Source of the DNA: an uncultured Acidobacteriia bacterium
GTDB taxonomy: Bacteria > Acidobacteriota > Terriglobia > Bryobacterales > Bryobacteraceae
Direction: 5' to 3'
NCBI GenBank assembly: GCA_903875575.1
Contig: CAIQWJ010000079.1
Span: 1-64,000, forward strand
DNA length: 64,000 bases
Part shown: one piece after another, positions 1-64,000 of the stretch
How the letters are laid out: every line of letters begins with the position of its first letter
How positions within the stretch are numbered: the stretch's first letter is position 1
Program-made: the position numbers and the translations under genes
Notes under the pieces: model-generated
The model's input: the letters and a program-made list of their open reading frames with translations, nothing else
What the model was told of the DNA's origin: nothing
The model's database searches: none

Positions 1-32
1 CCCGTTCCTAATTACTTTTTCAACCCCTTGTT

Positions 33-158
33 TCAATTTGATTTGTAGGTTCGCGGATTTTTCCGATTCGCCCCCAAATTGAAAAACCGTTCGGCCTGGA
101 GTCCGTCGTGTCGGAGTTTTGCAAGTAGCTCACGATAACGGATTTTGAGAGTGTGCAA
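33..158 (-). other. Unrecognised short open frame (41 codons)
   Basis: A minus-strand frame starts at a TTG and contains the stretch KIRYRELLAKLRHDGLQ before stopping at 33-35. It lies where the toxin partner of the neighbouring Phd-type antitoxin would normally sit, but I do not see a PIN-domain or RelE-type start, and I recognise no family. It may be a remnant or chance; there is no ribosome-binding site that supports it. Confidence 0.15.
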
Positions 159-183
159 AGACTCAGTTGCTGTCGCTCATCTG

Positions 184-413
184 TCAAAACTCGCCGGAAA
201 GGAACTGGTCCGCGTCGATGGGATCATCCCAGCCTGGTTTGAGGTGAATCTTGCCGCGCATGGTGTCAAAGCGGACCTTGGAACGTCAAGCGGCGCCGGG
301 ACGAGTTGCGCCACTGGCCTGCCGTTGCGGGTTATGACAACACGATTGCCTTCCGATACCGAGCGCAACAGTTCGGAGAAGTGGTTCCTGGCATCGGCTA
401 CCGAGACGTCCAT
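184..413 (-). pseudogene. Phd/YefM-type antitoxin, frameshifted
   Basis: The first two thirds read as a normal antitoxin of the Phd/YefM family (MDVSVADARNHFSELL, then RVVITRNGRPVAQLVPAP), the DNA-binding half that also represses its own operon. Near base 280 the frame is lost. In the next frame the expected C-terminal toxin-binding tail is complete (TMRGKIHLKPGWDD then PIDADQFLSGEF, stop at 184-186). The span is 230 bases, one short of 77 codons, so a single-base deletion explains it. As read, the protein would keep its DNA-binding part but carry a wrong tail to 177. No toxin gene follows: the bases after the stop give ATG plus four codons and then TGA. The usual partner is a VapC/PIN ribonuclease, apparently lost. 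Confidence 0.8.
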
Positions 414-489
414 ACACTACCGTCATAGCCAGAATAAATGGCCACCGCAAAAGGCGGCCACTTGTTCTGGTGACCCTGCCAGTCGTTTC

Positions 490-1410
490 TCAGTTCTCCG
501 GAACGGCACTTTTAATCGCCGGACTTCTCCGTCTGCGGGCAACCATGGCGGCCACTCCGATCATCGCCAGCGCGATAGATGACGGCTCGGGGGTTGCCGC
601 GGCTCCCGTAATGAGCAGGGAACTGTCGTAGTTGCTCACAAAGGTTGTGTTGCCGTTCGTCGGATCAAGCCTGAGGATCTCACTGGTCTGTGCGTCAAAC
701 GCATATACGATGCCGTTCACATTGACCGCCGCGGAAAGGCCGTTCGCCGTGGCACCAATTCGCGTCGCGATTCCGGTCGCGGGGTTGATCCGGTAAAGCG
801 AGGGCGCAACCACGTTATTGATGGAAAAGGTTCCAAAGTTGATCTGGTTGGCATCGAAGGTGGCGAAAAGGTTCCCGCCCGCGGTGAACAGAGTTTCATC
901 GAAGGTATTCGTCGAGCCATCGGGATTCGTGGCCAGCAGATGATACGGGAGAGGTGAAATACCCGTGGCACCTTTCAGGGTTGCCTGACCGGTGGTTGGG
1001 TTCACGGTGTAGAGGTTGTTGTCGAGATCCGTAGCATAAAAGAAGCCGGCAAGTCCAACCAGAGAGTTGGCCGAATTGGGCCCACAGGGAGAAACCGGCG
1101 TGCTGCAATCACCTAACCCGGTGGCCCCAATGGTGGAGGCAGCGCCTATGGCGCGATTGATCGAGTCGAGATTGCCGCCGAAACCAAGCGTCAACAATGC
1201 ACCCCCGGAGCCTTGAGTCAGCCCCTGACTGCCCTCGGTTGCGCCGGGCCCAATCAGAGTAAAGGCCCCGCTGAACAGGTCGACAGTCCCGAATTGCGTG
1301 GCACCACTGTTGGTGTCCTGACTGACTACATAAACAATCGGGCCGGCGATTGCCGGAATGGCGGAGATGGCAAGTACGAGGGAAAGGAGTAGCTTTTTCG
1401 GGAGCGGCAT
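490..1410 (-). CDS. PEP-CTERM sorted secreted protein
   Basis: A 306-residue exported protein. It has a signal peptide (MPLPKKLLLSLVLAISAIPA) and a C-terminal sorting signal: ATPEPSS, a hydrophobic segment, then RRRR. This is the PEP-CTERM signal cut by an exosortase in the inner membrane. The middle consists of Gly/Thr/Asn-rich stretches such as LYTVNPTTGQATLKGATG and ILRLDPTNGNTTFVSN, resembling DUF4394-like beta-propeller repeats. The start at 1410 is chosen because AGAGG lies about 9 nt upstream and the signal peptide begins there; the frame stays open to 1494. No exosortase is in the window, so it must be encoded elsewhere. The function is unknown. It is divergent from the winged-helix regulator at 1521. 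Confidence 0.85.
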   Translation of the reverse strand: MPLPKKLLLSLVLAISAIPAIAGPIVYVVSQDTNSGATQFGTVDLFSGAFTLIGPGATEGSQGLTQGSGGALLTLGFGGNLDSINRAIGAASTIGATGLGDCSTPVSPCGPNSANSLVGLAGFFYATDLDNNLYTVNPTTGQATLKGATGISPLPYHLLATNPDGSTNTFDETLFTAGGNLFATFDANQINFGTFSINNVVAPSLYRINPATGIATRIGATANGLSAAVNVNGIVYAFDAQTSEILRLDPTNGNTTFVSNYDSSLLITGAAATPEPSSIALAMIGVAAMVARRRRSPAIKSAVPEN

Positions 1411-1520
1411 TTTTTGAAATTCCTCTGATGTAAGATTTTTGGTATGTACTTCTGGTGCCAGCTTGCCACTAGTCCTGCCGGAAAGTACTTTCAACGCTCT
1501 GAGAAATAGATAAGAAAACG

Positions 1521-3878
1521 ATGAGCGCGGCTAATTCGTTGAAAACACAAAACATTCACAGTTTCGGCGAATTCACCCTGAACACTGCGGAACGCACTCT
1601 TCAGCGTTCTGGCCAGCCACTTTCCATTGCGCCCAAAGCACTCGAAGTACTGATTGTGCTGGTGGAGAACCGGGGCAGGATCGTGGAAAAAGACGATCTG
1701 ATGAAAAAGGTCTGGCCGGGGACATTTGTAGAGGAGAACAATCTCGCTTTCAACGTGTCCGTCCTGCGCAGGCTCTTCGGCGAGAGCGGCGAATCGCCGA
1801 ATTTTATCGAGACGGTGCCAAAACGCGGGTATCGTTTCATCGGGGAGGTGGTGCCGATTTCCAGCGGGCAGCCCGCCCCGGCCGCGGCGGCAATGGACCC
1901 AATGCCGGACCCGATGCCGGGCACGACGACTGGCTCCCGACCAAACGGCTTGACGCGCCCCCGGGTTCTTCTCGTCGCGCTGGTGGCTGTTACCGTTGCC
2001 GGCGTCTTCGCGTACTCCAACCGCCGTCCGAGACACCTCACGGACAAAGACACAATTGTCCTCGCCGATTTCGTCAACAAAACCGGGGATCCCGTTTTTG
2101 ACGAAACACTTCGCCAGGGTTTGGCGATCCAACTGGAGCAGTCGCCGTTTCTTGGCCTTGTTCCCGACCAGCGAATCCAGCAGACGCTGCGTCTGATGCG
2201 GCAACCCGCCGAGGCGCGACTGACTTCCGGACTCGCCAGGGAGGTCTGCGAAAGGCTCGGGAGCACCGCCGTGGTGGAGGGAGCGATTGCGCCTCTGGGC
2301 AGTCGCTACGTCCTGAGCCTGACCGCCACGAATTGCGGCTCCGGTGGGATGATTGACCGCGAACTGGAGCAGGCCGCCGGAAAAGAGGAGATCCTGAAGG
2401 CGCTGACTCTGGTGGCCGCTCAGTTAAGAAAGCAAATCGGTGAATCGGCGGCGAGCATCGAGAAGCATGCAACACCGCTCGAGGAGGCCACCACGCCGTC
2501 ACTGGAGGCACTCCGGGCCTACAGCATGGCACTGAAGGTGTGGTCGTACAAGGGCCCGGGTGTTGCTTTACCGCTGCTTCAGCAGGCGATTGAAATTGAT
2601 CCCGGATTTGCCGTGGCACATGCAGCCCTCGGGCAAATGCACGGCGAACTTTTCGAGCCGGACCTTGCCGCAAAGAGCGCTGAGATTGCTTATCAACTGC
2701 GGGACCGGGTCAGCTACCCGGAGCGATTCTCCATCATGGTGCCCTATGAATGGAATTTGAAAGGGAATCTGGAGAATGCCCGGCGGACGGCCGAGGAGTG
2801 GGCCGAAATGTACCCCCGGGATCCGCGCCCCCGCGGGTATCTTTCGGCGTTTGATCAGTGGCTCGGCAAGTATGAGGAGTCAGTGGAAGACGGCAGGAAA
2901 GCTGTCGTGCTCGGCCCCGACTTTCCCCCGTCCTGGAATAATCTCGCCTGGGCCTATGTGCTGATGAACAAACTTCCGGAGGCCGAAGATACGCTGCGGC
3001 GAGCTTCCGAACGAAAAATCGAATTCCCCGAATTTCTGATCATGCGATACTACATCGCATTTTTGAAAAAAGATCAGGCCGGGATGGAGCGCGCCGCCAT
3101 TCTGGCAAAAGAAAATTCCGATGTTGCCGACTGGGCATGGCACGAGGAGTCCGTGATTCTGGCACATTCGGGTCAACTGGAGGATGCCAGGGCCAGATCG
3201 CGCCAGGCAATCAGGCTCGCGGGCGAGGATAGTCACAAGCGTGACCACGCGGGGATGTACGAAGCCGAAGCCGCAGTGCGGGAGGCTTTTTTCGGGAATA
3301 CCAGAGAAGCCAGACTCCTGGCAAATGCGGCCCTGAAGCTTTCCGATGCCCGGGATGTGAAATGGGGCGCGGCGTTTGCCTTCGCTCTCTCGGGTGATTT
3401 TTCGCGATCCAATGCGCTGGCTCGTGACCTGCAGGAGCGGTTCAACGACGATACGGCTGTCCGGTTTACCTATTTGCCGGTACTTGGCGCGCTTGCTGCA
3501 CTGAAGAACGGCGATTCGTCGAAGGCTCTCGAACTGCTGCAAACAGCCGCTCCATTTGATTTGGCAGTTCCGGGAAGCTGGTCGGGGTTCTACGGAAATC
3601 TCTACCCGGTCTACGTGCGCGGTCAGGCGTATCTTGCCGCACATCGCGACGCTGAAGCCGCCGCCGAATTCCAGAAGATTCTCGACAAACCGGGCACCGT
3701 GTTTGCCGATCCCGTGGGGCCGGTGGCACGCCTTCAGCTTGGGAAAGCGCTCCTGGCATCAGGGGAGAAGGGCAAAGCAAAGGCGGCGTTTCAGGATTTG
3801 CTGACGCTCTGGGACCGCGCGGATGCAGACATGCCGATTCTGAAACAAGTACGGGCGGAGTTCAATGGTATCCCATGA
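1521..3878 (+). CDS. Winged-helix (CadC/OmpR-type) membrane regulator with TPR repeats
   Basis: A 785-residue protein. Residues 15-110 form a Trans_reg_C winged helix (GEFTLNTAERTLQRSGQPL, then PKALEVLIVLVENRGRIV, VKRGYRFIGEV-type end). A Pro/Met-rich linker leads to one transmembrane helix at about 148-165 (VLLVALVAVTVAGVFAY). The remainder lies outside the cytoplasm and contains a FlgO/TolB-like segment (IVLADFVNKTGDPVFDETL) and TPR repeats from about 340 to the end. This is the architecture of one-component transcription factors that sense outside and bind DNA from the membrane, very common in Acidobacteriota. There is no receiver domain. Its targets are unknown; the divergent PEP-CTERM gene is the obvious candidate from position only. 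Confidence 0.9.
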   Translation: MSAANSLKTQNIHSFGEFTLNTAERTLQRSGQPLSIAPKALEVLIVLVENRGRIVEKDDLMKKVWPGTFVEENNLAFNVSVLRRLFGESGESPNFIETVPKRGYRFIGEVVPISSGQPAPAAAAMDPMPDPMPGTTTGSRPNGLTRPRVLLVALVAVTVAGVFAYSNRRPRHLTDKDTIVLADFVNKTGDPVFDETLRQGLAIQLEQSPFLGLVPDQRIQQTLRLMRQPAEARLTSGLAREVCERLGSTAVVEGAIAPLGSRYVLSLTATNCGSGGMIDRELEQAAGKEEILKALTLVAAQLRKQIGESAASIEKHATPLEEATTPSLEALRAYSMALKVWSYKGPGVALPLLQQAIEIDPGFAVAHAALGQMHGELFEPDLAAKSAEIAYQLRDRVSYPERFSIMVPYEWNLKGNLENARRTAEEWAEMYPRDPRPRGYLSAFDQWLGKYEESVEDGRKAVVLGPDFPPSWNNLAWAYVLMNKLPEAEDTLRRASERKIEFPEFLIMRYYIAFLKKDQAGMERAAILAKENSDVADWAWHEESVILAHSGQLEDARARSRQAIRLAGEDSHKRDHAGMYEAEAAVREAFFGNTREARLLANAALKLSDARDVKWGAAFAFALSGDFSRSNALARDLQERFNDDTAVRFTYLPVLGALAALKNGDSSKALELLQTAAPFDLAVPGSWSGFYGNLYPVYVRGQAYLAAHRDAEAAAEFQKILDKPGTVFADPVGPVARLQLGKALLASGEKGKAKAAFQDLLTLWDRADADMPILKQVRAEFNGIP

Positions 3879-3926
3879 GATCACTGGACGTGTATTCCGC
3901 GACAGGCGAACGCTAATGAGCTTTGG

Positions 3927-6044
3927 TCAGTCGTGCGCTCCGGCGTGATTTGGTGGCACGATGTGAAACCCGGCAACCCGCGAGTTCGACAGGTATAAAT
4001 TCCTTATCTTTTTCGGTGCCAGTGTGTCCGCTACCAGAAACTGGACAATATAGTTGCCCGGTGCAATATCCGGAGGCAAGCGGAATCTGCCTTTCAGCGG
4101 CACGCGCCAGCCGGGTCCCTTCAGGGACTGCGGTATCGCCTCCCCCAGAAATATCGGCGCGAACGTCGTCTCGCTGGCCACGCTAATCCTCAGGGTCAGC
4201 TTCGGATCCCGAGTGCTCTTGTCCAACTGCACGCCGTACGCGGTCATGTCGTAAGCCACTTCTTCTCCCGGCACAAACTCCGGATCCACGCTCAAGGCGG
4301 CTGGGGCGGAGACGCTTCGCAAAATCGGACTCGACATCGTCACGTAACCGTCCCGATTGAATTCGGGAACCGGCGCGAGGGTGTAAGCCGTTCCTATCCG
4401 TCCGCTGGCCGCGTCGCGAACGGCGGCGCGCACAAAGAACCCACCGGCTGCGCTCGGATCCAATTCGATCACACATTGCGCCGGTGTGCGCTCGTCCTGG
4501 GCCGCGTCGATATTGCAATTGTGCGTCGCGGTGCCCTCGGGGTGAAGGCTGTTTCCATACCAGGCCGCCGTCGCCTCCACAGTCGCCTTGCGTGTGCCGT
4601 CGGACTGAGGGGACCAGGTGAGGTCGCGGGAATCCATCGAGAGAACCAGGTCGATGATCGGGCGCAAGCCCTTCGGCCCCTCGTCCGCACGGTCGAATGA
4701 CATCGCACGCAAGCCGATTGACGTGCCGTGAAGAGGTTTCTCCAGAGCCTCCGCCAGTTGAGCCGATGCGGGCAGCGATATTGGGGGCGTTTCCGAGGGA
4801 GTGTCATAGTACCCGCTACGCCATTGCGCGGTTACGCCGGGACGCCGGACCTTGAGATCGATCTTGTGAAATGCGAAGGAAGGGGCTTCGGGCCGGTAGG
4901 AAATCAGATAGACGCTGGAACCCTGAACGCCACTCACAAGGTTTTCTTCGTACTTGCGAAGCACGCCGAAACGGTCATACGGAGTGCCCAATTGAGCGTC
5001 CGCGATGATTTCCCGGGTGCTCTTACCCGCCTTTGGGTCTGGCAGTTCGAGGAAAGACCCGCCGGTATCGGTCGCAAGGTGCGCAAATCTTTGCATCGCG
5101 AGGACAAAAGCGTTGTAATTGGCCACATCCCGCACGTACAGGGGGTCGGTCGGCATGAGTTGCCCATTGCTGGAAACAGACGGGGAAGGATCGGATTTGT
5201 GGGGTGTTGGCGTGAGGCTCAGAAGGTGTATGGAAACCCCGGCACGATTCGCCCGCGAAGTCAGTTCCTGAATGATCGAAGCCTCCCGTTCTGAATGGAC
5301 GGTCCCCGACGAGAACACCAGCAGGTCCTTGTGGCCAGGAATTCCGCTGAGGGCATCGAGGGCCTGCGAAATCAAGTTGTAGAAGTAGGATGGGACGTCA
5401 ATACGGAAGCCTCGCGAGTAATACCCGTCACCCGGCGGAGCTACGTCCGCTGCCTTGCTGAATCGGTGCTGGAGCGCGACCTGAATCGAAGCCTCCGGTG
5501 AGTGAGCTGCGCAGAATGCCTGGAGGCGGCCCGGAAGCGGAATCCTGGCGAGGCCTTCGCGAATCGTCGTTCGGTCGCTGCTCGGTTCTTCGAGTTTCCC
5601 GGTGCCCTCATTGGTGGATAGAATCGTGATCTTGTCTTCCCTGTGAGCGGGAAAGGCAACCAGGTCAGCCAGAAAGCCGGCCACGGCGCGCTCCGTTCGA
5701 AGGTAGGGGACGCCCCAAAAAGGGGCGGGCTCCCGAGGGTCGTTACGAAGCCCGTCCTCACGCCAAAGATTTGCATTACCGCAGGCATCCACCAGGAACA
5801 TTGTCGTGCGGTTGCTCTGCAGCGTGATCGCTTCTATCTGCCGCGGCTTTCCGTCTTCATAAAGTTCAAAGTCCGCAGCCGTCAGGTCGGATACAGGATG
5901 TCCGTTCTCGCGGACTATCGCGTCCACCTGGACGAGGTTAGCCGTGGCCTGAAAATAGGTCTCCGGCGCTGTGGCCGATTGCGCCAAGGCAAGGATTTGC
6001 CCGAACAGGATCGCCGGGCACAAAGCCGTTCGGGTGCGTCTCAT
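3927..6044 (-). CDS. VWFA-related domain protein, acidobacterial type
   Basis: A 705-residue exported protein. After a signal peptide (MRRTRTALCPAILFGQILAL) comes a segment typical of the acidobacterial VWFA-related family (ANLVQVDAIVRENGHPVSDL, then DFELYEDGKPRQIE). A von Willebrand A-like region follows, with FLVDACGNAN in place of a canonical DxSxS metal site and KDLLVFSSG further on. The C-terminal third is beta-rich. The metal-ion site looks weak, so adhesion by a classical MIDAS is doubtful. The ATG at 6044 is preferred because the signal peptide begins there; an upstream TTG at 6083 would add 13 residues. Its role is unknown beyond being extracytoplasmic. It converges on the winged-helix gene at 3878. 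Confidence 0.8.
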   Translation of the reverse strand: MRRTRTALCPAILFGQILALAQSATAPETYFQATANLVQVDAIVRENGHPVSDLTAADFELYEDGKPRQIEAITLQSNRTTMFLVDACGNANLWREDGLRNDPREPAPFWGVPYLRTERAVAGFLADLVAFPAHREDKITILSTNEGTGKLEEPSSDRTTIREGLARIPLPGRLQAFCAAHSPEASIQVALQHRFSKAADVAPPGDGYYSRGFRIDVPSYFYNLISQALDALSGIPGHKDLLVFSSGTVHSEREASIIQELTSRANRAGVSIHLLSLTPTPHKSDPSPSVSSNGQLMPTDPLYVRDVANYNAFVLAMQRFAHLATDTGGSFLELPDPKAGKSTREIIADAQLGTPYDRFGVLRKYEENLVSGVQGSSVYLISYRPEAPSFAFHKIDLKVRRPGVTAQWRSGYYDTPSETPPISLPASAQLAEALEKPLHGTSIGLRAMSFDRADEGPKGLRPIIDLVLSMDSRDLTWSPQSDGTRKATVEATAAWYGNSLHPEGTATHNCNIDAAQDERTPAQCVIELDPSAAGGFFVRAAVRDAASGRIGTAYTLAPVPEFNRDGYVTMSSPILRSVSAPAALSVDPEFVPGEEVAYDMTAYGVQLDKSTRDPKLTLRISVASETTFAPIFLGEAIPQSLKGPGWRVPLKGRFRLPPDIAPGNYIVQFLVADTLAPKKIRNLYLSNSRVAGFHIVPPNHAGAHD

Positions 6045-6251
6045 GAGTAAGCCCAGTATGCTCGCAACACAGGGCGGGTTCAAGCCATTGACGGGGCGAA
6101 AATGTCAGATTCCTTACGCACCAAAGGGCGCAGGAAAACCGTGGTTGGTTGTTTTGCTGCTTCGGTGGTGGATCTCAGCCACCTTTGCCGCGTGGGAGAT
6201 CTTTTGTTTTCAGTGGGTTCGGGTTGGCACCGGAATTGCCACTGGAAGGCT

Positions 6252-6515
6252 ATGGGCTCCGTGATCACGTTGTTCGTGGGAACTTTTGGGTTGCTGTGCA
6301 TCTGCGTCGGCTACCAGTTGTTTTGCGAATTGCCGACAGGACGGCGAAGCCGGATGGCTGTGGTGGCACTCAACCTGGTCCCCGGGGCGTTGCTGGCACT
6401 GTTTGGCACCGGAGTTCTGACCGCTGAAGCTGTCACGTTGCTGCGGCCGCATCATAGCTTTGCCGGGAAGCCTTCACGCGAGAGCACGGTTTTGCCCTTG
6501 CGCTCTACACGATAG
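6252..6515 (+). CDS. Small two-helix membrane protein
   Basis: An 87-residue frame with GGAAGG just before its ATG. It has two hydrophobic helices (VITLFVGTFGLLCICVGY and AVVALNLVPGALLALFGTG) joined by a short basic loop (PTGRRSR). The last 64 bases overlap the end of the convergent protease-like gene, and the translated tail there looks unconstrained (SRESTVLPLRSTR). I recognise the general type, a short acidobacterial membrane protein with GALLALFG, but no function. An open frame continues upstream to 6102 with no protein-like content, hence the choice of start. Confidence 0.45.
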   Translation: MGSVITLFVGTFGLLCICVGYQLFCELPTGRRSRMAVVALNLVPGALLALFGTGVLTAEAVTLLRPHHSFAGKPSRESTVLPLRSTR

Positions 6516-7738
6516 TAGCCGTCTTCGGATTTGCCCGAAATGAAAAGCGGGCCTTGTTCCCCGCCTTCCTGGCTTTTCCACTTCTTCTCCAGAACCTTTT
6601 GATACGCGTTCACGAAGGCCGTGGCTGCGTCTTCGCTGGCCCAATCGGTGGCGAAGACGAGCGCGGTGGAGTGGTCCTTCTTGTTGTCGTCAATACGATA
6701 GCGGCCACCGTTGAATTCGGGTGCCAGTCCCAGCGAGGTAGAGGAGGTGGTGTACTGGCGGAGGAGCACCTGCATGTCTTCTTCGCCGAAGATGCCTTCC
6801 ACGTGCGCCTTCATGCCGGGGGCGGGTTTCGGAAGTTCGGGGGCGACCGGCGCGGTCCCTGCAATGTAGCGGTCCGGGTGCAGAATCTGTGAGCTCGAAA
6901 CCGGCGGCTTGCTGAAGAGGAGCGCGAAGGCCGATTTGCGGTTGCTCGGTTCGGCTTTCAGGAAGATGGCCTGCTGAAAGCTTTGCCCTTCCGAATACGG
7001 GAACAGCATGGTGGCACGCAGGTAGAGCGGAGCTTTGCTGAAAACGGGATATTGGGGGTCGTCCGGGTCAAGTTCGGGGCGGATGAATTCGCGGGCCGTT
7101 TCGGGGTCACTCAGGGTCTTGCCAGCCTGACGGGCGGCGAATTCGACGGTGAGCCAGGAGGCCTGGCCTTCCACAACAGCCTGCCGGGCGAGAGATTGTT
7201 CGGCGTCGGCAGGTTCTTTGTTCAGGTACTTCTCAATGTTGTAATTCTGGTCGGCGAGGGCGTGGGCGAGTTCGTGGACCAGAGCTTCGTCGCGCATGCT
7301 GGTGGCGGCCCATTCGGAGATGAAGAGCTTCTTCTGGTGGAAGTCGTAGAACGCGGCGGCCTGCTCGGTAAGGAGGTCGATAGTGGTCTGGCGGAGGTCG
7401 AAATCGGCGGGGGCGAAGCCGAGTTTCTTCATGCTGAGTTCTTCGGCCTGGATGTCTTTGACGCGGACCGAGTGCTTGATCTGGTTCCTGATATAGGCGT
7501 TGATCTGGTCGCGGGTCAGCATCTGGAACGGCAACTGGCGGCGGACCTGAAAGCCGGTGATTTCGGAAAGCTGGCGGAGGACGGAATTGATTTCCGAGGC
7601 GTCCGGGACTTTGCCCGGAGGGGGAGAAGCCGGGCTCTCCTGGGCGGAGGCTGTGGCGATGGCAAGCAGGAGCAGGGCGAATCCGCGAAGCCACTGCTTC
7701 CCTGCCCCCGCGCTTCCTGCCCGAACCGTGCGACCCAT
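6452..7738 (-). CDS. Exported HExxH metalloprotease-like protein
   Basis: A 428-residue protein with a signal peptide (hydrophobic GFALLLLAIATASA) and a zinc-protease motif HELAHALADQ at about residues 156-165. A glutamate in VVEGQASWL some 35 residues later could be the third metal ligand, as in gluzincin-like enzymes. The segment before it (TEQAAAFYDFHQKKLFIS) is typical of a widespread acidobacterial family of unknown role. No substrate is suggested by the neighbours. It is read as single-domain and soluble in the periplasm. Overlap with the small membrane gene at 6515 is tail to tail. Confidence 0.75.
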   Translation of the reverse strand: MGRTVRAGSAGAGKQWLRGFALLLLAIATASAQESPASPPPGKVPDASEINSVLRQLSEITGFQVRRQLPFQMLTRDQINAYIRNQIKHSVRVKDIQAEELSMKKLGFAPADFDLRQTTIDLLTEQAAAFYDFHQKKLFISEWAATSMRDEALVHELAHALADQNYNIEKYLNKEPADAEQSLARQAVVEGQASWLTVEFAARQAGKTLSDPETAREFIRPELDPDDPQYPVFSKAPLYLRATMLFPYSEGQSFQQAIFLKAEPSNRKSAFALLFSKPPVSSSQILHPDRYIAGTAPVAPELPKPAPGMKAHVEGIFGEEDMQVLLRQYTTSSTSLGLAPEFNGGRYRIDDNKKDHSTALVFATDWASEDAATAFVNAYQKVLEKKWKSQEGGEQGPLFISGKSEDGYYRVERKGKTVLSREGFPAKL

Positions 7739-7816
7739 ACCCTATGGTATCGGGGCCAGTGGCACGCGCTACAATAGTGAAGTTCAGCAGCACCATCAGA
7801 AAGAGAGAAATTCCCC

Positions 7817-7948
7817 TTGGCCGAAAAGCAACTTTACAAAGCAGAGAATCTGGGTAGCGGTACGTTCGTGATCACCAAGCCGAAGCGCACCAAGTCGAAG
7901 ACGCGGCAATCGCGCCTGAAGAACGTAACGCGCGGCAGCCGGAAGTAG
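7817..7948 (+). CDS. Candidate small basic protein (43 aa)
   Basis: A short frame with a TTG start, preceded by AAGAGAGAAA about 6 nt upstream. The product (MAEKQLYKAENLGSGTFVIT, then KPKRTKSKTRQSRLK and NVTRGSRK) is strongly basic in its C-terminal half, like small nucleic-acid-binding or ribosome-associated proteins. A TACAAT hexamer at 7770-7775 could be a -10 box, with no good -35. I do not recognise the family. The smooth amphipathic-then-basic composition and the ribosome-binding site are the only support. Confidence 0.4.
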   Translation: MAEKQLYKAENLGSGTFVITKPKRTKSKTRQSRLKNVTRGSRK

Positions 7949-8102
7949 TTTTTCCGCCCGCTCCGATTTGCCGGGAGAACCGAATCGTTGCGGACCAACT
8001 CCCGATGACGCCGGAGTTCCGGCAACCGGTTCCACATTTTCGTATCAGACCGGATGAATTTCGGGGTCCAGGCAATCCTTAGACAATAGGAGTCCAAAGA
8101 TT

Positions 8103-8636
8103 ATGAAATTCATCCGTATGTTCACGGTTGCCGTACCGCTGGCAATCGCCCTCATGTCCCCCGCCCTGCGCGCGGCGGACGTTCCGACTGAAGGCAGCGT
8201 CGCACCCGACTTTACGCTCAGCTCCCAGGAGGGCAAGCAGGTCAGCCTGAAGGATTTCAAGGGCCAGTGGGTGGTCCTCTATTTCTACCCGAAGGACATG
8301 ACGCAGGGCTGCACCATTGAGGCGCACAACTTCCAGGCCGACCAGGATAAGTACACAGCGAAGAAAGCGGCTATTGTCGGAGTGAGCGTGGATTCGGTGG
8401 ATTCGCACGTGCAGTTTTGCACGAAAGAGAATCTGACGTTCAAGCTGCTGGCAGATCCGACGCACGGCGTGGTGGATAAGTACGGGTCATTGCATCAGAT
8501 GGGCCAGAATGTGGTGGCCAATCGCAACACGTTTCTCATCGACCCGAAGGGCGTGATCCGCAAGGTTTACGTCGATGTAAAGCCGAACCCGCACAGCGCG
8601 GAAGTGCTGGCGGCGCTCGACACACTTCAGAAATAG
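8103..8636 (+). CDS. bcp: Exported PrxQ/Bcp-type peroxiredoxin
   Basis: A 177-residue thiol peroxidase with a cleavable signal peptide (ending SPALRA), so it works outside the cytoplasm. The AhpC-TSA fold is clear: VAPDFTLSSQEGKQVSLKDF, YFYPKDMTQGCTIEA (peroxidatic Cys70) and NTFLIDPKGVIRKVY. The common PrxQ resolving cysteine five residues on is absent (EAH instead of EAC). A second cysteine, Cys106 in VQFCTKENL, lies 36 residues after the first, which is the spacing of the C47/C83-type PrxQ subgroup. AGGAG sits about 11 nt upstream of the ATG. The gene is monocistronic and ends 10 bp before a strong hairpin. Confidence 0.92.
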   Translation: MKFIRMFTVAVPLAIALMSPALRAADVPTEGSVAPDFTLSSQEGKQVSLKDFKGQWVVLYFYPKDMTQGCTIEAHNFQADQDKYTAKKAAIVGVSVDSVDSHVQFCTKENLTFKLLADPTHGVVDKYGSLHQMGQNVVANRNTFLIDPKGVIRKVYVDVKPNPHSAEVLAALDTLQK

Positions 8637-8645
8637 TCATCCGGC

Positions 8646-8683
8646 GGGCAAGCTCGAACACGAAGGCGTGTTCGAGCTTGCCC
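8646..8683 (+). terminator. Perfect 17-bp hairpin after the peroxiredoxin gene
   Basis: GGGCAAGCTCGAACACG at 8646-8662 is exactly complementary to 8667-8683 across a 4-nt loop (AAGG). It begins 10 nt after the bcp stop codon, and T-rich bases follow only weakly (GTTCGTATTTCC). It most likely ends bcp transcription or stabilises its mRNA 3' end. Confidence 0.7.
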
Positions 8684-8741
8684 GTTCGTATTTCCGGACC
8701 TGCTGGTTCGCTGGACGGGGAGAAGTGGCGGATAATAGAGC

Positions 8742-9275
8742 TTGCACTCACGCGAACACGAATTCAGCGAAGTGGCACTGACGCAGACGACGAGTCTTCT
8801 GCGCTTTGCGCGACGTCTGACGGCGGACCCTTCGGCGGCGGAGGATCTGGTTCAGGAAACTTTAATGCGTGCCTGGCGGGCCTTCGAGCAGTTCCGGGGG
8901 GGGACTAACGCCCGTGCATGGTTATTCTGCATCATGCTCAACACGTTTTACGGGCAGGGGCGTAAGGGCCACCTGACACTGGTGCCGCTGGGGGACACGG
9001 ACAGGCCAACCGGAAGCGGAACCAGCGAGCGTTTGGAAATCAACGAAGCGCTGGCGAAGTTACCACAGGAGCAGAGGGCTGTTTTGCTGCTGGGCGTAGT
9101 GGAGGGGTTCACGTGCCAGGAGATGTCCGAAATGCTGGGGATACCGATGGGGACGGTGATGTCCCGAATGAGCCGCGCGCGTCAGGCCATGCGGCGGCAA
9201 CTGGGAGTGGAAGCGCCTGAGAGCAGTCAGGCATGTGTGGGGCAGCCGGTTTTCAGCCATAAGGAAAACTCATGA
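8742..9275 (+). CDS. ECF-type sigma factor
   Basis: A 177-residue RNA polymerase sigma factor of the extracytoplasmic-function group. Region 2 is seen at about residues 15-55 (LLRFARRLTADPSAAEDLVQ, ETLMRAWRAFEQF) and region 4 at about 108-155 (LPQEQRAVLLLGVVEGFTCQ, then EMLGIPMGTVMSRMSRAR). Regions 1 and 3 are missing, as expected. The TTG at 8742 is used as start because the conserved region begins soon after. The last codon overlaps the next gene by ATGA, so the sigma factor and its regulator are translationally coupled. Confidence 0.92.
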   Translation: MHSREHEFSEVALTQTTSLLRFARRLTADPSAAEDLVQETLMRAWRAFEQFRGGTNARAWLFCIMLNTFYGQGRKGHLTLVPLGDTDRPTGSGTSERLEINEALAKLPQEQRAVLLLGVVEGFTCQEMSEMLGIPMGTVMSRMSRARQAMRRQLGVEAPESSQACVGQPVFSHKENS

Positions 9276-10012
9276 ATTGCGCAGACATTAAAGAATTATC
9301 GCCTCTCTGGCATAGTAATGAGCTGGAAGACTCGCGGCGTGTGGCGTTTGACCGGCACGTGGACGGCTGTGCCGCTTGCGGGCGGGAACTGCGGGAGCAG
9401 TGCGTTCTGGATGCGCAGTTGCGGGCAAGTGTCGCGGAAGACGCGGCTCTGCGCACGGAACGCTCACGAGTGATCGAAGCCCGGGTGAGAGGACAGATCA
9501 GCAGTGAGCAGCGGAAACGCTGGCTATTCCCCACCGTGGCTGCTGCGGCTGCGGCCATCGCGGCGGTTGTGTTTCTCACCGTGCCAAAGGCCGCCCCGCC
9601 CAATCCGGTGCTGGTGGCGGATGCTTCACGGGATCACACGATTGAAGTAGTACAGAAGTCGCCCCGACGCTGGCGAACTGCGGCGGGCGACATTGCGGCG
9701 CTGGAGCAATCGCAGGGCGTTTCCGATGCCGATGTCAAAGCGATTGAGGCGACGGGGTATCAGTTGCAGCGAGCCAAGATCTGCCACGTGGCGGGCCTGG
9801 CGTGGATGCATCTGGTGTATGCAAAAGACGGGAAGGAGTTTTCGGTTTACCTGCGGGTGAAACGTACTCAGCCGGTCACGGAAGCGGCTGCGGCTTCCGG
9901 GCCCCTGCAACTGGCGACGTTCAGCAAGGGGCGAGTGGAAGCGATTGTGGTGACGGCGACCACAAAGTCGGATTGCGATAAGTTTACGCAGGACGCGGCT
10001 GACGCGCTGTAG
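9272..10012 (+). CDS. Anti-sigma factor with zf-HC2 domain
   Basis: A 246-residue membrane protein that should hold the upstream sigma factor inactive. The N-terminal cytoplasmic domain has the HxxxCxxC zinc motif of ZAS/zf-HC2 anti-sigma factors (FDRHVDGCAACGRELRE). One transmembrane helix follows at about 88-110 (LFPTVAAAAAAIAAVVFLTV), then a periplasmic sensor part of about 130 residues. A short segment of this sensor part (YLRVK to SKGR) has a decayed second copy at 10703-10803. Confidence 0.9.
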   Translation: MNCADIKELSPLWHSNELEDSRRVAFDRHVDGCAACGRELREQCVLDAQLRASVAEDAALRTERSRVIEARVRGQISSEQRKRWLFPTVAAAAAAIAAVVFLTVPKAAPPNPVLVADASRDHTIEVVQKSPRRWRTAAGDIAALEQSQGVSDADVKAIEATGYQLQRAKICHVAGLAWMHLVYAKDGKEFSVYLRVKRTQPVTEAAAASGPLQLATFSKGRVEAIVVTATTKSDCDKFTQDAADAL

Positions 10013-10042
10013 TTGTTACCCTCACCGAGTACTTGAGGATAT

Positions 10043-10399
10043 TCAGAAATACAGGTCTCTCAAGCCAGCCAGGACCTCGTGCAATTGCCTGTCACGCAGG
10101 CGGCACAATTTTTTGAGGACCAAGGCGGAACTCAGAGTAAAAACCTTTGTCAACTTGACCATCGATTCTTTCGGCAGCACGCCTTCCTCGCAGTCGCCGG
10201 GCAGGATCGAGATCGAGTACGGAGAGGAGTTTAACTGTGACGTAACCGCCAGAAGAATGACGTCCTCATTGAATTCGTTGAAGCTGTCGGGTGAAACTAC
10301 CAGAGCAGGGCGACGCTTTGCGAACGTCAGATCGGTGAAAGGGAACTAGACCAGTACGATATCTCCACGCTTATAACTGATCGTAGATGGCGTCGTCAT
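10043..10399 (-). pseudogene. MazF/PemK-type toxin with in-frame stop at codon 18
   Basis: A 118-codon frame interrupted by one TAG (10346-10348). On either side it reads as a typical MazF-like mRNA interferase: SYKRGDIVLV, stop, FPFTDLTFAKRRPALVVSPD, then DVILLAVTSQ and LPKESMVKLTKVFTLSS. Family members usually have Pro, Glu or Gln at the stopped position; GAG or CAG to TAG would be one change. Everything else appears intact to the natural TGA at 10043-10045. The ATG at 10399 overlaps the antitoxin end by 29 bases, the usual coupling of such pairs. Either the toxin is dead, or a suppressor or sequencing error is involved. Confidence 0.85.
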
Positions 10400-10571
10400 C
10401 GTTATTCCAGAACTCGAAGGATGGTTCCGCCGCTCTCAACCACTGGACGCCCTCTGTCAATTCCAGAATCTCCTCGTCTGAAAACACACGATAGGCTTTC
10501 CCGGGCACTGCGCCCTTCACCTCGCCCGTCGGCTTAAATACGCCCTCGCTCCAGGTCGCCGTGATGCTCAT
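10371..10571 (-). CDS. Antitoxin partner of the MazF-type toxin
   Basis: A 66-residue protein beginning MSITATWSEGVFKPTGEVKG, with GAGGT 4 nt before the ATG. The N-terminal strand resembles DUF104/AbrB-like antitoxins (ITATWSEGVFKP, a short strand-turn-strand), followed by an acidic tail (EFWNNDDDAIYDQL) fit to neutralise a basic ribonuclease. It precedes and overlaps the MazF-type frame, which fixes its role by context. The frame is intact, so the antitoxin outlived its toxin. Confidence 0.65.
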   Translation of the reverse strand: MSITATWSEGVFKPTGEVKGAVPGKAYRVFSDEEILELTEGVQWLRAAEPSFEFWNNDDDAIYDQL

Positions 10572-10860
10572 AACCTCAGTCTAACAGACAAATACAAGGT
10601 TCCCGGAAGCGCGAAAATCACACGGATATCAGCTTCGCGTTCGAGGATGTAACTGCTTGCTTGCCCCGCTTCTCTTGAGTTTCCGTGAACGGCAGATAGA
10701 TGATTTCGGTTACCTGCGGATGAAGCACGACTGGCCCGTGACGGAAGCCGCCGCGGCTTCAGGGGCACTGCAGCCGGCTACTTTCTGCAAGGGCCGGGCA
10801 CGATGCTAAAGCGGTGCTGTAACCGACCTGGTTGGGGTGGGGACAAATTCCGTATGCCCG
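10572..10860. other. Decay zone: remnants of a cupin and an anti-sigma gene
   Basis: No intact gene is visible. Bases 10703-10803 read on the plus strand as FGYLRMKHDWPVTEAAAASG then LQPATFCKGR and a stop, clearly a diverged copy of the anti-sigma segment at 9840-9940. Bases 10622-10657 on the minus strand read SYILEREADIRV and match the cupin gene segment near 17965-18001 (YILEGEAEILV) at about 31 of 36 bases. Both parents lie in this same window. Confidence 0.65.
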
Positions 10861-11226
10861 CTACATGCTGTAGAAAAACTCTTCGTAGACGATCTTGCCG
10901 TCCACGACTTTGTAGATGGCGATCTCTTCCATGGTGAACCTTTTGCTCTGAGGCGTGAACGTCACGTCCATCTTAAAAGTCACGGAGAAAAACGGCCCCG
11001 CGACCAGCGGACCTTCGACTTTCAACGAATGAACGGTGTGGTTCGCCGCCCACCATTCACCCTTGGCTTTGATGCCTGCGATGCCTTTGGTCTCACGCGA
11101 ACCGCCGGGGGGTGCGCCGGCCTCCATGCTGACGATGTCGTCCGAGTACAGCGTGGCAATCGGTTCCTGAAAATTACCTGCCGAACAAAGTGCTACGAGT
11201 TCCTCCGCAACTTCCGCTGTCGTCAT
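10861..11226 (-). CDS. SnoaL/NTF2-like small protein
   Basis: A 121-residue alpha+beta cone-fold protein (MTTAEVAEELVALCSAGNFQ, ATLYSDDIVSMEAG, end VVDGKIVYEEFFYS). This is the layout of SnoaL-like polyketide cyclase/NTF2 proteins of unknown substrate. The ATG at 11226 fits the family start; a longer frame upstream has no family-like content. Cytoplasmic, single gene. Confidence 0.75.
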   Translation of the reverse strand: MTTAEVAEELVALCSAGNFQEPIATLYSDDIVSMEAGAPPGGSRETKGIAGIKAKGEWWAANHTVHSLKVEGPLVAGPFFSVTFKMDVTFTPQSKRFTMEEIAIYKVVDGKIVYEEFFYSM

Positions 11227-11363
11227 GAATCGGGCTCCTGAATCGCGTGGGCTCTGCTGTACGAAGTTAGCACAATTCAGGAGGCCCGATGGTGAGAAAT
11301 CCATCCGAACAATGCGGCGCTGTTCGGGCCGCCCGGAGACCTGGCTGATTCGGGCATGGCGAC

Positions 11364-14300
11364 TCAGAAAGAATACTTCAGAGCGAACTGCATTTGCCGC
11401 ATGGATCCGTTCAGTGACGTAATGCGTCCAAATTGGCTGTTGGAGAAGTTCGCGTTGGGCAGGCCCCATGCCGGGTGGTTCAGAAGATTGAACGCCTCCC
11501 ATCGGAACTGCAGGTTGTGCCCATCCTTAAACATGCGGAACTCCTTATGGACGGAGAAGTCCAGATAGAAGCCGCCGGGGCCAATAATCGTGTTACGGCC
11601 CGCATTTCCAAAGGAGTAGAGCGGGGCCAGTGCGAAGGCAGCAGGGTTAAACCAAAGCGAGGTCGTGGGATTCTGCAGCGACTGGCTGATGCCGGTGGCA
11701 TCCGGCCGATCCGCGTTGATGTTGGTGTTGGCGCGATTCACGCCGGCCGAGGGGTTGATGGGGAAGCCAGTACGCCACGTGATAATTGAGCCGGCCTGCC
11801 AGCCTCCCGCGACTGCGTTGAGGAAGGGATTCCGGATGTTGAACGCACGTCCTGTGCCCATCGGCAAATCGTAGAGGCCGGAGATCACGAGCCGGTGACG
11901 ATTGTCGAACGTTGAGACGCCACGCTCGCACCGCATGCAATTGCCATTCTGCGAGAAGAGCGTGTCGCTATCCTGCGTGCGAACGCCGCTGGTTTCGTCA
12001 ATCGACTTCGACCAGGTGTAGCTGACAAGGGTAGTGAGCCCTTTGGAGTATCGTTTGGTGAGCTTCGCTCCGAGCGAGTTGTAATTGGCGTTGGCACCGT
12101 CGTCCACAAGGACGAGCAACCCGAAGTTGGGATACGGCGAACGACTGGCGACCGTACCCGGACCGGGGACGGCGGCGCTCACGCCGCGATACGACTCAAG
12201 ATGGTGGCTGGTTGAGCCGAGGTAACCTGCTTCCAGCGTGAGGTCTTTTGCCAACTGGTGCTGCACGTTGAGCAAATACTGGTTGGAGTAAGGGGTACGC
12301 CGATCGTACTTCATGGAGAAAGCCTGAGGCGTCGTAATGATGGCATTGGCCGATCCGGACGCGCCGAGGGCGTTATTCCAGGTTTCCGCTGGGAACGAAG
12401 GATTATCGTCATTCCGCGAACGGCCGGCCGCGTTTCGGCCGACATCGAACCATGGATTGCCCTGGTCCTGGTTGTAGAAAGTTCCACCGGCCAGGCGGAA
12501 GGACCACTTTGCATTCGGACTCCAGGCAATTCCAAGCCGGGGAGCAAAATCGTTATTATCCCGCTGCACCAGGCTGTCACCCAGGCGACCATCCTGGACG
12601 AGCGGAATATTGGGCCAGCGGACGCGCAGGCCGGCGTAGGGATCGCCCTTGCTGAGTCCCTGGCGCAGGAAAACGGGGTAACGGCTCTGGTCGGCAACAT
12701 TCGGGGTTGTGTCATAGCCGTTGAAGAAAACGGTGACAAGATTGCCGCTCTGGTCGGTCCATGGCGGCGTATTTTCGTAGCGCAGGCCGAGAGAAAGGGT
12801 CAGGTGCGGAGTGATCTTCCAGGTGTCGTCCGCGTACAGGTAGAACGCGGTCTGGCGATATTTTACGGACGCGATCTGAGCGGCAACCTCAGTCAGGGTC
12901 ACGTTGCCGAGAAGGAATGAAGCAAAGGCATCTCCGCCGCTGCTGGTGGAGGGATCCCAGGTGGGCGTCGTCGAGAATGTAAAACTGCCGCGCCCAAACT
13001 GATTGCCGTCCTGATTGTACTGATCGGCGCGGATCTCGCCGCCGAAGCGGAACGAGTGTTTGCCCCGTACGATTGACGTATTGTTCAGAAACTGGAGCGA
13101 GCGATTGTTGTTGACGAAAGGACCGTCGGTGCTGTCGCCAATACCTGCGTAGTTGGGAATATTGATTGCCGGAATGCCCCATGTCGCTTCGGCACCACCG
13201 GATAGCCCGGGGATCTTCAGTTCGTCGACCACATTTCGCACCCCGGCGAGCAGGGTACCGACTGAGTTATAGAAGCGAGTGTAGCCGAACCTGGTCTCCG
13301 TAACAGTGGACGGCGTCAGCACGCGGGTGTTGGTGCCCATGTATTGTTCGAAGTTCGTCAGCAGTTTAGTACCGTTCAGATTCAGCCCCGGGCTGGATGA
13401 GTTTTCGTCGCCCCAACTGTATCGGCCCGTCCAGCTGGATTTAGCCGATTCAATATAATCCATGCGTAAGATAAACTGATCGCGATTGTCCGGGCGGGTG
13501 AGCGCCTCGGTGAAGTTGTTCGTTGAACCCGGCAGCGTGGGTTGCGCATAAAAGCCCAGGAGTTGTTTCGAGATCTGGCTGATGCGACTGGGCGGGAGGA
13601 TGTTTCCGGTAAAAGGCGTGGCGGTGATGGTTTTGCCATCGGCACCGAGCACGTGACTGGTCGGGTCAAAAAGCTTTGCAGAGACGCCGGAGAAATCGCC
13701 CGACTGGATTGAGTTGGAGGCGAGGCTGAACAAGCCGGTGACACTGCCTCGTTTTCGATACGCTTCGTAGTTCCCCATGAAGAAAAGCTTGTCTTTGCCG
13801 TTGAACAGTCTCGGGATACGGACCGGACCGGCGAGTGTGAAGCCATACTGATTCCACTTGAATGGGTCTTTCGCCGGACGAAGCGCTGTGAACGCGTAGC
13901 TGGTGGCATCGAACTTGTCGTTACGCAGGAATTCAAACAATGTGCCGTGATAGCGATTGGTGCCGGATTTTGTTACCACGTTGATCTGGGACGACTGGCG
14001 TCCGAACTCGGCCGGGTAAACGCCTGTCTGCACTTTGAATTCTTCCAGGGCATCCACCGAGGGCATCACGATGAAAGTGTTGAAGTTCGGGTCCGTATTC
14101 TCAACGCCGTCGAGGGTATAGTGATTGAAGTTGGTCCGCTGGCCGCCGACGGAAATGGTCTGGCCGGCCCGAATACCACCCTGGCGAGCCGAGGCTTGCC
14201 CCTGTCCGGTAAACCCCGTGGAGACGTTCGGCGACAGCGAGACAAGCTGCAGGTAGTTGCGACCGTTGAGCGGGAGTTCCACAATGCGACGGTTTTCAAT

Positions 14301-14714
14301 CACGGTGCCGACGGTCGCATTGTCAGTCGTGATCTGAGTATCCGACGCTTCCACGCGAATGGACTCGGCAATCGGCCCCAGTTCCATGGCGATGTCGATA
14401 CGAACAGCCTGCTGAACGTGCAGTTCAATCTCCGGGCGAATCCACAACTTGAAACCGGATTTCTCAGCCCGCAGGGTATAGGTGCCGGGCTGGAGCGAAG
14501 GAAACGCGTAAACGCCGGCATCGTTACTGCTGACGGAACGGACCGCGCTGTTGCCTTCATTCGTGACGGTGATGCTGACGCCGGGGACAACTGCGCCGGT
14601 GGCATCGGCGGTCTCCCCGGTGATCGAGCCCAGGGTCTGGCCGAAGGCGAAGGGACTCGTCAGGAGGCATGCCCATAGCAAAACACCTGGCCGGATGCAG
14701 GATCTTGAATTCAT
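11364..14714 (-). CDS. TonB-dependent receptor, Oar-like
   Basis: A 1116-residue outer-membrane transporter. A signal peptide (ending SPFAFGQ) is followed by a carboxypeptidase-regulatory/Ig-like domain (LGSITGETADATGAVVPGVS, residues about 26-105), a plug domain (VVELPLNGRNYLQL-type segment near 150, then SGTNRYHGTLFEFLRN) and a C-terminal beta-barrel ending in Phe (MQFALKYSF). Such Oar-like receptors are the main large-substrate importers of Acidobacteriota and lack a SusD partner. AGGAGA lies about 11 nt before the ATG at 14714, which decides the start over the upstream in-frame codon at 14786. It is divergent from a membrane regulator and close to an oligogalacturonate lyase, so a pectin-derived substrate is a reasonable guess. 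Confidence 0.9.
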   Translation of the reverse strand: MNSRSCIRPGVLLWACLLTSPFAFGQTLGSITGETADATGAVVPGVSITVTNEGNSAVRSVSSNDAGVYAFPSLQPGTYTLRAEKSGFKLWIRPEIELHVQQAVRIDIAMELGPIAESIRVEASDTQITTDNATVGTVIENRRIVELPLNGRNYLQLVSLSPNVSTGFTGQGQASARQGGIRAGQTISVGGQRTNFNHYTLDGVENTDPNFNTFIVMPSVDALEEFKVQTGVYPAEFGRQSSQINVVTKSGTNRYHGTLFEFLRNDKFDATSYAFTALRPAKDPFKWNQYGFTLAGPVRIPRLFNGKDKLFFMGNYEAYRKRGSVTGLFSLASNSIQSGDFSGVSAKLFDPTSHVLGADGKTITATPFTGNILPPSRISQISKQLLGFYAQPTLPGSTNNFTEALTRPDNRDQFILRMDYIESAKSSWTGRYSWGDENSSSPGLNLNGTKLLTNFEQYMGTNTRVLTPSTVTETRFGYTRFYNSVGTLLAGVRNVVDELKIPGLSGGAEATWGIPAINIPNYAGIGDSTDGPFVNNNRSLQFLNNTSIVRGKHSFRFGGEIRADQYNQDGNQFGRGSFTFSTTPTWDPSTSSGGDAFASFLLGNVTLTEVAAQIASVKYRQTAFYLYADDTWKITPHLTLSLGLRYENTPPWTDQSGNLVTVFFNGYDTTPNVADQSRYPVFLRQGLSKGDPYAGLRVRWPNIPLVQDGRLGDSLVQRDNNDFAPRLGIAWSPNAKWSFRLAGGTFYNQDQGNPWFDVGRNAAGRSRNDDNPSFPAETWNNALGASGSANAIITTPQAFSMKYDRRTPYSNQYLLNVQHQLAKDLTLEAGYLGSTSHHLESYRGVSAAVPGPGTVASRSPYPNFGLLVLVDDGANANYNSLGAKLTKRYSKGLTTLVSYTWSKSIDETSGVRTQDSDTLFSQNGNCMRCERGVSTFDNRHRLVISGLYDLPMGTGRAFNIRNPFLNAVAGGWQAGSIITWRTGFPINPSAGVNRANTNINADRPDATGISQSLQNPTTSLWFNPAAFALAPLYSFGNAGRNTIIGPGGFYLDFSVHKEFRMFKDGHNLQFRWEAFNLLNHPAWGLPNANFSNSQFGRITSLNGSMRQMQFALKYSF

Positions 14715-14802
14715 TTGTTTGTTTGATCTCCTGTTGATGACTGCCGCACAGGCCGGACCTGGACCTGAACCACAGTTCATCGGCAATCAGAACACTTGGT
14801 GG

Positions 14803-14833
14803 CACCCGATACTAGGGTGGCTACGGTACCCTA
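14803..14833. promoter_or_regulatory. Inverted-repeat cluster between TonB receptor and regulator
   Basis: CACCC (14803-14807) and GGGTG (14815-14819) form one inverted repeat. TAGGGT (14813-14818) and ACCCTA (14828-14833) form an overlapping second one with a 9-nt spacer. The site lies in the 240-bp divergent region and could be an operator for either gene. This is inference from symmetry and position. Confidence 0.35.
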
Positions 14834-14954
14834 CTCCAGCTTCGGCAGACGGGCATTTATTTCCAATGAGTTACGGGCCAGCGTCACCCGTTTTTTGTGG
14901 TTCCGTGGCCCGTACGGTACCGCTTCTGTGATAGAATCCGCCCAGGGTAGGGGA

Positions 14955-16277
14955 ATGGTTCGAACTCAGTTTGCCGACGCAGAACCGATCAAGTGTGCGC
15001 CAGGCCACGATCACGCCGCGGTCCAGTTACAGCTCGCGAGGATCCTGGAGAGCCCTCATTTCCGAAACAGCAAACGCAGTCAATCCCTTTTGCGATTTGT
15101 GGTGGAGATGTCGCTCGCCGGAGATTCGAATTCTCTGAAGGAGCGGTACATTGGGGCGACCGTGTTCGGTCGCGAGGCCGCCTATGACACTGCCCAGGAC
15201 CCGATTGTCCGTAACGCGGCGATCGACGTTCGAAAGCGTCTGGCCCAGTACTACATGCACCCGGAGCACGCCTCCGAGCTGCGAATTGAGCTGCCCTCTG
15301 GTTCTTACCAGCCGACAATTTTATTTGAAGCACCTGCGGTGATCCCACAGGGATCTGAGTCCACCCTTGAGGTACTGCCGCTGCGCGAACCTGCCGCGCC
15401 TGAGCCAGCCCGGCCCCAGGTGGCGGGCCGCATTCGTATTGTCTGGAAAGGGGCGCTGGCCCTGGCCGTCCTCGGCCTGGTTGCCGCGGCGGGGAACATG
15501 CTGTGGCAGGAACAACGGACGGCTGATCACGAACTGAACGCCTTCTGGGAACCGTTGTTCCGCGCGAGCAAGACCATTCAGATCTGTATTGGGCAGCCGA
15601 CTCGTGTCTACCGCTTCACGGGACCGCGCAGTGAGGAATTGAACCGCGCGCTGGGGCACCCATCCAGCCCCGAGCGGGATGCCGCTCAAATTGCCGTCGC
15701 TCCGGGCGAAATCGCATGGGTGGCCCCGGAATATTTGTTTCTGCGCGATGCAATGGCGGGTTTCAATGTTGCATCGTGGGTTCAGTCGCGCGGGCATCCA
15801 TTGCGGTTGATGTCGGTGGCACAAACGAATTACTCGCTGATCCGGCATGAGCCGCTGGTGACCATCGGCGCTTTCAATAATGCATGGGCGATTCGTGTTA
15901 CCGCGGATCTTCGCTTTGTCTTTGACCAGCGGACCGTGAACGGCGTTACCTACCACTGCATCACCGACCGGCGGCATCCGGAGTTTGCAGACTGGAAGGT
16001 AGCCCAACCGGCCGGTGCGTCCATGACCGAAGACTACGCGATCGTAACCCGTGTATTGGACCCGGCTACTGAGCAGATCGTCATTTCCGCGGCGGGAATC
16101 GAGGCTTTCGGCACGCTCTCTGCGAGCGATTTTGTCACGAAGCCTGAGTACGTGGGAGTGGCGCTGCAGTCGGCGCCAAAGGACTGGCGACGGCGGAACG
16201 CCCAGTTCGTACTGGGGACCAGGATTATTGACGGCGCACCGGGTCCACCGAAAGTTCTGGCGGCCCATTTCTGGTAG
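14955..16277 (+). CDS. Acidobacterial membrane regulator-like protein (ERYIG/VFGR family)
   Basis: A 440-residue protein. The N-terminal 110 residues are a conserved acidobacterial domain: LARILESPHFRNSKRSQSLL, LKERYIGATVFGREAAYDT and DPIVRNAAIDVRKRLAQYY. It is usually found in front of a transmembrane helix and often annotated with adenylate cyclase or winged-helix regulators. One helix spans about 164-184, then a 250-residue extracytoplasmic domain follows. AGGGTAGGGGA before the ATG at 14955 supports this start rather than 14796. The paired arrangement with a divergent TonB receptor suggests it senses a ligand outside and controls uptake; this is inference. Confidence 0.75.
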   Translation: MVRTQFADAEPIKCAPGHDHAAVQLQLARILESPHFRNSKRSQSLLRFVVEMSLAGDSNSLKERYIGATVFGREAAYDTAQDPIVRNAAIDVRKRLAQYYMHPEHASELRIELPSGSYQPTILFEAPAVIPQGSESTLEVLPLREPAAPEPARPQVAGRIRIVWKGALALAVLGLVAAAGNMLWQEQRTADHELNAFWEPLFRASKTIQICIGQPTRVYRFTGPRSEELNRALGHPSSPERDAAQIAVAPGEIAWVAPEYLFLRDAMAGFNVASWVQSRGHPLRLMSVAQTNYSLIRHEPLVTIGAFNNAWAIRVTADLRFVFDQRTVNGVTYHCITDRRHPEFADWKVAQPAGASMTEDYAIVTRVLDPATEQIVISAAGIEAFGTLSASDFVTKPEYVGVALQSAPKDWRRRNAQFVLGTRIIDGAPGPPKVLAAHFW

Positions 16278-16366
16278 GGTGGCGGAAGAGTTGAAACGCC
16301 GGGAGCATGGAGAGGCCGGATCACCGGATGTGTGACACCTTGCGGAAAACGCGACATAATACGTCC

Positions 16367-17605
16367 ATGCGTTTACTCCGTTCCGTGCTTTATGGCACTA
16401 TAACCGTGGCCGCCGTTCTGGCGGCGCAAACTCCGCCTCCCAAAGAATGGATCGACCCCGATACCGGGCACCGCGTCGTTCGTCTCACCGACGAACCTGG
16501 CAGCGCCAGCCTCTACTTCAATCAGAATGGCTACACCGCCGACGGCAAGAAACTGATTTACACGACTCCGAACGGCATCTCTGTCTTCAATCTGGAAACC
16601 CGCGCCACGAAGGTTGTCGTAACCGGCAACGTCAAAGTGATCGTCACCGGCCACAAGACGCAGAACGTTTACTACCTCAAAGGCGACACCATTTTCTCCA
16701 CCGATGCCGATAGCGGCGTCACGCGGGAAATCGCCAAAGTCCCCGCCCGCAGTTCCGTGGTGACGGTGAATGCCGACGAAACGATGCTCGCCGGCACCTA
16801 CACCGAACGGGATGCCGCACCGGTCAACGTCACGGCTCCTGGTCAGCCCCAGCAACTCGTACAGGCCCCCAACAAAGGGCAGATGATGGAGGAGCGCCTC
16901 GCCGCCCGCATCCCGATGGGCATGTTCACGGTCAATGTGAAGACCGGCGAAGTGAAGACCATTCACAAGAGCACGGACTGGCTGAATCATTTAGAGTTTT
17001 CACCGACCGACCCCACGCTGCTGATGTTCTGCCACGAAGGCCCGTGGCACAAGGTGGATCGCATCTGGACCATCCGCACCGATGGCACACACATCACTCA
17101 GATCCACACCCGCACCATGGCGATGGAGATCTTCGGCCACGAATTCTGGGCGCCCGATGGCAAGACCATCTGGTACGATCTGCAGACACCGCGCGGCGAG
17201 GTCTTCTGGCTGGCGGGTTACAACGTGGAAACCGGGACGCGAACGTGGTATCACCTGGATCGCGACGAGTGGTCGATCCACTTCAATGTGACGAAGGACG
17301 GCACGCTGTTTTGCGGCGATGGCGGCGATCCCGGGCAGGTGGCGCGCGCGAAGAACGGGCAGTGGATCTATCTGTTTCGCCCGGAACTGGCGCCGAATCG
17401 GGGGATTGAGGATAAGAACTTCGTCAATCCTGGCGTGCTGCGTTCGGAGAAGCTGGTGAATATGTCGAAGCACCAGTACAAACTGGAACCGAATGTCAGC
17501 TTCACGCCGGATCAGAAGTGGGTCGTGTTCCGGTCCAATATGTTTGGCGAGACGTACGTGTTTGCGGTGGAAGCTGCAAAGGCGAATCAGGCAACCCTGA
17601 AGTGA
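16367..17605 (+). CDS. ogl: Oligogalacturonate lyase (PL22-like), exported
   Basis: A 412-residue seven-bladed propeller enzyme of the oligogalacturonide lyase family, which cleaves unsaturated digalacturonate from pectin breakdown into 5-keto-4-deoxyuronate. Family features: PPKEWIDPDTGHRVVRLTDE at the mature N-terminus, YFNQNGYTADGKKLIY, FCHEGPWHKVDRIW and EIFGHEFWAPDGKTIWYD, supplying the histidines that bind the metal in this family. A signal peptide (VLYGTITVAAVLAAQ) places it in the periplasm, unlike enterobacterial Ogl. The start at 16367 is the signal-peptide methionine; the frame is open from 16307. Confidence 0.85.
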   Translation: MRLLRSVLYGTITVAAVLAAQTPPPKEWIDPDTGHRVVRLTDEPGSASLYFNQNGYTADGKKLIYTTPNGISVFNLETRATKVVVTGNVKVIVTGHKTQNVYYLKGDTIFSTDADSGVTREIAKVPARSSVVTVNADETMLAGTYTERDAAPVNVTAPGQPQQLVQAPNKGQMMEERLAARIPMGMFTVNVKTGEVKTIHKSTDWLNHLEFSPTDPTLLMFCHEGPWHKVDRIWTIRTDGTHITQIHTRTMAMEIFGHEFWAPDGKTIWYDLQTPRGEVFWLAGYNVETGTRTWYHLDRDEWSIHFNVTKDGTLFCGDGGDPGQVARAKNGQWIYLFRPELAPNRGIEDKNFVNPGVLRSEKLVNMSKHQYKLEPNVSFTPDQKWVVFRSNMFGETYVFAVEAAKANQATLK

Positions 17606-17808
17606 GCGGATACCCTGGAAGCCGGCGGAAGCAGACGCGAGCCCTCACACGGGAACCAATCGTCACCGGATAGCGAACGGAGCCCCGCAGCAAGGCCGAT
17701 CGTAGCAGGCGACCGGCCTGCCTCCACCGCGGGTGACTGGACATGAATCGCACAGTGGGGTGTTGCGCAGATATGGCTGCGTCTGGGGACCGAGGCCATC
17801 GGAGGGTC

Positions 17809-18216
17809 CTACGGGGCCGGTGTTGCCATCGGCTGGCTCTTATCCACAACATAGACACCAACCATTTTCAACGGCTGTTTACCTGTATTGTGGGCATCGT
17901 GTTTCGCGCCGGCCGGGATGATGAAGGAATCGCCAGCCTTCAGCTTCAGAACGGGCTGGCCTTCCACAAGGATTTCAGCTTCGCCTTCGAGGATGTAAGT
18001 GATCTCCTCGCCCGGGTGCGTGTGACGGCCGGCAAAGGATTCAGGCGCGATTTCGACGCGCGCGATCACGGCTTCCCTTCCCGGCATGGAGATATCTTTC
18101 CGCTGCAGTATGGTGCGCTGAATGGCTGGTGGTTTGGCCGCCGGTGGCGTCTGGGCAAAGAGCGCCCCCGCCACCAGCGCCGCCACGATTGTGCTCGATT
18201 TAGAAACGATTGTCAT
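17809..18216 (-). CDS. Secreted cupin protein
   Basis: A 135-residue single-domain cupin with a signal peptide (VAALVAGALFAQ). Metal-binding motifs are visible: GRHTHPGEEITYILEGEAE (cupin motif 1) and GDSFIIPAGAKHDAHNTG (motif 2). GGAGGAGAA a few bases before the ATG at 18216 fixes the start. Its neighbour is oligogalacturonate lyase, and KdgF, which linearises unsaturated uronates, is a cupin of similar size, so a KdgF-like role is possible but unproven. A decayed fragment of a related gene lies at 10622-10657. Confidence 0.8.
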   Translation of the reverse strand: MTIVSKSSTIVAALVAGALFAQTPPAAKPPAIQRTILQRKDISMPGREAVIARVEIAPESFAGRHTHPGEEITYILEGEAEILVEGQPVLKLKAGDSFIIPAGAKHDAHNTGKQPLKMVGVYVVDKSQPMATPAP

Positions 18217-18779
18217 AAAGGTTCTCCTCCCGAATCCACCGCTGGCGGTGAATTGTCTCCTTTCGATACTACAACTATGAGGCACAGAGGGAGAGCGGGC
18301 AAAGGAGAAGCCGCTGGTCCGGCTTTTCAGGCGGAGGCGCGGAGCGCGAGCAGAACCGTCCGGCATCTGGTCTCGCGGGCAGGGGGACGGCGGGCTTCCA
18401 CAAGCGATAAGGCCACTGGGTGTCGGCCATCTCCCCACAGAACTTCGACGACGTCTTCGAGGGGAGCTTCAAGCGTCAGCGTAGCGGATGCCCGGCCGTT
18501 ATAGTAGTCCCACGACTGAAGATTAAACAGCCTGGACTCGTGCCCGGCAACCAGGCGTTGCTGAAGAGAAGTCACGGAGGCGGCGTCCGTGACGGGAAAC
18601 GTCCATGCAACATGGAGTGCGTTTCGGATACTCCCGAATTGTGGCAATCAGCTATAGAGTGGCGCGCGGCGGGAAAGTTCTCAGAATTAATTTCCGCGCG
18701 CCACTCTGCTGTCAGCTTTCCGCTGTCAGCTATCCGCGCTTTTCGCTTCCGGCCCCGCCTTCGGCCGGCCGGATTCGCC
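18217..18779. other. Intergenic stretch with one weak candidate gene
   Basis: Between the cupin and the second TonB receptor I see only the uncertain minus-strand frame at 18327-18647. Bases 18655-18780 contain repetitive GC-rich text (CTGTCAGCTTTCCGCTGTCAG, cut short here) and no gene. Confidence 0.4.
18327..18647 (-). CDS. Hypothetical protein (106 aa), weak
   Basis: A frame with TTG start giving a plausible soluble protein (VTDAASVTSLQQRLVAGHES, RLFNLQSWDYYNGRASATL, TLEAPLEDVVEVLWGDGRHP). The composition looks protein-like over most of its length, but there is no clear ribosome-binding site and I recognise no family. It may be real or chance. Confidence 0.3.
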   Translation of the reverse strand: MPQFGSIRNALHVAWTFPVTDAASVTSLQQRLVAGHESRLFNLQSWDYYNGRASATLTLEAPLEDVVEVLWGDGRHPVALSLVEARRPPARETRCRTVLLALRASA

Positions 18780-21700
18780 TCAGAAGATTACCTTCAGCGC
18801 GAACTGGATCTGTCGCGGCGAATAGGTGCTGCGGATGGTGCCGAACGCCGAACTGGTGGTTGTCGCGGTGGGCGGCGAAAAGTTCGTCCGGTTCAGAACA
18901 TTGAAAAACTCGCTGCGGAACTGGATGCGGAGACCTTCCCGAAGAGTGAAAGACTTATTGACACCGCTATCCATCTGCCAGAAACCGGGCGCACGAAAAG
19001 CATCACGGCCGAGATTGCCGAAGGGGGCATTCGCCGGGGGGGTAGTGAAGGTGTAGCCGGCGAAATAGTGATTTACGAGGTCGTTGGTATTCTGGCTGAT
19101 ACCGCTGCCGGAGACGTTGGGACGAAGAACTGCCAGTCCACGGTAATCCGCGATGGAGCCGGAGACATCGTTGGCAGCCGAGGGTCCATAGTTCACGTTT
19201 ATCGCAGTACCGGTATGAGCGGTATTGACCACGTTGACTTCCCAGCCACCCAGCAGCGCATTCGCCACAGCATTCATGCCGCCGCCGAACTGCCGCCCCT
19301 TGCCGAACGGAAGCTGATAGACAACGCTGGTGACGTCGCTCAGTTTCAGATCGAAGCTGGAGGGGCCGTATTCGTTTCTGAGATCGTGGATGTTCTGGGC
19401 GTTGGCAACCGTGTAGCCTGGATAGACTTCCAGTGCCTGTTCGGAATCGCCCATGGCTTTCGACCAGGTGAATGAATTCAGGAGGTAAAGACCGTTGCCA
19501 TTGCGATGTTCCGTGCGCACGGAGAGGCCGTTGTAGTTGTTCTGGCCGACGGGATCCACCCACGTGATGGGACCGAAGGCCGAAATCGGGACTCTTGCCT
19601 GCACGCCGAGCGTTCCACCTGCCGCATTGGGGTTCGCCTGATTAAAGTTGCCAATGATCGGGAGTCGCGTACTGGAGTTGCCGTTATATGCCACCTCAAC
19701 CACGGTATTGGGAGTGAACTGGTGCTGCACGGAAAACAACCAATTCATCACCATGGGCCAGCGAGTGTTGGGATCGACATAGTCCACGTTGGAATTCACA
19801 GGATTAAAGTTCGCGGGCGAACTGATGCCGGTCGTGAAGGCGTTCGCAGTGGTCAGGAACCCGGCGGGAAGCTTGCCGCCGTTGGGGATGGATTGCGAGA
19901 TCGTACCGAAGATGATCTGCGGAGCGTTGATGTTTTCGAGTGCACTGCCAACGCGATTGAAGAAGGAGTAGCTGATGCCTTCGCCCGCGCGGATGACGGT
20001 CTTTGAATCCACGTTGTAAGCCGCGCCAATCCGGGGGCCGAAATCGAGATGATCCGGTTTGACGAGCGCCCGGCTGTAAAGACTGCCGTCTTTCGCCTGA
20101 AGCAGAGAGTTGGTGGTGGGATCGAAGTTCGTCCAGTTGTTGTCACGCTCCCAGATGGGCGTGGCGAATTCGTAGCGCATGCCCAGGTTCAGCGTCAGTT
20201 TACGACTGGCGTGGTAATCGTCCTGCAGGTAGAAGGACTGGACGTGCTGGCGCTGATTGGTGACGACGCTGTTGCCCAGTGCGATCGTGCTGGGAAGGCC
20301 GAACATGAAATCGGCCAGATTGAAGCTGGAGGAATCGCCGGGGATGGCACAACCTGTCGCAAGGCCCAGCAGAGCACAGGTGGGCTTGCTGAACTGCCCG
20401 GCGTAGGTATTGGAGCCATAGAGGGGGTTGACGTCAAGGACTTCCGTGCGGATGGCGACGAATTCATAACCCGCTTTGAGCGCATGGAGGCCCATGGTGC
20501 GGCTGTAGCTGAATTTCGGATTGAAAGACGTCGGGTTCTGGTACTGGGGATTCGTCGCCTGGCGGCCGAAAGCGTTAAAGCCGCTGACAGACTGGGTGTT
20601 CAGACCACCCGTCAGCTGGGGCGAGGTGGGAAGGCCGGTAATACCGTAGAGAGCCTGCATGCTCGGACCACCAAGGAAAGGCGGGCTCTTGCCGGCCACG
20701 ACGTGGTCGAAGCCGAGGCGGGCATCCAGCACGGAGCGGGAATCCAGCGTCCAGGTGTAGCCCGCGGCAGCCTGCTGCTGAATCGCGTGAATGTAACCAT
20801 TGCCGCCACCACCGGAAGGACCGGAAATATCGGGCTGGTAGTACTGCAGATCCTTACGCTGGCTGAAGCGAAGGAAGGCGCTCATGTTGTCGGCGATCTG
20901 GCCGTCGATTTTGGCGTCGTATTTGTCGTAGTAGTCCCGGACGAGCAGGAGTGCTTCGAGATTATTGGCGCGATTGGGGCCGTTCTGCGCCGGGAGCCCG
21001 TTGAGAACGGCTGCGGCGAACGGATTGATCTGAGACAGCGGAATCGTGGAACCGCCCGCGTAAAGGGTCTGGGTTGCCGGATTGAAGACGCTGACTCCCT
21101 GGCCGTTCGCTGGATTGATGAGCATGCCCGCGCGGTCAGTCGCGGATGGCGTGGAATCGAAGTTCAGATAGCGCTGTAGTTGACGCTGACCTTCATAATC
21201 GCCGAAGTAGAACAGCTTGTTCTTCACGATCGGACCACCGATGGTGGTGCCGAACTGATTGCGCTGGAGAGTCGGTTTCTGAAAGATGGCGCAGCAGAAG
21301 GTGAAACCGGTGGCGTTGAGATTTGTATTGCGGAGAAACTCGTAGGCAGTGCCGTGAATCGCGTTGGAACCGGAGCGCATGGCGGCGTTAATGACACCAC
21401 CGCCGACTCTGCCGTATTCGGCGCTGAAGTTGCTGGTTAGCACCTTGAATTCCGCGATGGCATCCGGCGAGGGCTGCACGACCTGACTTGAAAAGCCCTG
21501 ATTGCTGGGCGAGTAAGCGTTGTTGTCTAGGCCATCCATCAGGAAGTTGTTATAGGTGCTGCGCATGCCGTTGATGTTGAACGAGCCTTCGCGGGGCGTG
21601 CCGCTCGGAGAGAAAAGAGCGCCGATGGGCGATTTGTTCACGTTGGTTGAGAGCAGCGCGAGATCGGAATAATTTCGACCGTTGAGCGGAAGTTCCGTGA

Positions 21701-22127
21701 CCTGCCGCGAGTTGACCACCTGACCGTGTTCGCTGGAATCGGAGTCGAGAATGGAGGCGGCACCGGTTACTTCAATGGTCTGAGAAATCACTCCGACCTG
21801 AAGTGTGAGATCGACGCGCTGGCGGGCGTCCACCGCAACGCCGACATTCTTAGCGGAAGTCTTTGAGAAGCCTGGCGCGTCGGCGGCCACGGTGTACTGC
21901 CCCAGCCTCACGTTGAAGAACTGATAGTTGCCACTTTCATCCGTGATTGTTTTCGCTTCGATGCCTGTCGCCTGGCTGGTCAGAGTGACGTTCGCCTTCG
22001 CGACCACACCGTTGCCAGGATCGCGAACGACACCCAGCACTTCGCCGTTTTCGGACTGTGCCAGAACAGCGGATGGAAGCACAATGACGCATACCGCAAA
22101 GAGAACTTTCAGAGCATTCTTTTTCAT
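18780..22127 (-). CDS. TonB-dependent receptor, Oar-like (second)
   Basis: A 1115-residue receptor of the same architecture as the one at 11364: signal peptide (MKKNALKVLFAVCVIVLPSA), carboxypeptidase-regulatory domain (GEVLGVVRDPGNGVVAKANV), plug (VTELPLNGRNYSDLALLSTN, RSGSNAIHGTAYEFLRNTNL) and barrel ending in Phe (IQFALKVIF). GAGGT about 9 nt upstream of the ATG at 22127 supports this start over 22220. It is a separate gene, not a tandem copy: identity with the first receptor is restricted to conserved motifs. It is divergent from the TPR/glycosyltransferase pair. Confidence 0.9.
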   Translation of the reverse strand: MKKNALKVLFAVCVIVLPSAVLAQSENGEVLGVVRDPGNGVVAKANVTLTSQATGIEAKTITDESGNYQFFNVRLGQYTVAADAPGFSKTSAKNVGVAVDARQRVDLTLQVGVISQTIEVTGAASILDSDSSEHGQVVNSRQVTELPLNGRNYSDLALLSTNVNKSPIGALFSPSGTPREGSFNINGMRSTYNNFLMDGLDNNAYSPSNQGFSSQVVQPSPDAIAEFKVLTSNFSAEYGRVGGGVINAAMRSGSNAIHGTAYEFLRNTNLNATGFTFCCAIFQKPTLQRNQFGTTIGGPIVKNKLFYFGDYEGQRQLQRYLNFDSTPSATDRAGMLINPANGQGVSVFNPATQTLYAGGSTIPLSQINPFAAAVLNGLPAQNGPNRANNLEALLLVRDYYDKYDAKIDGQIADNMSAFLRFSQRKDLQYYQPDISGPSGGGGNGYIHAIQQQAAAGYTWTLDSRSVLDARLGFDHVVAGKSPPFLGGPSMQALYGITGLPTSPQLTGGLNTQSVSGFNAFGRQATNPQYQNPTSFNPKFSYSRTMGLHALKAGYEFVAIRTEVLDVNPLYGSNTYAGQFSKPTCALLGLATGCAIPGDSSSFNLADFMFGLPSTIALGNSVVTNQRQHVQSFYLQDDYHASRKLTLNLGMRYEFATPIWERDNNWTNFDPTTNSLLQAKDGSLYSRALVKPDHLDFGPRIGAAYNVDSKTVIRAGEGISYSFFNRVGSALENINAPQIIFGTISQSIPNGGKLPAGFLTTANAFTTGISSPANFNPVNSNVDYVDPNTRWPMVMNWLFSVQHQFTPNTVVEVAYNGNSSTRLPIIGNFNQANPNAAGGTLGVQARVPISAFGPITWVDPVGQNNYNGLSVRTEHRNGNGLYLLNSFTWSKAMGDSEQALEVYPGYTVANAQNIHDLRNEYGPSSFDLKLSDVTSVVYQLPFGKGRQFGGGMNAVANALLGGWEVNVVNTAHTGTAINVNYGPSAANDVSGSIADYRGLAVLRPNVSGSGISQNTNDLVNHYFAGYTFTTPPANAPFGNLGRDAFRAPGFWQMDSGVNKSFTLREGLRIQFRSEFFNVLNRTNFSPPTATTTSSAFGTIRSTYSPRQIQFALKVIF

Positions 22128-22272
22128 AAGTCGGGACCTCAAGTCAGTCATCGTCGCAGATGATTGTTTCGTTCCGTTGACATGACAGTTACCAGCGGAA
22201 GACTGACGCGGAGAATTCACGTTTCTGTCGTGCAGTTGAAACGGTGATTACGTCAAGCTGGGCGTAGAGAGA

Positions 22273-23301
22273 ATGAAGAGACCCTCCTGCGTATCGCGTC
22301 GCCTTGTTTGCGGTGTGGCAGCTGCGCTGATTTCGGCGCAGGCGTTTGCACAGCAGGCTGATCCGGAAAGGCTGATTGAGGCAGGTCACTGGAAGCGCGC
22401 GCGGGCATTGGTGGAGACCCGGCTGCGACAGTCACCGGGCGATGCCCTCTCTACCTATCTGCTCTCGCAGATACACCATGCCTTCGGGGACGATTCAACG
22501 CCCAGGCAGCTGGCCGAAACAGCGGTGGCTCTGGATCGCTCGGTGGCGAAGTATCACCGCCAGCTGGCGGAGACGATGGGCATACAGGCGCAACATGCCG
22601 GGCCGATTCAGCTGATCGTGCTGGCCCGGCAATTCCGCAGGGAACTGGACACTGCGATTGCGCTCGACCCGCACGACGTCCTGGCGCAGCGCGACTTATT
22701 GGAATATTTTCTGGTGGCTCCGGGAATCGCAGGCGGCGATGTGCAGAAGGCGGCGGGCGTGGCCGAACACATGGCGGAGCTTGACGTTGCGGAAGGCTTA
22801 CTGGCACGGGCACGAGTGGCGCAGTACCGGGGGCAGACGTCGCAGGCGGAAGGATTCCTGCGCCGCGCGGCCAGTTCACAGCCAACCAGCGTGCGCGCAC
22901 AGTTGGAACTGGCGCGTTTCCACGCGGCGAAGGAACATTTCAATCGGGAAGCTGCGGAGACAGAGGCGAAAGAAGTCCTGAAGATCGACCGCAGCCGGGC
23001 CGAAGCCTGGGCGATTCTGGCGGAGATCTATGCCGGCATCGGCCAGTGGACGGATTTGGACGACACACTGTCGGAAGCAACCCGTGAGATCCCCGACGAT
23101 CTGGCACCGTATTACCGGGCGGCCGAAACGCTGCTCGGGAATGCCCGTGACCCTGTGCGGGCCGAACGATACCTGAGGACTTACCTTACCCAGGAAACGG
23201 AAGGCAACGAACCAACCTCGGCCGATGCGTGGCGGAAGCTTGACCTGGCGATTAAGGCACAGGGCGGCCAGGTGCATACGAGTCATAGCGGCACGAAATA
23301 A
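22273..23301 (+). CDS. Exported TPR protein
   Basis: A 342-residue protein with a signal peptide (GVAAALISAQAFAQQ) and TPR-like helical repeats throughout (AGHWKRARALVETRLRQSPG, RRAASSQPTSVRAQLELARF, IDRSRAEAWAILAEIYAGIG). TPRs form scaffolds for protein contact; no enzyme motif is present. The glycosyltransferase gene begins 9 bp downstream, so the two are probably co-transcribed and may act together at the envelope. Confidence 0.8.
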   Translation: MKRPSCVSRRLVCGVAAALISAQAFAQQADPERLIEAGHWKRARALVETRLRQSPGDALSTYLLSQIHHAFGDDSTPRQLAETAVALDRSVAKYHRQLAETMGIQAQHAGPIQLIVLARQFRRELDTAIALDPHDVLAQRDLLEYFLVAPGIAGGDVQKAAGVAEHMAELDVAEGLLARARVAQYRGQTSQAEGFLRRAASSQPTSVRAQLELARFHAAKEHFNREAAETEAKEVLKIDRSRAEAWAILAEIYAGIGQWTDLDDTLSEATREIPDDLAPYYRAAETLLGNARDPVRAERYLRTYLTQETEGNEPTSADAWRKLDLAIKAQGGQVHTSHSGTK

Positions 23302-23310
23302 AGGAGCGAT

Positions 23311-24480
23311 ATGGCGCGAAAGATCACCCTGCTTTACGTGGATGCCGGCGGCGGTCATCGCGCGGCGGCAACTGCGCTCATGGACGCCATCCGCATCCAG
23401 CGGCGACCGTGGGATGTGGAGGCGGTCTGCATCCAGGACGTTTTCGATTCCGTCGATTTTATTCAACAGGCGACGGGTATCCGTTTTCAGGATGTCTACA
23501 ACATCATGTTGCGTCGCGGCTGGACGCTCTGCTCCGCGCAAATGATCCGGCTGATGCATGGAGTCATACGGATGAGCCATGCGAGACAGGTTTCGGCATT
23601 CCGGGATTACTGGCGCGGCACGAAGCCGGATATGGTGGTTTCCCTGATACCGCATTTCAACCGCGCCATCCGGGAAGCACTCAGCGACGTTTGGCCAGAT
23701 GTTCCTTACATCACAGTGCTCACGGACATCGCCGATTATCCGCCGCATTTCTGGATGGAACCGATGGATCAGTACGTGGTCTGCGGCTCCGAACGCGCGG
23801 AGAGGCAGGCTCGGGCGATCGGGCTGCCGGAGGCGAGGATCTTCCGGGCTTCCGGCATGATTCTGCATCCGCGCTTTTATGAGAACACGAATATGAATCG
23901 AGATATGGAGCGTGCACACCTGGGCCTGAAACCGGATGTGCCGACCGGGCTTGTCCTGTTCGGGGGTGAGGGCTCCGCTGAAATGGTGGAGATTGCAAAG
24001 GCGCTGCGCGGCACCGAACCCGGCGTTCAGCTCATCATGCTCTGCGGGAAGAATGCGAAAGTGGCCGCGCAACTGAGAGCCATGAACGACGCTCCCGACA
24101 TGTTTGTGCAGGGCTTCACCCGGGACATTCCGTCTTATATGGCACTGGCCGATTTCTTTATCGGCAAGCCGGGGCCGGGCAGCATCAGCGAGGCACTTTC
24201 CAAAGGTCTGCCTGTCATTGTACGGCGCAATATCAGGACGCTGGCGCATGAGCGTTACAACGCGGATTGGGTGGAGGAACAAGGCGTCGGACTGGTGGCC
24301 AGAAATCCTGCCGGCATACGGCGTGCGGTGGAGACAATCCTGGCACCGGAGAACTGTGTCGGTTTTCGTGAGCGCGTGGCGAGCGTCAGGAACGAGGCGG
24401 TGTTCGAAATTCCAGCGATGCTGGAAAGGGTTCTTGAGACTACCGTGCCGGAGGATTCACGCGTGCTGACCCTGGTCTAA
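23311..24480 (+). CDS. MGDG synthase-like glycosyltransferase
   Basis: A 389-residue GT-B glycosyltransferase of the diacylglycerol galactosyl/glucosyltransferase group (GT28). The N-terminal half shows ITLLYVDAGGGHRAAATAL, the hallmark of MGDG_synth proteins. The C-terminal half shows VLFGGEGSAEMVEIAKAL, FVQGFTRDIPSYMALADFFI and GKPGPGSISEALSKGLPVIV, the nucleotide-sugar site. The expected reaction is transfer of Gal or Glc from UDP-sugar to diacylglycerol at the inner membrane. GGAG lies 7 nt before the ATG. Sugar and acceptor cannot be told from sequence. Confidence 0.85.
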   Translation: MARKITLLYVDAGGGHRAAATALMDAIRIQRRPWDVEAVCIQDVFDSVDFIQQATGIRFQDVYNIMLRRGWTLCSAQMIRLMHGVIRMSHARQVSAFRDYWRGTKPDMVVSLIPHFNRAIREALSDVWPDVPYITVLTDIADYPPHFWMEPMDQYVVCGSERAERQARAIGLPEARIFRASGMILHPRFYENTNMNRDMERAHLGLKPDVPTGLVLFGGEGSAEMVEIAKALRGTEPGVQLIMLCGKNAKVAAQLRAMNDAPDMFVQGFTRDIPSYMALADFFIGKPGPGSISEALSKGLPVIVRRNIRTLAHERYNADWVEEQGVGLVARNPAGIRRAVETILAPENCVGFRERVASVRNEAVFEIPAMLERVLETTVPEDSRVLTLV

Positions 24481-24486
24481 AGCGGA

Positions 24487-25722
24487 CTACTTCGCATGGT
24501 CAGGCAGCCGATTGTGCCTCGCGATTTCGCCAAGGTACGTCGCGCTGGGTTTCTGCGTGCGCTCCTGCGTCGCGCGATCCACCGCAACCAGGCCAAACCT
24601 GGGACGGTAGCCCATAATCCACTCAAAGTTATCCAGCAAGGACCAATGGATGTAGGCGCGAATATCGATGCCGTCGGCCAGGCAATTTTGAACGCCCGTC
24701 AGCGCCCGGCGGATGTATTCGATCCTTCGCTCGTCGTCGTCCGTCGCGACGCCATTCTCCGTGATATACAGCGGGACCTTGACACGCGCATTCGCGTAAC
24801 GTAAACACGCTTCCAGCGCTTCGGGCCAGAACTCGTAACCCATCTGCGTGGTTTCGGAACCCGGCTCAGGGCTCAGGTCGCTGCGTTTGCCCACGCGGCA
24901 TCGGGTGTAGGTCTGGACACCCAGAAAATCGCTTTTGTCCGCAGCCGCGAGCCAGGGATCGTAAACTTCCGCGCATTTTTTATCCCGCTTACTATCGTGG
25001 CCGACCGGCTGTTCATCCTGCATCGAAATGCTGACGCCGACCGGATAGTGACCGGGGCCTGACTTGATGGTTTCGTACGCCAGAACGTGAGCCGCGGTCA
25101 TGCGATCCCGCAGCTTTTCGCCATCGCCGAGGAAAAAGCACCCGAACTTATCGGAGCCGATGGCGCGGGCCGCGGCCTTCGCCATCCGCTTGACTTTCAC
25201 GAAGGGGATCTCGCTGACCGGGAGCCAGCGCAGGAGCATGGGCAGATTCGGTTCGTTGAAAGTCGTCGCGTAGTGCAGCAGATCTCCCAGGTGACGCGAA
25301 ACGCGCCCGCAGTAGCGTACGAACAAGTCGGTGGATTCAGACTTCTCCCAGCCTCCCATGGCGGCAAACCAGCGCGGAGAGCTGAAGTGGTAAAGCGTAA
25401 CCATCGGGGTAATGCCGTTCTCATGGCAGGCGGCCAGAACGCGGCGATAGTGCTCGATCGCAGCCATGGAGAAATGCCCTCGCTCGGATTCAATGCGCGC
25501 CCACTCGATGGAAAACCGGTAGGTATTGAAACCGAGCTTCGCCAGCATCCGGATGTCTTTTGGATAGAGGCGAAGGTGATCGCAGGCGTCGAGAGACGGC
25601 TCGGCAAAGAGAGTTGGCTCAATGTGTTCCAGCACCCACAGGTCGCTGTTGATGTTGTTGCCTTCCACCTGGTGCGCGGCTGTTGCAGCACCCCAGAGAA
25701 AGCCACGAGGGAAGGCGGACAC
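24487..25722 (-). CDS. GH1 beta-glucosidase-like enzyme
   Basis: A 411-residue glycoside hydrolase of family 1. Start of the barrel: FPRGFLWGAATAAHQVEGNN. Acid/base: TTFNEPNLPML. Nucleophile: VPLYITENGVATDD. Aglycone end: IHWSLLDNFEWIMGYRPRFG. Family members release beta-linked glucose, galactose or related sugars. It is somewhat shorter than the usual 440-480. The GTG at 25722 overlaps the stop of the upstream gene by one base and has GGAG about 11 nt upstream; upstream codons in the same frame have no GH1 content. No signal peptide, so cytoplasmic. Third gene of the PHP-DUF2062-GH1 operon. Confidence 0.9.
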   Translation of the reverse strand: MSAFPRGFLWGAATAAHQVEGNNINSDLWVLEHIEPTLFAEPSLDACDHLRLYPKDIRMLAKLGFNTYRFSIEWARIESERGHFSMAAIEHYRRVLAACHENGITPMVTLYHFSSPRWFAAMGGWEKSESTDLFVRYCGRVSRHLGDLLHYATTFNEPNLPMLLRWLPVSEIPFVKVKRMAKAAARAIGSDKFGCFFLGDGEKLRDRMTAAHVLAYETIKSGPGHYPVGVSISMQDEQPVGHDSKRDKKCAEVYDPWLAAADKSDFLGVQTYTRCRVGKRSDLSPEPGSETTQMGYEFWPEALEACLRYANARVKVPLYITENGVATDDDERRIEYIRRALTGVQNCLADGIDIRAYIHWSLLDNFEWIMGYRPRFGLVAVDRATQERTQKPSATYLGEIARHNRLPDHAK

Positions 25723-26159
25723 TAGGCGGGGCACTCCGTGGTGTGCAGACTGGCGGAGCGACGGCCCCGCAGGACGACGGCAAGAATCAGGTACAGGACA
25801 ACACCGGCGGGGAGGCAGAAGCAGCACCAGCCCACAATCGCGTTGCGCGCCGCGTCCGCCAGATTCCATGCGGCAGGCGTATGTACCGCACCCAGAACAA
25901 GAACCCTCTCGCCCGCACGGCCGAGCGGGACGAGCAGCGCAAGTTGCAGAGGTGAGCTGATTTGGTTGATCAACTGAATTGCGGGCAGGTTCAGACGAAA
26001 CACCATCGCCACGCCGACACAGAGAATGGTGGGACAGCCGTAAACGGGGAATACGCCGAGGACCAGTCCCAGCACGACGATCAGAGCGGTCGCTTCGGGG
26101 GATAAGCCTTTAATAGAAGCGCGGATGCGGGTTATCTGCGCGCGCACGCGGGTCTTCAC
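25722..26159 (-). CDS. DUF2062 membrane protein
   Basis: A 145-residue integral membrane protein of the DUF2062 family (GLSPEATALIVVLGLVLGVF, PVYGCPTILCVGVAMVF, LNLPAIQLINQISSPLQLAL). The GTG at 26159 overlaps the stop of the PHP gene by 4 bases (GTGA), with GGAGAG 8 nt upstream, so translation is coupled. The family's role is unknown; DUF2062 proteins often sit beside glycosyltransferases and envelope polysaccharide genes, which fits the glycosidase and lipid glycosyltransferase here. Confidence 0.8.
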   Translation of the reverse strand: MKTRVRAQITRIRASIKGLSPEATALIVVLGLVLGVFPVYGCPTILCVGVAMVFRLNLPAIQLINQISSPLQLALLVPLGRAGERVLVLGAVHTPAAWNLADAARNAIVGWCCFCLPAGVVLYLILAVVLRGRRSASLHTTECPA

Positions 26160-27277
26160 GGCAGAATCTCTCCACGCTCTGTCAGGAAGGGACGCAGGGC
26201 AAAGCGCAGCTCCGGCGCAGCCAGCAGGCGCAGGAACGCGGTTAGGGTCTTTAGCGGCGCGGTCATCACCCATGGAGTGCGCTTGCGCCATAACTCAGTG
26301 AGGGAACGCGTCACGCCATCGTCATCGCGATAGAAGATGCGGTCGGTCCAGCGTTCGCGGCCAGGCTGGCCGGGATAGGGGCGCAGAACATCCCACGCCA
26401 TCTCGATGATGCGAAGTGCCATCGGCTCCCGATAATGCGGCATGAAGTACGGCATGCTCACACCCTGACGGATCTCCGCGACGAACTCCGCGAAGGACGC
26501 GGCGTTGGTGAGATTGATGCAGGCGGAGGGCTCGCATGCGTGTCTGTCACCGCCGGAAATGAGCGGCCGGTTGTGCATCTGCGCCAGTTCGATGACAGCG
26601 AGGTTTTCTTTCCAGCCACGCGTACCGTTGAGTTCAAAGGCGTGGATCGAGCGGTTGCACTCCCGCAGCAGGCGGGGGAGCGCGATGTCGTGATCGGCCC
26701 GGGTAATGCCCTCTTCCAGCCAAAGAGGGTGATTCAGAACCACCAGAACATCGGGCGTCTGTGCCAGTCCGCGCAGAAGGCCAGGAAGCAGGTCTTCATC
26801 CGGTGCCACAGTGAAGGCGGTCAGCATCGACATGATTTCACGCGCGGAAGCGGGAGGCAGATTGTGAATGCCGAAGTGAAAGATGGAGCGGGCGTACGGG
26901 ACGGTCCATTCCACGGAGACGGGAACCTCCCGGGGGTCGGCAGCCACCTGAAGCGACATGCCGGCTTCGATGGTGTCGTGATCGGTCAATGAGACGAGGG
27001 GGCGCAGCCGGAGCGCTTCAATCTGTTTTCTTTCGAGCCGCAACGCCGCCGCCGGGCTCATGGGCGGAGTCCAGAAAGCACGGGCGAAGTTGATCTGTTG
27101 GGGGCCCTGCTGATAGCCGCTGACGATCTGAGAAACGACGGGAGCTTTATGGAGATAACCCGGAAGGAAGTCGAGGCACTCTTCGGAGTGCAAAGTGTGT
27201 CCATGCAGGCAGACACCGGAGCGAAACCGCGAGACCAGTGAGGAATCCTTCCAGGCGAAGCCGATTGTCCTGTCCAT
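26156..27277 (-). CDS. PHP-domain phosphoesterase-like protein
   Basis: A 373-residue protein with the metal-binding motifs of the PHP superfamily in order: LHGHTLHSEE (residues about 25-34), SLTDHDTIEAG (about 96-106), LNHPLWL (about 178-184) and SGGDRHACEPS (about 236-246). PHP proteins hydrolyse phosphate esters using two or three metals. Typical ones have the first motif as HxHT; here HGHTLHS is present, so the site looks usable. Its substrate is unknown. First gene of the coupled operon with DUF2062 and GH1. Confidence 0.75.
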   Translation of the reverse strand: MDRTIGFAWKDSSLVSRFRSGVCLHGHTLHSEECLDFLPGYLHKAPVVSQIVSGYQQGPQQINFARAFWTPPMSPAAALRLERKQIEALRLRPLVSLTDHDTIEAGMSLQVAADPREVPVSVEWTVPYARSIFHFGIHNLPPASAREIMSMLTAFTVAPDEDLLPGLLRGLAQTPDVLVVLNHPLWLEEGITRADHDIALPRLLRECNRSIHAFELNGTRGWKENLAVIELAQMHNRPLISGGDRHACEPSACINLTNAASFAEFVAEIRQGVSMPYFMPHYREPMALRIIEMAWDVLRPYPGQPGRERWTDRIFYRDDDGVTRSLTELWRKRTPWVMTAPLKTLTAFLRLLAAPELRFALRPFLTERGEILP

Positions 27278-27785
27278 CGTAACGTCTCCCTGACTACAGC
27301 ATGGCGGGAGAACGGTTACAATTCTCTGGCAATCGGGTCATGGTTTCGCGAAAACATTTCAGAAAGAAATGTTCTTCGCCGGTGCGCAATATTTACAGAA
27401 TCCCGATTGCGCTTCACGTAGCCATATATGCGCATCACTCCCGACGTGGTTTTCATCCCACAGATATCGCCCGCACTCCCAACGTGCGTGCCGCGTGTGG
27501 GAGCGGGAAGAGCATGCGTTTTGTACCCTCAGGGCGAAGCCAAACTGCGGTCTCTCAACGTTGACGACTGTCTCAAAAACAAGCATCAGGTAAGGTCTGG
27601 CCCTGTACCCGAAGCGAACGGGCGGAGCAGCGATTATCGGATCCGTTTTTGTGGTGCGTGCATTTGCCAAACTCCCGTTTGGATTCACACGGCTCGATGG
27701 CTGCTGCACCAGGGACCGCGGGCTTGCCGGAGGGAATGCCAGCTTTTCGTTGCAGCACTGCCGGCACCGACAGATACTGGAGAAC
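27278..27785. other. 508-bp gene-free region with a short hairpin
   Basis: A divergent region, more AT-rich than its surroundings, between the PHP operon and the dehydrogenase. It contains an 8-bp inverted repeat with 5-nt loop (AACATTTC at 27353-27360, GAAATGTT at 27366-27373). Open frames on both strands have no protein-like content. It may hold promoters for both sides or an undetected RNA; I cannot support more. Confidence 0.5.
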
Positions 27786-28664
27786 ATGAGCCAAACAACT
27801 GGATTTATCGGACTGGGTAAGCTCGGTCTGCCAATTGCGGAGAAGTTGATAGAGGGCGGGTTTTCTCTGCGTGTTTACAATCGCACCACGCAGAAAGCGG
27901 CGAGCCTGGTGGCACGTGGCGCGACGGCGGTGAAGACCCCGAGTGAAGCCGCGACGGGTGGCCAGGCGATTACGATCGTCAGCGACGACCGGGCGCTGCT
28001 GGAAGTTGCCAGCGAGGAATTCTGCGAGGCACTGGGGACGGGCCTGCATATTTCGATGAGCACGGTTTCGCCAGTGACTTCGCGAACCCTGGCCGAGCGC
28101 CATGCGCGATTCGGTGGGCGGTTTGTCGCGGCTCCGGTATTCGGGCGTCCGGAGGCCGCGGCGGCGAAGAAACTGTGGATCTGCATGTCGGGCGCCGTGG
28201 CTGCGAAGGAAGCGGCAAAGCCGGTGTTCGACGCGATTGGGCAAGGGGTCTACGACTTCGGCGAGGAGGTGGGCGCGGCAAATGTGGTGAAGCTGGCGGG
28301 TAACTTTCTGTTGACGGCTGCGATTGAGGCGATGGCAGAGGCGTCAGCGATGGCGGAGAAGAACGGCGTGCCTCGTGCCGATCTGCTGAATATGCTCAGT
28401 TCCACGATCTTCAATTGCCCAATTTATGTAAATTATGGCAAGGGAATTATCAATTCACAGTTTGAACCGGCGGGGTTTGCGATTCCGCTGATTCTGAAAG
28501 ATATGCACCTGGTGCAGAAGACGGCGTCCGACGCGCGGGCTCCGATGCCGATGGTCAATCTGCTGATTGATCGGTATCTGACAATGCTGGCGAAGGGGCG
28601 CGACCAGTACGATGCAGTGGGGCTGGTGCTGGGCGCGGCCGAGGATGCGGGATTGCAGTGGTGA
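27786..28664 (+). CDS. NAD(P)-dependent beta-hydroxyacid dehydrogenase
   Basis: A 292-residue enzyme of the 3-hydroxyisobutyrate dehydrogenase family, which oxidises or reduces beta-hydroxyacids with NAD(P). The Rossmann start is TGFIGLGKLGLPIAEKLI and the catalytic lysine region is NVVKLAGNFLLTAAIEAMAE (Lys in VKLAGN). The substrate motif is less strict than in MmsB (STVSPVTSRTL in place of STISP). GGAG lies 5 nt before the ATG; an upstream in-frame extension to 27651 has no family content. Substrate could be tartronate semialdehyde, succinic semialdehyde or similar. Confidence 0.85.
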   Translation: MSQTTGFIGLGKLGLPIAEKLIEGGFSLRVYNRTTQKAASLVARGATAVKTPSEAATGGQAITIVSDDRALLEVASEEFCEALGTGLHISMSTVSPVTSRTLAERHARFGGRFVAAPVFGRPEAAAAKKLWICMSGAVAAKEAAKPVFDAIGQGVYDFGEEVGAANVVKLAGNFLLTAAIEAMAEASAMAEKNGVPRADLLNMLSSTIFNCPIYVNYGKGIINSQFEPAGFAIPLILKDMHLVQKTASDARAPMPMVNLLIDRYLTMLAKGRDQYDAVGLVLGAAEDAGLQW

Positions 28665-28702
28665 AAACAAGACAGACCCGTTTATTGTGGTATCCTCCGC
28701 GA

Positions 28703-29254
28703 ATGCAAAAGAAACGGTGGTTTGGTGGGGCCGCGCTGACTATTGCGGCCGTAATGATGTCGGGTTCGGTTCACGCGCAGGCACCGGCGGGCGCGGGTGG
28801 GGGAGCGGGCCGTGGCGGTGCACCGGCTGGCGTACCGGCGAGTATCGATCTGACGACCGCGAAACGGATGGCAGCTGCGTCGGAAGCCGCGGCGAAGGCG
28901 GCAAACGCGAGCGTCGCGGTAGTGATCGTGGATGCGAATGGCGACCTGGTTTACTTCGAGCGCATGGATGGCACGAGTTCCCGCGCTGTAGTGCTGAGTC
29001 AGGGAAAGGCTCGTGCGGCTCTGCTGTTCGGACTCCCGACAAAAACGGTGCAGGACGCGGCGGCTGCGGGGAAACCAGTGTCGGCTCAGGTCACCGTGCC
29101 GCCGGGCGGCGGCAATGAGATCACGATTATCCAGGGTGGCCTGCCGGTCATGAAGGATGGCAAGATTGTGGCCGCGATTGCGACTGGTGGATCGACCGGT
29201 GCCAATGACGAGAAATTCGCGCAGGCTGGGCTGGACGCTTACACGGCACAGTAG
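28703..29254 (+). CDS. Exported HbpS/GlcG-like (heme-binding DUF336) protein
   Basis: A 183-residue secreted protein with signal peptide (ALTIAAVMMSGSVHAQ), a Gly/Ala-rich linker, then the GlcG/HbpS domain: LTTAKRMAAASEAAAKAANA, VVIVDANGDLVYFERMDGTS, SQGKARAALLFGLPTKTV and ending GANDEKFAQAGLDAY. Homologues bind heme or small acids; many are of unknown role. The start is the signal-peptide methionine at 28703. The gene is 38 bp after the dehydrogenase and may share its transcript. Confidence 0.85.
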   Translation: MQKKRWFGGAALTIAAVMMSGSVHAQAPAGAGGGAGRGGAPAGVPASIDLTTAKRMAAASEAAAKAANASVAVVIVDANGDLVYFERMDGTSSRAVVLSQGKARAALLFGLPTKTVQDAAAAGKPVSAQVTVPPGGGNEITIIQGGLPVMKDGKIVAAIATGGSTGANDEKFAQAGLDAYTAQ

Positions 29255-29342
29255 GCGCATCGCGCCAGTCGCGGGAGCAGGCCGGGGAGTTATTCCTGCC
29301 TGATCAGTTGGCACAGCGGTGCGCGTCCGGGTACTATGGCTC

Positions 29343-30368
29343 ATGCGAATTTGCCTGGCGGTGTTGACCCTTTTCCTTGGCAGTCTGGGTGCGGTTTCCG
29401 GCCAGACAGCGCCGATTCCGATCAAGGTGGTGGTGGTCACCATGTTCGAGATTGGCGCAGATACGGGCGACAAGCCTGGCGAGTTGCAGTATTGGGTGGA
29501 ACGGAACCGTTTGGATCAGGTTCTGCCGTTTCCCCAGGGCTTCCATGATTTGCGTACGAACGGCGAGGGGGTGCTCGCGGTGCTGACCGGCATGGGGACA
29601 GCGAAAGCGGCGGGCAGCATCATGGCGCTCGGACTGGACCCGCGCTTCGACCTGAGGAAGGCGTACTGGATTGTTGCGGGCATTGCCGGGGTGGATCCGG
29701 CGGATGCGTCGCTCGGGTCTGCCGGGTGGGCGGAGTGGGTGGTGGACGGCGACCTGGCTTATGAAGTGGACGGGCGGGAGATCCCGGCCGATTGGTCCAC
29801 CGGCTTTGTGCCACTGGGCAAGGCCACGCCCTATGAACTCCCGCGGAACGGAGATCGAGGCGAGGTCTATCATTTGAACCCGGCGCTTACTGACTGGGCC
29901 TTTAAGCTGACGGAGAACGTGAAGCTGGACGATACGACCGAGATGCGGAAGGACCGCGCGGCGTACGCATCCGCGAACGCACGGCGACCTCCTTTTGTGC
30001 TGAAAGGCGATACGATTTCGGCAAGTACGTTCTTCTCGGGCGTGAAGATGAGCGAATGGGCAGAACGGTGGGTGAAGTATTACACCGACGGCAAGGGCAA
30101 CTACGTGACTACGGGGATGGAGGATACGGGCACACTGTCGTCGCTGCAGATGCTGGCGAAGGCGGGCCGGGTGGATTGGAATCGCGTGATGGTGCTGCGA
30201 ACAGCCAGCGATTTCGACCAGCCGCCGCCGGGCATGACGGCTGCGCAGAATCTGGCGCGCACGGCAGGTGGGCAGTTTGTTGGATTTCTACCGGCGCTGG
30301 AGACGGCGTGGCGGGTGGGAAATACCGTAGTGCAGGAGATTACCGGGCACTGGAGCAAGTACGAGTGA
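29343..30368 (+). CDS. Purine nucleoside permease (NUP) family protein
   Basis: A 341-residue exported protein (signal peptide LAVLTLFLGSLGAVSGQ). It matches the NUP family first described in Candida: PIKVVVVTMFEIGADTGDKP, GEGVLAVLTGMGTAKAAGSI, WIVAGIAGVDPADASLGSAG, YVTTGMEDTGTLSSLQMLA. The fold is related to nucleoside phosphorylases rather than to membrane transporters: no transmembrane helices follow the signal, so a periplasmic nucleoside-binding or phosphorylase-like role is more likely than a channel. The start is the ATG of the signal peptide at 29343. Confidence 0.85.
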   Translation: MRICLAVLTLFLGSLGAVSGQTAPIPIKVVVVTMFEIGADTGDKPGELQYWVERNRLDQVLPFPQGFHDLRTNGEGVLAVLTGMGTAKAAGSIMALGLDPRFDLRKAYWIVAGIAGVDPADASLGSAGWAEWVVDGDLAYEVDGREIPADWSTGFVPLGKATPYELPRNGDRGEVYHLNPALTDWAFKLTENVKLDDTTEMRKDRAAYASANARRPPFVLKGDTISASTFFSGVKMSEWAERWVKYYTDGKGNYVTTGMEDTGTLSSLQMLAKAGRVDWNRVMVLRTASDFDQPPPGMTAAQNLARTAGGQFVGFLPALETAWRVGNTVVQEITGHWSKYE

Positions 30369-30404
30369 GAGCGCGTGCATCAAGAGTGAACCCATACTGG
30401 AGGC

Positions 30405-31397
30405 ATGAGAGCTGCCATTCTGAAGCCGGGCCGGACGGACCCCGCCCGCTACCTCGAAATCGCCGATGTCTCCCGGCCTGCCATGCGACCGGGGCATATC
30501 CTGATCCGGGTGGTCGCCTGCGGGGTTTGCCGCACCGATCTGCATATTGCCGAGGGGGATCTGCCTGCCATTCAGACCGATCTCATTCCCGGACATCAGA
30601 TTGTCGGTGAAGTAGTGGAAGGGGAGACGCCGGAATTACCGCTCAGATCTCGGGTCGGAGTCTCCTGGATGGGCGGCGTGGATGGTGAATGCTGGTACTG
30701 CAGACACGGGATGGAGAACCTGTGCGATCAGCCCGCCTTTACCGGATACACAATTCAAGGTGGTTTTGCCGAATTCGCGTTGGTGCGAGCGGATTTCGCA
30801 TATGCGCTGCCGCCCGGGCTGGATGACGTCCATGTGGCTCCCCTGCTCTGCGCGGGCATTATCGGGTTCCGGAGTTTACGGGTTGCGGGCGTTGAACAGG
30901 GCGAACGAGTGGGTCTTTTCGGCTTCGGCAGTTCGGCCAGTCTGGCCATCGCCATTCTGAAAGCGTGGAAGTGCGAGATCTACGTGGCGACCAGGGGCCA
31001 GGCGCATCGGGATACGGCTGCAGCCGCGAGGGCAAACTGGGTGGGCAAGGAAGACGACAAGCCGCCCGTGCAACTCGACCGGGCCATAACGTTCGCGCCC
31101 AGTGGCAAGGTGGTGGTGAGCGCACTTGCCAGTCTGCGGAAAGGAGGCGTGGTGGCAATTAACGCCATTCACCTGGACCAGATGCCGGCTTTCGACTACG
31201 ACACGCTGCTTTGGGGTGAACGGCAGATCCGCAGCGTGGCCAACATGACCCGGCAGGACGCAAGGGACTTCCTGAAGCTGGCGCACGATCTCAGGATTCG
31301 CCCTGAGGTGACGATGTTCTCACTGGACGATGCGAACAGCGCGCTGCTGGCAGTCAAGGAGGAAACAGCGAAAGGATCGGTCGTCATCGTTCCGTGA
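30405..31397 (+). CDS. Zinc-dependent alcohol dehydrogenase
   Basis: A 330-residue medium-chain dehydrogenase. Catalytic zinc ligands: ACGVCRTDLHIAEG (Cys), PGHQIVGEV (His). The structural zinc site keeps three cysteines (ECWYCRHGMENLCD), but the usual first one is replaced in WMGGVDGE. The Rossmann motif is GLFGFGSSASLAIAIL, variant of GxGxxG. It resembles the YjgB/AdhP-like group acting on primary alcohols or aldehydes. It may be co-transcribed with the purine permease (36 bp). Confidence 0.85.
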   Translation: MRAAILKPGRTDPARYLEIADVSRPAMRPGHILIRVVACGVCRTDLHIAEGDLPAIQTDLIPGHQIVGEVVEGETPELPLRSRVGVSWMGGVDGECWYCRHGMENLCDQPAFTGYTIQGGFAEFALVRADFAYALPPGLDDVHVAPLLCAGIIGFRSLRVAGVEQGERVGLFGFGSSASLAIAILKAWKCEIYVATRGQAHRDTAAAARANWVGKEDDKPPVQLDRAITFAPSGKVVVSALASLRKGGVVAINAIHLDQMPAFDYDTLLWGERQIRSVANMTRQDARDFLKLAHDLRIRPEVTMFSLDDANSALLAVKEETAKGSVVIVP

Positions 31398-31575
31398 AGG
31401 ACGGCGTTGCCGTGATGCCTGAAGACGGCCCTGCGTTCGGCACCTGAAGTGCAGACATGATTCTGCCGGTGCCGTTGCGCTTCCAAATGTGGCCATCCCT
31501 GGCTGCTTCCACAGGATGCAACGGCAAACCGCAGGAAAAGGAGCCTCTCACGCAGCAGACGCACGAAAGGCACCA

Positions 31576-32496
31576 ATGAATACGACAGGTTCCGGGATTG
31601 GCTTGATCGTGAACGAAAGGGCAGGCAAACTCGGGACGTCATCGGCGGTTCACGAACTGCTCGCCGCGCTGAACCGATACGGCTTCCGCGCCGAGCCGAT
31701 TCTGATCGGAAGAGGCACAGACCCTGCCGACGCCGCTCGCGGAGCGCTGCGAAGCGGATCAAAGACGCTGGTCGTCGCCGGAGGGGATGGTACGATCAGC
31801 GCGGTCGCTTCCACTTTGCTCTATTCCGGCGCAACATTGGGCGTGCTGCCGATGGGAACGCTCAATCACTTTGCCAAAGATCTTCGGATACCCATGGACA
31901 TGGAACATGCGGCCCGTGTTCTTGCGAATGGCTGCGTGGCGAGGGTCGATGTAGGCGAAGTCAATGGTCGTATCTTCATCAATAATTCGAGCCTCGGCGT
32001 CTATCCGCAGATGGTGAACCAGAGGAAGGCATTCCGGCACAAGGGATTTGCGAAATGGGAAGCGGTTCTATGGGCTGCATTTGCCGCGATGAAAAGGATG
32101 CCTTTCCTCAAACTCCGGCTGACCACGGCCGACACGCACCTGGCGGGGCTGACGCCTATGATCTTTGTCGGCAACAACGAGTACTCGGTGGAAGGTTTTG
32201 AAGCAGGCACACGCTGCCGGATGGACGCGGGCCAGCTGTTCATCTATGCGTTGAAGGCCTCTACGCGGAGTGAGTTGATACGACTGGCACTACTGGCTCT
32301 TTTCGGGTGCCTACGTCAGGACCGTGACTTCGATTCGCTGTGCGTACCGGAGGCGTGGATCGAAACCAGGCGGAGATGGGCGAGGGTGTCGCTCGATGGA
32401 GAGGTTGTCCGACTGGAAACGCCGCTGCATTATCGGGCACGCCCCGCTGCCCTCCGTGTCATTGTTCCCGGGAAGGAGGTGGAATGCGAACTTTAG
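31576..32496 (+). CDS. Diacylglycerol kinase-like lipid kinase
   Basis: A 306-residue DAGK_cat protein: GLIVNERAGKLGT, TLVVAGGDGTISAVASTLL (nucleotide-binding GGDGT), GVLPMGTLNHFAKDLRIPMD (GTLNHFA). It should phosphorylate a lipid such as diacylglycerol or a sphingoid base with ATP. A GAAAGG box lies 6 nt before the ATG at 31576. The end overlaps the next gene's start by 13 bases, so the kinase and phosphoesterase are co-translated. Confidence 0.88.
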   Translation: MNTTGSGIGLIVNERAGKLGTSSAVHELLAALNRYGFRAEPILIGRGTDPADAARGALRSGSKTLVVAGGDGTISAVASTLLYSGATLGVLPMGTLNHFAKDLRIPMDMEHAARVLANGCVARVDVGEVNGRIFINNSSLGVYPQMVNQRKAFRHKGFAKWEAVLWAAFAAMKRMPFLKLRLTTADTHLAGLTPMIFVGNNEYSVEGFEAGTRCRMDAGQLFIYALKASTRSELIRLALLALFGCLRQDRDFDSLCVPEAWIETRRRWARVSLDGEVVRLETPLHYRARPAALRVIVPGKEVECEL

Positions 32497-33332
32497 TCCA
32501 TCTTTCGGATGTCCATTTCGGGCGGTCAGAAGAGATCGTGGTGGAACAGCTGGTTGAGTCCGTTCACAGCATCCAGCCGGATGTCGTCGCCATTTCGGGC
32601 GACCTGACGCAGCGAGCCACGCCACGCGAATTCGAGAGAGCGCGCGCATTTCTGCAAATGCTGCCAAAACCGCAAATCGTCGTGCCAGGCAATCATGACC
32701 TTCCGCTCTACAACCTTTATGCCAGGTTTCGAGGGGGGTTCGACGCCTACAAACGCTACGTTTCCCATGACCTGGAGCCCTTCTACCTCGACGACGAGAT
32801 CGCCGTCACGGGCGTCAATACGGCCAGGAGACTCCTCATCAAAGGCGGACGCATCAATGAGGCGCAGATGCTCCGCGTGGAGGAACATCTGCGTGGCCTG
32901 CCCGATCACATCAGGAAAGTTGTGGTCACGCATCATCCTTTCGATCTGCCCCCCGGCTATAGGGCGGGTGAGCTTGCTGGCCGCTCAGAGCAGGCGTTGG
33001 GCCGCTTCCTGGTCTGTGGCCTGGATCTCCTGCTGGCTGGGCATCTGCATGTCAGTTCCCGCGGACCAACGGCCATCAGACTCGGATGCGGAGCGCGCAC
33101 CGCCGTTTTTGTTCAGGCCGGCACCGCGTGTTCCACGCGGGGAAGAGGAGAGCCGAACTCGTATAACGTGATCCGGGTGGATCAGGCCTCGATGGAAATA
33201 CAAACGCTGTCCCTGGCAGACGACGGTTTTGTGCCGGGTGCCAGTCAGTGGTTCGAGCGATCATCCAGCGGCTGGGTGCGGAACAGTGGCGAAATTCCGA
33301 CCGGAGCGCCAGACGCGGGCGACCGCCGGTGA
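32484..33332 (+). CDS. Calcineurin-like metallophosphoesterase
   Basis: A 282-residue two-metal phosphoesterase with all blocks in order: LVHLSDVHFG, VAISGDLTQRA, VVPGNHDLPL, VVTHHPFDLPP, LLAGHLHVSS. It is similar to CpdA/Icc-like enzymes. The ATG at 32484 is preceded by GGAAGGAGGTGGA and lies inside the end of the lipid kinase gene. Co-expression with a lipid kinase suggests a phospholipid or lipid-headgroup substrate; this is inference. Confidence 0.88.
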   Translation: MRTLVHLSDVHFGRSEEIVVEQLVESVHSIQPDVVAISGDLTQRATPREFERARAFLQMLPKPQIVVPGNHDLPLYNLYARFRGGFDAYKRYVSHDLEPFYLDDEIAVTGVNTARRLLIKGGRINEAQMLRVEEHLRGLPDHIRKVVVTHHPFDLPPGYRAGELAGRSEQALGRFLVCGLDLLLAGHLHVSSRGPTAIRLGCGARTAVFVQAGTACSTRGRGEPNSYNVIRVDQASMEIQTLSLADDGFVPGASQWFERSSSGWVRNSGEIPTGAPDAGDRR

Positions 33333-33342
33333 GGGAACGGGC

Positions 33343-34347
33343 TCACGCCAATTGCACCACCATTTTGCCGATATTGCTGCCTTCAAAGAGTCCGATAAAC
33401 GCCTCCACGGCATGATCGATCCCCTTGACAACCGTCTCCTGGTTCTTCAACCTGCCTGCTCTGAAATAACCGCCCACTTCTCCCGCAAACTCAGCTTGCC
33501 GGTTCATCCAGTCACTCACGATCAGACCCTTCATGGTGAGCCTTTTGGTGGTCATGTTGAAAAGGTTGGAAGGACCCGGGAGCGGCTTTGTTTCGTTGTA
33601 CAACGAGATGCTGCCACAGGCGACGATCCGCCCATGAACGCGCAGCGCGGAGAGGGCCGCTTCGAGCGTCTCGCCTCCCACATTGTCGAAATAGACATCG
33701 ATGCCCTCCGGTGCCGCCTCCGCCAGCTGGGGCAACACCGGACCGGTCTTGTAATTTAACGCGCGGTCAAAGCCACATTCATCCAGCAGGAACCGGACCT
33801 TGTCGGGCGAGCCCGCCGAGCCGATAACAGTACAACCGCGGAGCTTCGCTAACTGCCCGGCGACATTCCCGACCGCGCCCGCTGCGCCGGAAATGAAGAC
33901 GACATCCCCGGCTTTGACGTCCACCAGGTTCAGACCGCACCAGGCGGTCATGCCGGGCATGCCGAGGGCGCCCAGGTAAATGGACAGCGGCTGGATCTCC
34001 CGGCTTACGGAATGCAACTCCGCAGGTTGAGCGGTGAAATACTCGCGCCAGCCGCGATGGGAGGTAACAGCATCTCCCACTTTGAATTCGCCGGCTCGTG
34101 ATTCCACCACTTCGCCGACCGCACCGCCGTCCATGGGCTGGCCCAGTGTGAAGGGAGGCACGTAGGATTTGCGGTCGTTCATGCGACCGCGCATGTAGGG
34201 ATCGACCGACATGAAGAGGTTGCGAACGAGGACTTCTCCCTGGTTGAGCGCGGGGAGTTCTGTCTCTGCCAGGGTAAAATTTGCAGCGTTTGGAATTCCC
34301 ACCGGTCGGCTGGTAAGGCGAATTTCACGGCTTTTGATTTTTGACAT
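33343..34347 (-). CDS. NADPH-dependent medium-chain oxidoreductase (prostaglandin reductase-like)
   Basis: A 334-residue zinc-free MDR enzyme: RNLFMSVDPYMRGRMNDRKS, VFISGAAGAVGNVAGQLAKL (nucleotide site AAGAVG) and VDVYFDNVGGETLEAAL. This is the leukotriene B4 dehydrogenase/CurA-like group, which reduces enone or enal double bonds. GAAGGAAGAG lies directly ahead of the ATG at 34347, which decides the start over a TTG six codons upstream. It is convergent with the phosphoesterase at a distance of 10 bp and 47 bp after the oleate hydratase, with which it may be co-transcribed. Confidence 0.87.
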   Translation of the reverse strand: MSKIKSREIRLTSRPVGIPNAANFTLAETELPALNQGEVLVRNLFMSVDPYMRGRMNDRKSYVPPFTLGQPMDGGAVGEVVESRAGEFKVGDAVTSHRGWREYFTAQPAELHSVSREIQPLSIYLGALGMPGMTAWCGLNLVDVKAGDVVFISGAAGAVGNVAGQLAKLRGCTVIGSAGSPDKVRFLLDECGFDRALNYKTGPVLPQLAEAAPEGIDVYFDNVGGETLEAALSALRVHGRIVACGSISLYNETKPLPGPSNLFNMTTKRLTMKGLIVSDWMNRQAEFAGEVGGYFRAGRLKNQETVVKGIDHAVEAFIGLFEGSNIGKMVVQLA

Positions 34348-34394
34348 TGGATTCTCTTCCTTCAATTATGTGCCGACATTCAGTGCGCCGCCTC

Positions 34395-35966
34395 TTATTT
34401 GAACGCCTTGAGCAACGCCTCAAACTCCGCGTGGCGCGACCTGGCTTGCGGCGTTACCGCCGGAACGTTCCGCTGAATTCCGAGCAGTTCGTACACAGCC
34501 ATCTGGGCCGCCCGAACCGAATATTCCACAGTGAAAACCGTATCGTCCGGAATCTCCACAAACTGACTGATGAACGCCAGATTCTTAGAACCCGGGGGCA
34601 CGGGGAGGGGCCGATCACCCGACACCCGGGGCATAAACATGCTGGTCAGATAGGGCATCCGGCAGGGAATGCAGTTGGCCGCGGCAAATGTTTCGTCATC
34701 GAACCGAAGATGGCCGCAGAGCTCCCGCAGTATTTCCTCCCCATTGCACGCCGCCATGGATTTCGGTACGAAGTTGCCAAGGCGGTCAGGGAAAAGCGAG
34801 TAGCCCCAGAACACCTGAACACCTGATGGCTGGTTGGCGAAGTGGGGCTGGAAGGCCAGCACAATTGACAGGAGCCAGTTGGAATCCCTGAAGGTCACAA
34901 GACCACCGGTACCGGCCAAATTGCCGCTGAACCGCTCCATCTGACTGAAGAACGAAGGATTCTTCAAAGTGACAGTGAACGACTCCCACCAGGCTTGTGC
35001 GATCGAACTGTTGAAGACGGCGGGTCGGCCAAACTGCGGGCGCCCCTCCGACAGGCGTTCCCAAAGCGACCAGCCGCCGCTGTCAGATTTGGTCATTCTG
35101 GCTGGCGCGCTGGTCATCGACCCCAGACTGGAGGCGTCCGTCATGGAAGCGTTCTGCAGAAAGACGAGATCTCCGTCATAGACGGCAATGTCTTCACGTT
35201 TTCCTGCCCGCAAACACCGGAGGCCCGTCACGACGAACTGACCATCCCCGGTCTTGTGTTCGATGTCCGTAACTTTGCAATCGGTGACGAGCCGCACGCC
35301 CTGATCCGCCAGCCAACTTTGCAGAGGGACCACCAGGGAATCGTACTGGTTGTAGATGGTTCTCTTTACGCCGGCCAGGGTTTCAATGCGCGTGAACTCC
35401 AGCATAAAGCGCAGCAGATAGCGTTTGAACTCCACGGCACTGTGCCAGGGCTGGAACGCGAAGGTGGTGGACCACATGTACCAGAACGGCGTTTCGAAGA
35501 AACCAGGCGACAGGCAATCGGTTATGCAACTGGCGCCCAGGCTCTCTTCGCTGGCCAGGCCCAGTTTCAGCAGTTCGAGGCGATCCTGCATGGAGAACCC
35601 CATGGACGCGACGGGGACTTTGGCGCGGCGCCTGTCTACCAGCCTTGCCATGGAATTCGACTTGTGGTGTTCGTTGAACTCCACGGTTTCGTCGAACACG
35701 GATTGGCCGGGACGCGTGAGGGAGGGGATCGATCTATACAGATCCCAGGTGCATTCGTAATTGTCGGTGGTGAGCATTCGTCCACCGCGCATGGAGTATC
35801 CGAGATCCGCGTCTCCGATGCCATCCAGGCTCCCACCCAGAACTGGTGCGGCTTCCAGGATCGAAATGTTCGAGCCTGGGATGTTTCCATCGCGGATCAT
35901 GAACGCGGCAGCGGCGAGGGAGCCGATCCCGCCACCCACCATGTACGCCTTTGATTTTGTGGTCAT
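34395..35966 (-). CDS. ohyA: Oleate hydratase
   Basis: A 523-residue FAD protein of the MCRA/oleate hydratase family, which adds water to the cis-9 double bond of oleate, giving 10-hydroxystearate. The N-terminal dinucleotide motif is AYMVGGGIGSLAAAAFMIRD; typical blocks are DADLGYSMRGGRMLTTDNYE, YNQYDSLVVPLQSWLADQGV, FWGYSLFPDRLGNFV and MPYLTSMFMPRVSGDRP. The catalytic Tyr/Glu region (GGRMLT near residue 62) is present. Length is near the usual 540-650. The start at 35966 fits the family N-terminus; the frame is open further upstream without family content. The adjacent enone reductase hints at a fatty-acid modification unit. Confidence 0.9.
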   Translation of the reverse strand: MTTKSKAYMVGGGIGSLAAAAFMIRDGNIPGSNISILEAAPVLGGSLDGIGDADLGYSMRGGRMLTTDNYECTWDLYRSIPSLTRPGQSVFDETVEFNEHHKSNSMARLVDRRRAKVPVASMGFSMQDRLELLKLGLASEESLGASCITDCLSPGFFETPFWYMWSTTFAFQPWHSAVEFKRYLLRFMLEFTRIETLAGVKRTIYNQYDSLVVPLQSWLADQGVRLVTDCKVTDIEHKTGDGQFVVTGLRCLRAGKREDIAVYDGDLVFLQNASMTDASSLGSMTSAPARMTKSDSGGWSLWERLSEGRPQFGRPAVFNSSIAQAWWESFTVTLKNPSFFSQMERFSGNLAGTGGLVTFRDSNWLLSIVLAFQPHFANQPSGVQVFWGYSLFPDRLGNFVPKSMAACNGEEILRELCGHLRFDDETFAAANCIPCRMPYLTSMFMPRVSGDRPLPVPPGSKNLAFISQFVEIPDDTVFTVEYSVRAAQMAVYELLGIQRNVPAVTPQARSRHAEFEALLKAFK

Positions 35967-36150
35967 GCCCTGCCACCGGATACTGCCAGAAGTTGCATGC
36001 ACATGGAAAGGCACGTATGGCACCGAAGGCAGAGTTGTAAGAAGCCGGCCCAATATCCCGCTGACAGCGCGGCGCGCACATCCTGCCAGCCGTGCGCCGT
36101 GACGGTGTGCGGTCAAACGACGTCAATCGGTCGCGATTCGCCGACAGAGT

Positions 36151-36993
36151 TTACTTGCCCGAGATTTCGAGAAGTTCGATTTCGAAAATCAAAGCAGCAC
36201 CACCGGGGATGGAGGGGCGGCCCTGGTCGCCATAGGCCAGATCGGAAGGGCAAATGAGCAGCGATTTGCCGCCGACCTTCATGCGCTGGACGCCTTCGGT
36301 CCAGCCCGGAATGACGCCGTTGAGTGGAAACTGCGCCGGTTCGTTGCGCTTGTAAGAGCTATCGAATTCGGTGCCATCGATCAGGGTGCCACGGTAGTGG
36401 ACTTTGACGGTATCGGACGCCGTCGGGGAAGGACCTGTGCCCGGCGTCAGCTCTTTGTAGACCAGGCCGGAGGGCGTTCTGACAGCGCCGGGTTCTTTCG
36501 CGGCAGTTGCGAGATAAGCGGCGGACTTTTCTTTCTCACGTTGGGCTACGAGCACGGCGCGGGACTCGGCGAGACCCTGGATTTTGGGGCCCCAGACTTC
36601 GATGTCAACGGCGGGCTTACCGGCATCGGCATCGGTGAGCGCGCGCCGGACCAGTTCCAGTTCAGCGGCTGAGAGCGCAAACGGCTTGAGTGAGCGGGAC
36701 ACGCTGAGGCCGAGGGAGTAGATTGTTTTTTCTTCGTCAGTCATTTCTTTGGGGGGTTCGGGTGGAGGTGGTGGAACGGCTTTGGCGACCGGCTTTGCGC
36801 CGGGGGCGACCGGTTTTGCGGCAGTTGCGCCCGCAGGCCTGCGGGCACCCGAGGCACCGGCCGGTCTGGGCCTGCCCGATGCACCGGCGGGTCCGGGAAC
36901 CGCTGCCACCGCAGGCTTCGGGGCCTGCGCAAAGGCGGATGGATTCAGGATGCCGAAGAGTGCGACTGGCAGAAACACGTGATAAACCCGCAT
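36151..36993 (-). CDS. FKBP-type peptidyl-prolyl isomerase, exported
   Basis: A 280-residue folding catalyst. A signal peptide is followed by an unusual low-complexity Pro/Ala/Gly/Lys-rich linker (about residues 25-85). Then come an FKBP_N-type dimerisation segment (EEKTIYSLGLSVSRSLKPFA) and a complete FKBP domain (PSGLVYKELTPGTGPSPTAS, VKVHYRGTLIDGTEFDSSYK, AYGDQGRPSIPGGAALIFEI). This is the Mip/FkpA layout acting in the periplasm. The linker may span the peptidoglycan or hold the domain off the membrane. Confidence 0.9.
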   Translation of the reverse strand: MRVYHVFLPVALFGILNPSAFAQAPKPAVAAVPGPAGASGRPRPAGASGARRPAGATAAKPVAPGAKPVAKAVPPPPPEPPKEMTDEEKTIYSLGLSVSRSLKPFALSAAELELVRRALTDADAGKPAVDIEVWGPKIQGLAESRAVLVAQREKEKSAAYLATAAKEPGAVRTPSGLVYKELTPGTGPSPTASDTVKVHYRGTLIDGTEFDSSYKRNEPAQFPLNGVIPGWTEGVQRMKVGGKSLLICPSDLAYGDQGRPSIPGGAALIFEIELLEISGK

Positions 36994-37121
36994 CGTTTTA
37001 GCCTAACATTGGGGTCATTGATTCGTGCCGCACAGCTTTCGGCGAGGATGCCATCGAAGGGATTTTGGCGGCACGGCGAATTCCCGGTGCCGGAAAGGCT
37101 CAGGCTGCATCGAAGGGTTAT

Positions 37122-37547
37122 ATGCAGCCTGATTTCACCGGAGTCTGGAAGCTCATTCGCGGCGAGAGCGATTTCGGATTTCCCGGGCCGCCTGCGCGTA
37201 GACTGGACACGATTACGCACAATGACCCCCAAATCTGCATTCGTACGCGGCAGAAGGACTCGAATGGTGACACGACTGTTGTGCGAGAGTTGGCCATCGG
37301 CGGGCCGGAGGTGACCGTTCTGGTCCGAGGCGCGGAACGGAGAATAGGCGCCTGTTGGCAGGAGGATGTGCTGGTGGTGGAGGCGCGCTACGAAATCAGC
37401 GGCCACGCGCGGCGAATTGAGGACAGATGGTCGCTGGACGCCGGAGGCGAGTGGCTCACCGTTGCGCGACTATTTGAACAACCCGGCGGTGCGGTGCGGC
37501 AACGCCTGCGGTTTCGGCGTGAGGTTTTAAAACCGGAGAAGGCCTGA
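37122..37547 (+). CDS. Lipocalin-like hypothetical protein
   Basis: A 141-residue soluble protein. MQPDFTGVWKLIRGESDFGF matches the opening of a common acidobacterial family (DFSGTWKLNP...SDFG type), followed by alternating beta strands (LDTITHNDPQICIRTRQKD, WSLDAGGEWLTVARLF). An AAGGG box lies 6 nt before the ATG at 37122. The opening is usually preceded by a signal peptide, absent here, so it may be cytoplasmic or the true start may differ. Function unknown. Confidence 0.6.
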   Translation: MQPDFTGVWKLIRGESDFGFPGPPARRLDTITHNDPQICIRTRQKDSNGDTTVVRELAIGGPEVTVLVRGAERRIGACWQEDVLVVEARYEISGHARRIEDRWSLDAGGEWLTVARLFEQPGGAVRQRLRFRREVLKPEKA

Positions 37548-37561
37548 AGGCGGGGGCGGCT

Positions 37562-37828
37562 CTACTCGACGTTCAGCTTCGTCCCTTTGGCTGGTGACGC
37601 GGACATGGTTCGGATACGCTGGTCCAGAAGTTCCCGTATTCCTTTGAGGATTTCGACCGTCCCGTTCCGGAAGTGCTCGCCCGCCGCATCCGAGGGCAGC
37701 ATCAGGCGCAACATTTCCGAAACCGCCGGACCCTTGCCGCCACAAAGACAGCCGGTGGGACCGCAACCGGAGGAGTTCCGCGTCGCTTCCGGGGAAGATG
37801 CATCTGGTACTTCAGTCGTCTCGCTCAT
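37562..37828 (-). CDS. Small cysteine-containing partner of the ArsA-like ATPase
   Basis: An 88-residue protein with a disordered N-terminus, a CGPTGCLCGG motif at about residues 22-31, and a helical C-terminal half (GTVEILKGIRELLDQRI). The ATG overlaps the stop of the ATPase by 4 bases, so it is made with it. Three closely spaced cysteines could bind metal or an FeS cluster. I recognise no family. Confidence 0.6.
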   Translation of the reverse strand: MSETTEVPDASSPEATRNSSGCGPTGCLCGGKGPAVSEMLRLMLPSDAAGEHFRNGTVEILKGIRELLDQRIRTMSASPAKGTKLNVE

Positions 37829-39015
37829 GTTGCGCTCCTCAACCCGATCACTAACATATCCTGCTCCAGGCGGGCTTTCGTGGGGACCAGCGCCGCCATG
37901 CTGGTGGGCAGTCCGATGTGGCGGCGATTGGTTCCCACTTCCACAACCAGTTCATCGGCCTTCTTAAATAAGCCAATTTCAGCCTTCTGCACAAAGGGCA
38001 TCCGCAGACGCACTTCGTACTGACCGTCGACAACGGCGAAGGAGTAGGATTTTTCGGCGCGAGTGACCTGAGCCGGATCCACATCAAATCCGTAGAGACG
38101 ATCCGAGAGTTCACGCAACCCTTCGTAGCCGAGAACTTCGTGATTAAAGAGAGGAACTGTGGAGACGGGAAGCGGCGCGAAATAGGCTTCAATCTCGCGG
38201 ATAACTCCGCGCTGGGTTTTCCGCCAGCCTTCAAAGAAAGGATCTGTAATCTGGTCCGGCAGAACGCGATTGACAATCACCTGATCGACCGTCAAACCGT
38301 GGAGGCAAAAGTACACGAAGGCGCGCTGGGTCTCGCGAAGCACCATCTTCTCCGCGTTGGTGACCAACCGGACGCTGGTGATTTGGGGGTCTTCCAGCAA
38401 GGTATCGATGCCCTGAATCTTCTGAAACAGACTTTGCAGGTTGCCGAAGTAGCTATCCGGGGGAGCTTCAATCGGACCCAACCGGTTGACAATTGGCCGA
38501 ACTGCCTTCATCACGCGGCGCTGCAGCTTGAAGACGTGTTTGGCGTACCATTCGAGCGTCGTCGGGAGGCTGACGAAGCGAAGGGACTCCGCCGTGGGCG
38601 CACAATCAAGAACGATCACATCGAACTGTTTCTCCGCCCGGTATTGGTTGACGTACATCATGGCGCTCAGTTCTTCCATGCCGGGGAAGATTGCCATCTC
38701 TTCGGCCTCCACCTCGCTCAGGCCGGAGGTTTTCAGCACCGAGGTGATGTAGCCGGTAATCTCGCTCCAGTGCCGTTTGATCTCGCGCTGGATGTTGACT
38801 TCCTGAATCCAGAGGTTGTCGTGAATGGATTTCGGGTCGCCGGTGGAGCCGTGGAAGAGGGCACCGCCGAGGTCGAAGGAATCGGCGAGGCTGTGAGCGG
38901 GGTCGACGCTCATGACCAGAGTCTTATAGCCGAGTTGCGACAGGCGAACGCCGGTGGCCGCCGCCACGCTGGTTTTGCCGACGCCACCTTTGCCGCTGAA
39001 AAGAAGAATTCGCAT
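37825..39015 (-). CDS. ArsA/Get3-type ATPase with C-terminal HSP20-like domain
   Basis: A 396-residue P-loop ATPase of the ArsA/TRC40 group: LLFSGKGGVGKTSVAAATG (deviant Walker A), VMSVDPAHSLADSFDLGGAL (Switch-like), VIVLDCAPTAESLRFVSLP (Switch II). There is one nucleotide domain, as in Get3, not two as in plasmid ArsA. The last 70 residues (VVDGQYEVRLRMPFVQKAEI, FKKADELVVEVG) look like the alpha-crystallin-type domain attached to many bacterial solo ArsA proteins. No arsenic genes (arsB, arsC, arsR) are nearby, so membrane-protein targeting or another role is more likely than arsenite export. Confidence 0.9.
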   Translation of the reverse strand: MRILLFSGKGGVGKTSVAAATGVRLSQLGYKTLVMSVDPAHSLADSFDLGGALFHGSTGDPKSIHDNLWIQEVNIQREIKRHWSEITGYITSVLKTSGLSEVEAEEMAIFPGMEELSAMMYVNQYRAEKQFDVIVLDCAPTAESLRFVSLPTTLEWYAKHVFKLQRRVMKAVRPIVNRLGPIEAPPDSYFGNLQSLFQKIQGIDTLLEDPQITSVRLVTNAEKMVLRETQRAFVYFCLHGLTVDQVIVNRVLPDQITDPFFEGWRKTQRGVIREIEAYFAPLPVSTVPLFNHEVLGYEGLRELSDRLYGFDVDPAQVTRAEKSYSFAVVDGQYEVRLRMPFVQKAEIGLFKKADELVVEVGTNRRHIGLPTSMAALVPTKARLEQDMLVIGLRSAT

Positions 39016-39236
39016 CTCGCTACTTTGAGGTTAGTGCAAATTCGTTCAGTTCCCGAGTGAAGAACCAGGATGGCTTTCCTCAGCGGAAAAGAACCATGGA
39101 GAACCGGTACTGGCAGGAAAACAGGTTCTTCGCGCCATTCGCGGTGTGCAGGATCAGTAAGTTTGCCAATCGCGGTTCGGTGCGCGGTGGCAAATCAAGG
39201 GGCGTTCTCTGGTCGCCCGGGTGAGCAAGCGGTTTC

Positions 39237-40577
39237 TCAGGCTGATGCCGGCGGCACTTCAGGCGGCGGTGTGGTTCGTCTGGCGCGGAGGTCGTCGAGT
39301 CGGTCCTTTATGCGTTTCTCCATGCCGCGATCAGTTGGGTAGTACCAACGACGACCAGCCAGAGAATCAGGCAGACATTGCATTTCGTTTATCGCGTCCT
39401 CAAATTCGTGCGCGTGCTGGTAGCCTGAGCCATAGCCCCAGGCCTTCATTGCGTTCGTGGAAGCGTTGCGCAACTGCATCGGGACGGGTTCGGCGCGACC
39501 CTGGCGAACTTCCTGGAGCACGTCCCCCAGCGCTCGGTAGCCAGCGTCGGATTTGGGAGAGGCCGCAAGATAAAGTACGGCCTGCGCGAGCGCGAGATCG
39601 CCCTCCGGAATGCCGAGGAAATGGACCGCCTGTTGCATGGCAATGCACTGTTCGAGCGCGCGGGGATCTGCCAGACCGATGTCTTCCACGGCCATGCGGA
39701 CAACGCGACGGGCGATGTACATGCGGTCCTCACCGGCCTCGAGCATGCGGGCAAGCCAGTAAAGGGCAGCGTCGGGATCGCTGGAGCGCACGGACTTGTG
39801 CAGCGCCGAGATCAGATTGTAGTGCTCTTCGCCGGTCTTGTCGTAGAGCAGGACTTTGCGGCCCAGGGCATCCGTGAGCGCGGCATCTTCAATCACGCCG
39901 CCTGGGCTGCCGGCAGCGGCGACTTCCAGAGTGTTGTAAGCGCTCCGGACATCTCCATTCGACGCTGATGCTATTTTTTCCAGCATCTCGTCCGTGGCCG
40001 TTGCTGTCGGTTCGAGGAGCGGAAGCGCTTTGCGCAGGAGATCGGCAATCTCTTCCGTGGTGAGCGCACGCAGCATATAGACGCGGGAACGGGACAGCAG
40101 CGCGGCGTTGATTTCAAAGCTGGGGTTTTCCGTGGTGGCACCAATCAGGATGATGTCGCCACGTTCCACGTAGGGAAGAAAGGCGTCCTGCTGGGCTTTG
40201 TTGAAGCGGTGGATTTCGTCGATGAATACGATTGTTTTGCGTCCGAGCTTTCGGAGACGCTCCGCATCCACCATGACGGCCTTGATTTCTTTGATGCCGG
40301 AGAGCACGGCGCTGAACGGCAGGAATTCCGCCTTCGTCATGCGGGCGATGATGTGAGCGAGCGTGGTCTTGCCGACGCCGGGAGGACCCCAGAGAACGAT
40401 GGAGGTGAGTTGATCGCGTTCAATCTGCGCACGAAGCGGTTTTCCAGGACCGAGAATGTGCTCCTGCCCCGCGTATTCGTCGAGCGTCCGGGGGCGCATG
40501 CGGTCGGCAAGGGGACGTTTGGAATCGCCGACGGCGAAGTCAGTGTGACTGAGCGGGTTGGAGTCGAAGAGGCTCAC
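39237..40577 (-). CDS. rarA: Replication-associated recombination protein A
   Basis: A 446-residue AAA+ clamp-loader-like ATPase (RarA/MgsA) that acts at stalled replication forks. Walker A is LWGPPGVGKTTLAHIIAR, Walker B IVFIDEIHRFNKAQQDAFL, and sensor 1 GATTENPSFEINAALLSRSR. The C-terminal MgsA domain is present (RMVRIAVEDIGLADPRAL-type segment, LYLAASPKSDAGYRALGDVL, YYPTDRGMEKRIKDRLDDLR). The ATG overlaps the stop of the methyltransferase upstream by 4 bases. Confidence 0.95.
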   Translation of the reverse strand: MSLFDSNPLSHTDFAVGDSKRPLADRMRPRTLDEYAGQEHILGPGKPLRAQIERDQLTSIVLWGPPGVGKTTLAHIIARMTKAEFLPFSAVLSGIKEIKAVMVDAERLRKLGRKTIVFIDEIHRFNKAQQDAFLPYVERGDIILIGATTENPSFEINAALLSRSRVYMLRALTTEEIADLLRKALPLLEPTATATDEMLEKIASASNGDVRSAYNTLEVAAAGSPGGVIEDAALTDALGRKVLLYDKTGEEHYNLISALHKSVRSSDPDAALYWLARMLEAGEDRMYIARRVVRMAVEDIGLADPRALEQCIAMQQAVHFLGIPEGDLALAQAVLYLAASPKSDAGYRALGDVLQEVRQGRAEPVPMQLRNASTNAMKAWGYGSGYQHAHEFEDAINEMQCLPDSLAGRRWYYPTDRGMEKRIKDRLDDLRARRTTPPPEVPPASA

Positions 40578-41392
40578 AGGCGGGCAGTCATGGCCGAGTT
40601 CCGTGCACGCTGTCTGCTGGCTTCGTACAGGATGATGGCAGTGGCGACGGCTGCATTGAGGGATTCGACACCGGCAGTGGGGATCGCGACGTCTTCGGCA
40701 ATGCCATGCAGTTCTTTGCCGATGCCGCGGCCTTCGCTGCCAGCCACGATGGCGGAACGGCGGGTAAAATCGACATCGTCGGCGACTCTCTGGGTGCCGG
40801 TATACGGCATGGCCGCGTAAACGTCGACTTTGTGCTGACGCAGAGTGGCGCGGGTCAGGGCTGCGTCGAAACCCGCGACAAAAGGAACGCGGAAAAGCGA
40901 ACCGGCGGAGGCACGCAGGGTCTTCGGATGAAACGGACTGGCAGTGCCTTTTGTGAAAATGATGCCAGTGGCACCGAACGCTTCAGCCGCGCGGACGATG
41001 GAACCGGCGTTGCCGGGATCCTGAAGGCCGTCCAGAACGACGACCAGACTCAAGCCGCGGAAAACCTGTTCGACCGACCACTCCGCCGGACGCACCAGCG
41101 CGATGACGCCCTGACTGGTTTCGGTGGAGGCCACGCTTTGGAAGAGAGCGTCCGGCAGAACAATCGTGCGGCAACCGGGTAACCCACGCACGTGGCGGAC
41201 GACGGTTTCCTGAACGGATTCCGAAGTCAGAACCGTGGGAACTTCACGCTCACTACGCAGGGCTTCTTCCAGAAGATGGAAACCTTCAGCAACGCAGAGG
41301 CCGTCGGCAGTACGTTCACCGCGAGTGATGGCCCGGCGAACGTCGCGCAGGAGAGGGTTCGCCGCGCTCGTGATGGTCTGGATTCGTGACAT
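40574..41392 (-). CDS. SpoU/TrmH-family RNA 2'-O-methyltransferase
   Basis: A 272-residue knotted methyltransferase for ribose 2'-O-methylation of tRNA or rRNA. N-terminal substrate domain: NPLLRDVRRAITRGERTADG. SPOUT motifs: VVLDGLQDPGNAGSIVRAAE (motif 1), AIVAGSEGRGIGKEL (motif 2), TAGVESLNAAVATAIILYEA (motif 3). RNA target cannot be told. Overlaps rarA by ATGA. Confidence 0.9.
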   Translation of the reverse strand: MSRIQTITSAANPLLRDVRRAITRGERTADGLCVAEGFHLLEEALRSEREVPTVLTSESVQETVVRHVRGLPGCRTIVLPDALFQSVASTETSQGVIALVRPAEWSVEQVFRGLSLVVVLDGLQDPGNAGSIVRAAEAFGATGIIFTKGTASPFHPKTLRASAGSLFRVPFVAGFDAALTRATLRQHKVDVYAAMPYTGTQRVADDVDFTRRSAIVAGSEGRGIGKELHGIAEDVAIPTAGVESLNAAVATAIILYEASRQRARNSAMTARL

Positions 41393-42012
41393 GCCGATAC
41401 AATGTTGAAATCAGAATAACGCACATCAGACGCGCGGCAGTCCTGGCCCTCATGACAGTGGCCATGTTTCTGGTCGGCTACCTTGCGATGCTGACCGTGC
41501 GGATTCACCGGGAAGCCACGCTTGACGACGCCCATCCTGCGGACGTCATTATCGTCATGGGCGCGGCTGAGTATCGCGGACAACCGTCGCCCGTGCTCCG
41601 GCTGCGGCTGGATCACGCGGCGGAACTCTACAGAAAGAAACTGGCTCCCTATCTCATGACGACCGGCGGACAGGGCGGCGACCCATCGTTTACGGAAGGC
41701 GGCGTGGGGCGATCTTATCTGGTAGAGAAAGGCGTGCCGGCGGAAGCGATCATTGTGGAGAATGCGGGTGCCTCAACGGTTTACTCGCTGGCTTCGGCGG
41801 CTGAGATTCTGAAGCGCATGGGGCTGCGGTCGTGCATTGTGGTCAGCGACGGGTATCATCTGTTCCGGGTAAAAAGAATCATGGCGAAGGATGGGTTTAC
41901 GGCCTGGGGATCTCCGCGGGCAGACGAAGGGTCGCATCCACTGCGGGAATGGTGGCTCTGCTTCCGGCAGGCCATCGGGTACGGCCTGTGGAAGATCGGC
42001 GTTCCGGTTTAG
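41386..42012 (+). CDS. YdcF/DUF218-family membrane-anchored protein
   Basis: A 208-residue protein with one N-terminal transmembrane helix (AAVLALMTVAMFLVGYLAML) and a DUF218 domain: DVIIVMGAAEYRGQPSPVL, LRLDHAAELYRKKLAPYLMT, GVPAEAIIVENAGASTVYSL, and VVSDGYHLFRVKRIMAKDGF. Related proteins (YdcF, SanA, ElyC) act in envelope or cell-wall steps. The start is unsure: a GTG at 41386 overlaps the divergent methyltransferase start by seven bases, and the ATG at 41452 falls within the helix. Confidence 0.8.
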   Translation: MTCRYNVEIRITHIRRAAVLALMTVAMFLVGYLAMLTVRIHREATLDDAHPADVIIVMGAAEYRGQPSPVLRLRLDHAAELYRKKLAPYLMTTGGQGGDPSFTEGGVGRSYLVEKGVPAEAIIVENAGASTVYSLASAAEILKRMGLRSCIVVSDGYHLFRVKRIMAKDGFTAWGSPRADEGSHPLREWWLCFRQAIGYGLWKIGVPV

Positions 42013-42022
42013 GGGCGTGTGC

Positions 42023-42049
42023 TACATTGGAATTTAGTCTAAGTTTAGA
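42023..42049 (+). promoter_or_regulatory. Promoter and palindrome upstream of the PerR-like gene
   Basis: TACATT at 42023-42028 is a plausible -10. TCTAA, GT, TTAGA (42038-42049) is a palindrome placed at the likely transcript start, just before the GTG start. AT-rich palindromes in this position are typical operators of Fur-family proteins, so autoregulation is likely. No good -35 is visible. Confidence 0.4.
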
Positions 42050-42052
42050 TTT

Positions 42053-42487
42053 GTGTCGAATCAGTTGACCACTCATGACATCGATGAAGCGCTGATCGCC
42101 GCCGGCCTGCGAAGGACGCCGCAGAGAATCGCGGTGCTGGACTACCTGCTGCGGCATCCGGATCATGCCACAGCGGAAGAACTCTGGCCCGCGTTAAATA
42201 AGCGCCATGCGAAAGCTTCGCGCGCCACCGTCTACAACACTCTGCATTCGCTGGTGGAAGCGGGGCTGGTGCGCGAGTTCAAACTGGATGGCAACGCCTC
42301 GCGGTACGACGCGTTTCTGCATCCGCACCATCACTTTGTCTGCGACATTTGCGGTGTGGTGGAAGACCTGGAGTGGTTTGAAGTCCCGGCACTTGCGCAG
42401 CTCAAAACTTCACGAAGCCGGGCAGGCTCGCGGCGCATCAGATCGTATGAAGTGGTGGTCAGGGGAGAGTGTGTCAAATGCCGTTAG
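42053..42487 (+). CDS. perR: Fur-family peroxide regulator, PerR-like
   Basis: A 144-residue metal-dependent repressor. The winged helix includes ALIAAGLRRTPQRIAVLDYL and ASRATVYNTLHSLVEAGLVR. The metal site supports PerR rather than Fur: RYD, with Asp in the PerR-specific position, then histidines at +6 and +8 from it (FLHPHHHF). Structural zinc is bound by CDIC and the final CVKC. In PerR, iron-catalysed oxidation of those histidines releases DNA when peroxide is present. The genes that follow encode AhpC and AhpD, which fits. GTG start at 42053; no Shine-Dalgarno, so translation may be nearly leaderless. Confidence 0.85.
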   Translation: MSNQLTTHDIDEALIAAGLRRTPQRIAVLDYLLRHPDHATAEELWPALNKRHAKASRATVYNTLHSLVEAGLVREFKLDGNASRYDAFLHPHHHFVCDICGVVEDLEWFEVPALAQLKTSRSRAGSRRIRSYEVVVRGECVKCR

Positions 42488-42831
42488 CCGATGGGAAATG
42501 CGCTCCGGGAGCCAGCGGAGCGACCGCGCTGAGAGGCGACGCGCTGACGTCCCGGCTGGCCGAACTTCCGGGCTGGAGTGTGAATGGCGAACACGACCTG
42601 AACCGCAGCTACAGCTTCGGCGATTTTAAGACGGCGCTGGCCTTCGTGAACCGCGTGGGCGCGGTGGCGGAAGCACAGGGCCACCACCCGGATCTTCTGC
42701 TCGTCTGGGGCAGAGTGGACGTAAAGATTTTTACCCACAGTGTCGACGGCCTTACCGACGGCGACTTCGCGCTCGCAGCGAAGGTTGAGCGCCTGTATCA
42801 GTTACCAGCAGTACAAATTCAAGGAGAATAA
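42478..42831 (+). CDS. phhB: Pterin-4a-carbinolamine dehydratase
   Basis: A 117-residue PCD/DCoH protein that dehydrates 4a-hydroxy-tetrahydropterin for recycling of the aromatic hydroxylase cofactor. The active-site motif is AEAQGHHPDLLLVWGRVDV, KIFTHSVDGLTDGDFALAAK. The first His of the usual [E/H]HHP is replaced by Gly (GHHP), leaving two histidines. The ATG at 42478 overlaps the end of the regulator by 10 bases and follows AGGGGAGAG. No aromatic amino acid hydroxylase is in the window, so its place in a peroxide operon is unexplained. Confidence 0.88.
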   Translation: MPLADGKCAPGASGATALRGDALTSRLAELPGWSVNGEHDLNRSYSFGDFKTALAFVNRVGAVAEAQGHHPDLLLVWGRVDVKIFTHSVDGLTDGDFALAAKVERLYQLPAVQIQGE

Positions 42832-42837
42832 AACATC

Positions 42838-43374
42838 ATGCTTGGCGTTGGAGATAAGTTCCCCGCATTCAGCCTGGACGCGACGGTTTCGACCGATCCG
42901 AAAACGGCTTTTAAGACGATCACCGATCAGGACTACAAAGGCAAGTGGAAGCTGTACTTCTTCTGGCCGAAGGACTTCACGTTCGTCTGCCCGACGGAGA
43001 TCGCGGCATTCGGCAAGCTGAACAGCGACTTCGCTGACCGCGATACGCAGGTTCTCGGTGGCAGCACCGATTCCGAATTCGTCCATCTGGCGTGGCGCAC
43101 GCACCATGCCGACCTGAAGGACCTTCCCTTCCCCATGCTGGCCGATATCAAGCGCGAGCTCTGCACCGAACTCGGCATTCTGGACCGCAACGCCGGAGTG
43201 GCGCAGCGCGCCACTTTCGTGGTGGACCCGGAAGGCATTATCCGTTTCGTTTCGGTGAACGATCTTTCGGTGGGCCGCAATCCGCAGGAAGTGCTGCGCG
43301 TGATTGACGCGCTGCAGACCGACGAACTCTGCCCGTGCAACTGGCAGAAGGGCGACGCGGTTCTCAAGGTCTGA
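42838..43374 (+). CDS. ahpC: Alkyl hydroperoxide reductase C
   Basis: A 178-residue 2-Cys peroxiredoxin. The peroxidatic cysteine is in FWPKDFTFVCPTEIAAFGK. The C-terminal ELCPCNWQKGD carries the resolving cysteines, as in mycobacterial AhpC, which is reduced by AhpD rather than AhpF. AGGAG lies about 9 nt before the ATG. The ahpD gene follows one base after its stop. Confidence 0.95.
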   Translation: MLGVGDKFPAFSLDATVSTDPKTAFKTITDQDYKGKWKLYFFWPKDFTFVCPTEIAAFGKLNSDFADRDTQVLGGSTDSEFVHLAWRTHHADLKDLPFPMLADIKRELCTELGILDRNAGVAQRATFVVDPEGIIRFVSVNDLSVGRNPQEVLRVIDALQTDELCPCNWQKGDAVLKV

Positions 43375-43375
43375 C

Positions 43376-43912
43376 ATGGAGCGTTTATACGGCTTATTCC
43401 CCGACTATGCGCGCGATCTGAAGATCAACCTTCAGAACGTGCTGAAGCAGGCCGAACTCACGGAGCAGCAGACGTGGGGGACAGCGGTGGCTTCGGCCAT
43501 TGCGTCGCGGAATCCGCAGCTAACGGTGGCAGTGCTGACCCAGGCGGGTCAGCACCTTTCGCCGGAGGCCATGAGTGCGGCAAAATCCGCTGCGGCGATC
43601 ATGGGAATGAATAATATTTACTATCGCTTTCAGCATCTGAGCGAGAATAAGCGTTATGCGGAAATTCCTGCGAGACTGCGCATGCAGGCGATTCGCTCGC
43701 ATGGCTCAGATCCGCTGGATTTCGAACTCTGGTGCACGGCGGTTTCGGCCATCAACGGCTGCGGCGCGTGTGTCACCTCGCATGAAAATGTGCTGCGAGG
43801 GAAGGGCGTGACGGAGGAAACGATTCTGGCGGCCATTCGGATTGCGAGCGTGATTCACGGCGCCGCGGCGGTGCTGGATGCGGAAGCAACGGGAGTCGGA
43901 TCCGGGCTGTAA
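43376..43912 (+). CDS. ahpD: Alkylhydroperoxidase AhpD
   Basis: A 178-residue all-helical partner that reduces oxidised AhpC using electrons from lipoyl proteins. The active site is NGCGACVTSHENVLRGKGVT, giving CxxC plus the following His. The N-terminal LYGLFPDYARDLKINLQNVL is typical. The ATG at 43376 lies two bases after the ahpC stop; the frame continues upstream into ahpC with no AhpD content. Length is as usual for the family (about 175). Confidence 0.95.
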   Translation: MERLYGLFPDYARDLKINLQNVLKQAELTEQQTWGTAVASAIASRNPQLTVAVLTQAGQHLSPEAMSAAKSAAAIMGMNNIYYRFQHLSENKRYAEIPARLRMQAIRSHGSDPLDFELWCTAVSAINGCGACVTSHENVLRGKGVTEETILAAIRIASVIHGAAAVLDAEATGVGSGL

Positions 43913-43921
43913 GCGCGAAGT

Positions 43922-44188
43922 TTACTGAACGGCCACGCGAGAGTGTTCGGTGGAAACCAGGTTTTCGAAAATGGCGAGGACCCGCTTGCGGTAATTGTAG
44001 ACGCGATCAAGATCCGCCTTAAAAGCGCCTTCGAAATCTTTGGCGCGCAACCACTTATCCACTACCGGGCGTGGCACGTCAATGTCTTCGCGGAGCGCGC
44101 TCAGCGAATGGCCGCGCAGGAAAAGACCGTAAAAGAACGCGGCTTCTCTGTGTGGTGCCAGTGGATCGAAATCGTCTCTGGTTGTCAT
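43922..44188 (-). CDS. Small conserved-type hypothetical protein
   Basis: An 88-residue protein (MTTRDDFDPLAPHREAAFFY, GLFLRGHSLSALREDIDVPR) that looks helical, with a possible helix-turn-helix (SLSALREDIDVPRPVVDKWL). The ATG at 44188 is preferred over an extension to 44233. It may be a small DNA-binding protein; I do not recognise the family. It is convergent with ahpD, 9 bp from its stop. Confidence 0.55.
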   Translation of the reverse strand: MTTRDDFDPLAPHREAAFFYGLFLRGHSLSALREDIDVPRPVVDKWLRAKDFEGAFKADLDRVYNYRKRVLAIFENLVSTEHSRVAVQ

Positions 44189-44265
44189 GGTGGACCCGTT
44201 CAGCCAAAACGCCATTGTAGCCCTGTCCGCCATCCTGGATCAAGTATTCTCTTAAGAGGTCTACC

Positions 44266-44658
44266 GTGCCACAACTCATCTCGCAACCAACGCGCATCGC
44301 TTCGGCCGGCAATAAGCCAAAACTCATCGACGAATTCGTGGGCCGCGTCAACACCAGAACAGACGGCGTCAGCGTAGCCCACATGGGAAGCCCGGGCGGC
44401 TGGGTAGAGCCAGGACAGACGCCGGAGTTCGACGAATACACCGTAGTACTAAAGGGACTGCTGCGGGTAGAATCGAAGGACGTGACTGGCAGCGTGGTTT
44501 GGCAGGACGTACGCCCGGGACAGGCCATCGTGACGCATCGCGGGGAATGGATCCGCTACAGTACTCCGGAACCGGAAGGGGCCGAATATATCGCGATCTG
44601 CCGTCCGGCTTTTTCCATGGACACAGTGCACCGGGACGACGAAGAGAAGGCTTCGTAA
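44266..44658 (+). CDS. Cupin protein
   Basis: A 130-residue cytoplasmic cupin (VAHMGSPGGWVEPGQTPEFD, EYTVVLKGLLRVES, VRPGQAIVTHRGEWIRYSTP). The metal-binding histidines of motif 1 are mostly missing (GWVEPGQTPEFDEY has Glu but no His pair), so metal binding is uncertain. AAGAGGT 5 nt before the GTG start supports it. Substrate unknown; the radical SAM gene begins 61 bp later and could be co-expressed. Confidence 0.75.
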   Translation: MPQLISQPTRIASAGNKPKLIDEFVGRVNTRTDGVSVAHMGSPGGWVEPGQTPEFDEYTVVLKGLLRVESKDVTGSVVWQDVRPGQAIVTHRGEWIRYSTPEPEGAEYIAICRPAFSMDTVHRDDEEKAS

Positions 44659-44719
44659 GAACCGAACGGACGGGCCATAACATTAGCCGTCGTTATGCTG
44701 TAATAGATATTCCACTTCT

Positions 44720-45757
44720 ATGCCGACACTCAGCACACGCTTGAGCAGACGTCTGGTTGCCGCGCATCGCGTGAGCCGCGAATGGCGCATGCTCGCCAGT
44801 GGCGTCCTTGACACGGATCATCCCGTGCTCGCGCACATTATTCCCATTCGGCGCTGCAATCTTTCCTGCACGTACTGCAACGAATTCGACGACTTCTCGA
44901 AGCCGGTACCGCTGGAGGAGATGTACAGGCGCATCGACCGGCTGGGCGAGCTGGGCACATCGGTGATTTCTTTCAGCGGCGGCGAACCGCTGCTGCATCC
45001 GGATCTTGACGCGCTCATCCGCCGCATTCGCGGCACTGGTGCCATGGCCGGCATGATCACGAACGGCTTCCTGCTGAATGCGGACCGCATCCGGAAACTG
45101 AACGACGCGGGTCTGGAACATATGCAGATCTCGATCGATAACGTGATGCCGGACGACGTTTCGAAGAAGAGTCTGAAAACGCTGGATGCGCGATTGCAGT
45201 TGCTGGCGGAGCATGCCGATTTCCACGTGAATATCAATTCCGTGGTGGGTGGGGGCATTCACAATCCGCAGGATGCCGTTGTGGTGGCGAAGCGCGCTGT
45301 GGAACTGGGCTTCACGACGACCGTGGGAATCATCCACGATTCGAGTGGACAGTTGCAGCCCCTTTCCGAAGCGGAGCAGAATATTTATCTTCAGGTCCGT
45401 GACATGGGCAAGAAGAGCTATGCGCGCATGAATTATTTTCAGGACAACATCGCGCATGGCATTGAGAACAAGTGGAAGTGCCGCGCCGGTGCACGTTATC
45501 TGTACATCTGCGAAGAGGGTCTGGTGCATTACTGTTCGCAGCAGCGCGGGTATCCGGGCAAGCCTCTGGCCGAGTACACGAAGGAAGATATCCGGCGCGA
45601 GTTTATTACCGAAAAGGGCTGCGCGCCGCGTTGCACGGTGGCGTGCGTTCACTACACCAGCTATATGGATTTCTGGCGCGCGCCGCAAACGATTCCGGCA
45701 CCTCCGGATGCGCCGCACGATGGCGAGACGAAGCTGGTGCAGTTGCAGACGCGGTAG
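44720..45757 (+). CDS. Radical SAM protein with C-terminal cysteine cluster
   Basis: A 345-residue enzyme. The radical SAM motif is RRCNLSCTYCNEF (CxxxCxxC) at about residues 45-57, with SFSGGEPLLHPDL and HMQISIDNV as the SAM-binding strands. The C-terminal part has six cysteines (KWKCRAG, YICEE, VHYCS, KGCAPRCTVAC), a SPASM/twitch-like set that could hold one further FeS cluster. Its reaction is unknown: no precursor peptide and no hopanoid or cofactor gene is adjacent. It is convergent with the CYTH gene without any gap. Confidence 0.82.
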   Translation: MPTLSTRLSRRLVAAHRVSREWRMLASGVLDTDHPVLAHIIPIRRCNLSCTYCNEFDDFSKPVPLEEMYRRIDRLGELGTSVISFSGGEPLLHPDLDALIRRIRGTGAMAGMITNGFLLNADRIRKLNDAGLEHMQISIDNVMPDDVSKKSLKTLDARLQLLAEHADFHVNINSVVGGGIHNPQDAVVVAKRAVELGFTTTVGIIHDSSGQLQPLSEAEQNIYLQVRDMGKKSYARMNYFQDNIAHGIENKWKCRAGARYLYICEEGLVHYCSQQRGYPGKPLAEYTKEDIRREFITEKGCAPRCTVACVHYTSYMDFWRAPQTIPAPPDAPHDGETKLVQLQTR

Positions 45758-46360
45758 TTAACGGGCCCCGGGGAACACCATGTCGCCGGGCGGCAGTTCG
45801 TGTTCCGCGCACCACTGTTCCCAAAGGCGGGCGTAGCTTTTCGTGATGTAGTCATTGCGTGAGAAGCCGAGTTCACGGGCGGTGTGATCGATCCACAGCG
45901 GAGTTCCTTCCAGTTCCATGAAAACGCCGATGGGGGTTTCATCCAGCACGATCAGACCGCTGCCTTTTTCGCCGGGTCGCGAACGCCGCAGGTAGACGGT
46001 GCGGAATTTCTCATAGCGAAAGGTGGGCAGAAAGCCGAGGTTGGCGAAAACCGCCAGGCATTCCTCCGCGCTGCTGGCGGAGAATTCGCGTTCTTCGCGC
46101 TGTTTGTGATGGGTGCGGGTTTCCTTCGCCGGGCCTTTGAAGGTACAGAGCGGGGACTGGCCGGCATCGCGTTTGCCTGTGGTGCGGACGCGCAGGAGCT
46201 GGCCTTTGGCGCGGAGGGAGCCTTCCGGGTCGTCCAGGAGAAGGTTTTGCTCAAAGGCGCGTGGGATGGACACTGCGAACTTCGCGTTGCGCAGGAGCGT
46301 CCGGACTCGGGCTGCACTGGTGGACGCGATTTTAACTTCGACTTCGATCTGTGAGGCCAC
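45758..46360 (-). CDS. CYTH-domain protein (CyaB/ThTPase type)
   Basis: A 200-residue triphosphate tunnel enzyme. The signature ExExK is visible at the start (IEVEVKI), followed by LRVRTTGK and TFKGPAKE basic strands lining the tunnel, then GLIVLDETPIGVFMELEGTP and SYARLWEQW at the end. Members include class IV adenylate cyclases and inorganic or thiamine triphosphatases; this one is closest to CyaB by layout. A GTG start at 46360 is required by the family N-terminus. Confidence 0.82.
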   Translation of the reverse strand: MASQIEVEVKIASTSAARVRTLLRNAKFAVSIPRAFEQNLLLDDPEGSLRAKGQLLRVRTTGKRDAGQSPLCTFKGPAKETRTHHKQREEREFSASSAEECLAVFANLGFLPTFRYEKFRTVYLRRSRPGEKGSGLIVLDETPIGVFMELEGTPLWIDHTARELGFSRNDYITKSYARLWEQWCAEHELPPGDMVFPGAR

Positions 46361-46404
46361 GGGTTCAGGATAGCGGACGCACGAGGGGCGAGGTCCGCGA
46401 GATC

Positions 46405-46800
46405 CTAGACCTGAACCTTTGACCTTCGCCGGGGATTCAGATCGCGATAATCGCGAAACTGCAGGCGGCAGAAGGTGCAGTGGTAAATGGTCACTCCGAA
46501 GAGTCCCAGAAAAGCGCGGATGATGCTTCTGCTCCTGCGGTCGATTCTGTCGTACGTTGAACGTTTCGAAAGGCGCGAAGTTCCGCACTCAGGGCAGAGC
46601 ACGAAGGGCTGGAACGGAACCCGATGCCAATACCAGACGGATCCACAGGCCAGGCACTTCTTCTTATTGACGGTAATGACTGTTTCCCAAAAGGACCTGC
46701 GAAGTCGCCTGCCCGGGCCTCTGCATTCTGGACATTGGTGCATTTTCTCGGTGGATCCAGCTATAAAGATAATATCAGCAATGGTGCGCTCTGTTGACAT
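46405..46800 (-). CDS. Zinc-ribbon protein with four CxxC motifs
   Basis: A 131-residue basic protein. Four CxxC pairs (QCPECRG, KCLACGS, LCPECGT, HCTFCRL) would form two zinc ribbons, and a short hydrophobic piece (IIRAFLGLFGVTIYH) lies before the last. The function is not recognisable; nucleic-acid binding or membrane association is possible. Start taken at 46800, though an ATG at 46743, 19 codons later, begins right before the first CxxC. Confidence 0.6.
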   Translation of the reverse strand: MSTERTIADIIFIAGSTEKMHQCPECRGPGRRLRRSFWETVITVNKKKCLACGSVWYWHRVPFQPFVLCPECGTSRLSKRSTYDRIDRRSRSIIRAFLGLFGVTIYHCTFCRLQFRDYRDLNPRRRSKVQV

Positions 46801-46867
46801 GCCAGAGGAACACGCCGTCTGAAACGTAGCAGATGGTTCAGCAGAAGATGCTAAACTCGGATCGTGT

Positions 46868-46944
46868 GCGCCCGTAGCTCAGCTGGATAGAGCGTCTGGC
46901 TTCGAACCAGCAGGTCGGGAGTTCGAATCTCTCCGGGCGCACCA
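46868..46944 (+). tRNA. trnR-UCG: tRNA-Arg (anticodon UCG)
   Basis: A 77-nt cloverleaf with encoded CCA end. The acceptor stem GCGCCCG pairs with CGGGCGC; the D arm is GTAGCTCAGCTGGATAGAGC. The anticodon stem TCTGG/CCAG(C) encloses CTTCGAA, so the anticodon is TCG (reads CGA). The T arm is GGGAGTTCGAATCTCTC. It stands alone between protein genes. Confidence 0.97.
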
Positions 46945-47024
46945 TTTTCCTCCTCAAGGTGCCTCATTGGTCCTGCATGTTCGCATCCTGACAGATCCCG
47001 CAGGTGTGCAATACAATTGAATTC

Positions 47025-47447
47025 ATGCGACGCTTAGTGCTGTTTTGCCTCACGGCGGGGTTGCTGCTGGCCGCTGACCCGTGGACCGACCGCGACATCC
47101 TGGCACCTGAAACCCTGGCGAAAGACGTGAAGGCCGCGCTGGTGATTCATGTCGGATTCGACGTGCTTTACCGTGCCGCGCATATTGCGGGTACTCCGTA
47201 TGCCGGTCCGGCATCGAAACCCGAGGGCCTTGCGGAGCTGAAAAAGGCCGTCGCGGGGCAACCGCACGATCGCGAGATCGTGCTTTACTGCGGCTGCTGC
47301 CCCATGGACAAGTGTCCGAACGTCCGGCCCGCTTTCACCGCGCTGCACGAAATGGGCTACACGAATGTGCGTGTTCTGCGGCTGCCCTCCAACCTGAAGG
47401 ACGACTGGATCGACAAAGGATATCCGACCGATAAGCGCGGGCAGTAG
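47025..47447 (+). CDS. Exported rhodanese-like protein
   Basis: A 140-residue protein with signal peptide (LVLFCLTAGLLLAADP) and a rhodanese fold (GLAELKKAVAGQPHDREIVL). The expected catalytic loop is YCGCCPMDKCPNVRPA, with the conserved Cys after YC and several more cysteines, unlike the plain CxxGxR-type loop. It may bind metal or act in thiol or sulfur transfer in the periplasm. The ATG at 47025 is the signal-peptide start; TACAAT lies 8 nt upstream. Confidence 0.75.
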   Translation: MRRLVLFCLTAGLLLAADPWTDRDILAPETLAKDVKAALVIHVGFDVLYRAAHIAGTPYAGPASKPEGLAELKKAVAGQPHDREIVLYCGCCPMDKCPNVRPAFTALHEMGYTNVRVLRLPSNLKDDWIDKGYPTDKRGQ

Positions 47448-47693
47448 TTCGGCACATCGACATCCCGGACGGAAGCAGAACACTTTTGCGCGGTGGCATG
47501 CTCAGACCGTCAGACCCGTTGGCTGCGCCGCTGGAGGCAGTTCCATCTCGATGGCGTGGGCGGTCACCAGCGCTGTTCTTGGGCCGGACAACAACTGACC
47601 ATGGCAGACGGTTTGGCGCAAATACTGAATCAAGGGTGCCTACGCCGTTAGAATAGTGTCGGAAGGCAAAGGGCACATCGAGCCGGCGAGTCA

Positions 47694-50561
47694 ATGAAGA
47701 AACGCAAAGTTCTCCTTATCGGATGGGATGCCGCTGACTGGAAAGTCATCAACCCCCTGATGGATGCCGGGAAGATGCCGAATGTCCGTCGCCTCGTCGA
47801 GAGCGGCTGCGCCGGGCAGATCGCCACGCTCCACCCGCCGCTCTCGCCTATGCTGTGGACTTCGATTGCCACGGGAAAGCGTCCCTTCAAACACGGCATT
47901 CACGGCTTTTCCGAGCCAACCCGGGATGGTCGTGGCATCCAGCCTGTAACCAATCTGTCGCGAACATCGAAGGCAATCTGGAACATCCTGACGCAGCAGA
48001 ATTTGCGCAGTGTCGTGATTGGCTGGTGGCCAAGCCACCCCGCCGAGCCGATCAATGGAGTGATGGTTTCTGATCATTATCACCGAGCCGGCAGGCCGCT
48101 GCGCCGGGAAGACGGAACGGACAATGACTGGCCTTTGCTGCCATACAGTGTTTATCCTCCGGAAATGGCCGGGGCGCTTGCGGGTCTCCGGATGCATCCC
48201 GAACTGTTGACCCCGGAGATGATCGAGCCTTTCATTCCCCTGGTGAAAGAGATCGATCAGGACAAAGACCGCCGTCTCGCGGGCTTCATGAAGACGCTTT
48301 GCGAATGCGTCAGCATACATTCCGCTGCAACATCGCTGCTGGATCATCCTGGTCAGGATGACAAGGACTGGGATCTGTTTGCCGTCTACTATGACGCCAT
48401 CGATCACTTCTCCCACGGCTTCATGAAATACCATCCTCCCCGGCAAACGTGGATAGGTGAACGGGACTTTGAGCTCTACGGCCAGGTGGTGAACATGGCG
48501 TACCAATTCCATGATCAGATGCTCGGGACTCTGCTGCAGAAAGCCGGTTGGGGCGGCGGAACTGATGATGTGACAGTCATTCTGATGTCGGATCACGGCT
48601 TTCATCCCGACCACCTCCGCCCTGCCTCGATTCCGGACATTCCTGCAGGGCCGGCCATTGAACACCGCGATTTCGGCATTCTCGCCATCAGCGGACCGCG
48701 GATCAGGCAGGACGAACTCCTGCACGGGCCTTCGCTGCTGGATATCACGCCGACCATACTGGCCTTGTTCGGCTTGCCCGTTGGTCAGGATATGGACGGC
48801 AAAGTACTGTCCCAGGCGTTTGCCGATACTCCGGACATCAAATTCATCCCCAGTTGGGAAGACGTACCCGGCGACGATGGCACGCATCCCCTTCACACGA
48901 GGCTGGATCCGGTTGCGTCCCACGAAGCGATGGAGCAGATGATAGCGCTGGGCTACATCGAACGGCCGGACGAAAACCTGGAACTGGCAATTGAAAAAAC
49001 CGCACGGGAACTGCGCTTCAATCTGGGCGAAGCCTACCAGGATGACGACCGTCATTGGGAAGCATATGAGCTTTTCAGCGAGTTGCATACGAAGGATCGC
49101 GACGAACAGCGGTTCGCCGTACGGCTGTTCGTATCCTGTCAGGCACTGGGCCTGACTGATGAAATGCGTACGATTGTCGACGATCTCGCGGGCCGCCGGT
49201 CCGCCCTGTTCACAGAAGCAGTCACAAAAGCAGCCGAACTCCGGCATGCTGCTCAGGATCTGGTCGCCGCCATTGCGGCCTCCGATTCGAAAGCCCCTCC
49301 CACTGACCCGGAAACGCTCCTTGACACCTTCCAAAAGAGGGAACTGGCCCATTGGAGAAACCTCACGCGCTTTTATCCCCCTGTCGTCGACTATCTGAAA
49401 GCGCAGGTCCTGACTGCCGAGAAGCGCTACGTGGAAGCTTTGGCCGCACTGCAAAGAGTGACATCCGCTCATATGGTCAGGCCCGGCCTTTTTCTTCAGG
49501 CTGCCGATCTGTATCTGCATCTGCAGCGGTGGAGAGAAGCCAGGGAAGTTTATAGCAAAGCACTGGCGATAGACCCCGACAACGCCCATGCCCACCTTGG
49601 TATGTGCCGAGTCGCTTTGCGGAGAAGGCGTTTCCGTGATGCGGCCCAATCCGCGCTGGACGCGCTGCAGAGAATCTATCACTACCCGCTCGGGCATTAT
49701 CTGCTGGGCCTCGCGTTGACGGGCATGAAAGAGTATGATCGGGCTGCCAACGCCTTCCGCACGGCTCTGTCATTCAATCCGCATTTTCCGGAAGCTCACT
49801 TGCGGCTCGCAGCTTTGCTGGAACAGCAACTGAGTGATCCGGATTCGGCACAAGAACACAGGCGACTGGCCCGCCTGATGCGCCGAAGGAAGAATGCGCC
49901 TCGTTTGACTGTTCCTGTGGCGGAACGTACCAGGCCATCCATGTCACCGCTACAGCAGACCGCTACGACGCTCCACGGTGCAGCCTCCCTGCAGGAATCG
50001 CTGATCATTGTAACCGGGTTACCCCGCTCCGGGACCTCAATGTTCATGCAGATGCTGGCCGCGGGAGGTGTCGATATTCTTACGGATGGCCTGCGTGAAC
50101 CCGATGAAGATAATCCGCGTGGCTATCTTGAATTCGACCCTGTGAAAGCTCTGTTGAAGGATTCGCAATGGCTTCTCGCTGGGCGCGGCAAGGCCGTTAA
50201 GATCATTGCACCGCTGTTATTCGCCCTTCCGCCTGTACTTCCCTGCCGCATCCTTCTCGCTGAACGTGATTTGGACGAAATTCTCGACTCGCAGGGCCGA
50301 ATGCTGGCGCACAAAGGCATGCCCGCTGCGACACCAAAGCGGCGGGCACTCCTTCGGGACGAATATCATCGCACGCTAAGCCGCCTCCGCGCAATGCTGC
50401 AGCACCGCCCGGCGACTCAATTGCTGACCCTCCCTTATCGTGACGCCGTGTCCGACCCGCAATCCGCGGCTGAGAAGATCAATGACTTTCTTGGCGGCGG
50501 ACTCGACGTATCCAGGATGTCCGAGTCCGTGGAGCCCGCCCTGTACCGCAATCGCGCCTGA
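47694..50561 (+). CDS. Phosphodiesterase-TPR-sulfotransferase fusion
   Basis: A 955-residue cytoplasmic protein with three parts. Residues 1-400 are a type I phosphodiesterase/alkaline phosphatase superfamily domain: LLIGWDAADWKVINPLMDAG, PPLSPMLWTSIATGKRPFKH (nucleophile Thr/Ser), YYDAIDHFSHGF, ILMSDHGFHPDHLRP. Residues about 440-755 carry TPR repeats (ADLYLHLQRWREAREVYSKA, HAHLGMCRVALRRRRFRDAA). From about 768 comes a sulfotransferase-like domain with the PAPS loop LIIVTGLPRSGTSMFMQMLA and PRGYLEFDPVKALLKD. No signal peptide. The pair of enzyme domains suggests linked removal and addition of sulfate or phosphate groups; substrate unknown. Confidence 0.85.
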   Translation: MKKRKVLLIGWDAADWKVINPLMDAGKMPNVRRLVESGCAGQIATLHPPLSPMLWTSIATGKRPFKHGIHGFSEPTRDGRGIQPVTNLSRTSKAIWNILTQQNLRSVVIGWWPSHPAEPINGVMVSDHYHRAGRPLRREDGTDNDWPLLPYSVYPPEMAGALAGLRMHPELLTPEMIEPFIPLVKEIDQDKDRRLAGFMKTLCECVSIHSAATSLLDHPGQDDKDWDLFAVYYDAIDHFSHGFMKYHPPRQTWIGERDFELYGQVVNMAYQFHDQMLGTLLQKAGWGGGTDDVTVILMSDHGFHPDHLRPASIPDIPAGPAIEHRDFGILAISGPRIRQDELLHGPSLLDITPTILALFGLPVGQDMDGKVLSQAFADTPDIKFIPSWEDVPGDDGTHPLHTRLDPVASHEAMEQMIALGYIERPDENLELAIEKTARELRFNLGEAYQDDDRHWEAYELFSELHTKDRDEQRFAVRLFVSCQALGLTDEMRTIVDDLAGRRSALFTEAVTKAAELRHAAQDLVAAIAASDSKAPPTDPETLLDTFQKRELAHWRNLTRFYPPVVDYLKAQVLTAEKRYVEALAALQRVTSAHMVRPGLFLQAADLYLHLQRWREAREVYSKALAIDPDNAHAHLGMCRVALRRRRFRDAAQSALDALQRIYHYPLGHYLLGLALTGMKEYDRAANAFRTALSFNPHFPEAHLRLAALLEQQLSDPDSAQEHRRLARLMRRRKNAPRLTVPVAERTRPSMSPLQQTATTLHGAASLQESLIIVTGLPRSGTSMFMQMLAAGGVDILTDGLREPDEDNPRGYLEFDPVKALLKDSQWLLAGRGKAVKIIAPLLFALPPVLPCRILLAERDLDEILDSQGRMLAHKGMPAATPKRRALLRDEYHRTLSRLRAMLQHRPATQLLTLPYRDAVSDPQSAAEKINDFLGGGLDVSRMSESVEPALYRNRA

Positions 50562-50863
50562 TGTGGCACGGGCCGCACCGGATGTAATCAGGCACGCCAC
50601 CCGGGCACGTCACACATAGCACGCTCCAGAATAACCGCCCTTCGACTGACCCTTCGAGTTACCGTCCACCTTTCGCGTCATCCTTTCCCCTACTCTAAAG
50701 CGCCTGAAACCCGGTCGATGAGTAGGTTTACAAGAAATTTGGCGTCGCTTGAAAAAGCGCATGGCTGTAGCTACGTCTCACGTATTACCGACTACTGGTA
50801 ACCGCGGGCACAGCACAGTGTGCGGGGCTTCGTTGACGTCGCATTTCGGAAGGACGTGACCCA
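50562..50863. other. 302-bp region without a gene
   Basis: Between the fusion gene and the beta-helix gene I see no open frame with protein-like content, no tRNA and no clear promoter. The last bases hold the AAGGA ribosome-binding site of the next gene. Confidence 0.5.
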
Positions 50864-53800
50864 ATGAAGGCATCACTTGTTTTTCTTCTCGCGGCGTTTC
50901 CGGCACTTGCCAACACTATGAATGTTTGCACGGCCGGTTGCCCGTATTCGACGGCGCAGGCTGCGCTCAACGCGTCGATGAATGGGGACACTATCATTCT
51001 GGCCTCCGGCCAGAACCATGGTTCCCTTTCCATTCCGGGAGGTCGTCATGATCTGACGATCAAATCTTCGCAGATTGACAGTTATCCGCGGGGCTATCGC
51101 ATCAAACGGAACCACCCCGCACTAGCCAGGCTCACAACTGTGGCCATCGGAGACACTGCCGGATGGGTTTCAGCAGATTCTGCCAGCGCGACGCTGACCA
51201 ATGAGCCGGGGCTTAGTCCGCAACCGCACAATCTGAAAGTTGGCGATAAGGTAACGGTGGGCGGGTCCAAGTACTCAGCCTACTTCTGCGCCAGCCTGAA
51301 CCAGCCTCCGTATGTCGATGGTGCCTGCGACAGCAGCCGGGTAGGATTCATGAACATTCGCACAAATACGGGCCTGAAGAATGGCTCGGTCGTTTATTTC
51401 CTGGGGATTACGCTGCCGTCACCGCTGCGACTGAATACGCCCTACTATCTCGTAAACTTCTCACCGAGCAATTGTGCCATCGCTCAAGGTTGCGCAAACG
51501 CTGAAAAGATGCAGTTGGCGACAACTCCGGGCGGACCTCCGATCGTGATTCCACAATTCAATCCGGAGGGTCAGACTCTTGTGGTGGAGGTCCCGCCAAT
51601 GCCCGAAAGACTGGGAGCCGCCATGTATGTCACCTCCGTGCCCACTGCAAACACGCTGCAGCTCTCTGAGACACCTGGCGGGCGGGCCGTGGTTTTCACC
51701 CAGTTTCCTGTCGGCAGTAACCAGAACGGCTACAGTCCCGGCTTCTCGATTACGAAGACGGCACCCAATTACAACATCACGTTCGATGGCATCGAAATGG
51801 CGCCGCTTTCCGACATCAACGTCTATTACGTCTTCTACATTTCCCGGTACATTGCCAGTCTTGAGGGCGAGCCTCACGATATTCACATCCTCCGGTGCTG
51901 GGTGCACGGTGCAGACGATCAGGAGACCTTTCCTTACGCCGCGATTAATATGGCAGGGCATAATCTCGAAGTCGGCTGGAGCATTGCGGAAGGAACGTAC
52001 TCCACCACCTCAGACACCCAAAACATCAGTTTCATGAGCACCAGTAACGTTTCCATTCATGACAATGAACTCAAAGGAGCGGCCGAAGGAATCTTTTCCG
52101 GTGGAAACTACCCCTGGTTTGCGTCGTTCACAAATACGACTGGTATCTCGGTCTACCGAAATTACCTCTGGAAGCCATTGAAGGCCTATACGGGCATTGT
52201 CGCCTCATACCTAGGGCCCACACAGTTCCAGTTTGTATCCCGCTTTCAGGGTGCGGATTGCGCCTCTGTGGCCAGTGCTCTGAATCTTGGCTACCGTTGC
52301 TTTGCCTACGAATCGCAGGAGACTCCCGGAACGCCAACGCCGCCTTCCACCCCGCTCATTTCCCGGACCGAATGGACTGCCAGCGCCGTAGCGAGCACAT
52401 TTAGCGCGAAAGGTAACGCCTACCAGGCTGGCTACATCTACCTGCTCGGGGGGGTCTTCCACATGGACTATAACTTCAGCGGTGCGGTTTCCTGTCCATC
52501 GGGAGTCGCCTGCAGGTTCGTTGCTGCTCCCTCATTTCCCACCATGTCAACTCGCATCGGCATTGCGGCGATCGGAGCCGGCGGAACGTTCGACAGCACC
52601 TTTTTTGGCGAGAACCGGAGCGTTTATTCCAAGAACCTGATCGAATCCAAATACGGCGATAACTGGTTGATCGAGGGCAATGTATTCCATCGGCAGAGCA
52701 ATTGCGACGGCGGAATCTCCTGCCAGGATCCGGCCATCCAGATGACCATCGCAGTCAATGGCAGCGGAACAGCCGACCCCGTGAACTATCTGGTCTCCAC
52801 AAGTAATTACACCATTCGTAACAATATTTTCCGAATGCTGTCGGCTGCAATTAACAGCAATGGGCAGAGCTTCCCTGGAAATTTCGGCGGTACCGGAAAG
52901 AACTGGGAGTTCGTGGGATTCGGAAAGAACACGGATGGCCTGATCGCGAACAATCTGATGATGGATCTGGGTTCGAACGAGTATCAGGCCCTGAACGACG
53001 GCTACGTCGTCCAGCAATCGAATACCGAGCGGCTGACGGTGAAACACAACACGGCGGTGGACGTCACTTCGGGTCTTTTGGCGGACGCGGCGAAGCAGGC
53101 AACCTTCAGCGCCAATGTACTGGTTCCTTACCGGAGTTCCTGCGCGGGCTACGGCGGATGCTCCACTCCGGCAGCAACCACGATGAATGGTGTGCAGAGT
53201 ATGCCGTTTTTGATTCCCTTCGCTGGCGGTACGGGTGAAAATACCTGGGCCGGGGCCATCGCGGGAGGGAACGTCGACGCTTCGTCACAGTTCAGCAACA
53301 ATCTGATGATGAACAGAATGGGCGTCTGCTGTATCAGCTACGTGCCGGCTCAGTACCCCGCCGACACGTATCTGATGAATGTCAGCGGTGCGGACCCCGC
53401 CAAACTCTTCAGCAACTGGGTGGAGCGTGCGAACTCGTCGCCACCCAATGGCCTGAACTACCGGGCTGCGAACTATCGTCTCGCCTCGGGAATGACGGCG
53501 CAGTACCCGGTTGCGGACGGCAAGGCCATTGGCGCTGATATCGACGAAATCGAAGCGCTCACAGGCCGGTCTGGAATTGATATAGAGAATGGTGCCCCCA
53601 CGTTCGCCGATCGTACGCAACGCAGCATCGTGACGGGAAAGAGTTCCGCGATCCTCTCCTATCTCCCGAACGGATCATCCTGTCTCGTGGAAGTCTGGTC
53701 AAATCCGTACTATAGCGGCGACCCGGCCATCTATCAGAACGATGCGTCCTCGCCTGTCGCTTCCGGCATGAAAACGATGACGCTGTCGGGCCTCAAACAG

Positions 53801-53875
53801 GGAACACCTTACTTCGGTAAGCGCTGGTGCGGCACCGAGGTGGATGTCTTTACATTCGTGACGGGCTCGCGCTAG
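50864..53875 (+). CDS. Large secreted parallel beta-helix protein
   Basis: A 1003-residue exported protein (signal peptide MKASLVFLLAAFPALANT). Much of it reads as right-handed beta-helix rungs: short strands with Asn and Gly turns (NISFMSTSNVSIHDNELKGA, NLIESKYGDNWLIEGNVFHR, YTIRNNIFRMLSAAINSNGQ), the fold of pectin lyase-like and PbH1 proteins. No catalytic motif is recognisable, so it could bind or cut polysaccharide. The C-terminal part has a fibronectin-like finish (SCLVEVWSNPYYSGDPAIYQ, VASGMKTMTLSGLKQGTPYF). AAGGA about 10 nt before the ATG. Monocistronic. Confidence 0.8.
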   Translation: MKASLVFLLAAFPALANTMNVCTAGCPYSTAQAALNASMNGDTIILASGQNHGSLSIPGGRHDLTIKSSQIDSYPRGYRIKRNHPALARLTTVAIGDTAGWVSADSASATLTNEPGLSPQPHNLKVGDKVTVGGSKYSAYFCASLNQPPYVDGACDSSRVGFMNIRTNTGLKNGSVVYFLGITLPSPLRLNTPYYLVNFSPSNCAIAQGCANAEKMQLATTPGGPPIVIPQFNPEGQTLVVEVPPMPERLGAAMYVTSVPTANTLQLSETPGGRAVVFTQFPVGSNQNGYSPGFSITKTAPNYNITFDGIEMAPLSDINVYYVFYISRYIASLEGEPHDIHILRCWVHGADDQETFPYAAINMAGHNLEVGWSIAEGTYSTTSDTQNISFMSTSNVSIHDNELKGAAEGIFSGGNYPWFASFTNTTGISVYRNYLWKPLKAYTGIVASYLGPTQFQFVSRFQGADCASVASALNLGYRCFAYESQETPGTPTPPSTPLISRTEWTASAVASTFSAKGNAYQAGYIYLLGGVFHMDYNFSGAVSCPSGVACRFVAAPSFPTMSTRIGIAAIGAGGTFDSTFFGENRSVYSKNLIESKYGDNWLIEGNVFHRQSNCDGGISCQDPAIQMTIAVNGSGTADPVNYLVSTSNYTIRNNIFRMLSAAINSNGQSFPGNFGGTGKNWEFVGFGKNTDGLIANNLMMDLGSNEYQALNDGYVVQQSNTERLTVKHNTAVDVTSGLLADAAKQATFSANVLVPYRSSCAGYGGCSTPAATTMNGVQSMPFLIPFAGGTGENTWAGAIAGGNVDASSQFSNNLMMNRMGVCCISYVPAQYPADTYLMNVSGADPAKLFSNWVERANSSPPNGLNYRAANYRLASGMTAQYPVADGKAIGADIDEIEALTGRSGIDIENGAPTFADRTQRSIVTGKSSAILSYLPNGSSCLVEVWSNPYYSGDPAIYQNDASSPVASGMKTMTLSGLKQGTPYFGKRWCGTEVDVFTFVTGSR

Positions 53876-53904
53876 CCGCAACCCGCCGGAGAAAGGGTCA
53901 GACG

Positions 53905-54843
53905 CTACGTGGCCGGGTGACTTGCGGACTGGAGTTTCCGGCGGCGCCACAGGGCAAGAACTCCGGCAGACCCCGAAGCGAGCAAAGCGAGGGCTCCCGT
54001 GGACGGTTCCGGAGTAGCCGCGGTTGTACCCTCGCCAGCCTGGATCGGATCGCCAGCAGCGTCATACGCCCAGTCGATGGCGGTGATGCTGTTGGCCGCT
54101 CCGTTTACACCAACAGTAAACACGAGCCGCACCCAGCCGTAATCCACATGACCGGCGCCCGCGGTCCCCGTCGACTGAAAAAAGAAACCGGCAAAGCCTG
54201 TTTTGGCGGCCTGCCACCCCACCGACGAATGAATACCCGGCTTTTGTTCCGCTACCAACTGAGACCCACATGGGCAGGGCGGGTGGAAGTTTCCGGCACC
54301 CGCCGATATCATACTGCCAGACGCCAGCATCCTGATCGGGGTAGCAGTTGGCCCGCCACCTATCACCGGATCCCTCAGAAACGCTGCCGCGCCTCCCCCA
54401 GGAATGAATGCGGAGCCGACCAGCGACGCAAAACTCTGCTGGCCAACCCCAACTCCAAAGACTCCCACGACTGCGGTATGTGCCGCGTTTGACAAGTGAA
54501 CCAGCTTCAGGGCCGACGCCGATCCACTTGGCCCAACGCTCGCAATGGATGCCGTGACGGGCGACCCACCGTTGTAAATGATCTGGCCCGCACTCGCGCC
54601 CGTAGTTCCGGCCAGGACGGAACAGGCAGCCGAAGCGAAGATCCGCCAGTCGCCGCGACGAGTTGCCCTGGCAGGATTACTGGCCTTGAAATGAATAGCG
54701 AGGCGATTACTCAACTCGACACGATCCAGATCCCCGGAACGACCGTGCCTGTCATGAGCCGTGATTTCAGAAGGCGGCGGGAGGACGCTTACTTCTTCCG
54801 TATGAAACCGGGCTCGCTTCGCGGTAGTATTCACGAGAGGCAT
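53905..54843 (-). CDS. PEP-CTERM sorted secreted protein (second)
   Basis: A 312-residue protein ending in the PEP-CTERM signal (AATPEPSTGALALLASGSAG, then RRRK). Its inner part has the HVDYGWVRLVF and ITAIDWAYDAAGDPIQAGE blocks found in many PEP-CTERM proteins of unknown role. AGGAG about 11 nt before the ATG at 54843 sets the start; the N-terminus is long (about 60 residues, basic) before the hydrophobic segment IFASAACSVLAGTTGASAG. It is divergent from the sigma-54 activator. Confidence 0.8.
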   Translation of the reverse strand: MPLVNTTAKRARFHTEEVSVLPPPSEITAHDRHGRSGDLDRVELSNRLAIHFKASNPARATRRGDWRIFASAACSVLAGTTGASAGQIIYNGGSPVTASIASVGPSGSASALKLVHLSNAAHTAVVGVFGVGVGQQSFASLVGSAFIPGGGAAAFLRDPVIGGGPTATPIRMLASGSMISAGAGNFHPPCPCGSQLVAEQKPGIHSSVGWQAAKTGFAGFFFQSTGTAGAGHVDYGWVRLVFTVGVNGAANSITAIDWAYDAAGDPIQAGEGTTAATPEPSTGALALLASGSAGVLALWRRRKLQSASHPAT

Positions 54844-55315
54844 ACTTTCTTTGCTCCTGTAATAACGTCGTGGAGTCACTCAACGCACTTCCATTGTCAC
54901 TTTTTACAACTGCTAAGTAAACCCTTCGACGTGGGTTATAGTATCGCAACGTTCTGACAAGTGCAACTTATTTCGTAATTCTCTCTTACTTTCGCTTTAC
55001 TTGCCGGGCCTTTTGCGGCGACTGCTCTTATGTAGCGCCTGACGGGCGGGCAACCGCGCAACTCGCGCCATGCAACGCAGACTGGCAGAGATCTCACTCT
55101 GGGAGACTGACGCGGCACACTTACGACTGGCCCTGTCGGCGGGAAACCGCACCAATTGCGCTTTATGACGCTAACCAGAACAACTGGCGCACATCATGGC
55201 GGTTCTTGAGGTCTTTTCTCCTACACGTTCCGACTGTAAGACCTACCGATTTTCCGCGTACTTGACTATAGAGGTTTTTGGCCAGATAGCCGACTATCTA
55301 TTTCAGAGGATGAAA
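54844..55315. other. Divergent regulatory region
   Basis: Holds the candidate promoter of the PEP-CTERM gene (54938-54966) and the leader of the sigma-54 activator. A plus-strand extension of the activator frame starts at 55196 but lacks family content. I tested it by eye for a GG-N10-GC sigma-54 element and found none with correct spacing. Confidence 0.5.
54938..54966 (-). promoter_or_regulatory. Sigma-70-like promoter of the PEP-CTERM gene
   Basis: On the minus strand TTGCAC (54961-54966) and TACTAT (54938-54943) are separated by exactly 17 bp, giving a start about 85 nt before the ATG at 54843. Confidence 0.5.
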
Positions 55316-56374
55316 ATGGAATCTCGAGCCACTCAGGAACGGACTTTAGTAGGACATTCCACGGGAATTGCCCTAATGCGCAAACAAATTTCACTTCTGG
55401 GACCACAACGCGTCCCGGTCCTGATTCAGGGCGAGACAGGAACGGGCAAGGAAGTTGTTGCCCGTGCCTTATTCGATGCTTTCCCACGGGGACAATTCGT
55501 TCCAGTGGATTGCGGATCGCTGGTTGGTTCTCTGATGGAGAGCGAGCTATTCGGGCATACCAGAGGAGCCTTTACAGGCGCAGGCGAGGGGCGCAAGGGG
55601 CTGATGGACCTCGCCAATGGCGGCACTGCATTCTTCGACGAAATCGGGGACCTGCCGCTTGAAATGCAGGTCAAATTGCTCCGTCTCCTGCAGGAGAAGG
55701 AGTTTCGCCCGGTTGGCTCCTTACAGCGGACAAGGATTGACACGCGCATCCTCGCAGCCACCCACCGCGACCTCAGACGGGAGGTGGCGGCTGGCCGCTT
55801 TCGGGAGGATTTGTTTTACCGACTCAGTGTAGTGGACATCACAATAACGCCGCTGCGCGAGCGCCGGGAAGACATTCCGCTATTATTGGAGCATTTCCTG
55901 CGCAGTGCCAACCGGCCCCACACGTTTTCACACGACGCCATGGTGGCTCTGATGAGCTATGATTGGCCCGGTAATGTGCGCGAACTTAGAAATTGCGTCG
56001 AGCGCATGGTGGCATTCAGTACCTCTACTCTATTCCAATATTCAGACGTTCCACCCAACGTTGTGGCATCCCGCGGACACAGTAGCACCGTTACGGGCGC
56101 TTTTGCCGCAACGGTTGGCGGAGTGACGGTCCGGCATGACACTGCTACCGCCGCGAATGACATTCTGCCGATGCATGAAGTTGAAATTATGGCCATTCAC
56201 AACGCATTACGGCAGACGGGCGGAGATAAGACGGAGTCTGCGCGGAGACTCGGAATCGGCAGAACCACTATGTACCGCAAGATGCGGGCGCACGGGATTC
56301 AGCCCGGTTCCTCCCCACAGAACTCCGGCGCGGGAGGCTCTCCGGCGCGGCTCACAAATGCCGCAGCCGCTTAA
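55316..56374 (+). CDS. Sigma-54 activator (PspF-like, no receiver domain)
   Basis: A 352-residue bacterial enhancer-binding protein that opens sigma-54 promoters. The AAA+ domain is complete: [18 protein letters not shown] (Walker A), [15 protein letters not shown] (GAFTGA loop contacting sigma-54), [19 protein letters not shown] (Walker B) and [18 protein letters not shown] Fis-type helix-turn-helix ends it ([20 protein letters not shown]). Only about 15 residues precede the AAA+ core, so there is no sensing domain and control must come from a partner or expression. AGAGGA 6 nt before the ATG at 55316 decides the start. Confidence 0.92.
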
Positions 56375-56562
56375 CAGGGCAGCCAGTATGTATAGCGTCG
56401 CTCACCTTACCAGTTCATTGTAGGAGGACCACTTACTTTCCTAGACTTTTCCCTTACACGACAGCGGCCCGAGTTACTACCACATTCTGTAGGACTGGCC
56501 GGTACGCGACTTCAGGATCTCTACTTACACTACACGGGCTGTATCCGCGTCGATCAGACAGT

Positions 56563-57210
56563 GTGAATGATTTTAATCCGGAGATTCGCGCTTCGTTAGG
56601 GAACGGTAAACGCCCCGCCAGTCACCGGAGGGCGATGCGCGCCTCTGTAGCGGCGGGGTTGTTTTTGGCACTGGCCATGGCAGCGGCCGGCGTCAGACAA
56701 AAGGCTGAGTTCGACTACGTCCCAGGGCCTCAACTGCCACCACCGGACCACTGGCCTGCAGTGACATCGATTGCCAGACCCGCAGGACCGATGCTTCTCG
56801 TCTTTGTTCACCCTGACTGCGAGTGCACTGCCGCCACACTGCATGAACTCGCCCGCGTCCTGGCCAACTCCAGCGTCCGTCCGCCAATACGGATTGTAGT
56901 GTCCGGCAGGCTTCCAAACGCTCATTCTGACTGGCGCGAGAGATTTTCCCTGCCGAGTTACGCCCTGATCCGGGATGAGAGCGGCGCGGAAGCTGCTCGT
57001 TTCGGGGCACTGACCTCAGGTACTGTGTTTCTGTTCAGTGCCGAAGGCACGCGCCTGTTTTCCGGAGGTATTACTCCGTTCCGCGGGCATGAGGGACCAA
57101 GTCGGGGACAGGTAGCCCTGCGCACCAGTCTCAACTCCGGGGTTATTGCCCGGGGCCGAATGCCGGTGTTCGGCTGCGCGCTGTTCAGCCTGAAAGGAAA
57201 CAGGCAATGA
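56563..57210 (+). CDS. Membrane-anchored thioredoxin-like protein
   Basis: A 215-residue protein with an N-terminal hydrophobic helix (ASVAAGLFLALAMAAAG) and a thioredoxin-like segment: GPMLLVFVHPDCECTAATLH, where DCEC is in the position of the CxxC. The rest (FSLPSYALIRDESGAEAARF, LFSAEGTRLFSGGITPFRGH) resembles the RedB-type family. With only a CxC, redox activity is possible but unproven. The last codon overlaps the next gene by ATGA, so it is coupled to the GGDEF/EAL protein and may sense periplasmic redox for it. Start uncertain: GTG 56563 or ATG 56635. Confidence 0.7.
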   Translation: MNDFNPEIRASLGNGKRPASHRRAMRASVAAGLFLALAMAAAGVRQKAEFDYVPGPQLPPPDHWPAVTSIARPAGPMLLVFVHPDCECTAATLHELARVLANSSVRPPIRIVVSGRLPNAHSDWRERFSLPSYALIRDESGAEAARFGALTSGTVFLFSAEGTRLFSGGITPFRGHEGPSRGQVALRTSLNSGVIARGRMPVFGCALFSLKGNRQ

Positions 57211-59239
57211 AGCAGTATCTCGCGCTGAACAGGCAGGCGCTGATCGACCAGGCCCGGGTTGGCATAGACAGTTCCGCCCTGTTGATGAACTCGCGGCTTG
57301 ATCGGCTAATGGCCTGGCTACTCTTCGGTGAATGGCTGGCCGCCATCGCGATGGCTCTTTGGCTGACTCCCAGAACCTGGCAAGGTCCAGTATCAACCCT
57401 CCATCCGCATCTGCTGGCGACGCTCTTGTGCGGCCCCCTTCTCGTTTGCCTGGCGGCCGCCGCCGCGTTCCTGTATCCCGGTCAGGCATTTACGCGTCAC
57501 GCCATTGCGACGAGTCAAATGTTGATGTCCGTCGTGCTCGTCGATGCCACGGGTGGCGCGATTGAGACTCACTTCCATATCTTCGGCTCGTTGGCATTTC
57601 TGGCTTTTTACAGGGACTGGAAAGTGCTGCTGACAGCCTCACTGGTTACCTCGGCTGATCACCTGCTTGGCGGTCTGTGGTGGCCCGAAACGCTCTACGG
57701 GGCGATTTACGTAGAACCATGGCGCTGGTTGATCCATACGGCATGGGTCGGCTTCGAGGATGTCTTCCTGGTCGTGCTGATCCAGCAACTCCAGAGCGAA
57801 ACGTGGAAACTCGCCGTCAAAGAGGCTGAATTATCTATCCGGGCTCGTTGCGACGCATTGACGGGGTTGCCAAGCCGGCAGCTGTTATGCGAAGGATTCG
57901 ACCGTCTTTTCGCGGCTGCAGAGACAACGTCAGGCTGCCTGGCGCTGCTCTATATAGACCTGGACCGCTTCAAACAGGTCAACGATTCACTGGGGCACGC
58001 GGTGGGAGATGCGGTCCTGAGTCAACTGGCTGTTCGGCTTCGCCAAATGATTCGCGGGTGCGACATACTGGCCAGGGTCGGTGGCGACGAGTTCGCGATG
58101 CTGATGCCTGCCGCAGATAAGACCGAGGCTGAGTTCTTCTGCGAGAGACTGCTGGAATGCTTTGCCGTTCCGCTGCAGGTGGAGGGGATCTCCCTGATGC
58201 TGAGCGCCAGTATCGGTGTTGCTCTGGCCCCGCTGCACGGGACAAAGCTGGAAGAGCTTTCGACCGCTTCCGATGCCGCGATGTATGATGCCAAATCGCA
58301 TGGCAGAAACCAGTACGCGGTCTACATCGAATCGATGGGCAGGAGCGCTGCGAAGGTACGGCGGATCGCTCATGATCTTCACGGAGCCATCGGGCGCAAC
58401 GAACTGGCCGCTTTCTTTCAGCCGCAGATCAGCAGGGATGGTGACCTCATCGGTTTTGAAGCGCTGCTTCGCTGGAACCACCCGTCTTTGGGAATGGTTC
58501 CGCCATCCCTGTTCGTACAGGTCGCAGAAGCCGGCGGCCTCATCTCATCGCTCGGTGCGTGGATTCTGACGCAGTCCTGCCGGGCCTGCCGTGAGTGGCA
58601 AAAGACAACCGGATTGGAGCTGAGAGTGTCGGTGAACATATCGGCACTGCAACTGGAGGACGGATGTCTGCCGAACGCCGTGGAAAGTGCGCTCTGTGAT
58701 TCCGGCCTCCTTCCCGCTTTCCTGACTCTTGAACTTACCGAATCCGCCATGCTGAACCCAAACGGCGAGAGTGCGGCAACACTGCGGCGACTGCGAAGCT
58801 TCGGCCTGAACTTTGTACTGGACGACTTCGGGACGGGCTACTCCTCACTCCATTGCCTGAATGAACTGCCGGCATCAGGAATCAAGCTTTGCCATACCTT
58901 TGTCCAACGCGCGGCAGCAGCCGATAGCTCGATGCTCGCGGCGTTGATCGATCTCGCGCACAGCAGGGGCTGGCTGTTACCGGTGAAGGGATTGAAACGG
59001 CGCAGCAGGAACAACTCCTGTTAAGTCTTGGCTGTGATGCACTACAGGGCTATCTCTATTCCCGTCCCATGCCCGTCGGGCAGGTGCTTACTTTCATAGA
59101 AGACTTTGGCCCGCAACGTGTTTTTAGACACACCAGCGATCTGATCGCCTTGCGCCGCCGGATTGTCAGGCAGCAGGCCGGCGATTCGGTTGCCCTCCCG
59201 TCTTCTGACAACCAGCTGAGTCATCAGGTTGTGCTATAA
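57207..59239 (+). pseudogene. GGDEF/EAL protein, frameshifted in the EAL domain
   Basis: A membrane c-di-GMP enzyme. Five or six helices (residues about 35-200) lead to a GGDEF domain with a complete active site (LARVGGDEFAMLM) and an upstream RGCD that fits the inhibitory I-site. An EAL domain follows: FEALLRWNHP, VSVNISALQL, LTLELTESAML, LDDFGTGYSSL. At 58966-58969 a GGGG run breaks the frame. As read, the protein ends at 59024 with 20 unrelated residues. Adding one G restores HSRGLAVTGEGIETAQQEQ and LGCDALQGYLYSRPMP, the expected EAL end, to a TAA at 59237-59239. The diguanylate cyclase half should still be made. The IKxD motif reads IKLCHTFV, so the EAL site may be weak anyway. Confidence 0.85.
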
Positions 59240-59265
59240 AGCGCTCATTGGAGAAGCCGCACCGA

Positions 59266-59297
59266 TATAATAGAAATATTGTAGGTATTACCCCTAC
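59266..59297 (+). promoter_or_regulatory. Promoter-like region of the NarL-type regulator
   Basis: TATAAT at 59266-59271 could be a -10 element. GTAGG (59281-59285) and CCTAC (59293-59297) form an inverted repeat just after it, an arrangement fitting autoregulation by the downstream NarL-type protein. TACCCCT inside fits the NarL heptamer TACYYMT. Confidence 0.4.
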
Positions 59298-59386
59298 GAG
59301 CCTTTGGATATGGCCTACCGACCACCCTGGTGTTACCTCAATTTACTTGTACTCCAGCAACTCTTGATTTATCATTGGGTTAAATC

Positions 59387-60019
59387 ATGATGAAACAGGT
59401 TCTCGTTGTAGACGACCATGCACTTGTCAGAGAGGGACTAACCCGCGTGATCGTGGATGCATTCCCCGGATGTTCGGTACAACAGGCTTCGGATGGGCCG
59501 AGCACCATGAAATCCTTGTGGTGCAACACCCTCGATCTGGTTTTACTCGACATCTCGCTGGTCGGAAAAGGCGGCCTTGAGGTCTTGAAAGACATCAAGG
59601 ATGCCTACCCCAAACTGCCGGTCTTGATCGTCAGCATGTTGCCGGAGGACCAGGCAGCTCTTCGGGCGTTGCGCGCAGGCGCGGCGGGGTATGTCTCAAA
59701 AGCTTCGCCCTCGGAGGTGCTGGTGGAGGCAATCCGTCAGGCGGCTTCGGGGGGTAAGTTCATCACACAAAAAGTTGCCGAACTTCTGGCAACGGAGGTC
59801 ACGACGGACCGAACGCGCCCCATCCATGAAACACTGTCCAATCGCGAGTACGAAACGATGCTCCGGATTGGTCGTGGCGAGACCGTGACGGAAATCGCGG
59901 CAGCTCTGAATCTGAGTGACAAGACTGTCAGCACTTATCGGACACGCATCCTGGCCAAGATGGGCGTTCGCAATAATGCCGCGTTGGTTCAGTATGTTGT
60001 ACGCAACCAATTGTCATAA
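59387..60019 (+). CDS. NarL/FixJ-type response regulator
   Basis: A 210-residue two-component regulator. Receiver (1-120): VLVVDDHALVREGLTRVI, phosphoacceptor Asp in TLDLVLLDISLVGKGG, AGAAGYVSKASPSE with the conserved Lys. Effector: LuxR-type helix-turn-helix (LSNREYETMLRIGRGETVTE, AALNLSDKTVSTYRTRI). The likely partner kinase is the NarX-type protein at 62378, in the same block. Complete and in frame. Confidence 0.94.
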   Translation: MMKQVLVVDDHALVREGLTRVIVDAFPGCSVQQASDGPSTMKSLWCNTLDLVLLDISLVGKGGLEVLKDIKDAYPKLPVLIVSMLPEDQAALRALRAGAAGYVSKASPSEVLVEAIRQAASGGKFITQKVAELLATEVTTDRTRPIHETLSNREYETMLRIGRGETVTEIAAALNLSDKTVSTYRTRILAKMGVRNNAALVQYVVRNQLS

Positions 60020-60153
60020 TTAAGACATTTTAATGTAGGATTACCACCTCAAGCCTCCCCCAATACTACATGGCTTGTAGGGCCAATGCTTACCTGAACT
60101 TGCGAGAAGGACCTACATGCTGTGCCGGACAAACTGAGGTATCTTTAAGCCAA

Positions 60154-60597
60154 ATGTTGACGCACCCGCTTACTGTCTTTCTAGTGGATGATTGTCCTGA
60201 AATCGTAGACGCGTTGTCCCGCACGATGTCCGAAATCGAAAGCGTAAGGATCGTCGGCCGCGCTTCCGGCGTTAGAGATAGCCTGCAACAGATCAGGAAT
60301 TTGCGGCCTGATGTGGTCATTCTCGACCTGCGACTTGAGGATGGCACAGGACTCAAACTCCTGCGGGACCTCGGCGAAATGGAGGGAAAACTGCCATGCT
60401 CAATTGTTTTTGCCGCTGATCTGTCAGCTGGCCTGCATCGGCCTTGCCTGAGCCATGGAGCCCAATACGTTTTTCGAAAAGAGAGTTCCCTTGATCAAAT
60501 GGAAGCCCTCATCCACCACCTCGCGGTGAGTCCACGCCAGAGTCCTGAACGCAACGTTAAGATGAACACTTACGCCACGCGTACCAGCGCCGTTTGA
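60154..60597 (+). CDS. Stand-alone receiver-domain protein
   Basis: A 147-residue response regulator receiver: VFLVDDCPEIVDALSRTMSE (acidic pair), DVVILDLRLEDGTGLKLL (phosphoacceptor Asp) and AQYVFRKESSLDQM (conserved Lys). No output domain follows; the tail (SPRQSPERNVKMNTYATRTS) is probably disordered. The gene's last 67 bases lie inside the first copy of a tandem duplication. ATG at 60154; the frame continues upstream to 60070 without family content. It may be a phosphorelay sink or connector for the kinase at 62378. Confidence 0.82.
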   Translation: MLTHPLTVFLVDDCPEIVDALSRTMSEIESVRIVGRASGVRDSLQQIRNLRPDVVILDLRLEDGTGLKLLRDLGEMEGKLPCSIVFAADLSAGLHRPCLSHGAQYVFRKESSLDQMEALIHHLAVSPRQSPERNVKMNTYATRTSAV

Positions 60598-60779
60598 ATA
60601 CCGCATCAAAAGAAAACCACTCTTTAAGTAAACTACTTCTGACTTTCCGGAATTGACACCGAACCGACGATGCGTCCACGCCCGAGCCCTGAACGCAATG
60701 TAAGACGAACACTTACGCTACTGGTACCAGCGGCACTTGAATAACTGGTCACAACTAAACTACTTGGTACTTTCCGGTA

Positions 60780-60785
60780 TTGACA
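60780..60785 (+). promoter_or_regulatory. Displaced -35 element of the histidine kinase promoter
   Basis: TTGACA, a perfect consensus -35. In the sequence rebuilt without the IS element it stands 17 bp before TATATA (62316-62321). The insertion has moved it about 1.5 kb away. Confidence 0.7.
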
Positions 60786-60792
60786 CCCAACC
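60784..60792 (+). repeat. Target-site duplication, left copy
   Basis: CACCCAACC directly before the IS element; the identical 9 bases follow it at 62297-62305. Confidence 0.92.
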
Positions 60793-62296
60793 CACTGCTG
60801 TCCAGGACTGAGCGGAGTCGGGTGAGCTTCGGCTGAAAACACAAGACATAGTTCTAGCCAGTGACCTCGGCGGCGAATGAAGTTGGGGGGTACACCTGTC
60901 GGCGGTGGATGGGGATGCTGTCCAAAATGTTTTCTGCGTTTCGGGATTTTCCTCCAAAATAGACTTCGAGCCGGGCTGGAAGCGTCGCGTGCTGTCCAGA
61001 ACGAGGCGACGGTCAGGTGAGCGGCAGAGGCATCTGTTCCGGGTCAGTATTTTCAGGTGGCTGGAATGGATCGTTCAGCCACTTGACCAGATCGCGGTAG
61101 ACGAACAGTTGCTGACGCAGCAGCGCTACCAGATTCGACAGGCCCCAGTTCCACGTGCTGCGCAGTTGCAGATAGCGCACCACCAGCATGGCGATCAGTG
61201 CCGTCCAGATCTGCGTTTGTACCGCATTTTCACTGGTGCCGATGAAGGTCTTGATGCGCAAAGATTGCTTGATGGCCTTGAAGAACAACTCGATCTGCCA
61301 GCGGTCCCTGTAAATCGCCGCGATGGTGGACGCGGCCAGCTTCAGATGATTGGTGACGAACACCATGGTGTCCTTTTTATCCTCCAGCCAGACCTCGATG
61401 CGGCGTAGCCTCATGGCCTGATCCTTGTCGCTGGCCAGCAGAATCACCTCGTCGCGCAGGATGGAGGAGTTCACTGAAGCGGTGCGCTCCTCCACGATGG
61501 TATAGGAAGTGCTGTCTTTCAGGCGACTGACGAACCACACACCTTGCGCGGTCAACTTCCGCCACCAGTTGTGATCCTCGTAACCGCGGTCGAACACCAG
61601 CATCGCGCCCGGCGAGAACTCCATCTTCCTGGCGGCCGTTACGTCTGCTGTCTTGCCGTCGGTAATTAGCGCGTACTGCGGCAGGAAACTGGAGTTGTCC
61701 AGTACCAGGTGAAGTTTGACCGCTCCCTTGGTCTTGACGTAAGAGGCCCACTCGAACATCGCCACGCACACCGGAATCACGGTCGCATCCAGACTGAGCA
61801 ACGGATGTTTGAAACGGAACTTCCGTTTCCTGTCCTTTGCTTCGATCTGGCAGAGCTTCACCACTCCGTCGAACAGGGTTTTGTACAACTGCCAGGGCCG
61901 GTGCTCATTAGCGTAGGCCAGCGTCGACCGCGTCGGAGCCCGCTCCACCCCGAGGTGCCTCAGTTTGCCTTCGCTTGCCGCCAGTCCTCCGACGATCTCG
62001 CGCAGGGACCGCGCCCCGCCCAGATGGCAAAAAAGGAGCGCGATGAACTGACTCCAACTGGTCATTCCTTTGGCGTGTTTCTCGGTTTGATGCTCGCGTA
62101 CGGCGCTTTCAAATACGCCGCGCGGAATGAAGCGTAAAATCTGACTGAAAATGCTGCATACTCGTTGCATGGGCGGGTGATCCTTTCGGGTTGTGTGTCT
62201 CGCAACTCCAACTCTACTCGGATTGCCCGCTCACCCTGTCTCACCCCTCCCTGCCCACCAGCCCAAGGTGGTTCTCAAACGTTTTGGACAGCAGTG
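60793..62296 (-). mobile_element. IS4-family insertion sequence, 1504 bp
   Basis: The ends are a perfect 12-bp inverted repeat: CACTGCTGTCCA at 60793-60804 and TGGACAGCAGTG at 62285-62296. A 9-bp direct repeat lies on either side. It carries one transposase gene on the minus strand, intact, so the element may still be active. Two further TGCTGTCCA motifs lie inside at 60916 and 60990; the first (TGCTGTCCAAAATGTTT) matches the right end better than the outer left end does, perhaps an extra transposase-binding site. The identical target repeats point to a recent insertion. It separates -35 from -10 of the histidine kinase promoter. Confidence 0.92.
61013..62170 (-). CDS. IS4-family transposase
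   Basis: A 385-residue DDE transposase. An N-terminal DUF4372-type DNA-binding region (FSQILRFIPRGVFESAVREH, WSQFIALLFCHLGGARSLRE) precedes the catalytic core. Catalytic Asp residues are in LLSLDATVIPV and MLVFDRGYEDHNWW; the Y(2)R(3)E(6)K signature is in YRDRWQIELFFKAIKQ. The gene is uninterrupted and full length for the family, so it could make active protein. It begins 126 bp from the right end of the element. Confidence 0.95.
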   Translation of the reverse strand: MQRVCSIFSQILRFIPRGVFESAVREHQTEKHAKGMTSWSQFIALLFCHLGGARSLREIVGGLAASEGKLRHLGVERAPTRSTLAYANEHRPWQLYKTLFDGVVKLCQIEAKDRKRKFRFKHPLLSLDATVIPVCVAMFEWASYVKTKGAVKLHLVLDNSSFLPQYALITDGKTADVTAARKMEFSPGAMLVFDRGYEDHNWWRKLTAQGVWFVSRLKDSTSYTIVEERTASVNSSILRDEVILLASDKDQAMRLRRIEVWLEDKKDTMVFVTNHLKLAASTIAAIYRDRWQIELFFKAIKQSLRIKTFIGTSENAVQTQIWTALIAMLVVRYLQLRSTWNWGLSNLVALLRQQLFVYRDLVKWLNDPFQPPENTDPEQMPLPLT

Positions 62297-62305
62297 CACC
62301 CAACC
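62297..62305 (+). repeat. Target-site duplication, right copy
   Basis: CACCCAACC, identical to 60784-60792, directly after the right end of the IS element. Confidence 0.92.
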
Positions 62306-62315
62306 GAATAGAGAG

Positions 62316-62321
62316 TATATA
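62316..62321 (+). promoter_or_regulatory. -10 element of the histidine kinase promoter
   Basis: TATATA, about 57 nt before the kinase start. The hexamer now standing 17 bp upstream is AGTGCA, from the end of the IS element and the target repeat, which agrees with the consensus -35 at only two of six bases. Confidence 0.65.
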
Positions 62322-62377
62322 GTAACGTTAGTTTCGAGCAGAGTTTCAAACGTTTCGGGGCGAGGCTGGACTTTATT

Positions 62378-63922
62378 ATGCAACGAACGACAATTTTAGT
62401 GGTTGATGATCGGCATGATGACCGCGAATTCATTAGTACATTGCTGACATCTTCCGGCTATTCTGTCCTTCAGGCGGAGAACATTCAGGATGGCTTAGTA
62501 ACAGCCCGCAGTGCGAGGCCGGACCTTGTCATCACGGACGTTGTAATGAAAGATGGCGATGGCTATGAGTTCGCCGGCACACTGCGCGCTGAACCGGAAA
62601 TTGGCAATGTCCCGATCATTTTCTGGACGGCGGTTTGGCACAATGAGCGCAACGCGCTGGCCCTGGCTGAAAAGTGCGGCGTTGATGCCGTAATGAGTAA
62701 GCCGACTGAACCGGATTTTATCCTTGAAACTGTGGGCGAGGTTCTACGCAGGGGCAACAAGATCGCCACCGCGGGTATTCCGTCTGAATTTCATCAGGAG
62801 CATGCACTGCTGTTGGGCAATAAAGTGCTCGAACAGACTATTGAGCTGGAAGCGTCGCATGCGAAACTCTATGCGTCAGAAAGCCAGAACCGTGCATTTT
62901 TCGAGAGAAATCCTTTTCCAATCTGGATTGCGGATGCCGAGTCGAAAGCGATTGTAGCCGTAAATGACGCCGCAATTCGGCAGTATGGTTATTCCCGTCA
63001 GGAATTTTGCGCCATGTTTTCCGGCGATTTGATAGCACGGGAGCGGGAAGAGCCGGTTATGTCTCAGCCTCCGGATTGCGGCCCCGACGCCACTTTATGC
63101 CGCCACCGATTGCGCGACGGACGAGTGATTGATGTTATCGCCTACCGGCAGGAAATCATATTTGAAGTACGCTCCGCCGTGTTGGAAATGATGCAGGACG
63201 TCACCGAACAACTGCGCCGCGACAAGGTGATCCGCGACGCCAAGGAGCAGATTCACCAACTGGCCAATAAGCACAGATTGGCGCAGGAAGAGGAGCGAAG
63301 CCGGATCTCTCGCCATCTCCACGACGAACTCGGCCAGCAATTGACCGCTCTCAGAATGACGATGCACTGGCTGTTGAAAAGGATGGCCGAAAGCAAAGCG
63401 GACTTCTCCTTTAGCCAGGCAGTCAGGGCCCTTCGCTCGTCACTGAAAGAGATCGACTCGATGATCGCAACGGTTCAGGAGGTCGCGAAGGAATTGAGGC
63501 CGGGCATCCTGGATTTCGGCATCGGAGGCGCTGTGGAGTGGCTGACGCAGGATTTTGCATCCCGCGCAGACATCGCGTGCAAAGTGCAGGTGCCGGAAAG
63601 TGAAGAAACTCTCGATCCCGTTCGCGCTACGGAGACCTATCGCATCCTCCAGGAAGCTCTCACCAATGTGGGGCGGCATTCCGGAGCGAGCCTGCTGGAA
63701 GTAGATCTCCGACGCGAGGGCGGCGCACTGGTGCTGGAGGTGCGTGATAACGGAAAGGGCATCAGTGTTTCGGAAGTCACTGGCAGCCGGGCTCTGGGTC
63801 TGCTGGGCATGCGTGAGCGCGCGGAATTGATGGGGGCGAACCTCAGCATCCGCGGGACTCCGAACGCGGGCACCACGGTCCGGCTGGAATTGCCTTTTGC
63901 GGCGAAGGCCAGTGCAGGATGA
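62378..63922 (+). CDS. Receiver-PAS-histidine kinase (NarX/DegS type)
   Basis: A 514-residue cytoplasmic kinase. Residues 1-125 are a receiver (ILVVDDRHDDREFISTLL, phosphoacceptor Asp54 in LVITDVVMKDGDG, AVMSKPTEPDF). Residues about 165-285 form a PAS domain (SQNRAFFERNPFPIWIADAE). The HisKA_3 dimerisation helix has EEERSRISRHLHDELGQQLT, with the phosphorylated His in RHLHDE near residue 314. The ATPase has ALTNVGRHSGASLLEVDL, VRDNGKGISVS and LGLLGMRERAELMGANLSIR. This kinase type pairs with NarL-type regulators such as that at 59387. The receiver at its N-terminus suggests a relay or feedback input. Its promoter is split by the IS element. Confidence 0.93.
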   Translation: MQRTTILVVDDRHDDREFISTLLTSSGYSVLQAENIQDGLVTARSARPDLVITDVVMKDGDGYEFAGTLRAEPEIGNVPIIFWTAVWHNERNALALAEKCGVDAVMSKPTEPDFILETVGEVLRRGNKIATAGIPSEFHQEHALLLGNKVLEQTIELEASHAKLYASESQNRAFFERNPFPIWIADAESKAIVAVNDAAIRQYGYSRQEFCAMFSGDLIAREREEPVMSQPPDCGPDATLCRHRLRDGRVIDVIAYRQEIIFEVRSAVLEMMQDVTEQLRRDKVIRDAKEQIHQLANKHRLAQEEERSRISRHLHDELGQQLTALRMTMHWLLKRMAESKADFSFSQAVRALRSSLKEIDSMIATVQEVAKELRPGILDFGIGGAVEWLTQDFASRADIACKVQVPESEETLDPVRATETYRILQEALTNVGRHSGASLLEVDLRREGGALVLEVRDNGKGISVSEVTGSRALGLLGMRERAELMGANLSIRGTPNAGTTVRLELPFAAKASAG

Positions 63923-63954
63923 ACCTGTTTCTCAAAGCCGCCCATGACGATGCC

Positions 63955-64000
63955 TCACCACGGCTTACGGATTTTCTTGAGAGTATCCTCCAGGCTTCCA
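63955..64000 (-). CDS. 3' end of a gene continuing beyond the window
   Basis: On the minus strand the last bases read GSLEDTLKKIRKPW and a TGA at 63955-63957, which looks like a real protein C-terminus; the rest is outside the window. It would be convergent with the kinase. Too short to identify. Confidence 0.3.
   Translation of the reverse strand, partial: GSLEDTLKKIRKPW

Follow-up and report, generated by a model that had tools for sequence, protein, structure and literature searches.

The window, that is, the whole 64,000-nucleotide stretch analysed here, carries towards its end a set of signalling genes encoded by the (+) strand. The 56563 gene is followed by one for a GGDEF-EAL protein (57207–59024; assigned with Pfam) whose frame, in a three-frame reading, is broken near 58970, the EAL tail resuming in another frame up to 59222. 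A NarL/LuxR-type response regulator of 210 aa with Response_reg and GerE domains is encoded at 59387–60019 and a single-domain receiver protein at 60154–60597 (an in-frame ATG at 60070 is also a possible start). The next gene of the set, at 62378–63922, codes an intact 514-aa kinase of receiver-PAS-HisKA_3-HATPase architecture. With a regulator of Receiver + GerE type close to a HisKA_3 kinase, the set belongs to the NarL-type two-component systems. A second kinase gene of the operon starts within the window (63919–64000) and extends to approximately position 65,600 of the contig (1920–3610 of locus L088).

The motifs of the first kinase are conserved, and its branch in a four-sequence tree (0.57) is similar to that of its relative in genome G015 (0.59). 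Compared with its relative on contig C18 of the same genome, the second kinase gene has decayed to a remnant: it shows four frame changes and lacks about 31 residues of the ATPase region, and the C18 relative aligns to it successively in frames 3, 2, 1, 3 and 2. Such frame breaks could be assembly errors of the draft genome. The order regulator, receiver-kinase, PAS kinase is found uninterrupted by any insertion in all four relatives inspected (the C18 paralogue, G008, G015 and G002), where the second kinase is open and the gap between regulator and first kinase measures 155, 187, 114 and 29 nt, respectively, with the listed starts. The C18 regulator-kinase pair has a kinase 50% identical to the one of the window and features the same palindrome (see below). 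Kinase matches at E ≤ 1e-60 were found in only 4 of 61 genomes, including its own. Comparison of the kinase with the genome contigs gave 60 loci whose best segments are 27–40% identical, mostly in the kinase half, with no close orthologue among them.

The inserted element

An IS4-family insertion sequence of 1504 bp (60793–62296, (-) orientation) separates the receiver gene from the kinase. It is bracketed by two copies of the 9-bp target repeat CACCCAACC (60784–60792 and 62297–62305 on the (+) strand) that are identical in 9/9 positions, and its inverted ends, CACTGCTGTCCA on the left (60793–60804) and TGGACAGCAGTG on the right (62285–62296), are identical in 12/12. The (-) strand of the element codes an intact 385-aa transposase (61013–62170) with DUF4372 and DDE_Tnp_1 domains (Pfam). 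Its score of 262.6 bits against the NCBIfam IS4 model NF033592 (cut-off 115) places it in this family. The insertion lies in the spacer separating a TTGACA from a TATATA hexamer. An earlier sequence-only reading of this DNA had recognized an IS4-family element splitting a near-consensus promoter of the kinase. The family assignment holds, the element interrupts the most promoter-like sequence ahead of the kinase, and the coordinates of TTGACA, the 9-bp repeats, the element with its 12-bp ends, TATATA and the AGTGCA hexamer (62293–62298) now found at the −35 position were confirmed to the base.

The boundaries were checked by scanning 19 transposase loci of other genomes for paired ends and repeats. 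Exact 9-bp repeats accompanied by CACnnnTGTCC ends were found at two of them (L016 and L018), which code distant transposases (34% and 32% identical to the one of the window). Three others have only weak, 7-bp near-repeats, and none of the remaining 14 showed paired ends with target repeats. Among the seven nearer loci, CACTGCTGTCC is found at one end of L012 and L013 and at both ends of L014, the latter without a matching target repeat. The ends and repeats of the element, together with these comparisons, make its boundaries well founded, and the reconstruction of the original site by deletion of the element and one 9-bp repeat is securely based. The element, its boundaries and the duplicated target are direct observations, as are the intact transposase and kinase and the location of the insertion between the palindromes and the kinase.

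An alternative left end at one of the nested copies of TGCTGTCCA (60916 and 60990) was rejected, since 60793 is where the 9-bp target repeat and the 12-bp end match are found. These additional copies (60916–60932 and 60990–61003) lie inside the element near the transposase 3′ end, where L012 and L015 likewise carry two copies; they are possibly transposase-binding sites.

No second copy of the element was found in its own genome, which is 98% complete (E ≤ 0.001 for DNA, E ≤ 1e-30 for protein). In a plasmid collection 622 records match it, every one below 60% identity. The best-scoring transposase among 60 relatives (G022) is 55% identical and higher identities are confined to partial matches (62–65%, and 82% over 83 residues in G021), so that these genomes yielded no copy of the same element. 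An empty site was not found either: a DNA-level search of 18 congeners with the left flank (60520–60792) gave nothing at E ≤ 0.01. The insertion looks fairly recent because its target repeats are unmutated, in agreement with the sequence-only reading, which had also invoked the intact transposase frame.

Promoter-like sites and a candidate operator

The −35-like TTGACA (60780–60785) and the −10-like TATATA (62316–62321) or TATAGT (62318–62323), all on the (+) strand and within 62316–62323 for the −10 region, were assigned by direct reading and by score. Deletion of the element and one repeat yields TTGACA-17-TATATA located 56 nt 5′ of the kinase ATG at 62378. This is the arrangement previously proposed, with a distance of 56 instead of about 57 nt and with two bases of TTGACA shared by the left target repeat. 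Its description as near-consensus is correct for TTGACA, which matches in 6/6 positions, and less so for the −10 region: TATATA, spaced by 17 bp, matches TATAAT in 4/6 positions and lacks the final T, while TATAGT matches in 5/6 and is closer to consensus but lies at a long spacing of 19 bp. A simple score calculated from the base frequencies of E. coli promoters gives 12.0 for TTGACA-19-TATAGT and 10.7 for TTGACA-17-TATATA. Among the 639,720 start-spacing placements on both strands of the window in its occupied state, none equals the former and two (at 34341 and 46988) equal or exceed the latter. When the 267 bp of rejoined intergenic sequence were subjected to 500 dinucleotide shuffles, an equally good site was found in 2 of them (19-bp form) and 8 of them (17-bp form). 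Scanning 59000–62500 in its occupied state with a strict consensus identified no promoter. The rejoined site appears to rank with the top sigma-70-like promoters in the window and is more than expected by chance. It is yet no proof of a promoter, given the missing last T of TATATA, the long 19-bp spacing, the origin of TTGACA in a duplication, and the finding of a similar site only before the kinase of G015 among the three distant relatives scored.

That duplication is an imperfect tandem repeat of about 143 bp on the (+) strand (60524–60795) spanning the 3′ end of the receiver gene, a palindrome copy and TTGACA. Its first copy (60524–60668) holds TTAAGATGAACACTTAC and a TTGACA at 60653 that is followed by no good −10 sequence, and the second (60668–60795) reaches into the end of the element. 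The duplication is older, and the −35-like TTGACA belongs to it. The duplication and the palindrome are additions to what had been noted earlier for this DNA.

The palindrome GTARG-N7-CYTAC has four exact sites in the window, all listed on the (+) strand: GTAGGAGGACCACTTAC (56420–56436), 5′ of the 56563 and GGDEF-EAL genes and about 3 kb before the regulator; GTAGGTATTACCCCTAC (59281–59297), 89 nt ahead of the response-regulator ATG; GTAGGGCCAATGCTTAC (60077–60093), 60 nt ahead of the receiver ATG at 60154; and GTAAGACGAACACTTAC (60700–60716), upstream of the kinase operon. The distance between the last site and the kinase ATG is 148 nt in the rejoined sequence and 1661 nt in the occupied one. 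The first half of the duplication carries the one-mismatch copy TTAAGATGAACACTTAC at 60557–60573. Shuffled windows are expected to contain 0.01 sites versus the four observed. The 5.98-Mb genome has the pattern at 8 places compared to 45 for the reversed pattern. Two of the 8 are the T-arms of tRNA-Asn and tRNA-Lys, and a third, at a contig end, is the same as the tRNA-Lys one and probably also a T-arm, ARAGORN calling no tRNA gene at that place. Of the five others, four belong to this cluster and the fifth precedes the paralogous C18 kinase. When spacings of 2 to 14 were tested, matches were found only at 7 bases, and among 60 permutations of the half-sites only the real one reaches four matches.

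At 11 foreign regulator loci, the two own-genome loci being excluded, four of six one-mismatch sites are no farther than 250 bp from the regulator gene (Fisher p 0.005), an enrichment that is partly circular: the palindrome had first been noticed on visual inspection of loci that include some of those counted afterwards, the G008 and G015:C36 sites having helped to reveal the motif while those of G012 and G015:C61 are independent. A one-mismatch site within 250 bp is absent from 7 of the 11 loci, including the one of G002. The looser pattern GTARG-N7-CTTAY has matches in 19/19 genomes of the genus, among the matches listed, and these were inspected at the G008 kinase and at the two clusters of the own genome. 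GTARG-N7-CYTAC was not met in a limited literature search. We predict that it is likely the operator of the neighbouring NarL-type regulator.

Scanning of 55001–62400 also revealed a one-mismatch palindrome at 59075, within the broken EAL tail, and two-mismatch palindromes at 56441, 56489, 56512, 59426 and 60035, the first three (56441–56528) being downstream of the 56420 site. Two operator-like palindromes 19 bp apart, one exact and one a near-match, precede the paralogous C18 kinase (1355–1390 of L006; G000:C18:4835–4870).

Probable consequences of the insertion for the circuit

We consider it probable that through the insertion the kinase lost its coupling to the regulator, in a NarL-type cluster that was already losing parts. 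The two-component cluster probably regulates itself through the palindromes, and its regulator would formerly have controlled the kinase operon through those at 60557 and 60700. Transposition of the IS4-family element into the promoter spacer of this operon would have parted the operator and −35 sequence from the −10 sequence and the gene. Transcription of the kinase would now be low and outside the control of its own regulator, whose gene retains its palindrome, as does the one of the single receiver. The circuit was probably losing parts beforehand, as indicated by the degraded second kinase gene; the several lesions of this gene, set beside the perfect repeats of the element, suggest that decay of the operon may predate the insertion.

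Loss of regulator control over the kinase is likely because the palindrome and −35 sequence are parted from the −10 sequence and the gene, and because the start sites offered at the junction and inside the element are weak. The insertion created a hybrid promoter-like site, TGCACC-17-TATAGT (62295–62323, (+) strand), with a score of 6.98. This is higher than the scores of the best sites ahead of the receiver gene (4.5) and of the 56563 gene (6.3) but lower than that of the regulator's own site (8.7). Its presence and the intactness of the kinase speak for a rewired rather than silenced kinase, in which transcription from the junction or from inside the element would give constant, regulator-independent expression. 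We find this rather unlikely: 59 of 478 window tiles score as well as the junction or better, the strict scan gave no promoter match in 59000–62500, and the best kinase-ward site inside the element scores only 6.4, its transposase being transcribed away from the kinase. Of the earlier suggestion that the kinase is either silenced or driven from inside the element, the first part holds as a likely loss of regulator control and not as full silence, and the second is left with this 6.4 site and an opposed transposase. A second doubtful reading is that TTGACA/TATATA is no promoter and that the true start lies elsewhere, either nearer the palindrome at 60700 or not far from the start codon. The missing final T of TATATA, the origin of TTGACA in a tandem duplicate and the absence of a good −10 in the first copy are in its favour, as are the weaker sites before the kinases of C18 (6.4), G008 (7.3) and G015 (8.3; TTGACT-17-TAACGT), none of which conserves the exact TTGACA/TATATA pair. 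These proteins are only 45–50% identical and too distant for the non-conservation to refute the promoter, and at most two placements in the window equal the rejoined site.

A neutral insertion, in which the element hit the dead or dying promoter of a kinase operon that could already be dispensed with, is a possibility to be taken seriously even if we do not favour it. The lesions of the second kinase, open in C18, G008, G015 and G002, and the late frame break of the GGDEF-EAL gene agree with it, but such breaks in a draft genome may be assembly errors, kinase, regulator and receiver all retain intact frames, and the kinase has kept its conserved motifs. A reversible on-off switch through precise excision, suggested before on the grounds of perfect 9-bp repeats and an intact transposase, we regard as very improbable and do not retain: any young insertion should show perfect repeats, the element is single in the genome, no excised form was seen, the left flank gave no empty site in 18 congeners, and the partner kinase gene is broken. 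The statement that the system runs without its sensor is also too strong, because the C18 paralogous pair with the same palindrome might cross-talk with the window regulator, or its kinase stand in for the control that was lost. An improbable extension of our reading would have the rare operator, with five exact copies outside tRNAs in the 6-Mb genome, link both paralogous regulator-kinase pairs in a single autoregulated network; the insertion would have removed one kinase operon from it while the regulator stayed, to be driven now by the kinase of the second system. Uncoupling of the kinase in a cluster already in decay is the explanation that we prefer.

Comparison with known systems

Insertions in promoters are common and the event is ordinary, of a known kind. 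The gene mgrB acts on a two-component system; here, unlike mgrB, the target is the kinase operon itself. The report on IS903B in the mgrB promoter of Klebsiella describes a promoter-splitting insertion that, as in the present case, lies in the promoter region upstream of an intact gene (PMC10513040). It compares parent and derived strains as well as in vitro isolates and reports a phenotype, whereas here a single genome is considered. Reversible switching is described for IS492 in eps, IS1301 in siaA and IS5 at fuc (PMC5493358). The likeness is an element at a coding or control site that would be restored by precise removal; the difference is that no excised form or alternation was found here. 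The element shares its transposase model with the IS4-family elements having DUF4372 and DDE_Tnp_1 domains, and its CACnnnTGTCC ends and 9-bp repeats with those of L016 and L018.

Like NarL/FixJ-type systems with HisKA_3 kinases, the cluster has a Receiver + GerE regulator beside a HisKA_3 kinase, but its kinase begins with a receiver domain of its own and there is an extra single receiver gene. The new and useful part is the nearly cluster-specific palindrome, which points to the probable operator in a NarL-type system. A natural lesion would remove the kinase operon alone from the predicted regulon, making the cluster a testable case of sensor loss, paralogue cross-talk and operon decay.
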